DNA of 37,414 bases from Mogibacterium sp. (GTDB lineage: Bacteria; Bacillota; Clostridia; Peptostreptococcales; Anaerovoracaceae): positions 1 to 37,414 of the forward strand of contig JAFVPI010000076.1 in the NCBI GenBank assembly GCA_017505405.1, given 5' to 3'. The position numbers and the translations under genes were made by a program. The notes under the pieces are model-generated. The model was not told where the DNA came from, did not search any database, and saw nothing but the letters and a program-made list of their open reading frames with translations. This document shows, piece after piece, positions 1 to 37,414 of the stretch (position 1 is the first letter of the stretch; each line of letters opens with the position of its first letter).

Positions 1-458
1 AACATCATGCCCATGTTGACCATGTTGTTGATTCTCTGGTTATAGGTCTTGAATGTGACAGTCTTGTCTGCACCGAGAGTATTGCCATCATTGTCGATGA
101 CATCACCGCTTACAACAAGCCTGTACTCCGAGTTGTTCTTGACAATGAAGCCCTTGTCTGTGTCGGCGAGCACCAGTACGAGGCCCTTTTCCTTATCGCT
201 GAAAAGCACTACTACAGGAATGGCCTTTCCGTCCGGATCGTAGATTGCAAACTTGTCTGCATTTGCAGCAGTAGCTTCAGCAGAATCCATGGCGCTGCTG
301 AACTTAAGCTTTACGCCGAGATTCTCCATCGAAGTATTTGCCTGTCCGTTTTCAGGATATGACGATACCAGATCGAATCCTCCGTCAGCGAAGCAGAACA
401 TCGAAGCTGCCATTATCATGATCGACGTCAGTATTGCGATCAGACTTACTTTCTTCAT
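1..458 (-). CDS. Secreted Ig-like (SbsA/Big_5-type) protein, partial
   Basis: The gene starts at an ATG at 458 with GGAGG just upstream and runs off the left edge, so only the first 152 codons are visible. It begins with a signal peptide: MKK, a hydrophobic core of about 17 residues, then MFCFADGG with a likely cut after CFA. Next comes one bacterial Ig-like domain: the pattern YPENGQ, then VKLKFSSAMD, and a closing strand ADKTVTFKTYN near residues 130-140 match the SbsA Ig-like family (PF13205 type). Such domains usually form the stalk of surface or secreted proteins in Gram-positive bacteria. The start lies 14 bases past the tadA stop, so the two are probably co-transcribed. The C-terminal part that would define the function is outside the window. 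Confidence 0.8.
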   Translation of the reverse strand, partial: MKKVSLIAILTSIMIMAASMFCFADGGFDLVSSYPENGQANTSMENLGVKLKFSSAMDSAEATAANADKFAIYDPDGKAIPVVVLFSDKEKGLVLVLADTDKGFIVKNNSEYRLVVSGDVIDNDGNTLGADKTVTFKTYNQRINNMVNMGMM

Positions 459-472
459 TAATTGATCCTCCG

Positions 473-949
473 TTATGCGCGCCTTCTTCTGAAGAAGTCC
501 TTCAGGATCGCCGAACACTCTCCGGCCAGCACGCCTCTAGTTATTTCTATGCTGTGATTAAGCCTTTCATCATTTGCTATGTTGTACAGAGACCCGCATG
601 CACCTGTCTTGGGGTCGTCCGTGCCGATCACCAGCCTCGCCATTCTCGCGAGGACCATTGCGCCGGAGCACATGCTGCAGGGCTCAAGCGTAACGTACAT
701 GGTTGCTCCGGGAAGCCACTTTGCACCCAGCGCAGCTTCAGCTGCCTCGAGGGCGATCATCTCCGCATGCGCGGATGATCTGTGCGCGGTCTCCACCATG
801 TTATGCGCCCGCGCGATGATCTGCCCGTCGTTCACAACAACGGCGCCGACGGGCACTTCGCCCTCTTCGGCGGCGAGGGCTGCTTCTTTCAGCGCCTCGA
901 GCATGAATCTTTCGTCATCGCTTGCGCATATAATTTCGTCAAAAACCAT
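473..949 (-). CDS. tadA: tRNA-specific adenosine deaminase TadA
   Basis: TadA deaminates adenosine-34 of tRNA-Arg(ACG) to inosine so that CGU, CGC and CGA are read. The 158-residue protein has the zinc deaminase signature: His61-Ala-Glu63 (zinc ligand and proton shuttle) and Pro90-Cys91-Ser-Met-Cys94 (two zinc ligands). The flanking EVPVGAVVV and GATMYVTLEP are typical of TadA rather than of cytidine deaminases. Length is normal. No ribosome binding site precedes the ATG at 949; instead a promoter ends nine bases before it, suggesting a leaderless transcript. An ATG at codon 16 is a possible alternative start but would remove part of the first helix. The Ig-like protein gene follows directly. 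Confidence 0.95.
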   Translation of the reverse strand: MVFDEIICASDDERFMLEALKEAALAAEEGEVPVGAVVVNDGQIIARAHNMVETAHRSSAHAEMIALEAAEAALGAKWLPGATMYVTLEPCSMCSGAMVLARMARLVIGTDDPKTGACGSLYNIANDERLNHSIEITRGVLAGECSAILKDFFRRRRA

Positions 950-958
950 AGCCGAAAT

Positions 959-988
959 ATTGTATCACAGATCCTTTTGAAATTTCAA
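959..988 (-). promoter_or_regulatory. Promoter of tadA, close to the start codon
   Basis: On the minus strand there is TTGAAA (983-988), an 18-base spacer, and TACAAT (959-964) preceded by TG at the extended -10 position. The -10 box ends nine bases before the tadA ATG, so transcription would start one to three bases before the codon. Confidence 0.55.
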
Positions 989-1009
989 TGAAATATCAGC
1001 AAAACCGCA

Positions 1010-1726
1010 TCAGATAAATGCGTATTTGATCACATAAAAGAACGGGTTCACGTCGTACAGTACTTTTGCCGCCGTGGACAGCTGAAGAGCCTGCATCATA
1101 GCAGGGACATGTTCAGGTGAAACAAGTGTAGTTACCGGTATTAGAAGGGCTACTGCGATCCATGCGAGCATCAGGCCTCTTACGAGCCCGAGCACCATGC
1201 CGAGCACCCTGTCGGCAAAGCCTATGACTATCGAAGTATCGCGAAGGCTCCTTATGATCAGTCTCAGAGCAAACATCACTATACTGACCGCCAGGATTAT
1301 GAGAGCAAAAGCTATTACGCCCATCGCTATCTCTGTCAGCCGTTCAGCTGCAGCATCCGCAGCCTTGTCGGCTGCATCGCTGAATATGCCTCCAAGCGAT
1401 TTTGAAATGACGCCTTCTCCGGTCCCGTCAGGCGATATTATCGATCCGAAGAAAGAATTGACTCCTTCTCCTGTCGAGGGGTCTGCTGCGGCCTCGTCGC
1501 CGCGGATCAGCACAAAAATACGGCTGTGCATGGTCTTCTCGAGCTTGGTAGTCATTAAATAATCTTTCAGCGTGTCCTTGAAGTACACCCCGAGACCTAT
1601 GCCGCCTATTATGCAAATAATTTTGAGGATCGTATCGCCTATGCCTTTTATGGCGCCTCTCAGCACCGCTACAAGAACGATCAGGCCTACGGCTCCGTCT
1701 ATCATCCACCATTCAATAGTATTCAT
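1010..1726 (-). CDS. CvpA family membrane protein
   Basis: This 238-residue integral membrane protein belongs to the CvpA (colicin V production) family. Visible are a short N-terminal segment followed by hydrophobic helices at roughly 8-25 and 34-50, a polar extracytoplasmic stretch at about 55-130, then helices near 133-158 and 175-205. The pattern RGAIKGIGDTILKI resembles the conserved RG.xxG.xxxxx start of the family. In Firmicutes CvpA-like proteins often lie near mutS2 or dnaX and have a poorly defined role in envelope stress and biofilm; that is family knowledge, not shown here. No ribosome binding site fits the ATG at 1726, and a -10 box ends six bases upstream. It lies head to head with the gcv operon. 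Confidence 0.8.
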   Translation of the reverse strand: MNTIEWWMIDGAVGLIVLVAVLRGAIKGIGDTILKIICIIGGIGLGVYFKDTLKDYLMTTKLEKTMHSRIFVLIRGDEAAADPSTGEGVNSFFGSIISPDGTGEGVISKSLGGIFSDAADKAADAAAERLTEIAMGVIAFALIILAVSIVMFALRLIIRSLRDTSIVIGFADRVLGMVLGLVRGLMLAWIAVALLIPVTTLVSPEHVPAMMQALQLSTAAKVLYDVNPFFYVIKYAFI

Positions 1727-1732
1727 GCGCCT

Positions 1733-1761
1733 ATTTTACCACATAAAAAAGCTGATGTAAG
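1733..1761 (-). promoter_or_regulatory. Putative promoter of the CvpA gene
   Basis: Minus-strand CTTACA (1756-1761), a 17-base spacer and TAAAAT (1733-1738). The -10 box ends six bases before the ATG at 1726, so the mRNA would start at or next to the codon. The -35 box is weak. Confidence 0.45.
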
Positions 1762-1842
1762 CATAAGGTCAGCCGATTCATGCGGATCATCAGTAAGCCT
1801 GCACAAGTATTTGTATTTTTTATATGTCAATGATCCCTTTTG

Positions 1843-1862
1843 TTTTGTGATATCGGACAAAA
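1843..1862. promoter_or_regulatory. Inverted repeat upstream of gcvT, possible operator
   Basis: A perfect 6-bp inverted repeat, TTTTGT-N8-ACAAAA, lies about 75 bases upstream of the gcvT -35 box. The size and symmetry suit a dimeric regulator. Which regulator, if any, cannot be told from the sequence. Confidence 0.3.
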
Positions 1863-1935
1863 AATTGTTTCTTTTTTGTGCAAGAAAATACATTGAATTG
1901 CAGTATTTGCAAGGCTTTGGGGTAATGCAAATTAT

Positions 1936-1964
1936 TTGACGCGTCTTTGCAGTGGTGCTATTAT
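1936..1964 (+). promoter_or_regulatory. Promoter of the gcv operon
   Basis: TTGACG (1936-1941), a 17-base spacer and TATTAT (1959-1964): a near-consensus housekeeping promoter. The predicted start is near 1971, giving an 80-base leader with a small hairpin (GCCCT 1986-1990 with AGGGC 2001-2005). It also shows that translation of gcvT cannot begin at the upstream in-frame ATG at 1952. Confidence 0.75.
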
Positions 1965-2050
1965 TAAGATACGTTAGAAAAGTGGGCCCTCATGCCAAAA
2001 AGGGCGTGTTGGTTTGCACTAAAAAAATATATTCACGGAGGTATATAGCG

Positions 2051-3139
2051 ATGGAAAAGAAAACCCCGCTCTATGATACCCATCTTAAGTACGGCGGCAA
2101 GATAGTCGAATTCGGCGGCTTCCTTCTTCCTGTACAGTACGGATCAGGTGTCAAAGCAGAGCACATGGCAGTCAGAACTCAGTGCGGATTGTTCGACGTT
2201 TCCCACATGGGCGAAGTTCTCGTTCAGGGTGAAAAGGCAAAGGACTTCCTCAACCTGCTCCTGACAAACGATTACACAGACCTTCAGCCGGGATTCGCAA
2301 GATATTCCCCAATGTGCAATGAAAACGGCGGCACCGTCGATGACCTCATTGTATATATGAAGGGAGAGAACGATTACTTCGTAGTAGTCAACGCAGCTAA
2401 CACGGATAAGGACTTCGCATGGATGTGCGATCACAAGATCGACGGCGTAGAGCTCACAAATGTAAGCGACCAGTACGGCCAGGTTGCTCTTCAGGGTCCA
2501 AACGCAGAGAAAATTCTGAAGAAAGTTGTCGATGAGAAATACATCCCTGCGGGCTACTACACATGCATCTTCGACGGAGACTTCCAGGGCATTCCTGTAA
2601 TGATCTCCCGCACAGGCTACACAGGCGAGGATGGATTCGAGATCTACATGCCGGCAGACAAGGCTCCTGATGTATGGGAAGCTCTGATTGCAGCAGGCAA
2701 GGATGACGGCCTCATCCCATGCGCACTCGGCGCAAGAGATACTCTGAGAATGGAAGCTGCAATGCCGCTCTACGGACATGAGCTCAATGATAAGATCAGC
2801 CCAAGAACAGCAGGTCTCGGCTTCGCAGTAAAGATGAACAAGCCTGACTTTATCGGCAAGGCTGCTCTCGAAGCAGATCAGCCGCTCAAGGAGAGAAGAG
2901 TAGGCCTCAAGGTCACAGGCCGCGGCATCCTCAGAGAGCATCTCGATGTTTACAGAGACGGCGAAATCGTAGGGTACACCACATCAGGTACATTCCTGCC
3001 TTACCTTGGCAGCTCGTTCGCAATGGCTATCGTTAAATCAGAAGCCCGCGAGATCGGCGCACCTTGCCAGGTAGACGTTAGAGGCCGTATGGTAGACTGC
3101 GAGATGGTAGGTCTCCCATTCTACAAGAGAGCTAAATAA
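2051..3139 (+). CDS. gcvT: Glycine cleavage system T protein (aminomethyltransferase)
   Basis: GcvT takes the aminomethyl group from lipoyl-GcvH and transfers its carbon to tetrahydrofolate, giving 5,10-methylene-THF and ammonia. The 362-residue protein shows the family hallmarks: TPLYDTH near the N-terminus, the folate-site stretch GLFDVSHMGE, then ARYSPMCNENGGTVDDL, and the C-terminal beta-barrel domain with GYTTSGTFLPYLG. Length is normal. The start at 2051 follows GGAGG at 2037-2041; an in-frame extension to 1952 would begin inside the promoter. It is the first gene of gcvT-gcvH-gcvPA-gcvPB. Codon use is strongly biased, as expected of a highly expressed operon, so glycine oxidation is probably a major route in this organism. 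Confidence 0.97.
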   Translation: MEKKTPLYDTHLKYGGKIVEFGGFLLPVQYGSGVKAEHMAVRTQCGLFDVSHMGEVLVQGEKAKDFLNLLLTNDYTDLQPGFARYSPMCNENGGTVDDLIVYMKGENDYFVVVNAANTDKDFAWMCDHKIDGVELTNVSDQYGQVALQGPNAEKILKKVVDEKYIPAGYYTCIFDGDFQGIPVMISRTGYTGEDGFEIYMPADKAPDVWEALIAAGKDDGLIPCALGARDTLRMEAAMPLYGHELNDKISPRTAGLGFAVKMNKPDFIGKAALEADQPLKERRVGLKVTGRGILREHLDVYRDGEIVGYTTSGTFLPYLGSSFAMAIVKSEAREIGAPCQVDVRGRMVDCEMVGLPFYKRAK

Positions 3140-3228
3140 CCCTATACAGTTGTTAGTCTTCCGCGTATGCGGATAAGATAAACCGATATCATTAAATTCC
3201 AACTTATATAACAAAGGAGATTAGAACG

Positions 3229-3597
3229 ATGATCGATCCAAAAGAACTTAAGTACACAAAGGATGATGAATGGGTTCGTTTCGAAGGAGACGAAGCTTAC
3301 GTAGGAATCACAGATTATGCTCAGAGCGAGCTCGGCGACCTCGTATTCGTTAACCTCCCAGAGGTAGATGATGAGGTAGTTGCCGGCGAGCCTTTCGGCG
3401 ATGTTGAGTCCGTAAAAGCTGTAGCTGACGTATTCTCGCCAGTTTCCGGCGTTGTTCTTGAGATCAACGAGGACCTCCTCGATGATGCAGCTCTGATAAA
3501 CAACGATCCTTATGGTTCATGGTTCATCAAGGTTGGCAGCATCAGCGCTTGTGAGGACTTCATGACTGCTGAAGAGTACGACGAGTACAGAGGATAA
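3229..3597 (+). CDS. gcvH: Glycine cleavage system H protein (lipoyl carrier)
   Basis: GcvH is the lipoylated shuttle that carries the aminomethyl intermediate between the P, T and L proteins. The 122-residue sequence contains the lipoylation hairpin [15 protein letters not shown] with Lys63 as the expected lipoate attachment residue, and the typical start [15 protein letters not shown] strong site, AAAGGAG, precedes the ATG. The lplA gene at 8097-9092 could attach the lipoate. It lies 89 bases after gcvT; that gap has no convincing terminator. Confidence 0.97.
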
Positions 3598-3644
3598 TCC
3601 CTCATCAAAAGACGTATTTGACAATTTTATAAGGAGGAACTAAA

Positions 3645-4988
3645 TTGGGCACTTTTATTCCTAACACCAAGGAAGAGCAACTGAAAATGCTCAACGAGAT
3701 CGGATATAAGGATTTCGATGACCTCTTTAAAGTGATTCCTGATGCAGCCAAGGTAAAGGGCGAACTCAATCTTCCTGATGGAATGAGCGAGATCGAAGTA
3801 GCCCGCAAGGTAGAGGGACTCGCAGCAAAGAACACCATATTCCGTTCGATCTTCCGCGGAGCCGGCTCGTACAACCACTATGTACCGTCTGCCGTTGACG
3901 CGATCGCCAACAAAGAAGAATTTGTTACGGCGTATACACCATATCAGGCTGAGATCAGCCAGGGCATCCTCCAGTCGATCTTTGAATATCAGACAATGAT
4001 CGCTGAGATCACAGGCATGGATATCGCCAATGCTTCGATGTACGACGGCGCTTCCGCTGCAGCAGAAGCATGCTGGATGTGCAAAGACAGAAGACACAGC
4101 ACATTCTATGTATCCGGTGCTCTCGATGAGAGGATCCTTACAGTAATCAACACATATTCATTCGGAAGAGGAAGCAAGGTAGTTGTCATCCCTACAAAGG
4201 ACGGCGAAACTGATAAAGAAGCTCTCGCAAAGGCTCTTGCTGATGACAAAGAAGCAGCTTGCTTCCTGATGCAGTATCCAAACTTCTACGGTATCGTAGA
4301 AGACGCTGAAGAGCTCTGCAAGATCACCCATGACGGTGGCGCTAAGTTCATCATGTACTGCCAGCCGCTCGCACTCGGCGCTCTGAAGAGCCCTGGCGAG
4401 GTCGGAGCAGACATCGCAGTAGGTGAAGGACAGCCTCTCGGACTCGGACTCGAGTTCGGCGGACCGTACCTCGGATTCCTGTCGACAAAGCAGGAGAATA
4501 TGCGTGCGATCCCTGGCAGACTCATCGGTGAAACTGTAGATACAAGAGGCGACAGAGGCTTCGTTCTGACCATCCAGGCCAGAGAGCAGCACATCCGCCG
4601 CGAAAAGGCCAGCTCCAACATCTGCTCCAACGAAGCATGGTGTGCACTCAGAGCAGGCATCTATCTCTCAACGATCGGCCCTAAGGGATTCGAGGATGTT
4701 GCAGCACTCTGCTCGTCCAAGGCTCACTACATGGCTGATGAGCTCGAAAAGATCGGCATGAAGAAATGCTTCAAGGGTGAGTTCTGGAACGAATTCGCAA
4801 CGACATGCCCTGATGCCGACAAGCTGCTCGCAGCTCTCGAAGAGAAGGGCATCCTCGGCGGACTCAAGCTCTGCTGCGGCTGCTGTGACGCCGGCTGCGA
4901 CACCGACTGCATCCTGTGGTGCTGCACAGAGCTGAACAGCAAAGAAGATATCGATGAAGTCATAGCTATCGCAAAGGAGGTGTTCTAA
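3645..4988 (+). CDS. gcvPA: Glycine dehydrogenase (decarboxylating) subunit 1
   Basis: Subunit 1 of the two-subunit P protein, which decarboxylates glycine with pyridoxal phosphate and passes the aminomethyl group to GcvH. At 447 residues it has the usual length and landmarks: FIPNTKEEQ at the N-terminus, SYNHYVPSAVD, TPYQAEISQG, ASMYDGASAAAEA and REQHIRREKASSNIC. The start codon is TTG at 3645, seven bases after AAGGAGG (3631-3637). The last 40 residues are odd: between Gly406 and Glu429 there are eight cysteines (410, 411, 413, 414, 418, 422, 426, 427), where the family normally has a plain strand and loop. The gcvPB start follows after one base, and its ribosome binding site lies within this gene, so the two subunits are translationally coupled. 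Confidence 0.96.
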   Translation: MGTFIPNTKEEQLKMLNEIGYKDFDDLFKVIPDAAKVKGELNLPDGMSEIEVARKVEGLAAKNTIFRSIFRGAGSYNHYVPSAVDAIANKEEFVTAYTPYQAEISQGILQSIFEYQTMIAEITGMDIANASMYDGASAAAEACWMCKDRRHSTFYVSGALDERILTVINTYSFGRGSKVVVIPTKDGETDKEALAKALADDKEAACFLMQYPNFYGIVEDAEELCKITHDGGAKFIMYCQPLALGALKSPGEVGADIAVGEGQPLGLGLEFGGPYLGFLSTKQENMRAIPGRLIGETVDTRGDRGFVLTIQAREQHIRREKASSNICSNEAWCALRAGIYLSTIGPKGFEDVAALCSSKAHYMADELEKIGMKKCFKGEFWNEFATTCPDADKLLAALEEKGILGGLKLCCGCCDAGCDTDCILWCCTELNSKEDIDEVIAIAKEVF

Positions 4989-4989
4989 G

Positions 4990-6408
4990 ATGAAATTAAT
5001 ATTCGAGAAGAGCATTCCTGGTAGAGGACAAGATATCTTCCCTGCATGCGATGTTCCTGTGAAGCTGCCTGCAGCTCCGCTTCGTGAGAAGAAGGCACAT
5101 CTCCCTGAAATCTCCGAAAACGAGATGGGAAGACACTACACAGCTCTTGCTAAGAGAGCTCACGGAGTCAATGACGGATTCTATCCTCTCGGCTCCTGCA
5201 CAATGAAGCACAACCCTAGAATCAACGAGAAGATGGCGGCTCTTCCTGGATTCGCCAAACTGCATCCGCTGCAGCCTGCACATACTGTACAGGGCGCTCA
5301 CGAGCTGATTGCAGAACTTGAGAAATTCCTCTGCGAGATCACAGGCATGGCAGGAGTCACATTCCAGCCGGCAGCCGGAGCTCACGGTGAGTTCACCGGA
5401 CTTCTCCTGATCAAGGCTTACCACACAGACAGAGGCGACACAGAGCGTAACGAGATCATCGTACCTGATGCTGCTCACGGCACAAACCCTGCTTCGGCAA
5501 CAATGGCAGGCTACAAGACCATCGTCATCAAGTCGAACGAGAACGGCACAGTAGATATCGACGACCTCAAGGCTCACCTCGGTCCTAAGACTGCAGGTCT
5601 GATGCTGACCAACCCTAACACAGTTGGTCTCTTCGACCCTAACATCATGGAGATCACAAAACTCGTCCATGAGGCAGGCGGACTCTGCTACTATGACGGA
5701 GCTAACCTCAACGCTGTAATCGGTATCGTACGTCCTGCAGACATCGGATTCGACGTAATCCACATGAACCTGCACAAGACATTCTCGACACCTCACGGCG
5801 GCGGCGGTCCTGGCAGCGGCCCATGCGCATACAAGGATTTCCTGGCGCCATTCGCACCTGGCCTCGTATGCAAGGACGGCGAGAACTACGAGAGAGCTGA
5901 GAAGTCCATCGGCAACCTGACAGGCTTCTACGGCAACTTCCTCGTAATGGTCAAGGCTTACACATACCTGCTGACCATCGGCAAAGAGGTTTACACTCTT
6001 GCTCAGAACGCTGTACTGAACGCTAACTACATGCAGGAGAAGCTGAAAGATATCTATCCGATCGCATTCGATACGACCTGCATGCACGAGTTTGTAATCG
6101 GCCTCGATCCGATATACAGAAAGACTCACGTTTCGGCTCTGGACGTAGCCAAGGCACTCCTCGACTACGGCATCCATCCGCCTACAATCTACTTCCCTCT
6201 GATCGTCCACGAGGCCCTCATGATCGAGCCTACAGAGACAGAGACGAAGGAGACCCTCGACGAGGCTATCACAGCATTCCGCGAGATCTACGACCGCATC
6301 TTCAATGCTCCTGAGAGCGTACAGATGGCGCCGCAGACCACACCGGTACTGAGACTCGACGACACCAAGGCAGCAAGAGAGCCACATCTGCGTTTCGACT
6401 TCGAATAA
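4990..6408 (+). CDS. gcvPB: Glycine dehydrogenase (decarboxylating) subunit 2
   Basis: Subunit 2 carries the pyridoxal phosphate. In the 472-residue protein the cofactor lysine is expected at Lys263, in HMNLHKTFSTPHGGGGPG, with the glycine-rich loop directly after it. Other family motifs are YPLGSCTMKHNPRINE, VTFQPAAGAHGEFTGLL and the substrate-side DAAHGTNPASATMAGY. Length is normal. AAGGAGGTG in the 3' end of gcvPA serves as its ribosome binding site, one base separating the genes. It is the last gene of the operon and is followed by an intrinsic terminator. With GcvT, GcvH, LpdA (6686-8062) and LplA all nearby, the glycine cleavage machinery is complete. Confidence 0.97.
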   Translation: MKLIFEKSIPGRGQDIFPACDVPVKLPAAPLREKKAHLPEISENEMGRHYTALAKRAHGVNDGFYPLGSCTMKHNPRINEKMAALPGFAKLHPLQPAHTVQGAHELIAELEKFLCEITGMAGVTFQPAAGAHGEFTGLLLIKAYHTDRGDTERNEIIVPDAAHGTNPASATMAGYKTIVIKSNENGTVDIDDLKAHLGPKTAGLMLTNPNTVGLFDPNIMEITKLVHEAGGLCYYDGANLNAVIGIVRPADIGFDVIHMNLHKTFSTPHGGGGPGSGPCAYKDFLAPFAPGLVCKDGENYERAEKSIGNLTGFYGNFLVMVKAYTYLLTIGKEVYTLAQNAVLNANYMQEKLKDIYPIAFDTTCMHEFVIGLDPIYRKTHVSALDVAKALLDYGIHPPTIYFPLIVHEALMIEPTETETKETLDEAITAFREIYDRIFNAPESVQMAPQTTPVLRLDDTKAAREPHLRFDFE

Positions 6409-6424
6409 TCAGATCAACAAAAAA

Positions 6425-6451
6425 GGCCTGCACAAATGCAGGTCTTTTTTT
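6425..6451 (+). terminator. Intrinsic terminator of the gcv operon
   Basis: GGCCTGCA-CAAA-TGCAGGTC (6425-6444) forms an 8-bp stem with one G-U pair, followed by seven T. An A run precedes the stem, so it may also act weakly in the other direction. Confidence 0.9.
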
Positions 6452-6458
6452 GCACTAA

Positions 6459-6676
6459 AAAGAGGGCTTTTATATCTTCGACAGGTGACTCGAGCACGCC
6501 GGCACTTAGCGATTGACAAGCGTCAGCGAAGTCAGAGCTTAGTACCGCTGCGTGCGAATGAAATGCTTTCTCTTTCATCACGGCATTGCCGTAATGTAGA
6601 AAGCATTGATCTACGTCGGCAAGCTCCTTCGATAACAGCGAGAGCGTACCTGACGGAGTATATAAAAGCCCTCTTT
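6459..6676. repeat. 218-bp palindromic element folding as a three-way junction
   Basis: The element is bounded by a perfect 17-bp inverted repeat (6459-6475 with 6660-6676). The outer helix continues imperfectly: 6476-6486 (CTTCGACAGGT) with 6648-6658, and 6492-6501 (GAGCACGCCG) with 6617-6626, 8 of 10 paired. Arm one pairs 6501-6510 (GGCACTTAGC) with 6537-6546, 8 of 10, with TGAC/GTCA inside. Arm two pairs 6562-6571 (AATGCTTTCT) perfectly with 6598-6607 and encloses CAT/ATG and ACGGC-ATT-GCCGT. No reading frame in it looks coding. It lies just past the gcv terminator and ten bases before the lpdA stop, between convergent operons. It could be a non-autonomous mobile element (MITE-like), a dispersed structured repeat or a structured RNA; I do not recognise the family. 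Confidence 0.7.
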
Positions 6677-6685
6677 ATTATCAAA

Positions 6686-8062
6686 TTACAGTCTTGCAGC
6701 CTCCATGATGGCTTCTGCGAATGATGGATGCGGATGAATGATGTTCGCGACTTCCTCGAGCATCATCTCACGTCCGATAGCTACTGCCAGCTCGCCGATG
6801 AGGTCGGAAGCTCTGCCGCAGAGCAGGTGAGCACCTATGATCACGTGATCGTCAGCTCTTGCAACCAGCTTTACGAAGCCTCTGTCGAGTCCTGCGATGA
6901 TGGTCTTGCCGTTTGCGGACATCGGGTATTTCTTTGTTATGACTTCGATGCCTGCTTCCTTTGCTTCGTCTGCAGTCATTCCTACTACTGCGATCTCAGG
7001 GTCTGTGTAGATGCAGCTAGGAACTGTACCCATGTTGATGGTAGCCTGGCAGCCGTTGATCAGTGCCACTGCATTGCGTCCCTCTGCGGATGCGGTGTGA
7101 GCCAGCTGGATGCCTCCGATGCAGTCGCCGATGGCGTATACACTCTTTACAGGAGTCTCATACTTTTCATCTACCTTGATGAAGCCCTTGCCGTCCTCGA
7201 GGTCAGGATACTCCTTGAGCAGTTCATCACTGAATACTCCTGCTGTGTTAGGTCTCCTGCCTACGCACATAAGCACCTTGTCTGCCTTTACCTGGACTTC
7301 TTCGCCCTTCTTGTTCTTAAGCGTTACGACCAGCTTGTCTCCGTCCTTCTCGATCTTCTGAACAGGGGAGGCAACGTGCACGTCGACGCCCTTCTTCTCG
7401 AGGGTCATCTTGATGCTGCGGCCGATCTCCTTGTCGATGATCGGGAGCAGTCTGTCCATTCCCTCGATGACTGTGACGTGATCGCCGAGGTCTGCGTAGA
7501 TCGTAGCGAACTCGATGCCGATGACTCCGCCGCCGATGATGACGAATTCAGGGATCTCTTCTGCGCCCATGTCGAGCAGCTCTGTACTGTCGACGACTCC
7601 CGGCAGATCATAGCCAGGGATAGGAGGCATGAATGGCTTCGAACCTGTTGCTACCATGATGTTTTCAGCAGTGTACTCTTCACCGTTGATCACAACGCGA
7701 TGAGGAGCGACCACCTTTGCCTCGCCCTCAAGAAGATCTATCTTTTTCTTCTTGATCAGTCCTGTGATACCGTTTCTCAGTGTGTCGAGGACCTCGTCCT
7801 TGCGCTCGCCGATCCTTGCGCGGTTAGCGTGCAGTCCTTCACACTCAACGCCTACTTCAGCACCATGTGCGGCATCTCTGTAGACGTCTGACGAATGCAT
7901 GAGTGCCTTTGTAGGGATGCAGCCTCTGTTGAGGCATGTGCCGCCTACGCGGTCTTTCTCTGCGATCGCAACTTTCATGCCGAGTTCTGCTGCATAGAAC
8001 GCTGCCTCATAGCCGCCAGGGCCAGCTCCGATGATCAGGAGATCATAATTGAATTCGCTCAT
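6686..8062 (-). CDS. lpdA: Dihydrolipoamide dehydrogenase (L protein)
   Basis: This FAD enzyme reoxidises dihydrolipoyl GcvH with NAD+. The 458-residue protein has the FAD-binding GAGPGG (12-17), the redox disulfide GGTCLNRGCIPTK with Cys43 and Cys48, the NAD-binding IIGGGVIGIEFA near residue 180, the second FAD motif VYAIGDCIGG, and the C-terminal interface HPHPSFAE with His443/His445 and Glu450 for the catalytic His-Glu pair. Length is normal and no lipoyl domain is fused. It faces the gcv operon and is probably the last gene of a minus-strand operon begun at 9735. No other 2-oxoacid dehydrogenase genes are in the window, so serving the glycine cleavage system is the natural role. Confidence 0.96.
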   Translation of the reverse strand: MSEFNYDLLIIGAGPGGYEAAFYAAELGMKVAIAEKDRVGGTCLNRGCIPTKALMHSSDVYRDAAHGAEVGVECEGLHANRARIGERKDEVLDTLRNGITGLIKKKKIDLLEGEAKVVAPHRVVINGEEYTAENIMVATGSKPFMPPIPGYDLPGVVDSTELLDMGAEEIPEFVIIGGGVIGIEFATIYADLGDHVTVIEGMDRLLPIIDKEIGRSIKMTLEKKGVDVHVASPVQKIEKDGDKLVVTLKNKKGEEVQVKADKVLMCVGRRPNTAGVFSDELLKEYPDLEDGKGFIKVDEKYETPVKSVYAIGDCIGGIQLAHTASAEGRNAVALINGCQATINMGTVPSCIYTDPEIAVVGMTADEAKEAGIEVITKKYPMSANGKTIIAGLDRGFVKLVARADDHVIIGAHLLCGRASDLIGELAVAIGREMMLEEVANIIHPHPSFAEAIMEAARL

Positions 8063-8096
8063 TTCGAAATTCCTTTCTGTAGTTATATTTGATGTA

Positions 8097-9092
8097 TTAG
8101 ATTGACTTTGCTACAAGCCCCAATATCTCATGTGCTGTCGCAGATGTGCCTTCTGGCAGCCGGGCGCTCAGCCCGCTTATGTCTCCGGCGTCATATCTGC
8201 AGTCTTTGATAAGGTCTTCGACAACATCGAAAACCTCCGTCTCGAGCGCGTCGGAATAGATACGGCAGTCCCTGATGTATTCGCCCTTCATCTCGAGCTG
8301 TATCTCGACTCCGCCCCATTCGAATCTGTGCTCTATTTCTTTTGTGAACGGTATTTTGGTTCCGAGCCTCCACTCTTCGGACGCGTATTTGTCGAGCAGT
8401 GGCTGCGGGATCTGCGGAAGCTCTTCATTCACCGCTTCGCATCCGTATTCTCTCGATGCTGCTCTTACCATTGCATCCTGCATTGCGAGTATGAGATCTT
8501 TTGTATCTGCGCTTCCCAGAACACCGTCCACATGTTCTCTGAGATTAGTCACTCTGGATCTTACGGACTCCACGCCTTTTGATTTCAGCTTGGCCGCCGA
8601 AACGTTAAGATACTTCGAAAGGTCATCTCCCTTCACGTCCATCATGATGGTGCCGTGATGGTAGTTGAAGCCGTGTGACGAAAAGTACGCATGGCCCGAG
8701 AACTTTCTGCCCGTGACTGTGAGATCGTTCCTGCCCGTCTTGACCGCATTGATGCCAAGAAGTCTGCAGGCCAGGAGGATCACATCCGTTTGTCTTTCTA
8801 TGTCGAAAAGTCCGTCCTTTGCGATGAAAGTGAAATTGAGATTGCCCAGATCGTGATAGACCGCGCCTCCGCCCGACATGCGGCGTGCGAGATAAATGCC
8901 GTCACGCTTTATAGCCTCAACGTTGCACTCCCTCCACGGGTTCTGGTTTTTGCCTATGACGACCGTATGCGCATTCTGCCAGAGAAACATCGTCATAACG
9001 CCGTCTTCGGCGGTCATAGTCAGGTATTCCTCAGCGGTCAGATTCACATACGGATCGGTGCAGTCGGTTCTGATGACTCTAAGCCTGCACAT
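8097..9092 (-). CDS. lplA: Lipoate-protein ligase A
   Basis: LplA activates free lipoate with ATP and attaches it to the target lysine, here most likely Lys63 of GcvH. The 331-residue protein contains RMSGGGAVYHDLGN (lipoyl-AMP site), the GRNDLTVTGRKFSGHA stretch with the conserved lysine, and YHHGTIMMDVKGDDLSKYL, plus the C-terminal accessory domain of full-length ligases. I place the start at the ATG at 9092 because AGAAGG lies eight bases upstream; an in-frame GTG at 9101 has no room for a ribosome binding site. The start overlaps the end of the upstream membrane-protein gene by 14 bases. lpdA follows 34 bases downstream. No lipoate synthase or octanoyltransferase is present here, which fits reliance on scavenged lipoate. 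Confidence 0.94.
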   Translation of the reverse strand: MCRLRVIRTDCTDPYVNLTAEEYLTMTAEDGVMTMFLWQNAHTVVIGKNQNPWRECNVEAIKRDGIYLARRMSGGGAVYHDLGNLNFTFIAKDGLFDIERQTDVILLACRLLGINAVKTGRNDLTVTGRKFSGHAYFSSHGFNYHHGTIMMDVKGDDLSKYLNVSAAKLKSKGVESVRSRVTNLREHVDGVLGSADTKDLILAMQDAMVRAASREYGCEAVNEELPQIPQPLLDKYASEEWRLGTKIPFTKEIEHRFEWGGVEIQLEMKGEYIRDCRIYSDALETEVFDVVEDLIKDCRYDAGDISGLSARLPEGTSATAHEILGLVAKSI

Positions 9093-9735
9093 CGTCTTCA
9101 CCTTCTGTTACCACATCTTCCGGGGCATCTTCCGCCGCATCTTCAGTCGACTCAAGGCTCTCTTCCCGCTCCTCAAACGCTTCCTCCTCCTCAGCGGAGA
9201 TATCTGCGTTTATGCTTCCCTCCGGAGTTTTCAGTGTGGAAGGATCGATCGGATCCGGACGCGGCTTGTCTGTCTTAAAGAAAGTCCCGTAGTAGTTATC
9301 TCCGCGTCTTATATTGCCATCCTTGTCGACGATCATGTCGCCCATCCACTGCGTCTTTATGACACCGTTTCTGTAGTCCCATTTGACAATGTGGTCCTCG
9401 TATACCGAGTCTTGCTCATCATAGTTATATCCGTACCGCTCGGCGTAGTCCCTGTTGTAATGCGTAAAAGCAAGATAGGTGAGGGTGATCTCGTCACCTT
9501 CTATGACTATGTCCTCGTAGTCACGCTCTATGGCGTATCTGCCCTGCATTGCCTTGCGCATGTCCTCAACAGACTTGAAGGTAGTTCTCTCGACATGCAC
9601 GATCGTGAAATTAACCAGATATCCGATCAAAGCAATCGCAGCAAGAACCCCCAGCACTATCAGTACTCTGCGGTTCCTCTGCCTTATATACCATTCCTTC
9701 GCCCATGCGGCGGCATCTCTTCTGTCCTGATCCAT
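9079..9735 (-). CDS. Single-pass membrane protein of unknown function, acidic tail
   Basis: I do not recognise this 218-residue protein. It has a basic N-terminus (RQRNRR), one membrane helix at about 23-44 and then a domain of about 120 residues rich in Tyr and charged residues, with conserved-looking patches such as GRYAIERDYEDIVIEG and YYGTFFKTDKPRPDP. The last 40 residues are a highly acidic tail (EEEEAFEEREE and onward) that looks disordered. Topology is probably N-in, with the domain outside. It is the first gene of the operon with lplA and lpdA and overlaps the lplA start, yet nothing in it points to lipoate metabolism. No ribosome binding site precedes the ATG; a good promoter ends six bases upstream. 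Confidence 0.75.
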   Translation of the reverse strand: MDQDRRDAAAWAKEWYIRQRNRRVLIVLGVLAAIALIGYLVNFTIVHVERTTFKSVEDMRKAMQGRYAIERDYEDIVIEGDEITLTYLAFTHYNRDYAERYGYNYDEQDSVYEDHIVKWDYRNGVIKTQWMGDMIVDKDGNIRRGDNYYGTFFKTDKPRPDPIDPSTLKTPEGSINADISAEEEEAFEEREESLESTEDAAEDAPEDVVTEGEDDVQA

Positions 9736-9741
9736 AACTGA

Positions 9742-9770
9742 ATTCTACCAACAATACGATTCTATCTCAA
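9742..9770 (-). promoter_or_regulatory. Promoter of the 9735-lplA-lpdA operon
   Basis: Minus-strand TTGAGA (9765-9770), a 17-base spacer and TAGAAT (9742-9747). Only six bases (9736-9741) separate the -10 box from the ATG at 9735, so the transcript is probably leaderless. Confidence 0.6.
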
Positions 9771-9774
9771 CAGT

Positions 9775-9811
9775 CTCAGAAACAAAGGCCGGCACTGCGT
9801 GTGTCGGCCTT
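9775..9811 (-). terminator. Terminator of the DUF937 gene
   Basis: AAGGCCG-GCAC / GTGT-CGGCCTT (9785-9811) forms an 11-bp stem with one G-U pair and a three-base loop. On the minus strand it is followed by TTTGTTT. It separates the DUF937 gene from the operon starting at 9735. Confidence 0.75.
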
Positions 9812-9836
9812 CATTCAAATCATTATATAAAAGAAC

Positions 9837-10352
9837 TTACTTCATCAGCATTCCGAGGATGTTAACAACGTCCTTAGCATCAACTCCGTCAAGGAGTCCG
9901 CCAACGACCTTCATCATATCACCGGAGCTGCTTCTTGCTGTCTCTGTCTTTGCAGTCTGACCCATCTTGGACATCAGGATCGGTGCAAGGATAGCCATGA
10001 TCTTGAGGATGGTCTTGGTATCAAGTCCGCTCTTCTTGGTAGCCTTTGCAGCAACTTCTTCCTCCTGTGCTCCGAGGAGATGTTTTACGATCTTGGCGCC
10101 GTCATCTACGTCAGCATCCTTTACAGCTTTTCTGAGGTCTCTTGTATCCTGCTTGCTGTGATCATTCAGAGCCTGCATGAATCCGTACTTGGTTTCCTCG
10201 TTCTTCATCTGGCCCTGCATTCCCTGCAGAAGCATAGGCATAACGTACTCGATTGCCGACTCTGCGCTCTTGCCGTCAACGCCGAGCATTCCGCTTACCT
10301 GATCAAGAGCTCCGCTCTGAAGCATCATCTTCATAATGGTTTCCATATCCAT
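9837..10352 (-). CDS. DUF937 domain protein
   Basis: This 171-residue protein resembles the DUF937 family: a Met- and Leu-rich helical N-terminus (residues 1-45), a charged helical middle (ETKYGFMQALNDHSKQ, then DDGAKIVKHLLGAQEEE), and a C-terminal helix pair with KTILKIMAILAPILMSKMG and a final VVNILGMLMK. The function of the family is not established. The many Leu/Met/Ala heptads suggest a helical bundle or oligomer; there is no signal peptide. AAGGAGG lies nine bases before the ATG at 10352. It has its own promoter and terminator, so it is transcribed alone. A GNRA-capped hairpin abuts the ribosome binding site. Confidence 0.75.
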   Translation of the reverse strand: MDMETIMKMMLQSGALDQVSGMLGVDGKSAESAIEYVMPMLLQGMQGQMKNEETKYGFMQALNDHSKQDTRDLRKAVKDADVDDGAKIVKHLLGAQEEEVAAKATKKSGLDTKTILKIMAILAPILMSKMGQTAKTETARSSSGDMMKVVGGLLDGVDAKDVVNILGMLMK

Positions 10353-10366
10353 GGTTTATATCCTCC

Positions 10367-10380
10367 TTGCCTTCCGGCAA
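10367..10380 (-). promoter_or_regulatory. Leader hairpin beside the DUF937 ribosome binding site
   Basis: On the minus strand TTGCC-GGAA-GGCAA forms a 5-bp stem with a GNRA-type loop. Its 3' arm supplies the first AA of AAGGAGG, so folding could affect ribosome access. Confidence 0.35.
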
Positions 10381-10411
10381 ACACAAGAAATAAAGTCATA
10401 CTTACGGTTCA

Positions 10412-10440
10412 ATTGTAAACACTTTTCACGCATTTTTCAA
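10412..10440 (-). promoter_or_regulatory. Promoter of the DUF937 gene
   Basis: Minus-strand TTGAAA (10435-10440), a 17-base spacer and TACAAT (10412-10417). The -35 box overlaps the stop region of the flippase gene. A leader of about 50 bases follows. Confidence 0.65.
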
Positions 10441-12002
10441 TGCTTTTCGGGCAGCAGCCACTTAACCGCCCTGTTATATCTTTCGGTTTTATGCCATATC
10501 GCCCAAAACAGCGCAGCTGCAATGAGGCTGCATATGACCAGCCTTCCTGCCAGACAGACGATGCCTTTGACGATCCCGCTGTTCATGGCCATGCTTTCAG
10601 GTAATAACATATTACAGATAAACCGGCTGCAGGCAGCGGTCAGCAAAGCTGTAAGCGTGTAATAAATGTGATCCATCCAGTATTCGCGCAGTCTGCCGTT
10701 CCTGAAATACAGTCTGAAAAGCAGCGCAGGGCACAGCAGGCAGTTAGTCACAAACACCGACAGCACTGTCGCCAGTACTATTCCTGCAACGCCCCAGATC
10801 CTGCAAAATAATATGTTCAGCACAACATTGGCGGCAGCTTCTCCTATCATGATAAACCGGCACTCCCACCAGAGACCGGCGCCTTCATGATATACCCACC
10901 GGATGTCTCCTGTTTTAAGGATGTAGAAGTATGCACACAGTCCGATCGCTACAGGCGCGCCAAGCATCATGCTCTTGCCGGCCCAGACTGCAATGAACGG
11001 CTGGTAAAGACAAAGCATGCAGGTTACAGCCCAACCGGCTGCAGCCATATAAATAAAATCGAACAGCCTCATGTCATTGTAGTTTTTGCTCCTGGATTCC
11101 AGAGCGATACTGTTGCCCACACTCGGCATCATCGATCCGCAGATTACTGCGCTGAATGATACGACTCCGGTCATCACGAAATAGTAATTGTTGTACATTC
11201 CCGTTACGGCCAGCCCCAGGAAAGCAGATATACACAGGCTGTCTATGCTGTTCCTTGAGACATTGGTCAGCTTGTTGATGAGGATGCCGTACACTTTTCT
11301 ATATAGTTCGCTCTTCTGCCCGGTATCGAGACCGCCTCTGCAGGTAATGCCGGGATACAGTTTTGTGACAACGCGCGCCGTGACCAGGTTGCGGACAACA
11401 GTGATGACAGGCATCGAAATAAGGTAGAAATAAAAATTCCGGGTCGAAAGAAGAATCATCGACTGAACCGCGCACTTGAGTACTGCAGCGAACATATCTA
11501 TGCGGCTGAGCACGTCCCTGCGCTGGAAAGCCGTTGGTATCGCCGTCATGTATCCATAAAGAAGGTAACTGATGACCGAGTCTGACAGAAAAATCAGATA
11601 TGTAAGAGTCAGGCTCATGCCTCCCGGCAGTTCAGGGTCCCTGACAAGGTTTCCGAGAAACGGGATCAGTGCAAGGCCTACGGCCAGCACAGCTATGCCG
11701 ACGAAGCGGTATATCCTGCGGAAGTACCCAAGATAGGCGCAGATGGTATCCGTATCATTTACAGCAGCCGGTTTGTACAGGCTGTACACTACAGCGGTTC
11801 CAAAACCAAGCTCCATCAGCGAGAGAACACTTAAAATGGATGTAAAAAGACCGTTCATGCCCAGATACTCAGCTCCCCAGCGGTATATGAGGAGTGTCCT
11901 TACTATGAACGGTAAAAGTATGGAAACGATGACCTGCATCATGCCATACGCGATATTTCTTTTTACATTGGCTGTACGTCCGGAGCCGGTCCTTTCAGTC
12001 AC
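10437..12002 (-). CDS. Wzx-like polysaccharide flippase (MOP superfamily)
   Basis: A polytopic membrane protein of about 521 residues and roughly 12-14 helices, resembling O-antigen/capsule repeat-unit flippases and teichoic acid or polysaccharide export proteins of the MOP superfamily. It starts with NVKRNIAYGMMQVIVSILLP, then has GAEYLGMNGLFTSILSVLSL and MELGFGTAVVYSLYKP, the usual first-helix and second-helix patterns of this group. I put the start at the GTG at 12002 because GGAGAG lies six bases upstream. An ATG at 12047 overlaps the glycosyltransferase stop but has no ribosome binding site. Together with the glycosyltransferase just upstream it suggests assembly of a cell-surface glycan, although no polymerase or other sugar genes are nearby. 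It ends the prmA operon. Confidence 0.85.
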   Translation of the reverse strand: MTERTGSGRTANVKRNIAYGMMQVIVSILLPFIVRTLLIYRWGAEYLGMNGLFTSILSVLSLMELGFGTAVVYSLYKPAAVNDTDTICAYLGYFRRIYRFVGIAVLAVGLALIPFLGNLVRDPELPGGMSLTLTYLIFLSDSVISYLLYGYMTAIPTAFQRRDVLSRIDMFAAVLKCAVQSMILLSTRNFYFYLISMPVITVVRNLVTARVVTKLYPGITCRGGLDTGQKSELYRKVYGILINKLTNVSRNSIDSLCISAFLGLAVTGMYNNYYFVMTGVVSFSAVICGSMMPSVGNSIALESRSKNYNDMRLFDFIYMAAAGWAVTCMLCLYQPFIAVWAGKSMMLGAPVAIGLCAYFYILKTGDIRWVYHEGAGLWWECRFIMIGEAAANVVLNILFCRIWGVAGIVLATVLSVFVTNCLLCPALLFRLYFRNGRLREYWMDHIYYTLTALLTAACSRFICNMLLPESMAMNSGIVKGIVCLAGRLVICSLIAAALFWAIWHKTERYNRAVKWLLPEKH

Positions 12003-12027
12003 TCTGATCTCTCCATGTATCTGCCCG

Positions 12028-13056
12028 TCATCTGCCTGTTGCTTCATAAATCAGCATTCTGACAGCGTGGTATGCCGGGTATGCTATTTTAAGCAGATTC
12101 GGGCATCTAAGTATCATAAGATACGCTGCTTTTCTGCGGAGATCCATGGATCTGAACCCAATCTCTTTGCCCGTTTCGATTATCTGCGTTCTGAAGCTGT
12201 CAAGGGAGTTTCTGCTAAGCTTACCCTTTTTTCCGCTGTATCTGACATAATTGATCATCATCCCGCTAAGCGTTCCCTGACGAATCCTTCTCAGCTGCTC
12301 ATAAGAGAATACTACTGGGGTATTGTCACTGACATACTCTTCAAAATGGTGCCTTGCCCTGTTGACATCTCTCAGGTTTGTCTCTGTCAGGCTATGAGTG
12401 ATACTGCCCGGGCGTCTCAGGTGATAATACAGCGGCTGGTCCAGGACTGTGGCAGTGCTGCATCTGTCGAATATACTGAACATTATATCCATATCCTCAT
12501 AATTGTGCCCTTCAGGGAAGCGGATATTATCCCACAGTCTGCTGCGGTAAAGCTTGTTCCATACACTTACGTTGATATTTCCGCAGGCAAGCGCCTGCAA
12601 GACCTCTGTGCGTCCATATGCACCGGCTTTGCCCGCAGGGTATACCTTCTCTTTACGGATGTTTCTGGTTGATGCATCTTCGTCATCCACGATGTATCTG
12701 CAGACTGCTATATCCGCATTCGCACGTTCCATCGCTTCAACCATAGTTTTTAAGAAATCAAAATGGTATGAATCATCCGGGTCAAGAAAAGCTACTGCTT
12801 CCCCATTCATAATGTTGAGCCCGGTGTTTCGGGCGTTGCTGAGCCCCCGGTTTTCCTGATGGATCACTTTTATACGCTCATCGCGCGCTGCGAATTCATC
12901 ACAAATATCGCCAGACCCGTCGGTAGAACCATCATCGACTACGATGATCTCAAGATGACTGTAAGTCTGGCGGATAACGCTTTCAAGCGCCTTGGTAAGA
13001 TAAGGCCTGACGTTGAAAACCGGTATGATAACGCTGATCAGTCCTGATCCAATCAT
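12028..13056 (-). CDS. Family 2 glycosyltransferase
   Basis: The 342-residue protein begins with a GT-A nucleotide-sugar domain of family 2: SVIIPVFNVRPYL, ESVIRQTYSHLEIIVVDDGSTDGS, ENRGLSNARNTGL and FLDPDDSYH, where DPDD is the metal-binding DXD motif. The region YEDMDIMFSIFDR near residue 190 matches the acceptor-side (E/D)D motif. No membrane helices are obvious, though the basic, aromatic C-terminal 60 residues may associate with the membrane. Donor and acceptor cannot be predicted. No good ribosome binding site precedes the ATG at 13056; translation is probably coupled to the gene ending at 13067. The flippase follows. Confidence 0.9.
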   Translation of the reverse strand: MIGSGLISVIIPVFNVRPYLTKALESVIRQTYSHLEIIVVDDGSTDGSGDICDEFAARDERIKVIHQENRGLSNARNTGLNIMNGEAVAFLDPDDSYHFDFLKTMVEAMERANADIAVCRYIVDDEDASTRNIRKEKVYPAGKAGAYGRTEVLQALACGNINVSVWNKLYRSRLWDNIRFPEGHNYEDMDIMFSIFDRCSTATVLDQPLYYHLRRPGSITHSLTETNLRDVNRARHHFEEYVSDNTPVVFSYEQLRRIRQGTLSGMMINYVRYSGKKGKLSRNSLDSFRTQIIETGKEIGFRSMDLRRKAAYLMILRCPNLLKIAYPAYHAVRMLIYEATGR

Positions 13057-13066
13057 TGGGCTTTAG

Positions 13067-13522
13067 TTATTTTATTACGACACCGCACTCGCGTTCCATT
13101 ATCTTCGCGAAGGATCTGATGCATGCGTGAACGATTCCTGTGCAGTAGATCTTGCGCTTAGGATCCGTAAATTCATAATTCGCGATCAGCTCAGGGCATA
13201 TGCTGCTGACGTATTCCTTAGCTACATCATCATTGAGCTCTCTTACGAGATCGATGCACTTTTTAAATGCCGGGTCGCCCTTGACCGTTCTGCCGAATAC
13301 CTTGCCCAGGCACATCGTTGCGCCCGCAACAGCTCCGCAGACATTTCCGCCGTCGCCGAATCCGTAAGGGAATCCTGTCGACAGGGCGATAGCTTCCTCG
13401 CCTATGCCAAGCTCATAATGTCTGTTGAGCACCTCGAGCACCGACTCTGAGCACATGAAACCCGTTGTGAAATTCTCAGTCGCATCGCTGAGCATCTTTT
13501 CCATGCATACTTCCTTTACCAT
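13067..13522 (-). CDS. C_GCAxxG_C_C family protein
   Basis: The 151-residue protein matches the C_GCAxxG_C_C family, which is named for its cysteine pattern. Visible are GFMCSESVLEVLN, GFGDGGNVCGAVAGATMCLG and, near the C-terminus, SICPE and KIYCTGIVHACI. These cysteines suggest a metal- or redox-binding fold; members are common in anaerobes and often lie near redox genes, but their function is not known. I place the start at the ATG at 13522, eight bases after GGAGGG; an ATG at 13537 would put that site inside the gene, and an ATG at 13504 is also possible. A flavin-reductase-like gene lies immediately upstream, so a redox partnership is plausible but inferred. Confidence 0.85.
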   Translation of the reverse strand: MVKEVCMEKMLSDATENFTTGFMCSESVLEVLNRHYELGIGEEAIALSTGFPYGFGDGGNVCGAVAGATMCLGKVFGRTVKGDPAFKKCIDLVRELNDDVAKEYVSSICPELIANYEFTDPKRKIYCTGIVHACIRSFAKIMERECGVVIK

Positions 13523-13543
13523 AACAAGTCCCTCCATTGTTTA

Positions 13544-14149
13544 TTATCTTTTGCGACGGGATTTTTCTGCCGCTTTGCGTTTCGCTGTTTTCGGTTTCAT
13601 TACACTGAATCCGAAGAAGCCGAGCTCCTCAGCCTTAAGCCTGTAATACTTTCCGTGATTGAACGCCACAAGGTCCATTGATCCGAAGTCATAGGCGCCT
13701 TTTTCGTCCACATATTTTTCATCCACATGCACGGCTGTTATCTCCGCCATGAACATATCGTGCGAAGGCATCCTTACTATATCTTTCACCCTGCACTCTA
13801 TGTTTACCGGGGATTCCGCGATGAGAGGAGCCGATACCGTGTCAGCCTCTTCGCGTGTGAGTCCCTGCGCCTCGAATTTATCGACATCGCGGCCGGAGCG
13901 CACTCCGCAGAAGTCCATGGCCTTTGCCAGCCCGGCCGGCACCAGATTGATCACGAATTCGCCGCTCTTCTCAATTATATCGTGAGAATAGCGCTTAGGC
14001 TGCACTGAAATGTATGTCATCGGAGGATTCGAGTTGATTATTCCCGTCCAGGCTATTGTCAGGATGTTTGATTCCTCCATGGTTCCGCAGCTCACCATCA
14101 CCGATGGCAGGGGAGCCAGGAGCGGTCCGGGAGTCGATTTTACCTTCAT
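13544..14149 (-). CDS. Flavin reductase-like FMN-binding protein
   Basis: The 201-residue protein has the flavin reductase-like split-barrel domain (DIM6/NTAB type): PLPSVMVSCG near the N-terminus, NILTIAWTGIINSNPPM, SVQPKRYSHDIIEKSGEFVINL and AKAMDFCGVRSGRDVDKF. Proteins of this kind bind FMN and either reduce flavin with NAD(P)H or act as electron-transfer flavoproteins. The last 20 residues are very basic (KTAKRKAAEKSRRKR), an uncommon tail that could bind nucleic acid or membrane lipids. AAGGAGGT lies eight bases before the ATG, within the 3' end of prmA; the two genes are six bases apart. Confidence 0.88.
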   Translation of the reverse strand: MKVKSTPGPLLAPLPSVMVSCGTMEESNILTIAWTGIINSNPPMTYISVQPKRYSHDIIEKSGEFVINLVPAGLAKAMDFCGVRSGRDVDKFEAQGLTREEADTVSAPLIAESPVNIECRVKDIVRMPSHDMFMAEITAVHVDEKYVDEKGAYDFGSMDLVAFNHGKYYRLKAEELGFFGFSVMKPKTAKRKAAEKSRRKR

Positions 14150-14155
14150 CTTTCC

Positions 14156-15121
14156 TTACCTCCTTGACGCTGCTATTGCGCGCCATTCTCCGTCCGCCAG
14201 CACCTCTATTATATCAAAGCCCGCATCTTCTATGGCTTTTTTTACGATTTCTTCCTTTATATCCAATATCCCGGATGTGATGTATAAACCGCCCGGCCTG
14301 AGCTGTGCTGCAGCGGCAGGGGAGAGCATCACTACAAGATCAGCCATGAGATTTGCAACTATAATGTCCGGATCATAGTCGATGCCGTCCATCAGGTTGC
14401 CTCTTTTGATGCTTATCCTTCCCTCGAGTCCGTTCTTTGCGATATTCTCGTTTGCTACACGCACTGCCTCATCGTCTATGTCTATGCCGAGAGCTTCATC
14501 CGCTCCGAGAAGCACTGCCGCCATGGCGAGTATTCCGGTCCCGGTACCGACATCGAGCACCTTTATTGGATAACGCGAAGGATCGTAAGCTCCGCCGAGA
14601 TCTTTTTCGAGAACCTTTATGCACATGGACGTCGTTTCATGAAGGCCGCTTCCAAACGCCATGCCGGGATCCATCTCGATCACGAGCTCGCCCTCTGCAG
14701 ACTCGTAGTCCTCCCAGCCAGGCTTCACAACAATGCGCTCACCTACCTTTGAAGGCTTGAAGTGTTCCTGCCATTTGTAAAGCCATTCGCTGTCGTCACC
14801 TGTCACCTCAGTCCTGAAAGAAACACCCAGCATTCCTGAAAGAAGCTTTTCCGCTTCTGCAAGACGGCTTTGTCCCTCTTCATCGTCCGCAAAGTAGAGT
14901 GTGATCACAACTGCGCCGGCTCCCGTTTCGGCTTCGTTTGCCTTCTGTGAGATCTCCTCATTTATATAGTCGTACTTGTACAGGTCCTGATGCTCCGTTA
15001 TATCGACCGCATCCATCGGATCATCGATCTGCATGGAGTCAAAACCTGCTTCCAGAAGCACGGCCTGCACCGTCTCTGATTCATTGCGTTTTGCTTTTAT
15101 TATTAGTTCCTTATATTTCAT
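14156..15121 (-). CDS. prmA: Ribosomal protein L11 methyltransferase
   Basis: PrmA trimethylates ribosomal protein L11 using S-adenosylmethionine. The 321-residue protein has the N-terminal L11-recognition domain, the FGSGLHETTSMCIKVLE loop that is diagnostic of PrmA, the SAM motif VLDVGTGTGILAMAA and the NPPY-like IIVANLMADL. Length is normal. AGGAG lies ten bases upstream of the ATG, with a second GAGGG directly before it. It is the first gene of an operon that continues with the flavin reductase, C_GCAxxG_C_C, glycosyltransferase and flippase genes. In many Clostridia dnaJ or rsmE flank prmA; neither is present here. Confidence 0.95.
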   Translation of the reverse strand: MKYKELIIKAKRNESETVQAVLLEAGFDSMQIDDPMDAVDITEHQDLYKYDYINEEISQKANEAETGAGAVVITLYFADDEEGQSRLAEAEKLLSGMLGVSFRTEVTGDDSEWLYKWQEHFKPSKVGERIVVKPGWEDYESAEGELVIEMDPGMAFGSGLHETTSMCIKVLEKDLGGAYDPSRYPIKVLDVGTGTGILAMAAVLLGADEALGIDIDDEAVRVANENIAKNGLEGRISIKRGNLMDGIDYDPDIIVANLMADLVVMLSPAAAAQLRPGGLYITSGILDIKEEIVKKAIEDAGFDIIEVLADGEWRAIAASRR

Positions 15122-15640
15122 CCCTCACTTGCTCCTAAGTATTCTTTACTTTATCATCTCTTTATTTCATCTATTCATTTCGAATCTTCTCTTTATCTCC
15201 GGATTGCGCTTACCGGTTTAGCGTTTATTTTTCTAGGATCGGGTCAAATTTTATGTTATGTATAATTATTCACGCATACAACTAAGCATACAGGTTTTTA
15301 TCCTTTGATCATTATGTCGAAAAGACTTTTTAATTTTTTTCTAAAAAATGCTTATTTTTTGTTCCCTTTTTAGAAAGATTACATGATTATTCCTGGAATC
15401 TTCTATCACCGTGATAATATTTCATTATTTTTGTAGTCTGGCTAAGATTATTCAAACATTATCGGTCAACTCAATTCATCTCCATAGCAGCATCGCACAA
15501 TGTATATTAATGTATATCCGAAATCGTTCGCATTTTTCTAAAAATCGTGCAGAAAAGCGGTTCTTTTTTAGAAAATTTTTTAAAACTCCTTTTTCGCACT
15601 TCTTAAAATTCGCTGATTGTCAAATGCAGAAAGATCCTCT
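15122..15640. other. AT-rich region with paired inverted repeats
   Basis: About 500 bases clearly richer in A and T than the surroundings, with no convincing reading frame. The 10-base word TTTCTAAAAA occurs at 15338-15347 and 15535-15544, each time followed 19-20 bases later by its perfect inverse, TTTTTAGAAA (15367-15376, 15565-15574). The composition and the gene remnants next to it suggest a site of past insertion or decay. Confidence 0.6.
15253..15281 (-). promoter_or_regulatory. Possible promoter of the prmA operon
   Basis: Minus-strand TTGTAT (15276-15281), a 17-base spacer and TAACAT (15253-15258), about 130 bases before the prmA ATG. Both boxes deviate from consensus, but no better candidate lies closer. 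Confidence 0.3.
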
Positions 15641-15924
15641 TCATCTCGCAGTTTTGTGTTCACGGGAGATCACGGCCTTGAGGTCGCGGATCATCAGGTA
15701 CAGGCATATCGCTCCGCAAGCCCAATTACCTCTGCCGGTATCCCAAACGCGAAGCTGGATCTTACAGGTATGACGTGTATCGCCAGATAGTCGGTAATAA
15801 TGAAGGCATGCTGGCCCATGTCATATATTCCACAGTAAATAGCAGCCCTGTTGCAAAGAAATACGGTCACTATTACAAGTAACGCATTCATTGTGAATTT
15901 GGTGTTGTTCAAACCCGCCTCCAT
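15641..15924 (-). pseudogene. Remnant of a small membrane protein, frameshifted
   Basis: A 76-codon minus-strand frame from 15924 encodes NNTKFTMNALLVIVTVFLC, a second hydrophobic segment around FIITDYLAIHVIPV, and then GIPAEVIGLAER before a stop at 15694. Shifting by one base near 15712 gives a continuation to 15641 reading AICLYLMIRDLKAVIS, which restores a third membrane helix and a basic tail. This suggests a frameshifted gene for a membrane protein of about 100 residues. There is an in-frame stop shortly upstream of 15924 and no clear ribosome binding site, so the 5' end may be missing too. Family unknown. Confidence 0.45.
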
Positions 15925-15979
15925 GAGCTCATATGCTTCCGATTAATTGTACATCAAACAGCAAGTCACATAGCAAGTT

Positions 15980-16021
15980 TCCGCATATTTAGCTAATATT
16001 TGGTATTTTATGCGGATTTTT
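15980..16021 (+). terminator. Possible terminator-like hairpin
   Basis: TCCGCATA (15980-15987) pairs with TATGCGGA (16009-16016), followed by five T on the plus strand. The loop is long (21 bases), so this is weak. Confidence 0.3.
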
Positions 16022-16123
16022 CCTCTTTATAATATTGCCATTTGATTGCATAATTTGGATATCAGGCAAGGGGATCGTTCTGCAACGGAAAGCCGCAATT
16101 AATAAAAAAGGCGATGAATGGAT

Positions 16124-16258
16124 ATGATGAGCATCAGACAGCTGGAAGAGCGCAAGAAAGAACTGGGTTACACAAATGCAATGATCGCGGAGAAGAGTGG
16201 TGTACCGCTGAGCACGGTGCAGAAAGTCTTCTGCGGAGCCACCAGACATCCGAGATAA
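16124..16258 (+). pseudogene. Remnant of an XRE-type helix-turn-helix gene
   Basis: A 44-codon plus-strand frame reads MSIRQLEERKKELGYTN, then AMIAEKSGVPLSTVQKVF and CGATRHPR, followed by TAA at 16256. This is the N-terminal helix-turn-helix seen in XRE-family regulators, in some Clostridia fused to a Uma2-type nuclease domain. In intact homologues the pattern after PR normally goes on as Y-D-T; here TAA stands where a Tyr codon would be and GAT ACC follows, so a nonsense change is likely. Downstream of the stop other frames are open only briefly (to about 16324). AAAAGG lies upstream, so a short peptide may still be made. Confidence 0.6.
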
Positions 16259-16359
16259 GATACCTGTACGCATGTCTGATGGAAAGTGCGTGATCGACTT
16301 CAGGAAGATCGCAGATATTCTCTGACGGACAGGTTGATTTCAACCAAAACGATCCATAC

Positions 16360-16388
16360 AAAACGGGAGCAGGCTTTTACCTGCTCCC
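16360..16388 (-). terminator. Terminator of tyrS
   Basis: GGGAGCAGG and CCTGCTCCC (16365-16373 and 16380-16388) form a perfect 9-bp stem with a six-base loop, followed on the minus strand by GTTTTG. The stem begins 18 bases after the tyrS stop. Confidence 0.8.
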
Positions 16389-16405
16389 TTATATTATCTG
16401 CCGGA

Positions 16406-17740
16406 TTAACCGAGCGTGATCTTCATGAACTTCTTTTTGCCCTTCTGGAGGATGAGCTCGCCGTCCTTGAAGTCAGCTTCTGTGACTGAATATCTCTTGT
16501 CGGTGATCTGCTGGCCGTTGATCCTTGCGCCGCCGCCCTGGATGGTTCTGTAAGCCTCGGATGTCGATGGCTCAAGGCCCGCTTCCTTAAGGAGGGCTGC
16601 AAGTCCCATTCCTTCGCCTGCAAAGAGGGAAGCTTCGAATGACTTTGTAGGCATGTCATCGGAGACTCCGCCGCCTGCGAATACCGCACGGCTTGCTTCG
16701 AGTGCCTTCTGTGCTTTCTCTTCGCCGTGTACCAGCTTGGTGACCTCGAATGCGAGGACTTCCTTAGCCTTGTTGATCTCAGCGCCTTCAAGAGCGGACA
16801 GTCTGTTGACCTCGTCCATAGGCAGGAACGTCAGCATGCGCAGGCACTTGTTGACATCTGCGTCCGCAACGTTTCTCCAGTACTGGAAGAAGTCGTATAC
16901 AGGGCATTTTCTCTCGTCGAGCCAGAGCGCGCCCTTAGCTGTCTTGCCCATCTTTTTGCCTTCGCTTGTTGTCAGCAGGCTGACTGTGAGTCCGTATACT
17001 TCCTTGCCGCAGGCCTTTCTTGTGAGGTCTACACCGGCGATGATGTTGGACCACTGGTCATTTCCGCCGAACTGCGCCTTAAGGTCGAAGTCACGTGCCA
17101 TAACGTAGAAGTCGTAAGCCTGGAGCAGCATGTATGAGAACTCGAAGAAGGAGAGTCCCGTGTCTCTTTCCATTCTCGATTTGAAGCAGTCAGCTCTGAG
17201 CATGGTGTTGACGTTGAAGTGTGTACCGATCTCTCTTGCGAACTCGGTGAACTTGCAAGGTCTGATCCACTCAGCGTTATTTACGCTTACAGCGTAGCCC
17301 GGCTTAGGCTCCCTGTTCTGGTGGCCAGGGTGGTACACGCCCTCGTTGCCCTCATACTTCCACTCGTCATCGAAGTCGATGAACTTGTCGAAGAGCTTCT
17401 TGAACTGTCTGCAGTTCTCATCGATCGTATTTATTGTCATGACCTGACGCATGTCCGATCTGCCGGACGGATCGCCGATCTCGCCGGTGCCGCCGCCGAG
17501 CAGGAACACAGGCGTATGACCGTACTTCTGCATGTACATCATCGTGATTACCGGAATGAAGTGTCCGACATGCAGGCAGTCTGCTGTCGGGTCGAATCCG
17601 ATATAGAATTTGATCTTTTCTTTTCCGAGGAGCTCTCTGAGAGCTTCAGGATTTGTGGACTGCTCTACCAGTCCTCTCTCGACGAGTACGTCATACACAT
17701 TGGTGTGCTCACTGACATTGTCAGGAATAAGGTTCTTCAT
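16406..17740 (-). CDS. tyrS: Tyrosyl-tRNA synthetase
   Basis: TyrS charges tRNA-Tyr. The 444-residue class I synthetase has HVGH at 57-60 (the HIGH motif) within GFDPTADCLHVGHFIPV, the tyrosine pocket sequence QAYDFYVMARDFDLKAQFGGNDQWSNI, KKMGKT as the KMSKS loop, and a C-terminal S4 RNA-binding domain (GGARINGQQITDKRYSV). The length fits the TyrS1 group. AAGGAG lies eight bases before the ATG. It has its own promoter and a hairpin-rich leader that lacks T-box sequence elements. The AEC transporter gene lies upstream in the same direction. Confidence 0.97.
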   Translation of the reverse strand: MKNLIPDNVSEHTNVYDVLVERGLVEQSTNPEALRELLGKEKIKFYIGFDPTADCLHVGHFIPVITMMYMQKYGHTPVFLLGGGTGEIGDPSGRSDMRQVMTINTIDENCRQFKKLFDKFIDFDDEWKYEGNEGVYHPGHQNREPKPGYAVSVNNAEWIRPCKFTEFAREIGTHFNVNTMLRADCFKSRMERDTGLSFFEFSYMLLQAYDFYVMARDFDLKAQFGGNDQWSNIIAGVDLTRKACGKEVYGLTVSLLTTSEGKKMGKTAKGALWLDERKCPVYDFFQYWRNVADADVNKCLRMLTFLPMDEVNRLSALEGAEINKAKEVLAFEVTKLVHGEEKAQKALEASRAVFAGGGVSDDMPTKSFEASLFAGEGMGLAALLKEAGLEPSTSEAYRTIQGGGARINGQQITDKRYSVTEADFKDGELILQKGKKKFMKITLG

Positions 17741-17774
17741 CGTTTTTCTCCTTGAATTCTTTTGCTTATTTAAA

Positions 17775-17820
17775 CGGCTCCGCAGTCACGCTGCAGAGCC
17801 GAAGTCTTGACTTTTCAGTC
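17775..17820 (-). promoter_or_regulatory. tyrS leader with competing hairpins
   Basis: In the minus-strand leader, GACT, AAGTC and GACTT follow each other (17801-17820), so the middle segment can pair with either neighbour. A strong hairpin follows: CGGCTC-T-GCAG / CTGC-G-GAGCCG at 17775-17801, 11 bp with a five-base loop, followed by only three T. This looks like an attenuator or RNA-protein site, not a T-box. Confidence 0.45.
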
Positions 17821-17836
17821 CATTCGCGACGCTCAA

Positions 17837-17866
17837 AATATATCACTTTAAGGCTCTTTCTGTCAA
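17837..17866 (-). promoter_or_regulatory. Promoter of tyrS
   Basis: Minus-strand TTGACA (17861-17866), an 18-base spacer and TATATT (17837-17842). The start would be near 17829, giving a leader of almost 90 bases. Confidence 0.7.
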
Positions 17867-17877
17867 ACCTTCCGCCT

Positions 17878-18828
17878 CTATAAGTACAAATAGCTGATCA
17901 CCATGATCCATACCGGCAGCGTGATGACAGACAGCAGGGTAGAGACCGCTACTGCTTCAGCCATGAGCTGAGGGTTTTTCTTTTCCTGAGCTGCTACGGC
18001 TACGCCGATCACCGCCGACGGGAAGCAGATCGCAAGCAGAGTGGTAAGCTTGACTACCGGATCGACCGGGACAGGTGTCAGTATAAGCAGAGCCATCGCC
18101 GGCACCATTACCAGTTTTATCGCAGAGGTGATAAGAAGGTCTTTATCTGACAGCAGCCTCTTGAAATCCGTCCCTCCCAGCTGGACGCCGACCAGTATCA
18201 TCGACAGGGGTATCGTTATGTCTCCCAGCGGTTCTACTATGTCCATGATGTATTCCGGCAGATGGAGTCCGGCGAAGAGCATCATGACAGAAAAGACTGT
18301 AGCAGCAGAAGTGGGATTTACCAAAGGCTTCAGCTTACCGGGCAGGCTCTTTGATGAGCTTTCGCTTTCCCTGTGATGCAGCTGTGAAAGGCTCCCTACA
18401 AACAGATACGTATTATTAACTATCGTCTGTATGGCCAGGTAATAAAAGACCAGTTCCCCGAACACAGCGCTGGCTATCGGAAGCCCCATGAATCCCGAGT
18501 TGCATCCTGTCATGGCAGATGCCAGAACGTTCCTGTCCTGCTGATCCTTATCCGTAAATATCCTGTCGGATATGAAGGTCGTTACAACTGCAGCCACAAA
18601 ATATAACAGGGCGCTCAGGACCAGCACGAGTATCGTGTTCCTGTACATGTTGCCATTGATGTCCTGGCTTGTTATGGAACTTATCATCAGGCACGGCACG
18701 GTTATTCCCATTACAAGACTGATAAAGTGCTTCACGGATTCCTCCGGAAGCACTTTAAGTCTGTTAGCGATAAAACCGACGCCTATATAGATGAATACTA
18801 CCAGCACTTTGCTGAAGATCAGCAGCAT
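17878..18828 (-). CDS. AEC family transporter
   Basis: A 316-residue membrane protein with about ten helices of the auxin efflux carrier (AEC) family. Typical features are the N-terminal GVGFIANRLKVLPEESVKHFISLVMGITVPCLMISS, the half-way NSGFMGLPIASAVFG, and the second repeat beginning GDITIPLSMILVGVQLG. The prominent Asn-Ser-Gly-Phe-Met-Gly-Leu-Pro motif is the crossing-loop signature. Bacterial members carry small carboxylates such as malate or malonate. It lies 30 bases after pdxA and may be the last gene of the long cluster upstream, so an organic-acid product or substrate of that pathway is a reasonable guess. Confidence 0.88.
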   Translation of the reverse strand: MLLIFSKVLVVFIYIGVGFIANRLKVLPEESVKHFISLVMGITVPCLMISSITSQDINGNMYRNTILVLVLSALLYFVAAVVTTFISDRIFTDKDQQDRNVLASAMTGCNSGFMGLPIASAVFGELVFYYLAIQTIVNNTYLFVGSLSQLHHRESESSSKSLPGKLKPLVNPTSAATVFSVMMLFAGLHLPEYIMDIVEPLGDITIPLSMILVGVQLGGTDFKRLLSDKDLLITSAIKLVMVPAMALLILTPVPVDPVVKLTTLLAICFPSAVIGVAVAAQEKKNPQLMAEAVAVSTLLSVITLPVWIMVISYLYL

Positions 18829-18858
18829 ACCTTCTACCCTAATAGCCTTCTTTATTTC

Positions 18859-19857
18859 TTATCTGGTGAAATGCGGAGCGTATTTAGCTGCAAGTTTCAC
18901 TGACTCTATCATGCTTACCGCGCTTGCTATGCCTTTGCCGGCGATATCGAATGCCGTTCCGTGGTCTACGGACGTGCGAAGGATAGGCATGCTGTTTGTG
19001 ATAGCTATGGTGCGGTCAAAGTCGAGCGTCTTTGCAGCGATGTGTCCCTGATCGTGATACAGCGACAGTACGGAATTATATCTTCCGAGCGCTGCCAGAT
19101 GAAACACTGAATCAGCTGACACAGGACCTTCTACATTATAGCCTCTTTCCCTGAGTTCTGCCACAGCAGGGGCGATCTCGTTTACTTCTTCCCAGCCAAA
19201 GAGTCCATGCTCTCCGGAATGCGGGTTGAGCCCGGCAACTGCCATCGTTCCCTCAGTCACGCCGAGTCTTGCGAGAGCCTCTGTACATCTCTCGACATAG
19301 TCAATGATCCGTTCCTTTGTGATCATATCGACCATATCGCGCAGCGATACATGCCTGGTCAGAAAAAAGATCCTCATCCCGTTGGTCTCGAACATCGTCA
19401 GCGGATCATGAGTGTTGGTAAGCGCTGCGAAGATCTCGGTATGACCGATGAAGTCTACTCCGGCAGCGCGGATGGCCTCCTTGTTGATAGGTGCTGTCGA
19501 TATCGCGTCCGCCTTGCCTTCCATTGTCAGCTTAATGCCTTTTTCGATATACTCGTACGCCGCCCTGCCGCACATCGCACTTACTTTGCCGTATTCGAAC
19601 TCAGCCATGTCTATATTTTTGAGATCGATCAGGTTGAGCACGCCCTCCGCATAGTCTCCGTCAGCCGGGTCCTCAACACAGTTGATCTTCAGATCAGCTC
19701 CCACTGCTTTTACCGCCAGCCCGGCGGCTCCGGCATCGCCTATAACTATGCAGTCTGCTGCTTCAAATACAGCTTTATCTGCTATTGTTCTGACAACTAT
19801 CTCCGGTCCTATTCCTGCCGGGTCCCCAAGTGTAACAGCAATAAGTGGCTTTTTCAT
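18859..19857 (-). CDS. PdxA-family 4-phospho-hydroxyacid dehydrogenase
   Basis: The 332-residue protein is a clear PdxA family member: [13 protein letters not shown] at the N-terminus, [10 protein letters not shown], the metal-site motif [17 protein letters not shown] and [21 protein letters not shown]. Family members oxidise 4-phosphohydroxy-L-threonine (vitamin B6 synthesis) or, as PdxA2, 4-phospho-D-threonate or D-erythronate to dihydroxyacetone phosphate. No other B6 gene is nearby, and the surrounding genes handle sugar phosphates, so the PdxA2 role is more likely. The usual DUF1537 kinase partner is absent. GGAGA precedes the ATG. A perfect 10-bp hairpin separates it from the dehydrogenase gene upstream. 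Confidence 0.9.
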
Positions 19858-19886
19858 TATATATCTCCATTCCGGTTCTCAATAAT

Positions 19887-19909
19887 ACATCCCGGGAAAC
19901 CCGGGATGT
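19887..19909 (-). terminator. Perfect hairpin between dehydrogenase and pdxA
   Basis: ACATCCCGGG (19887-19896), a three-base loop and CCCGGGATGT (19900-19909): a perfect 10-bp GC-rich stem. On the minus strand it is followed by ATTATTG rather than a pure T run, so it may be a partial terminator or an mRNA-stabilising hairpin. Confidence 0.5.
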
Positions 19910-19914
19910 TGGTT

Positions 19915-20880
19915 CTACATGTTTACAACATTGACAGGTGCGCCTTCAATAAATGACCTGATATTGTCTGCCGTCGTATTCATGATACGTTCTCTCGCTT
20001 CTTTTGTTGCCCATGAAATGTGAGGCGTAATAATGCAGTTCTTTGCCTTGAGAAGAACATTGTCTTTGCGGATAGGCTCTGTGGAAACAACATCTACAGC
20101 AGCTGCTGCTATCTTGCCGTTCTCAAGCGCATCGTAAAGATCCTGCTCTACGACAAGAGGTCCGCGGCTGTTGTTGATGAGTATCACGCCGTCCTTCATC
20201 TTTGCAATATTATCCCTGTTGATAATACCCTCTGTCTCAGGGAAGAGCGGGCAGTGAAGGAAGATGAAATCTGATCTTCCCAGCAGTTCATCCAGCTCAA
20301 CATATTCTGCGACCTGCCTTCCGGCATCATGCTGATGCTGGTCATAAGCAAGAACGTTCATGTTCATGGCTTTGAGTATCTTAGCGGTATTGGTGCCTAT
20401 GCGGCCGAGGCCGATTATGCCGGCGGTCTTTCCCGATACCTCAATCATCGGGTAGTGCCAGTAGCACCAGTCAACGCTGGATGCCCATTCACCTGCATGA
20501 ACGGAATCACTGTGATGTCCGATATGAGAGCATACCTCCATAAGCAAGCTTACTGCAAACTGGCTCACATTGTCAGTGCCGTAAACAGGCACATTCATCA
20601 CAGGTATTCCCTTTTCAGCAGCATATTTGTAATCTGCCACATTGTATCCGGTTGCCAGTACGGCTATCGCCTTAAGGTTAGGGCACTTATCTATGGTTTC
20701 CTTGCTTATCGGGGTCTTGTTGATGACTGCTACTTCAGCATCGCCTATCCTTTCAGCGATCAGCGGTGATTCTTCGTAAGCAGTTCTGTCATATACGGTT
20801 ACATCGCCCAGTTCCTGCAGGGGAGCCCAGCTGATGTCACCGGGATTTTCAGTGTATCCATCCAGTACAACGATCTTCAT
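19915..20880 (-). CDS. D-isomer-specific 2-hydroxyacid dehydrogenase
   Basis: The 321-residue protein belongs to the D-2-hydroxyacid dehydrogenase family and most resembles glycerate dehydrogenase/hydroxypyruvate reductase. Visible are the NAD-binding GIIGLGRIG (about 150-158), the catalytic arginine in INNSRGPLV, and the catalytic histidine in ITPHISWATKEAR, with VDVVSTEP before it supplying the typical region of the conserved Glu. A Cys/Trp-rich stretch WCYWHYP near 138 is usual for this subgroup. It would interconvert a 2-keto acid such as hydroxypyruvate and a D-hydroxyacid. It sits between rpiB and pdxA and is preceded by a terminator-like hairpin after rpiB. Confidence 0.92.
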   Translation of the reverse strand: MKIVVLDGYTENPGDISWAPLQELGDVTVYDRTAYEESPLIAERIGDAEVAVINKTPISKETIDKCPNLKAIAVLATGYNVADYKYAAEKGIPVMNVPVYGTDNVSQFAVSLLMEVCSHIGHHSDSVHAGEWASSVDWCYWHYPMIEVSGKTAGIIGLGRIGTNTAKILKAMNMNVLAYDQHQHDAGRQVAEYVELDELLGRSDFIFLHCPLFPETEGIINRDNIAKMKDGVILINNSRGPLVVEQDLYDALENGKIAAAAVDVVSTEPIRKDNVLLKAKNCIITPHISWATKEARERIMNTTADNIRSFIEGAPVNVVNM

Positions 20881-20908
20881 ATTACTCTCCTTATTTCAGA
20901 TTAAGATG

Positions 20909-20934
20909 AAAACAGGCAGCGCAACCGCTGCCTG
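20909..20934 (-). terminator. Terminator-like hairpin after rpiB
   Basis: CAGGCAGCG and CGCTGCCTG (20913-20921, 20926-20934) form a perfect 9-bp stem with a four-base loop, followed by TTTT on the minus strand. The short T run suggests partial termination before the dehydrogenase gene. Confidence 0.65.
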
Positions 20935-20938
20935 CATA

Positions 20939-21376
20939 CTAAAAATCAAGATCCTCAATCTCATTTATTCTGCGCAGGTGCTTTCCGCCTTCAAAATCAG
21001 TCGTCATCCAAGTGTCGATGATATCGAAAGCAAGCTCCTGGCTGATCATGCGCGCGCCCATGCAGACAACATTTGCGTTGTTGTGGCGTCTGCACATCTC
21101 CGCCATCTCTACGGATGTGCAGAGTGCGGCTCTGATGCCAGGCACCTTGTTGCAGGCGATGCTGATGCCGATTCCGGAGCCGCACACGGCGATGCCGCGC
21201 TCGGCCTCGCCGGACGCCACAGCGCGTCCTACCGCATGTCCGTACTTCGGATAATCCACCGACTCAGTTGAGTCGCATCCGACATCGATCACCTCATGGC
21301 CTTCACTGATCAGTTTTTCCTTGATTGCTTCCTTGAGTTCATATGCTGCGTGATCGCTTCCAACAACCAGTTTCAT
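20939..21376 (-). CDS. rpiB: Ribose-5-phosphate isomerase B family
   Basis: RpiB interconverts ribose 5-phosphate and ribulose 5-phosphate. The 145-residue protein has the family residues: Asp8-His9 in VGSDHAAYELKE, the catalytic Cys65 in AVCGSGIGISIACNK, and His98-Asn-Asn in RRHNNANVVCMG. Length is normal. With rpe and both transketolase subunits in the same cluster the pentose role is the default. RpiB paralogues that isomerise C4 sugar phosphates (erythritol pathway EryI) look very similar, so an erythrulose 4-phosphate role beside the PdxA-type gene cannot be excluded. Confidence 0.92.
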   Translation of the reverse strand: MKLVVGSDHAAYELKEAIKEKLISEGHEVIDVGCDSTESVDYPKYGHAVGRAVASGEAERGIAVCGSGIGISIACNKVPGIRAALCTSVEMAEMCRRHNNANVVCMGARMISQELAFDIIDTWMTTDFEGGKHLRRINEIEDLDF

Positions 21377-21401
21377 TGTTTCCGTCCTCCAGTCAGTTTA
21401 A

Positions 21402-22385
21402 TTAACGTGTTAGTGATTCAAGCATATCAATGATATACTCTTCCGTATCCTTCATAGTAGACTCCATGGTCAGAGCCTCGTCTATATCGTAGTCGGTGAA
21501 GATACCGTTTCTGTATACGACCACACGGTTACTTGCACCTTCAGCCAGCAGGTCGATAGCCTTGGCTCCCATGATCGATGCGTATACCCTGTCCCGGCAG
21601 GTCGGGTTGCCTCCCCGCTGTATATAACTGAGAGTCGTAGTGCGTACCCGGATGCCTCCGGCTTTCTCCAGCTTCCCGGCTATCTCCTCTGCGCGGCCGA
21701 CGCCCTCAGCATTTATGAGGATATTGTTGTTCTTTCCCGTTGCCCTGTGCGCGGCGACTTTCTCCATTACTCTCTTTTCGTCGCCATCGTACGTCTCAGG
21801 GATCAGCACCTGCTCGGCACCTGCAGCTATTCCGCTCCAGAGTGCAATGTATCCCGCGTCGCGACCCATTACTTCTATAAGGCAGCACCTTTCATGCGAG
21901 GACGCTGTATCCCTTATGTTGTCAATAGCTCTCATCGCGGTGTTGACCGCGGTATCGAAGCCGATGGTATACTCCGAGCAGCCGATATCACCGTCTATAG
22001 TCCCGGGAATACCTATCACGTTCACGCCCTTGCGGGCAAGGCTCTGCGCTCCTCTGAACGATCCGTCTCCGCCGATCACGACAAGCGCGTCGATCCCATG
22101 CTTCCGGCATATATCTGCAGCCTTCTGCTGATATTCATCGAGCTTCATCTCCAGGCATCTCTCAGTCTCCAGTATTGTGCCTCCCCGTTCAAGGATATTG
22201 CTGACCGAATCCATTCCCATATCGACGAATTCCTCGTTCAGCAGTCCGAGATAGCCTCTGCGTATCCCTTTTACATTGAAGCCCTTGAATATACCTCTTC
22301 TGACTACAGCTCTGATAGCCGCATTCATCCCGGGCGCGTCTCCGCCGCTGGTCAGAACGCCTACAGTCTTTATATCAGTATTCAT
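21402..22385 (-). CDS. pfkA: 6-phosphofructokinase, ATP-type
   Basis: The 327-residue protein is a group A phosphofructokinase. GVLTSGGDAPGMNAAIRAVVR starts the fold. GGDGS at 105-109 has the glycine expected of ATP-dependent enzymes, not the aspartate of PPi enzymes. The catalytic loop is PGTIDGD (127-133), keeping Asp131 and Asp133 but with Gly where nearly all family members have Asn (TIDND). MGRDAGYIALWSGIAAGAE and IQRGGNPTCRDR complete the active site. It follows the GntR gene by eight bases. Because a PPi-type enzyme is encoded three genes away, the two probably differ in substrate or direction. Confidence 0.93.
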   Translation of the reverse strand: MNTDIKTVGVLTSGGDAPGMNAAIRAVVRRGIFKGFNVKGIRRGYLGLLNEEFVDMGMDSVSNILERGGTILETERCLEMKLDEYQQKAADICRKHGIDALVVIGGDGSFRGAQSLARKGVNVIGIPGTIDGDIGCSEYTIGFDTAVNTAMRAIDNIRDTASSHERCCLIEVMGRDAGYIALWSGIAAGAEQVLIPETYDGDEKRVMEKVAAHRATGKNNNILINAEGVGRAEEIAGKLEKAGGIRVRTTTLSYIQRGGNPTCRDRVYASIMGAKAIDLLAEGASNRVVVYRNGIFTDYDIDEALTMESTMKDTEEYIIDMLESLTR

Positions 22386-22393
22386 TTAAGCCC

Positions 22394-23110
22394 TCACTTG
22401 CCGGAGAGCTCCTCCTCAAAGTAGCTGTCTCTGACCTTGCTGCTCAGGTTGTGCTTATCACCCTCCCTGATCGCGTCAAGCAGCAGTCTGTGAGCATGTA
22501 TGAGTTCTTCCGACTTTCCTCCGTTTATCATTTCGGATACAGTGCGGAATCTGATGGCATATGTCAGTGTCTTCACGACCCTGTTGACCTTGTCCGCCAT
22601 CGGATTCTTTCCCATTTCAGCGATTTTGTCATGGAAACGGTTATCTGCATCGAAGAACCTGTTGACAGGATCGTCTGATGCGACCGCCTCCTTCATTTCT
22701 TCCAGAAGCTCCTCAAGCTCGTTGAGTTCCTCTTCATCATAATGGTCTATAGCGAGCTTCATCATGCCGGCTTCTGTCATCTCGCGGAGTTCCATCAGGT
22801 TGTCGAACGAATCCTGATTGAGTATGATGCCGTAGATCATAGGATCGATCATGCTCTCTTTATATCCGTTGCAGACGAAGGTCCCTTCCGAGCGCTTGCT
22901 CTCAAGCACACCGAGATACGCAAGTATCTTGATGGCCTCGCGCACGCTGCTCCTGGCAACTCCCAGTGAATCTGCAAGTTCCGGTTCCGGAGGGATCTTG
23001 TCTCCCGGTTTCAGATCTCCGTTTCTGATGGCGTCAGTCAGCTGATTTATGACGCTCTGTACTACGGATTCCTTTTTTAAGCTTTTAAGATAAGTAGGTG
23101 CTGGTGTCAT
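22394..23110 (-). CDS. GntR-family regulator, FadR subfamily (FCD domain)
   Basis: The 238-residue protein has a GntR winged helix at about 14-80 (VVQSVINQLTDAIRNGDLKPG, then PELADSLGVARSSVREAIKIL) and a helical FCD effector domain at about 95-230, with DADNRFHDKI and AHRLLLDAI supplying the Asp/His residues that usually bind a metal and a carboxylate or sugar-acid ligand. FadR-type proteins bind TNGTNNNACNA sites; a perfect one lies in the promoter of the same cluster at 30526-30538, and a related palindrome lies in front of this gene at 23155-23169. It is therefore the likely repressor of the cluster and of itself, with a carboxylate from the pathway as inducer. Confidence 0.93.
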   Translation of the reverse strand: MTPAPTYLKSLKKESVVQSVINQLTDAIRNGDLKPGDKIPPEPELADSLGVARSSVREAIKILAYLGVLESKRSEGTFVCNGYKESMIDPMIYGIILNQDSFDNLMELREMTEAGMMKLAIDHYDEEELNELEELLEEMKEAVASDDPVNRFFDADNRFHDKIAEMGKNPMADKVNRVVKTLTYAIRFRTVSEMINGGKSEELIHAHRLLLDAIREGDKHNLSSKVRDSYFEEELSGK

Positions 23111-23154
23111 AAAGACTTTCTCCTTTTATATATGCTCTCTGTCTCTTTTCCCCT

Positions 23155-23169
23155 TTATGTATGACATAA
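23155..23169. promoter_or_regulatory. Candidate GntR operator at the gntR promoter
   Basis: TTATGT-ATG-ACATAA is a 15-bp palindrome with the core GTATGAC, close to GTCTGAC of the main operator at 30526-30538. It begins a few bases downstream of the predicted start of transcription, the same relative position as the second operator upstream of the PanE-like gene. Confidence 0.4.
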
Positions 23170-23178
23170 TACAAAGTT

Positions 23179-23207
23179 AGGATAACAAGTCTTACACCCA
23201 ATGTCAA
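23179..23207 (-). promoter_or_regulatory. Internal promoter before gntR
   Basis: Minus-strand TTGACA (23202-23207), a 17-base spacer and TATCCT (23179-23184), in the 108-base gap after the PPi-PFK gene. It would drive gntR, pfkA and rpiB separately from the upstream genes. Confidence 0.6.
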
Positions 23208-23218
23208 ATCAGCATTTT

Positions 23219-24445
23219 CTATTCCTGCAGCGAAAGATGCTGAGGCACGCCTTCCGAGTAGTACGGCTCTATCTCGCCCATGATGAGCGGACGCGCATAC
23301 TCTATAAACTCATCGCTGACATATGTTCCGTCATTGATGATCCAGTCGAGAGGCACCTTGCGCTCAACATTTGCTACCTCATGGATATCAAAACTGTCAT
23401 AAGAGGTGAGGTATGGTCTCCTCGAATTTACCTTGATCGTGATCATCTCACCCGTGTTTCCTTCAAACGCCTTCTGCGCTGCAAGGTATCCGGCGTTATA
23501 TGCCTCATCAGCGTCAGTACGGGATACCACATGCGAAGCACATCTCTGAAGTGTCGAGAACTCGATAGATCTTGCCTTTACTCCGGTCTTCTCTGTTACG
23601 AGCGATGCGAGATATGCGCCGACGCCCGAGAGCTGCTTGTGACCGAACGCATCGAGCTTATCGTTTCCGCCGCTGAGCTCGCATACGAAGCGTCCGTCCT
23701 CAAGCTTGATGCCCTCGGAGACTGCAACGACTATGGAGTTCTTTTTCTTTGAGAGATCTTTGATGCGCTTTACGAAATCGTCAGGATCGAAGCTGACTTC
23801 CGGCAGATAGATGAGGTCAGGCGCGTTGTTTCCCAGAGCCGCAGCTGCTGTAAGCCAGCCTGCGTGGCGTCCCATTATCTCCACGATGACCGCAGAAGTC
23901 CTGTAAGGACCGTAGCAGTCGTTATCTACAATGATCTCCTTGAGCGAAGTAGCGATGTACTTCGCTGCCGAACCGTATCCCGGGCAGTGATCTGTCACAG
24001 GAAGGTCATTATCGATGGTCTTAGGTATGCCCATGAATTTCTGAGGTTTCCCGTGTGCTGCTGCGTAATCGGAGAGCATCTTTACGGTATCCATGGAGTC
24101 ATTTCCGCCGTTATACAGGAAGTACTGGATGTCGTATTTCTCCATGATCGAGAAGATCTTTTCATACACATCCTCATTGCCTTCGATCTTAGGCAGTTTA
24201 TACCTGCATGATCCCAGGAAGGCAGATGGTGTTCTCTTCAGGAGCGACACATCCTGCTCGTTCTTTACCTGTTTTCTGAGGTCAATGATGTTCTCGTTGA
24301 GAAAGCCCTCGATACCATAGTGCATTCCGTATATCTTCTTAATGCCGGCATCCTTCGCAGCTGTGATGGCTCCCGCGAGACTTGAGTTGATCACTGCAGT
24401 CGGACCGCCCGACTGACCTATGATTATGTTTCCTTTTATGCTCAT
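23219..24445 (-). CDS. pfp: Pyrophosphate-dependent phosphofructokinase
   Basis: The 408-residue protein is a phosphofructokinase of the PPi type. Two residues decide this: GGNDS at 113-117 has Asp116 in place of the ATP-enzyme glycine, and PKTIDND at 141-147 has Lys142 in place of glycine. GQSGGPTAVINSSL starts the fold and MGRHAGWLTAAAAL is the substrate loop. Such enzymes use PPi, run reversibly and in several transaldolase-lacking organisms also phosphorylate sedoheptulose 7-phosphate. I chose the ATG at 24445, preceded by GGAGG; a longer frame to 24517 would overlap rpe by 71 bases. The start lies one base after the rpe stop, so the two are coupled. Confidence 0.93.
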   Translation of the reverse strand: MSIKGNIIIGQSGGPTAVINSSLAGAITAAKDAGIKKIYGMHYGIEGFLNENIIDLRKQVKNEQDVSLLKRTPSAFLGSCRYKLPKIEGNEDVYEKIFSIMEKYDIQYFLYNGGNDSMDTVKMLSDYAAAHGKPQKFMGIPKTIDNDLPVTDHCPGYGSAAKYIATSLKEIIVDNDCYGPYRTSAVIVEIMGRHAGWLTAAAALGNNAPDLIYLPEVSFDPDDFVKRIKDLSKKKNSIVVAVSEGIKLEDGRFVCELSGGNDKLDAFGHKQLSGVGAYLASLVTEKTGVKARSIEFSTLQRCASHVVSRTDADEAYNAGYLAAQKAFEGNTGEMITIKVNSRRPYLTSYDSFDIHEVANVERKVPLDWIINDGTYVSDEFIEYARPLIMGEIEPYYSEGVPQHLSLQE

Positions 24446-24446
24446 T

Positions 24447-25112
24447 TTATATTCCTCCCTTGATGGCTCTGATAGCAGCAGCTCTGTACTTTGCTCCGAA
24501 AACAGCTGAACCTGCAACTATGAGCTCTGTTCCCGCTTCTCTTACTATGTCGGCATTGGCTTCGCCTACGCCGCCGTCTATCTCTATAACGTAGCTGTAT
24601 CCCTTTTCATCCTTAAGCGCGCTGTAATAGCGGATCTTGTCCAGCGAATCCGGCATAAACTTCTGGCCTCCGAATCCCGGCTCGACCGACATGACAAGTA
24701 TGAGATCTATGTCGTCAAGGTACTCGTCGAGGACCTCAGGCGCCGTCTTTGGCTTGACCGAGACACCTGCCTTCACTCCAAGAGAATGTATATGCGCAAG
24801 AGTCTTCTTCAGATCACTGCATGCTTCGTAATGCACTGTGATGAATTCGGTATTGTCAGTGACGAAGTTCTCTATGTACCTGTCCGGATCCTCGATCATA
24901 AGATGGACGTCATACGGAACAGTCGTATAGGAATTTAGGCTTTTCATGACACCTGCTCCGAAGCTGATGTTCGGAACGAACATCCCGTCCATCACATCTA
25001 TGTGCAGGTAATCAATACCGCAGCCGCACACGTCTGCAACATCCTCACCGAGCTTTGCAAAATCCGCAGCAAGTATTGACGGGGAGATCATTGCTTTCTT
25101 TACTTCTGCCAT
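24447..25112 (-). CDS. rpe: Ribulose-phosphate 3-epimerase
   Basis: Rpe interconverts ribulose 5-phosphate and xylulose 5-phosphate, feeding transketolase. The 221-residue TIM barrel has ISPSILAADFAKLGED, HIDVMDGMFVPNISFG (metal His and Asp), VHYEACSDL, MSVEPGFGGQKF and IEIDGGVGEANA, all typical of Rpe. I chose the ATG at 25112 because AAAGGA lies eight bases upstream; the ATG at 25118 is only two bases from that site. It is followed directly by the PPi-PFK gene and preceded by a 119-base gap with a strong hairpin. Confidence 0.94.
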   Translation of the reverse strand: MAEVKKAMISPSILAADFAKLGEDVADVCGCGIDYLHIDVMDGMFVPNISFGAGVMKSLNSYTTVPYDVHLMIEDPDRYIENFVTDNTEFITVHYEACSDLKKTLAHIHSLGVKAGVSVKPKTAPEVLDEYLDDIDLILVMSVEPGFGGQKFMPDSLDKIRYYSALKDEKGYSYVIEIDGGVGEANADIVREAGTELIVAGSAVFGAKYRAAAIRAIKGGI

Positions 25113-25142
25113 TTCCATGATCCTTTCTTTTACTTGTGATGC

Positions 25143-25181
25143 GGGCTCCCTCCGTCAGTTTTTATCTGCGGCAGGGAGCCC
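25143..25181 (-). promoter_or_regulatory. Strong hairpin between the permease gene and rpe
   Basis: GGGCTCCCT (25143-25151) and AGGGAGCCC (25173-25181) form a perfect 9-bp stem, extended by CCG/CGG after a one-base bulge. It has no T run on either side, so it is more likely an mRNA-stabilising or processing hairpin than a terminator. It divides transporter genes from sugar-phosphate genes. Confidence 0.5.
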
Positions 25182-25231
25182 ATGTGATAAGGAGATTAAT
25201 ATGAACTAAATAGTTTTTTCCGATGGAAACC

Positions 25232-26548
25232 TTATTTGCGTCCGATAATGAATCCCAGTATCAGCGCTACTACCAGCATTCCTGCTGTTCCGAGAGCCAT
25301 GTTGTGAGCTCCCGCAGACGTTACCATGAACATAGGCGCGATCGTGAGGAAGAAGTTCTGCGTACTGATCTGCCAGAGCGGTGTAGCCGCGATCAGGTTT
25401 GGACCTGCGTCAGTTTCGAGCTCAGGGTCAGCGATCCTCAGAAGCATCATTCCTGTTGCCGTGGAGCCTGTCCATGCTCCGAACATTACCATCGCGTTCT
25501 CGAGCCAGTTCTGCTTGAGCCAGAGCTTAGGCAGTACCATCAGAATGATCGTAGTCAGGATCAGGCCTGCGAACGATATCGTCAGGATGGCTGCTGCGTT
25601 GTTCATGATAACATCGAGCTTCATCGTTGCGATCGCCGTGATGATCAGGTACTCGAGTGCAAGTGTACCAACATGTGCAAGGGATTCGTTGTCTATGAAC
25701 TGCGCTGCCGGAGTCCTCTTGATGACTACACCGAATACCAGTGATACCAGTATGGCCGGAACGTAGATCGCGAATCCTGAGAACAGCGGTACCATGTGCA
25801 GGATCTGCAGGAGGCCGTAGGCTACCAGCATGATCGCCAGCACGATGCCGAAGTGCAGTGTCAGCGGATCGAAAGCGATGTCCGATGTGTACGCTGTCAT
25901 AAACTTGAATCTGTTTTCCTTGTCAAGGATGCCCGTGTAGTCCTCTTTACTGAGGTTTCCGGACTTTTCAGCTGTTACCCAGCCTTTGCGGATACCGTAG
26001 TTGAGGATCACGATACCTACGATGATACCGTAGAGCATGCCGATCGTTGCGTATGTGGTTCCGAATGCCGATGCTTCGTCATAGTTCCAGTAACCGAGTG
26101 TATCGTAGATGCCTGCGATGACCTGAGGGATACCGTGCGCGCCGTAGAATGCTCCGAACGGAAGCAGTGCAGCTCCGTCAGGCAGTCCGAAGACCTTGCC
26201 GAGTCCCATGGCTGAAAGCACCTGTGCAGCAATTACCGTTGCCGAGATCAGGAAGATAAGTGAGCACTTCTTGATCATCCTTCTGTCGAATGACAGCGCG
26301 ATGAACTGCGTTACGAAGAGTATCGCTAGCAGCGGGTTGGCGAATCCGCTTACGTTGTCAGACCAGTGGATGTAGTACGGGCAGAACTTGCCGAGTACTT
26401 CTGATCCGAGCAGGAGTCCTACAAGGCCTCCGACTACGGCTACCGGTATGAACATCTTCTGGAGGAATCCTACCTTCGATCTCAGGAAGAGACCGATTAT
26501 GAGCAGACCGCTCGCCCAGGCAAAATCCATCAATATTGTTTCAAACAT
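25232..26548 (-). CDS. GltS-type sodium/carboxylate symporter
   Basis: The 438-residue membrane protein has 10-12 helices and fits the sodium/glutamate symporter (GltS) family: SGLLIIGLFLRSKVGFLQ near the N-terminus, the discontinuous-helix region LLPFGAFYGAHGIPQVIAG, and its counterpart in the second half, MFGAWTGSTATGMMLLRIADP. The pore motifs differ from classical GltS (normally GFGQGPGQA-like in the first half), so the substrate need not be glutamate. It follows the TRAP-type binding protein gene by 12 bases and is surely co-transcribed with it. Together they may import the substrate of the cluster. Confidence 0.85.
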   Translation of the reverse strand: MFETILMDFAWASGLLIIGLFLRSKVGFLQKMFIPVAVVGGLVGLLLGSEVLGKFCPYYIHWSDNVSGFANPLLAILFVTQFIALSFDRRMIKKCSLIFLISATVIAAQVLSAMGLGKVFGLPDGAALLPFGAFYGAHGIPQVIAGIYDTLGYWNYDEASAFGTTYATIGMLYGIIVGIVILNYGIRKGWVTAEKSGNLSKEDYTGILDKENRFKFMTAYTSDIAFDPLTLHFGIVLAIMLVAYGLLQILHMVPLFSGFAIYVPAILVSLVFGVVIKRTPAAQFIDNESLAHVGTLALEYLIITAIATMKLDVIMNNAAAILTISFAGLILTTIILMVLPKLWLKQNWLENAMVMFGAWTGSTATGMMLLRIADPELETDAGPNLIAATPLWQISTQNFFLTIAPMFMVTSAGAHNMALGTAGMLVVALILGFIIGRK

Positions 26549-26560
26549 GTTTGCCTCCTT

Positions 26561-27607
26561 CTATTCCACCTGAGCTGCCGCCTCACGGATCTTCGCCACG
26601 AGTTCGGCTGTCCACTCATTCTGCATCTCGAAGTTCGTATAGACATCACGCGTTGCTTTCTTGAATGCTTCGATATCCGGTGTTTCATTGACGGTCATTC
26701 CGGCTTCCTTAAGCTTTGCCAGCTGATCATCCTCGTCGGCAGCTACCGCCTCGCGGTGCTCCTGGCCGAATTTCTTTGCTCCTTCAAGCAGCACGTCCTT
26801 GATATCCTGCGGCAGCTTCTTCCATGTGCTGCCCGAGAACACCAGATTCTTTGACTCATACTTGTGATTAGTGATGGTCATGTACTGATTGACTTCGTTT
26901 ATCTTGTTTGCGTATATGTTTGCGATAGGGTTCTCCTGTCCGTCGAAGGTTCCCTGCGCAAGCGCGTCGTAGGTCTTGCTCCATGCGAACTTTGTTGTGC
27001 TCGCTCCGAGCTCCTTGAAGATCGATGCTGTCATATCGTCTTCCGGTATTCTCATTTTGAGGCCGGCTACATCCTCCGGTCCTTTGACCTCACGAACGCT
27101 GTTGGTTATCTGTCTCATGCCGTTCTCCCAGAAGGCGAGCTGCACGAGGTTATAGTTGCTGAGTTCGGCTGTAAGCCCCTCGGCGATCTCTTCATTGTCC
27201 ACTACCGCCCATGCCTGCTCATAGCTTGTGAACAGGAACGGCAGTCCAAGTGTGGCCATCTTAGGGGCGTATGTGGCCTCGACTCCCTGAGGCATCATCA
27301 TCGCATCGAGCTCTCCGGTGACCAGCTGCTGAGCCATGTCGGTATTGTCGCCAAGCTCCTCATTCGGATAGATGCGGACTATCACTCTTCCGCCTGTCTG
27401 CTCATTTACATAGTCAGCGTAGTGCTGTAGCGAGATGTTGATCAGGTTATCTTCAGTGTCGCTGTGTCCGAGCCTTATGATGTACTCCGCAGCGCCTTCC
27501 TGGCTGTCTCCGGACCCGTTTCCCTGTGTACCGCAGGCGGTCAGCGACAATGACAGAGCCATGAGGAATGCCAGCATTACCGCCAGAGCCTTGAATCTTT
27601 TCTTCAT
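26561..27607 (-). CDS. TRAP-type solute-binding lipoprotein (DctP family)
   Basis: The 348-residue protein has a lipoprotein signal peptide with lipobox LTAC and Cys25, then a DctP-family domain: YIIRLGHSDTEDNLINISLQ, IYPNEELGDNTDMAQQLVTGELD, ENGMRQITNSVREV, GLKMRIPE with Arg186 (the residue that normally binds the substrate carboxylate) and DGQENPIANIY. It would bind an organic acid, perhaps a sugar acid, outside the membrane. TRAP systems need the DctQ and DctM membrane subunits; neither gene is present. A GltS-type permease takes their place. GGAGA precedes the ATG. Confidence 0.92.
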   Translation of the reverse strand: MKKRFKALAVMLAFLMALSLSLTACGTQGNGSGDSQEGAAEYIIRLGHSDTEDNLINISLQHYADYVNEQTGGRVIVRIYPNEELGDNTDMAQQLVTGELDAMMMPQGVEATYAPKMATLGLPFLFTSYEQAWAVVDNEEIAEGLTAELSNYNLVQLAFWENGMRQITNSVREVKGPEDVAGLKMRIPEDDMTASIFKELGASTTKFAWSKTYDALAQGTFDGQENPIANIYANKINEVNQYMTITNHKYESKNLVFSGSTWKKLPQDIKDVLLEGAKKFGQEHREAVAADEDDQLAKLKEAGMTVNETPDIEAFKKATRDVYTNFEMQNEWTAELVAKIREAAAQVE

Positions 27608-27652
27608 AACTTTGTCTCCTGTCTTCCTTTGTAGCTGTATCGTTCCCGGCTG

Positions 27653-28585
27653 TTAAAGAGCAAGCGCGGTTTCTACAATATTTTCAACAGTTATGCCGTT
27701 CTTTGCAAGCAGTCTCTCATAAGGAGCGGACTCACCGAACTGATCCTGGATACCGATCCTCTTGACTTTGCCCTTGCCCATCTCAGCTGCGACCTCGCAT
27801 ACTGCGCTGCCGAGTCCGTTGATGATGTTGTGATCCTCAACTGTGACGATCTTGCCGATCTCCTCAACGCATGCCTTTACTGCATCAACGTCGAGAGGCT
27901 TGATGGTGTGCATGTCGAGAACTCTTGCCGAAACACCCTTTTCCTCCAGAGCCTTTGCCGCCTTGATAGCGAGACTTACTGTGTCACCGTTTGCGATAAT
28001 AGCTACGTCCTTACCGTCCTGGATCTGATAAGCCTTGCCGATCTCGAACTCTACGTCCGGCCCGTATACCTGCTCCATAGCGTCTCTTGTGAATCTCAGA
28101 TACATTGGTCCGTAAGTCTCTGCTGCTGCTCTTACGAGCTTGCGTGCCTGGTTGTAGTCAGCAGGCATCATGATGGAGATGTTAGGAATGGTTCTGAGGA
28201 TACCCATGTCCTCGATAGCCTGGTGCGAAGCTCCGTCGTTAGCCGGTGTGAATCCGCCGTGCGAGCATGCGATCTTGACGTTGAGGTTAGTGTAGCAGAT
28301 CTCCTGACGGATCATCTCGCAGATCCTCATCGATCCGAATGCTGCGTATGTTACTACGAACGGGATCTTTCCGCATGTTGCGAGTCCTGCTGCAACGCCT
28401 GCGCCGTTCTGCTCTGCGATACCTACGTTGAGGTACTGGTCAGGAAGCTGCTTCTTGAATTCGCCTGTCTTGCAGCTCTTGCCGATATCTATATCCAGAA
28501 CTACGATTTCCGGATTGTCTTTTCCTACTTCTACTATTTCATCGCCGAAGCCGTTTCTTGTAGGGATCTTTTTCAGTTCACTCAT
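27653..28585 (-). CDS. Transketolase, C-terminal subunit
   Basis: This 310-residue protein is the second half of a split transketolase: the pyrimidine-binding domain (residues about 5-170, with LNVGIAEQNGAGVAAGLA holding the catalytic glutamate, and ACSHGGFTPANDGASHQAIEDMG) and the C-terminal domain (about 185-310, with GSAVCEVAAEMG). It works with the N-terminal subunit encoded just upstream, 15 bases away, to move two-carbon ketol units between sugar phosphates. GAGGAGG precedes the ATG. Two-gene transketolases are common in anaerobic Firmicutes. Confidence 0.94.
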   Translation of the reverse strand: MSELKKIPTRNGFGDEIVEVGKDNPEIVVLDIDIGKSCKTGEFKKQLPDQYLNVGIAEQNGAGVAAGLATCGKIPFVVTYAAFGSMRICEMIRQEICYTNLNVKIACSHGGFTPANDGASHQAIEDMGILRTIPNISIMMPADYNQARKLVRAAAETYGPMYLRFTRDAMEQVYGPDVEFEIGKAYQIQDGKDVAIIANGDTVSLAIKAAKALEEKGVSARVLDMHTIKPLDVDAVKACVEEIGKIVTVEDHNIINGLGSAVCEVAAEMGKGKVKRIGIQDQFGESAPYERLLAKNGITVENIVETALAL

Positions 28586-28600
28586 TGTTCTGTCCTCCTC

Positions 28601-29440
28601 TTATATCAGCTGAGCCTTGAGTTCTTCCATTGCCTGTGCGTACTGTTCATCGTTAGGAGCTACGCCGTGCCAGCCTACCTGGTTCTCCATGAAGCTGACG
28701 CCCTTGCCCTTGACTGTTGCTCCGATAAGAGCCTTTGGATTGCCGTTCTGAGCCTCTGGTGCATAGCACTTGTCGAGTACTTCTACGGTCTCTTCCATGC
28801 TGTTGCCGTCATAGTAGAAGACGTCCCAGCCGAATGCCTTGAACTTAGCTCCGAGGTCACCGTTAGGCATTACTTCGTCGCATGTTCCGTCGAGCTGCAG
28901 TCTGTTTACGTCGACGAATACGATGAGGTTGTCGAGTTTATACTTGTTTGCTGTGTTTGCTGCTTCCCAGATCTCGCCTTCCTGAGCCTCGCCGTCACCG
29001 ACTACGCAGAAGACCTTGTAGTCCTTCTTGTCCATCTTTCCGGCAAGAGCCATTCCTGCTGCGCAGGCAAGTCCCTGTCCGAGAGAACCTGTCGAGATGT
29101 CGATGCCAGGGCACTTGATCATCGAAGGATGTCCCTGAAGCGGGGAGCCTTCTTTTCTCAGTGTGTCGAGTACTTCGAGCGGGAAGTATCCGAGAGCTCC
29201 GAGTGCTGCGTACTGGATAGGGCATACATGGCCTTTCGAAAGGACCATTCTGTCTCTGTCTGCCCATCTTGGGTTCTTAGGGTCAACGTTCATGTACTTG
29301 AAATAGCATGCTGTTACGAACTCTGCAGCGGACAGCGATCCACCCGGATGGCCTGACTGCGCTTTGTAGATCATGTCGATGACTTTCATACGCAGGTCTG
29401 TTGCGGCGTTCTTGAGTTCTTTGATTGAAACGTCTTTCAT
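28601..29440 (-). CDS. Transketolase, N-terminal subunit
   Basis: The 279-residue first half of transketolase holds the thiamine diphosphate phosphate-binding domain. SGHPGGSLSAAEF and KGHVCPIQYAALG carry conserved active-site histidines, and GDGEAQEGEIWEAANTANKYKLDN is the GDG...N cofactor motif. I chose the ATG at 29440, which has AAGGAG at the right distance; eight upstream codons are also open but lack a site. It follows the PanE-like gene by 53 bases. No transaldolase gene accompanies it. Confidence 0.94.
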   Translation of the reverse strand: MKDVSIKELKNAATDLRMKVIDMIYKAQSGHPGGSLSAAEFVTACYFKYMNVDPKNPRWADRDRMVLSKGHVCPIQYAALGALGYFPLEVLDTLRKEGSPLQGHPSMIKCPGIDISTGSLGQGLACAAGMALAGKMDKKDYKVFCVVGDGEAQEGEIWEAANTANKYKLDNLIVFVDVNRLQLDGTCDEVMPNGDLGAKFKAFGWDVFYYDGNSMEETVEVLDKCYAPEAQNGNPKALIGATVKGKGVSFMENQVGWHGVAPNDEQYAQAMEELKAQLI

Positions 29441-29493
29441 AATTCTCTCCTTTGCCTCTTTCAATTAAGAATCAACAAGTAATAACTTTTTTA

Positions 29494-30432
29494 TCAGCAT
29501 CCGAGGTAAAGCGACTGCTTTGCCAGAACGAGGTTGAGTATCATCTCGTTGCATGGAGTCGGGATACCGTACTGCTCTCCGAGTTTCACGACTGCACCGT
29601 TGATGATGCGGATCTCTGTCTCGCGGTGATGTGTAACTGCCTGTACCATCGAACTGATCGTCTCGTCTGTAGCGCGGGACACTTCGTAGCAGTGCTCAAG
29701 CTCTTCCTCATAATCGAGTGTGCAGCCTGCTGCGTTGGCAACTGCGATGGCTTCCTTGATAAGTCTCTTGGCGAGCTCGTTAGCGTATGGGTTCTTGCTG
29801 ATGAATCCGTTCGGAGTCTCGAGCAGGGCGCTTACGCCGTTGATCGCTACGTTTGCCGAGAGCTTGTGCCAGATGGCGTTCAGAACGTTCTCGTGTACGT
29901 CTACCTCGAGGCCTGCCTCGCGGAATGCCTCAGCGACTTCCTCTACCTTTGCCATAGGTGCCTTCGGCGATCCCATGTTTGTAGCTCCGTAACCTGTGTG
30001 TCTTACATGACCCGGCTCGATCGGTGTAGCTCCGAAAGCTGTGTTTCCGATGATGATCTGCTCTTCAGGGACTACCTTGGCGATCTCGTCATAGTTGCCG
30101 TAGCCGTTCTGCAGGCACATGATCATTGTGTGATCGTCGATCATCGGCAGTGCGTTGCGGACTGCTGCTTCCAGGAACTTGTAGTGAACGAATACTACGA
30201 GCAGGTCTACAACTCCGATCTCCTTAGGGTCTGTTGTTGCGATAGTCGGATGGTAAGCTTCGGTCTCGCCGTTGCCGTATCCAGGTGCGCATTTATCAAG
30301 AAGGATCCCGTTCTTCTTGATCGCTTCAATTACTGGTTCATATGTGTCCAGTACACAAACTTCATGCTTCTGCAGAAGGTAGCTCGCATAGCAGCTTCCG
30401 ATCGCTCCGCATCCTACAAATCCGATTCTCAT
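29494..30432 (-). CDS. Ketopantoate reductase family protein (PanE/ApbA)
   Basis: The 312-residue NADPH-dependent reductase starts with MRIGFVGCGAIGSCYASYLL (Rossmann GxGxxG) and has CLQNGYGNYDEIAKVVPEEQI and the catalytic NAIWHKLSANVAINGVSALL with its conserved lysine and asparagines. Family members reduce 2-ketopantoate for pantothenate synthesis, but close relatives act on other branched 2-keto acids. Here it leads a sugar-phosphate operon with no other pantothenate gene, so a different keto-acid substrate is likely. It is the first gene after the operator-bearing promoter at 30516-30544; GGAGGAG precedes the ATG. Confidence 0.88.
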   Translation of the reverse strand: MRIGFVGCGAIGSCYASYLLQKHEVCVLDTYEPVIEAIKKNGILLDKCAPGYGNGETEAYHPTIATTDPKEIGVVDLLVVFVHYKFLEAAVRNALPMIDDHTMIMCLQNGYGNYDEIAKVVPEEQIIIGNTAFGATPIEPGHVRHTGYGATNMGSPKAPMAKVEEVAEAFREAGLEVDVHENVLNAIWHKLSANVAINGVSALLETPNGFISKNPYANELAKRLIKEAIAVANAAGCTLDYEEELEHCYEVSRATDETISSMVQAVTHHRETEIRIINGAVVKLGEQYGIPTPCNEMILNLVLAKQSLYLGC

Positions 30433-30492
30433 ATCAGTTCTCCTCCTTGATTTTTTTTAATCATTTTTACTTTGTCTGTTTGCCGTATGTCC

Positions 30493-30505
30493 TTTGTCTG
30501 ACATA
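30493..30505. promoter_or_regulatory. Second GntR-type operator
   Basis: TTGTCTGACAT at 30494-30504 matches the FadR-family pattern TNGTNNNACNA except at the last base. It lies just downstream of the predicted transcription start, 33 bases (about three helical turns) from the first operator centre. A half-site, TTTGTC, follows at 30471-30476. Confidence 0.5.
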
Positions 30506-30515
30506 TGACACTTGT

Positions 30516-30544
30516 ATAATAACCATTTGTCTGACAAAGGGCAA
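30516..30544 (-). promoter_or_regulatory. Promoter of the transketolase operon
   Basis: Minus-strand TTGCCC (30539-30544), a 17-base spacer and TATTAT (30516-30521). The 13-bp palindrome at 30526-30538 fills most of the spacer, so a bound repressor would block RNA polymerase. Confidence 0.65.
30526..30538. promoter_or_regulatory. Main GntR/FadR-type operator
   Basis: TTTGTC-T-GACAAA is a perfect 13-bp palindrome whose core TTGTCTGACAA fits the known FadR-subfamily operator TNGTNNNACNA at every fixed position. It lies between the -35 and -10 boxes. The FCD-type GntR protein encoded at 22394-23110 is the obvious candidate. Confidence 0.65.
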
Positions 30545-30595
30545 GCCTTTTTTGCGATTTTTGTCAAAAAATAAAAAATTAACGATCTTATACTG

Positions 30596-30630
30596 AAAAA
30601 AGAGCCGTAAAGCATTACGCTTTCGGCTCT
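30596..30630 (-). terminator. Terminator of the upp-serpin-ABM unit
   Basis: AGAGCCG and CGGCTCT (30601-30607, 30624-30630) enclose AAAGC/GCTTT, giving a 12-bp stem with one bulge. On the minus strand it runs into five T beyond the stem. It isolates the transketolase operon from upstream transcription. Confidence 0.85.
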
Positions 30631-30668
30631 TCTCTACTATATATTGTGTATATTATATCTCTTTGCTA

Positions 30669-30965
30669 CTATGCGTCTTCATCAGTGAAGTACTTTCTTA
30701 TTTCCGCGCTCAACACGCGTCCTTTCTTTAATTCGTTCAGCTTCTCGTAATGAGGCAGCGTTCTGTGCGCCATCCATGCGTCCACGTCTTTCCACCATTC
30801 GATAAGAAGAATGTCGTTCGGGTCTTCAGTAGACATGAAGAATTCGTACTTGTAGTTGCCTTCTTCACTGCGCGATGCAGTATCGATCCCTTCTTCTCTT
30901 ACCAGTTCACGAAGTTCTTCTCTTGTTCCCGGTGCACATTTGAAAATAACATTTAAAACCAGCAT
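30669..30965 (-). CDS. Antibiotic biosynthesis monooxygenase-fold protein
   Basis: The 98-residue protein fits the ABM ferredoxin-like dimeric fold: MLVLNVIFKCAPGTREELRELV, then a glutamate-rich strand EGNYKYEFFMSTEDPNDILLIEWWKD and HRTLPHYEKL. Relatives include YgiN-type quinol monooxygenases and heme-degrading or signal-transduction enzymes, but many have no known substrate. The Trp-Trp pair and the His near residue 68 are typical of the YgiN group. GGGAG precedes the ATG. It lies 20 bases after the serpin gene and before a strong terminator, so it ends that unit. Confidence 0.88.
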   Translation of the reverse strand: MLVLNVIFKCAPGTREELRELVREEGIDTASRSEEGNYKYEFFMSTEDPNDILLIEWWKDVDAWMAHRTLPHYEKLNELKKGRVLSAEIRKYFTDEDA

Positions 30966-30985
30966 TTCTCTTTTCTCCCTTTTAA

Positions 30986-32548
30986 TTATTTTGTTGCTTC
31001 TCTAAGTATCCCCGCAAAGAGAGGTATTCCGGTCTTTGTATCAACCAGCGCGTATACGAACGGTCTGTCGAGGTGTACTTCTATCGCTTCCTCTTCACGA
31101 ATAACGCTTCCGGCCTTCATGATCACTGCCGTGGCAGCCGCAGCCTTCGTACCGTTTTTATCAAGCTCTATATGCGTCTTGTGGATCACATCGTCGATGT
31201 GGATTCCCGGTGTATTGAGGTCAGGATAGATCATTCCCGAGAAGTCCGCGCTTGTGCTGAACGCGCTTACCATTCCCATCTTCCTCAGCGGATCTGCCAT
31301 CGATGCGTCGTAGTCGTATTTGAACTCAGGCACGCTTATATCGAGCAGTCTGACCGTTCTTGAATTCCAGGCAGATACAAAATCGCTGCCGCTTATGCCC
31401 TGCAGATACCTGTCTGCACTGCTGCCTTCCGGCGGGAGCAGTCCCACAAAGGCAATCTGCCTTCCGCTGTAGTACTTTACGAAGCCCTTTCCGCCGTTGA
31501 GCGTCAGCAGATCCATCCTGTCTTTCTGATGAAGCATGTCCGCTTCTCTGGCTGTGCCGCTTTCAGGGGTGAATGTCTCCCTGCGCGGCTCGCCGAATTT
31601 CTCTTCCCATCCGCCCTCGAATGCGATGGCATTGATGAGAACGATACGGTCTGCATCGGTCAGCTCGCTTATGATCTGCTTTATCATCCCGTTTGTACAG
31701 CCCGACACCCACTTGTTCATGTCATTGACAGTAGTTCTGTTGAACGGAGCACTGAATATCTGCGCTTTATGGTAGATCTTGTTGGTTTTCAGGAAGCCGT
31801 TCTTTACTTTCACAGCACCGCTGCGGATCCAGATGGAATTCGCAACGCTGTACTTTACCGTATCTGCAGAAGTAAGTCTGCTGTTCAGTCCGTACAGGTA
31901 CCTGTTGTAGTCAGACACGCTTATCCCGCCCGAAAGCGCGTTCTGCATCTCAAGAAGAGTCTGCCCCTGCGCTCCGTTTTCTGTCATGACCAGAGCCGAC
32001 AGCACCGAGTCCGGAGAGATCAGCGTATTGCCGGATCTGCCTTTTGCGGAATCAGCTTCGACTGTTTTTCTGAGCAAATCAAAGGAGAAGTCTGCAGCAG
32101 AAACAGTGAATCTGCTGTTCGCTTCAAGTGCGTCTGCCTCGCCGGCTTTGACCGACGCGGTGAGGTCCCTGGCAGATTTGCTCAGAGTGACGTGCTTTTC
32201 AGTCTTAATTGTGCAGGTCAGCTTTTTCTTGCCGACCTTTGCTGTGATCTTGCAGCTGCCGGCCTTTTTCGCCTTAATGACCGCTGTCTTGCCGTATTTT
32301 CCTTTTACGGATCTGACATATGCGATTTTCTTATTTGACGATTTCCACTTGACCTTTTTGCCCGGGTTTTTCACCGTCAGCTTTATCTCGCTGCCTACTG
32401 TGATGGTAGCGCTTTTGTCTGAAAGAACAGGCTTTGATGCAGCGCTTACCGGAACAAAAGCAGCAGTGAAAAGCGACACAGTCAGCACTGCCACAGTCAC
32501 TAAGACCGATAGTATTCTTCTTATGGATCTGTTTGCGTATCTGTCCAT
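30986..32548 (-). CDS. Secreted serpin with N-terminal Ig-like domain
   Basis: The 520-residue protein has a signal peptide (basic RSIRR, hydrophobic core at about 12-30, cut near VSAAS), a Big_2-like domain at about 38-117 (KVKWKSSNKKIAYV, IKAKKAGSCKITAKV) and a full serpin domain from about 148. Serpin landmarks are NTLISPDSVLSALVMTENGA, VLINAIAFEGGWEEKF, the hinge ELDKNGTKAAAATA and the signature DRPFVYALVDTKTGIPLFAG. A hinge with GTKAAAATA is of the inhibitory kind. Counting from Gly466 as P15 puts the scissile bond near Gly480-Ser481, in KAGSV; the small residues suggest an elastase- or subtilisin-like target. It follows upp by 18 bases. No good ribosome binding site precedes the ATG. 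Confidence 0.93.
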   Translation of the reverse strand: MDRYANRSIRRILSVLVTVAVLTVSLFTAAFVPVSAASKPVLSDKSATITVGSEIKLTVKNPGKKVKWKSSNKKIAYVRSVKGKYGKTAVIKAKKAGSCKITAKVGKKKLTCTIKTEKHVTLSKSARDLTASVKAGEADALEANSRFTVSAADFSFDLLRKTVEADSAKGRSGNTLISPDSVLSALVMTENGAQGQTLLEMQNALSGGISVSDYNRYLYGLNSRLTSADTVKYSVANSIWIRSGAVKVKNGFLKTNKIYHKAQIFSAPFNRTTVNDMNKWVSGCTNGMIKQIISELTDADRIVLINAIAFEGGWEEKFGEPRRETFTPESGTAREADMLHQKDRMDLLTLNGGKGFVKYYSGRQIAFVGLLPPEGSSADRYLQGISGSDFVSAWNSRTVRLLDISVPEFKYDYDASMADPLRKMGMVSAFSTSADFSGMIYPDLNTPGIHIDDVIHKTHIELDKNGTKAAAATAVIMKAGSVIREEEAIEVHLDRPFVYALVDTKTGIPLFAGILREATK

Positions 32549-32566
32549 TGCCGAACTGCTGTTATA

Positions 32567-33196
32567 TTACTTTGTTCCGAAGATCCTGTCGCCTGCATCT
32601 CCCAGTCCCGGTACGATGTAAGCTTTCTCGTTGAGATGATCATCCTTTGCAGCGATAAAGATGTCTACATCAGGATGCTTTGATGTGAGCGCCTCGATGC
32701 CTTCAGGAGCAGCGATAAGGAACATAAGGGCGATATCCTTTGCGCCTTTTTCCTTAACAAAGTCAACAGCAGCGATAGCGCTTCCGCCTGTAGCAAGCAT
32801 CGGGTCCACGATGATGATCTTTCTCTGGTCGATATCTTCAGGCAGCTTGCAGTAGTACTCCACAGGCTCGTGTGTCTCAGGGTCTCTGTAAAGACCAACG
32901 TGTCCGACTCTTGCACTCGGGATGATCTCGAGCATTCCGTCAACAAAGCCGAGGCCTGCTCTGAGGATAGGCACTATGGCAAGCTTCTTTCCTGCCAGGA
33001 TCGGGACTCTTGCAGGGCAGATCGGAGTTTCGATCTCTACCTCTTTGGTAGGAAGATCCCTGGTGATCTCGTAGGTCATCAGCATAGCGACCTCGCGCGC
33101 CAGATCTCTGAATTCCTTGCTCGCTGTGTTCTTGTCTCTCATCAGTGATACCTTGTGCTGGATGAGAGGGTGATCAAAAATCATTACTTTACCCAT
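32567..33196 (-). CDS. upp: Uracil phosphoribosyltransferase
   Basis: Upp salvages uracil to UMP with PRPP. The 209-residue protein has the family start [37 protein letters not shown], the PRPP loop [18 protein letters not shown] and the uracil-binding end [17 protein letters not shown]. Length is normal. GGAGG lies six bases before the ATG. It follows tsaC, an order seen in many Clostridia where upp closes the rpmE-prfA-tsaC region; here the serpin and ABM genes are appended behind it. Confidence 0.97.
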
Positions 33197-33248
33197 TGCT
33201 TACCTCCCTGAGTGTGTAATTTAATTGTGATTATTATCAATATTTTAC

Positions 33249-33265
33249 GAAAACGTCCCGTTTTC
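33249..33265 (-). terminator. Small hairpin between tsaC and upp
   Basis: GAAAACG-TCC-CGTTTTC is a perfect 7-bp stem 12 bases after the tsaC stop. On the minus strand no proper T run follows, so termination would be weak. Confidence 0.35.
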
Positions 33266-33277
33266 CCTTGATTAACA

Positions 33278-34309
33278 TTACTTAACTACGTCATAGCCCG
33301 CGCTCTTGAGCATGCGGTTCATGACGCTGAATCCGAAGCCTTTTTCCTCGAGCGTCCTGATGAGAACGAGGTCATAACCCTGTCTGTCAAGCTCGCGGAG
33401 CTCAGCAAAAAGTTTGTGTGCGGCCTTGCCCGGGTCATTATCGTAGTCGAGCAGGGCGACCTTGAGGCCTTTCTCTCTGGCCTCGAGCCCAAGTCTCATC
33501 ACCTTGCTGCGGAATTCATTATCGTCTCCTTCAATAAGACGCACGGTCGCTTTAGGCGAGTAGTGGATGTACTTCATGCCCGGCGATTTCGGTTTGAATC
33601 CCGTATCGGCTACGCCGTCTTCAGGATCTGCCACAGCCGCAGGTTTCTCGAGAAGGGAATTATCGTAAAGCACGGCCCTTCTGAGTATCCTCTCCAGCTT
33701 TTCCTTGGTGACTGCACCCGGTCTCAGTATGTATGGTTTATCTCCAGTGAGATCGACTACCGTGGATTCGATCCCCACATCACACTGCTCTCCCATGATG
33801 ACGGCATTGATGCGTCCGTCCATGTCCTCGAGCACGTCATCCGCGGTGGTAGGGCTCGGTCTTCCCGAAAGGTTCGCGCTAGGAGCGGCGATAGGCCTTC
33901 CCGTAAGTTTTATGAGTCTCCTTGCGGTCGGGTTAGATGGCATGCGTATGGCAACCGTATCCAGCCCACCGGTGGTCACATCAGGAACGATGTCGGCCTT
34001 TTTGAATATAAGGGTCAGCGGCCCAGGCCACAGGCTGATCATCAGCTTTGATGCGTCATCGCTGAGTCCCTTTATGCCTCCGTCAATGAGCGCATAAAGA
34101 TCGGTCGCATTGGCGATGTGGACTATCATCGGATTATCCGAAGGGCGGCCTTTTGCCTTATATACAGAAGCGACGGCCTCTGCATCGAGAGCATTCGCTC
34201 CGAGCCCGTAGACCGTCTCTGTAGGAAAAGCAACAAGACCGCCGGCTCTGATGATTTCGCCGGCAAGCTTAAGGTCGCTTTCATTTGTTGATAATCTGAG
34301 TGTTTCCAT
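33278..34309 (-). CDS. tsaC: L-threonylcarbamoyladenylate synthase (Sua5 type)
   Basis: The enzyme makes threonylcarbamoyl-AMP from threonine, bicarbonate and ATP for the t6A37 modification of ANN-reading tRNAs. The 343-residue protein has the YrdC domain (residues 1-205) with GGLVAFPTETVYGLGANAL, VYKAKGRPSDNPMIVHI, GRPIAAPSANLSGRPSPT and GIESTVVDL. A C-terminal Sua5 domain (about 240-343) follows a linker with SPGMKYIHYSPKA. No ribosome binding site precedes the ATG at 34309; the bases just upstream are very AT-rich, with TATTAT eleven bases away, so a short or absent leader is possible. It lies 65 bases after prfA. Confidence 0.94.
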   Translation of the reverse strand: METLRLSTNESDLKLAGEIIRAGGLVAFPTETVYGLGANALDAEAVASVYKAKGRPSDNPMIVHIANATDLYALIDGGIKGLSDDASKLMISLWPGPLTLIFKKADIVPDVTTGGLDTVAIRMPSNPTARRLIKLTGRPIAAPSANLSGRPSPTTADDVLEDMDGRINAVIMGEQCDVGIESTVVDLTGDKPYILRPGAVTKEKLERILRRAVLYDNSLLEKPAAVADPEDGVADTGFKPKSPGMKYIHYSPKATVRLIEGDDNEFRSKVMRLGLEAREKGLKVALLDYDNDPGKAAHKLFAELRELDRQGYDLVLIRTLEEKGFGFSVMNRMLKSAGYDVVK

Positions 34310-34374
34310 TTATATACTATATAATACTGCTCTTAAAGCGACGTATTTTTCGTTCGTGGCGAAAAAGACAAGCT

Positions 34375-35442
34375 TTAACCGAAATCCTTCATCTTTGCTG
34401 CCTGGTCGGCAGTGATAAGTCCGTCGATAGCCTCATCGATATCTCCGTCGAGGAACTGGTCCAGCTTATACATGGTAAGATTGATGCGGTGATCCGTGAT
34501 TCTTCCCTGAGGGAAATTGTATGTGCGGATACGCTCAGAACGGTCGCCCGAACCGACCTGGCTTCTTCTATCAGCCGAGATCTTGTCATTCTGCTCCTGC
34601 ACCATCTTATCGTATAGTCTGGCCTTGAGTACTCTCATGGCCTTCTCTCTGTTCTGGATCTGCGACTTCTCGTCCTGGCATGTGACTACGATGCCTGTAG
34701 GAAGGTGAGTCATGCGGACAGCAGAGTCCGTAGTATTTACGCACTGGCCGCCGTTTCCGGATGCCCTGTAAACGTCTACCTTTACGTCATTCGGATTGAT
34801 CTCTACCTCAACATCATCGACTTCCGGAAGTACGGCAACTGTAGCCGCCGATGTGTGGATACGGCCCGATGATTCAGTCTCAGGCACTCTCTGCACTCTG
34901 TGTACTCCCGATTCGAATTTGAGTCTCGAGTATGCGCCGCGCCCCTTGATCATTACAACAGCTTCCTTGATGCCGCCGATTCCGGTATCGCTTATTTCGA
35001 TGATCTCGGCCTTCCAGTGACGGCGCTCAGCGTATCTGAGATACATCCTCAGCAGGTCGTTGCCGAAGAGAGCAGCTTCCTCGCCGCCTGTGCCGGCTCT
35101 GATCTCAAGGATAACGTTCTTGTCATCGTTAGGGTCCTTAGGGAGGAGCAGGATCTTCAGCTCTTCCTGAGCTTTTTCCATCTTCTCCTCGAGCTCCTTG
35201 GCTTCTTCCTTGGCCATCTCCCGCATTTCTTCATCGTCTTCGAGATCGATGAGCTCTCTGGCATCTGCAAGATCGCTCTGCATCTTGCGATAGCTCTCGT
35301 AAGCCCTTACGACCGGTTCGATCTCAGCCATTTCCTTCATGTGCTTCTGCCATGTCTTCTGGTCGGCGATGACAGCAGGATCAGCTACTTTCTCTGCGAG
35401 CTCATTATATTTTTCAGTAATAAAGTCTAATTTATCAAACAT
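34375..35442 (-). CDS. prfA: Peptide chain release factor 1
   Basis: RF1 reads UAA and UAG and triggers peptide release. The 355-residue protein has the codon-recognition motif Pro187-Glu-Thr189 in [15 protein letters not shown] (the PxT motif of RF1, not SPF of RF2) and the catalytic Gly231-Gly-Gln233 in [20 protein letters not shown]. The N-terminus [15 protein letters not shown] is typical. AGAGGTG lies seven bases before the ATG at 35442. The gene is preceded by an unusual leader with its own short ORF ending in UAG and a hairpin, after a separate promoter. tsaC follows. prmC, the methyltransferase that modifies the GGQ glutamine and often sits beside prfA, is not in the window. Confidence 0.97.
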
Positions 35443-35472
35443 ATATAAACACCTCTTTCTGTACGCAAAATA

Positions 35473-35502
35473 GATAACGGATTCTCATTGCAGTCCGCTA
35501 TC
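35473..35502 (-). promoter_or_regulatory. Hairpin in the prfA leader, overlapping a UAG stop
   Basis: On the minus strand GATAGCGGA (35494-35502) pairs with TCCGTTATC (35473-35481), nine pairs with one G-U and a 12-base loop. The UAG stop of the leader ORF lies within the 5' arm. ATTTTG follows the stem, so it might be a weak terminator or a ribosome-sensitive switch. Confidence 0.5.
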
Positions 35503-35539
35503 GTCCTTCAAGTATTCTGCGTCCAGTTCTGTCGGTCAT
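35498..35539 (-). CDS. Leader peptide ORF upstream of prfA
   Basis: A 13-codon frame, MTDRTGRRILEGR, begins at an ATG at 35539 with AAAAGGAG six bases upstream, as good a site as any in the window. It ends CGA-UAG-C. UAG is read only by RF1, and C after the stop is known to weaken termination. If UAG is read through, the same frame stays open for 22 more codons and ends at a UGA that overlaps the prfA start (bases 6-8 of prfA). UGA is read only by RF2. The design suggests a sensor of RF1 activity controlling prfA. I know of no described family for it. The chance of a fortuitous ORF of this size is not small; conservation is the key test. Confidence 0.5.
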   Translation of the reverse strand: MTDRTGRRILEGR

Positions 35540-35569
35540 TACTTTCTCCTTTTAAATCTTAACCAATTA

Positions 35570-35578
35570 ATTATATCA
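35570..35578 (-). promoter_or_regulatory. Extended -10 promoter of prfA
   Basis: Minus-strand TGATATAAT matches the extended -10 element TGnTATAAT perfectly. The -35 region (TGTATT, 16 bases upstream) is weak, as is usual for extended -10 promoters. The start would be near 35563, giving a leader of about 120 bases that holds the short ORF and hairpin. Confidence 0.65.
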
Positions 35579-35618
35579 AAAATGCTGCGCCAATACAGCC
35601 AGTGATCAATGAATGCAT

Positions 35619-35653
35619 GAAAAAAGCCCTGACTCCCTATGAAGTCCGGGCTT
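35619..35653 (-). terminator. Terminator of rpmE
   Basis: AAGCCC/GGGCTT with an inner GACT/AGTC (35624-35653) forms a stem of ten pairs with one mismatch, followed on the minus strand by four T beyond the stem. It ends the rpmE transcript before the prfA promoter. Confidence 0.85.
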
Positions 35654-35664
35654 GATGTTGCCTA

Positions 35665-35865
35665 TTACTTCAGGCCGTACTTGTTCTTGAACTTCTCTAC
35701 ACGGCCGCCTCTGTTAGCAAACTTCTGCTGGCCTGTAAAGAATGGGTGGCATTCTGAGCAGATGTCTACTCTCATCTCTGCCTTGTCGGAGAGAGTCATG
35801 AATGTATTCCCACATGCGCAAGTAACTTTACATTCCTTATAACCAGGATGGATTCCTTCCTTCAT
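35665..35865 (-). CDS. rpmE: Ribosomal protein L31 (zinc-binding form)
   Basis: L31 bridges the two ribosomal subunits. The 66-residue protein begins [22 protein letters not shown] and has Cys16, Cys18, Cys36 and Cys39, the zinc-binding set of the C+ form, then [21 protein letters not shown] chose the ATG at 35865 with GAGGT six bases upstream; a 25-codon upstream extension to 35940 runs through the promoter and is not coding. It has its own promoter and terminator. A perfect 14-bp palindrome lies in its leader. Confidence 0.97.
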
Positions 35866-35889
35866 GTTGGTACCTCTTTCTATAGTATT

Positions 35890-35903
35890 TTGAAACGTTT
35901 CAA
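35890..35903. promoter_or_regulatory. Perfect palindrome in the rpmE leader
   Basis: TTGAAACGTTTCAA is a perfect 14-bp palindrome between the predicted transcription start (near 35924) and the ribosome binding site. It could be an operator or an RNA site for autogenous control. It does not match the Zur box known from Bacillus, and is two bases shorter at its core than a CcpA cre site. Confidence 0.4.
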
Positions 35904-35930
35904 GCCGCCGCCAAAGACGACAGCTCGTGT

Positions 35931-35959
35931 AGTATATCATTCTGAATAAGTGTTTGCAA
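35931..35959 (-). promoter_or_regulatory. Promoter of rpmE
   Basis: Minus-strand TTGCAA (35954-35959), a 17-base spacer and TATACT (35931-35936). It gives a leader of about 60 bases. Confidence 0.65.
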
Positions 35960-35973
35960 GGGTTTTGACAAAT

Positions 35974-37353
35974 TTATTTCACCTTTGCGTGACGTCCCAC
36001 TTTGAATATCAATATGTCGAGTATCAGCAGATATGCTGCCGCAAGACCTAGTGTAACAAAGCACATCGCAGGGCTCTTTGCAGCGAGTCCCACAAGTATG
36101 AGCACCGGTGCTCCGAGCAGAATGCCGAAGCTGGATCCCACTACCAGATTGTTTGCTGCAGGGGTCTCGAGCTGCGGATCGATCTCACGCAGGAGAAGCA
36201 CTCCTGAACTTATGGTTCCTGTCAGCATGCCGTACATTGAGATAAGTCCCTCGTAGTAATAATCGCCATAAACCGCCTTGCATACCCAGCGCAGGTGGAA
36301 CCACGTCACAATGGTTCCTGCAACGACGAGCAGCACAAACGGCAGCACGAGTCCGCGGATGTCTTCTATATCTATACATCCTATACCTGCAACGATCATG
36401 ATGTCGAAGAACGCTCCGGAGAGACGGTTGAGCAGGTAGTTGTCCTGATAGCGCCTCTTGATGGATCCTTTCTTTCTGAGCTTCTCAAGGATGACCCTGA
36501 GGAGAATGGCAAGGGCAGAACCGATGATGAAATTGAAACCCCAGAGCAGGGTGTTGACCGTGCCTGCGAGTCCCTCGCTGAGTTTTGCGATCCCGCCTGT
36601 GATGCCTGCAGTCACAACATAAGTTGCAAGGTATACGATGACTATCATCGCGAGCTGCACGCTGAGCTTATCGATCGATTCTGCAATATCATTGCTTTCA
36701 GCGTCTCCAAGGTGGTCGTCACGAAGGACGGTTATGCTGTTTACATCAGATATTTTAAGCTCACCTGACTTGCGCAGAAGGTTCAGGATTATAACACCTA
36801 CAAGGCAAGCCACTATGTAGCCGGCGGCGGCTATCGAAAGGCCGAAGCTGTGTCCGCCTTCAAAACCGAGAGACTGATAGCTCGCTCCGATGTTGTTTGC
36901 CTGGCCGGGACCCTGACCGAATCCCATAGGAAGCAGGAGTCCTGCAGCCCTGAACATATCCGGCATAACGGTGAGCGCGAGGCCTATAGTAATGATCAGG
37001 CCTGTGACGCCCTGTATCATATATGTGCTGACTATTACAGCGCCCGAGCGGAATCCGACCTTGCTTTCGTCTCCCGCTTCTCTCTGAACAGGGTTTCGCA
37101 GGCTCATTGCGATGAAGCCGAGCGCGATCCCGTGATAGGTGAGGGCGGAAAGCAGGTTTTCATCAAGCGTGACCAGCCCGATCTCCTTGGCAATCAGGAG
37201 AATGAAGCCTCCGAGGACCGCTACAGGAAGCATGGTCTTGCGTATAGGTTTGACAGTCTGCCTGAGACAGATAGCGATCAGGATCACAGCGGCAACATAG
37301 CCCATCTGTATGATCACATTCCACAGTGCATGATTGGCTGCTGAATAATCCAA
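35974..37353 (-). CDS. GltS-family sodium/carboxylate symporter
   Basis: The 459-residue membrane protein has about 11-12 helices and belongs to the sodium/glutamate symporter family. The first pore region, LLPMGFGQGPGQANNIGASYQ, keeps the glycine- and glutamine-rich motif of GltS, and its counterpart LISMYGMLTGTISSGVLLLREIDP lies in the second half. It is closer to classical GltS than the permease at 25232-26548. The start codon is TTG at 37353, six bases after AAGGAG; no in-frame ATG lies near. A cytoplasmic loop around SVNSITVLRDDHLGDAESND joins the halves. No partner gene is adjacent; upstream sequence is cut by the window edge. Confidence 0.87.
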   Translation of the reverse strand: MDYSAANHALWNVIIQMGYVAAVILIAICLRQTVKPIRKTMLPVAVLGGFILLIAKEIGLVTLDENLLSALTYHGIALGFIAMSLRNPVQREAGDESKVGFRSGAVIVSTYMIQGVTGLIITIGLALTVMPDMFRAAGLLLPMGFGQGPGQANNIGASYQSLGFEGGHSFGLSIAAAGYIVACLVGVIILNLLRKSGELKISDVNSITVLRDDHLGDAESNDIAESIDKLSVQLAMIVIVYLATYVVTAGITGGIAKLSEGLAGTVNTLLWGFNFIIGSALAILLRVILEKLRKKGSIKRRYQDNYLLNRLSGAFFDIMIVAGIGCIDIEDIRGLVLPFVLLVVAGTIVTWFHLRWVCKAVYGDYYYEGLISMYGMLTGTISSGVLLLREIDPQLETPAANNLVVGSSFGILLGAPVLILVGLAAKSPAMCFVTLGLAAAYLLILDILIFKVGRHAKVK

Positions 37354-37414
37354 TTCTTACTCCTTAAACAGTAATTCTCTTGCAATAACGTATTTTCTCA
37401 GATTTGTTCTGTTC

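Follow-up and report, generated by a model that had tools for sequence, protein, structure and literature searches.

The leader of prfA, the gene for peptide chain release factor 1 (RF1), in Mogibacterium sp. probably acts as an RF1-sensing translational switch, through which RF1 exerts negative feedback on its own gene. We conclude that the leader is real and under selection, and negative feedback on RF1 is the simplest function that can be assigned to it. NCBI assigns Mogibacterium to the Anaerovoracaceae. The analysed stretch of 37,414 nucleotides (here termed the window) is one contig of a 2.3-Mb genome, which comprises 148 contigs and is 95% complete.

The minus strand of the window carries, in this order, rpmE (L31), the leader, prfA, tsaC, and upp. 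The product of prfA (34375 to 35442, minus strand; ATG at 35442 to 35440) was identified as RF1 by NCBIfam (TIGR00019, 551.7 bits at a cut-off of 423.25) and Pfam (PCRF and RF-1 domains). Together with tsaC and upp, prfA occupies positions 32567 to 35442 (minus strand); because these two genes come after prfA, prmC is not the next gene. Elsewhere on this strand, one ORF of an adjacent pair (27653 to 29464) matches the first part of transketolase and the other its second part, and a membrane-protein-like ORF of 459 amino acids (35974 to 37353) had no NCBIfam or Pfam match at an E value of ≤0.001.

The leader, whose features all lie on the minus strand, begins with an extended -10 promoter element, TGATATAAT (35570 to 35578), followed by a Shine-Dalgarno sequence AGGAG (35546 to 35550) and an ORF (35498 to 35539) that encodes MTDRTGRRILEGR. 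The ORF comprises 13 sense codons from its ATG (35539 to 35537) to CGA (35503 to 35501), and is terminated by UAG (35500 to 35498) with C as the next base. An earlier note on this DNA had pointed out the promoter element, the strong ribosome-binding site, and the ORF ending CGA-UAG-C, and had placed UAG inside the 5' arm of a 9-bp hairpin; both observations were confirmed. In this inner hairpin, P2, the 5' arm GAUAGCGGA (35494 to 35502), which contains UAG, pairs with the 3' arm UCCGUUAUC (35473 to 35481). P2 is nested in an outer helix, P1, which the note had not described. Its 5' arm, CUG.ACGCAGAAUA (35513 to 35526), covers codons 5 to 9, and its 3' arm, UAUUUUGCGU.CAG (35459 to 35472), adjoins the prfA ribosome-binding site, where the Shine-Dalgarno sequence AGAGG occupies 35452 to 35456. 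All four arms were obtained from the fold of the window as well as from the consensus of 12 leaders. The predicted fold of the window leader had a free energy of -30.7 kcal/mol (z score of -3.57), and 1 of 200 shuffled sequences was equally low. The promoter was called by eye and by its recurrence upstream of the ORF in 16/16 leaders with the module; it was absent from the output of a consensus promoter scan that requires a -35 box. Searches against Rfam returned no match at the gathering score in the whole window, and none up to an E value of 1 between 35400 and 35665. Terminator-like sites were reported by a consensus scan at 35646 to 35631 (after rpmE) and at 35599 to 35584.

Within the genus, 42/47 genomes had a prfA match and 41 a readable leader (in L043, the match starts within the gene). 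The leader ORF was present in 16/41 and missing in 25/41. Among the 16, 12 leaders form group A with the peptide MTDRTGRRILEGR (L001, the window itself, and L003, L004, L005, L006, L007, L008, L010, L011, L012, L019, and L024; in L006, M replaces I), and 4 form group B (L022, L025, L027, and L036) with the peptides MKDRNGRSILEER, MRDRNGNRMLEER, and MRDRNGKRMLEER. An example of a leader lacking the module is L029, in which the promoter element and AGGAG lead straight to prfA. The earlier note had named conservation of the ORF, of UAG, and of the hairpin among related genomes as a check, and had counted a transcription start downstream of 35539 against its proposal. UAG was found in all 16 ORF-bearing leaders, the hairpin in 12 of them, and the promoter element upstream of the ORF in every one; the ORF itself is confined to the 16. 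Within this lineage the proposal therefore withstood the comparison, since ORF, UAG, and hairpin are kept and the promoter lies upstream. In 16/16 leaders, a Shine-Dalgarno-led ORF is located 3' of TGATATAAT and predicted to share the prfA transcript, as in leader-peptide translational switches, the kind of control by which the leader would work.

Beyond the genus, searches with a model of the ORF under stricter filters, at which weak matches are lost, gave matches only within the genus: 16 of 349 family genomes had one at E values of ≤1e-12, and 7 of the 393 genomes sampled from the order had one at ≤1e-4. Weaker family matches were rejected as homologues: 18 of the 34 matching genomes had weak ones only (E values of 3.8e-5 to 0.0092), and 14 of the 21 weak rows, which were inspected, resembled other coding sequence, with prfA as the next gene in none. 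One weak match (L065) is located ∼0.8 kb ahead of a release-factor-like ORF with 32% identity. A peptide-level pattern that allowed any stop codon, run against a collection of 84,980 species by exact matching, which would miss diverged peptides, retrieved 15 stretches, corresponding to the 16 module genomes minus the window's own. Five of these 15 contigs come from sheep or goat gut. No equivalent leader was present among the 49 parsed of 60 family leaders from other genera or the 65 parsed of 69 phylum leaders. The module occurs once in its own genome and once in each of the 15 stretches, upstream of prfA, and a mobile element was rejected on account of these counts. On the prfA tree, its presence requires at least six changes; because L022 (group B) and L024 (group A) share one six-row group (support, 91/96), gain, loss, and transfer are inseparable.

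UAG leaders that might have arisen elsewhere were sought in 139 module-less prfA leaders (the 65 phylum and 49 family leaders plus 25 from the genus). Their 27 Shine-Dalgarno-led ORFs with ATG ended with TAA (11), TGA (8), or TAG (8), so UAG is not enriched. Two similar-looking ORFs of six codons, MTPSWR-UAGC (L209) and MTACWK-UAGC (L228), located 46 to 61 nt before prfA in distant phylum genomes, were set aside by eye; they seem to arise from the end of the upstream gene, read in an overlapping frame (coding of the DDSxLEVA type).

All 16 ORFs have 13 codons with CGA as the last and TGATATAAT upstream, and the stop codon, never UAA or UGA, is embedded in CGA-UAG-CG throughout. UAG is released only by RF1, and a C after the stop weakens release. 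Among 96 ORFs of 220 amino acids or more, sampled from nine stretches of the same genome, stop codons were TAA in 56, TGA in 22, and TAG in 18, and TAGC occurred once. CGA accounted for 31 of 2,013 arginine codons in ORFs of this size; its count varied with the gene set (2/490 in 35 hand-picked ORFs of the window; 22/766 in ORFs of ≥150 amino acids from module genomes), and the 16 prfA genes used it for none of their 412 arginine codons. Pairing within P2 accounts for neither choice. The G of UAG faces U as a G.U wobble in 12/12 group A leaders, where UAA would give the better pairing; the C of CGA is unpaired, and for the stem AGA would do. Moreover, group B lacks P2, yet UAG and CGA are fixed there too. 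Both codons thus look chosen. For its own stop codon, prfA uses TAA in 8 of 15 module genomes and TAG in the other 7, with at least three changes on the prfA tree (the gene of L036 is cut short).

The rarity of CGA and its fixation in 16/16 leaders could also mean that ribosomes stall at this codon instead of at the stop, in which case the leader would sense charged tRNA-Arg (ICG) or arginine shortage like an attenuator. Four of the 13 residues of the window peptide are arginine. At the loci covering tRNA hits in this incomplete genome, ARAGORN named two tRNA-Arg genes with anticodon ACG as well as TCT and CCT anticodons, and no TCG; with this set, CGA would be decoded through I.A wobble. However, the arginines at codons 7 and 8 are lost in members of group B (replaced by N, K, or S), and the fixed UAG and prfA as target are left unexplained, so that we regard arginine sensing as rather unlikely.

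Conservation extends to the peptide and, in group A, to the RNA. D3, R4, G6, L10, E11, and R13 are identical in 16/16 peptides, consistent with a conserved nascent peptide reaching the stop. In group A, 37/42 bases of the ORF are invariant, while at fourfold sites of prfA the mean divergence is 45% within the group (19 to 65%) and 55% between groups A and B. This conservation is high, although not beyond that of coding sequence, as the best 42-base stretch of prfA also has 37/42. All five variable sites in the group A ORF are third positions (synonymous in codons 2, 3, 10, and 12, and once changing codon 9 to Met); with both groups combined, 9 of 14 variable sites are. Third positions that are paired in the consensus fold (codons 5 to 8 and 13) do not vary (0/5), versus 5/7 of the unpaired ones (one-sided Fisher test, 0.027, by hand arithmetic). 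In the 12 group A prfA genes, fixed residues rarely kept a single codon (Thr, 0/14; Gly, 2/20; Arg, 6/23). This pattern indicates that the peptide and the RNA are both under selection. P1/P2 are invariant in the 12 leaders, with no covariation.

A peptide conserved across both groups while the RNA structure differs would also be expected if a small molecule or antibiotic, together with the nascent peptide, inhibited release at UAG in the manner of TnaC, SpeFL, or MsrDL, and RF1 were induced as relief. The context suggests no ligand, and with prfA as the regulated gene, RF1 itself is the more obvious signal. Furthermore, in the passages cited for MsrDL (PMC10314930), UAA is the prevailing stop, and induction was lower when it was replaced by UAG or UGA, as opposed to the fixed UAG of the prfA leader. 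We therefore consider a ligand-dependent leader unlikely.

The two groups differ in the structure that follows the sensor. In group A, comprising 12/16 module leaders, the nested P1/P2 hairpin ends directly before the prfA Shine-Dalgarno sequence. The start codon is not sequestered, with 0 expected pairs to the prfA start. When a ribosome was masked in at UAG, the predicted cost of opening the region from -22 to +14 dropped in 16/16 leaders, and in group A the mean fell from 12.1 to 7.7 kcal/mol (12/12 leaders). In 14/16 leaders (10/12 in group A), no more than 1 of 60 shuffled spacers gave as large a drop; the exceptions were the window's own leader (15/60) and L005 (9/60). For the narrower region from -17 to +12, the group A mean fell from 7.6 to 6.0 kcal/mol, and the drop in the window was nil. 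Adding another ribosome at the beginning of the ORF did not change the opening cost further in any consistent way. In these models, the output step is weakest in the window's own leader.

For group A, the output step is the part of which we are least sure, and attenuation of transcription at P2 has to be considered as an alternative with the same sensor: P2 and the U-rich stretch behind it might constitute a weak transcription terminator whose formation is prevented by the waiting ribosome. A UUUU run follows P2 in 12/12 leaders and is retained where C would pair better with the G of codon 8 in P1; in addition, the prfA start in the window is not sequestered. Nevertheless, the U run also pairs within P1, group B masks the start codon instead, and P2 was absent from the output of the terminator scan, possibly because the scan allows loops of up to 8 only. 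We assign this alternative a low probability, though the highest among the alternatives weighed here.

In group B, all four leaders are predicted to mask the prfA start by the RNA immediately after UAG. In L025, L027, and L036, CGAAUAUGUCU right after UAG is complementary to AGACAUGUUYG at the prfA start, and in L022, CAUGAUA..UGAUU in the same place is complementary to AAUCA.UAUCAUG. The anti-start sequences thus differ, and the pairing relation is kept. The number of pairs expected to form between the prfA start and the bases following UAG was 13.8 in L022, 12.2 in L025, 13.1 in L027, and 11.6 in L036, compared with means of 1.13, 0.37, 0.75, and 0.38 for shuffled spacers, and the value was reached by 0/100 shuffles in each case. 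The probability that the start codon is unpaired was 0.00 to 0.03 in the free state and 0.34 to 0.81 when UAG was modelled as occupied by a ribosome. The free-state opening cost of L025 and L036 was not above that of shuffles (38/60 and 50/60 reached the value). Among the 27 ORFs of module-less leaders, one (in L029) likewise showed 11.1 expected pairs of the prfA start with the segment past the stop of the upstream gene; since this segment sits at the promoter, it is probably not in the transcript.

Complementarity to the start right after UAG, achieved with different sequences in L022 versus L025, L027, and L036, would be left unexplained, as would CGA-UAG-C, by a constitutive leader that merely sets prfA translation without sensing and is conserved for RNA stability or initiation. 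Such a leader would fit the patchy presence of the module and the existence of relatives such as L029 that do without it; overall, we find it very unlikely.

The earlier note had proposed that ribosomes stall at or read through UAG and reinitiate at prfA, with a UGA recognized by RF2 only as the exit. The frame on which this was based is indeed open in the window, to a UGA that overlaps prfA codons 2 and 3; it holds 20 sense codons, and the 22 given in the note are reached only by counting both stops. After UAG, UGA is the next stop in 7/16 leaders, whereas the remaining nine next meet UAG (3) or UAA (2) or continue into prfA (4), and the spacing between the first bases of the ORF and of prfA (94 to 98 or 124 to 130 nt) includes all three remainders modulo 3. 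Since the frame after UAG is not conserved, read-through with an RF2-only exit was rejected, and its probability is negligible. In L004, L006, L010, and L036, read-through would extend RF1 in frame, a property that is not conserved. Reinitiation is not needed either, because the prfA start codon in group B is predicted to pair with the bases behind UAG. What stands is the notion that a ribosome held at UAG would open an inhibitory structure, with which the anatomy agrees. Overall, the interpretation given in the note was partly supported.

We thus favor the following mechanism for the RF1-sensing switch. Ribosomes would translate the 13-codon peptide up to CGA-UAG-C, where release would be slowed by the rare CGA, by the C after the stop, and probably by the conserved peptide. 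With ample RF1, the ribosome would leave UAG, the downstream RNA would fold, and prfA translation would fall; the fold would be the nested P1/P2 hairpin abutting the prfA ribosome-binding site in group A and a helix with the prfA start codon in group B. With scarce RF1, the ribosome would wait on UAG and cover the next segment, so that the inhibitory structure would be blocked and prfA translated. The ORF, its UAG and CGA, the promoter element, the predicted structures, and the conservation of all of these were established by sequence comparison; slow release, dependence on RF1, and the direction and size of the effect we infer from them.

In erm- and cat-type leaders, a ribosome held on the leader ORF frees the downstream start by changed RNA pairing. 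This layout is present in group B, while in group A the start codon is left unmasked. The signal also differs: in the erm/cat type it is a drug acting during elongation, and in the prfA leader it would be RF1 acting at a stop codon. TnaC, SpeFL, and MsrDL, which in the passages cited (PMC10314930) sense tryptophan, ornithine, or macrolides, likewise exert control through impeded release where a short leader ORF ends; by comparison, the prfA leader has no known ligand, its UAG is fixed, and its target is RF1.

With respect to RF1, one study notes "no reports of RF1 autoregulation to our knowledge" (PMC8073009), another that an in-frame early UAG within RF1 genes "is also unknown" (PMC5009743), both statements being taken from excerpts of these papers. 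An excerpt of the former also states that in Bacillus subtilis the RF1 level had no effect on its own promoter, which concerns another species and the promoter only. Among the open-access titles and beginnings of abstracts listed, a scope outside which most of the subscription literature lies, none dealt with RF1 autoregulation via a leader ORF.

The closest counterpart is the frameshift autoregulation of prfB, the gene for RF2 (as outlined in the cited parts of PMC5009743 and PMC12421855). There, an in-frame stop within the gene is bypassed by a +1 frameshift. The prfA leader shares with it a stop specific to the encoded factor and followed by C (UAG-C in 16/16), but it involves no recoding: its stop ends a separate leader ORF, and its output is an RNA structure at the prfA start. 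Because this defining recoding step is lacking, we place the prfA leader outside the prfB frameshift class. In the same genome, prfB (L002) carries the customary frameshift site, with CUUUGAC preceded by GGAGGC. On balance, the prfA leader may well represent the first RF1 autoregulatory loop, in which CGA-UAG-C meters RF1 and a fixed sensor is connected to at least three RNA outputs (P1/P2 and two unrelated anti-start helices); together with the prfB site, both release factors would then be under stop-codon feedback. If so, the leader would be a compact sensor of UAG termination that shows how some cells match RF1 to their UAG load, and a natural RF1 meter, the RF1 counterpart to the self-control of RF2 through UGA in prfB.
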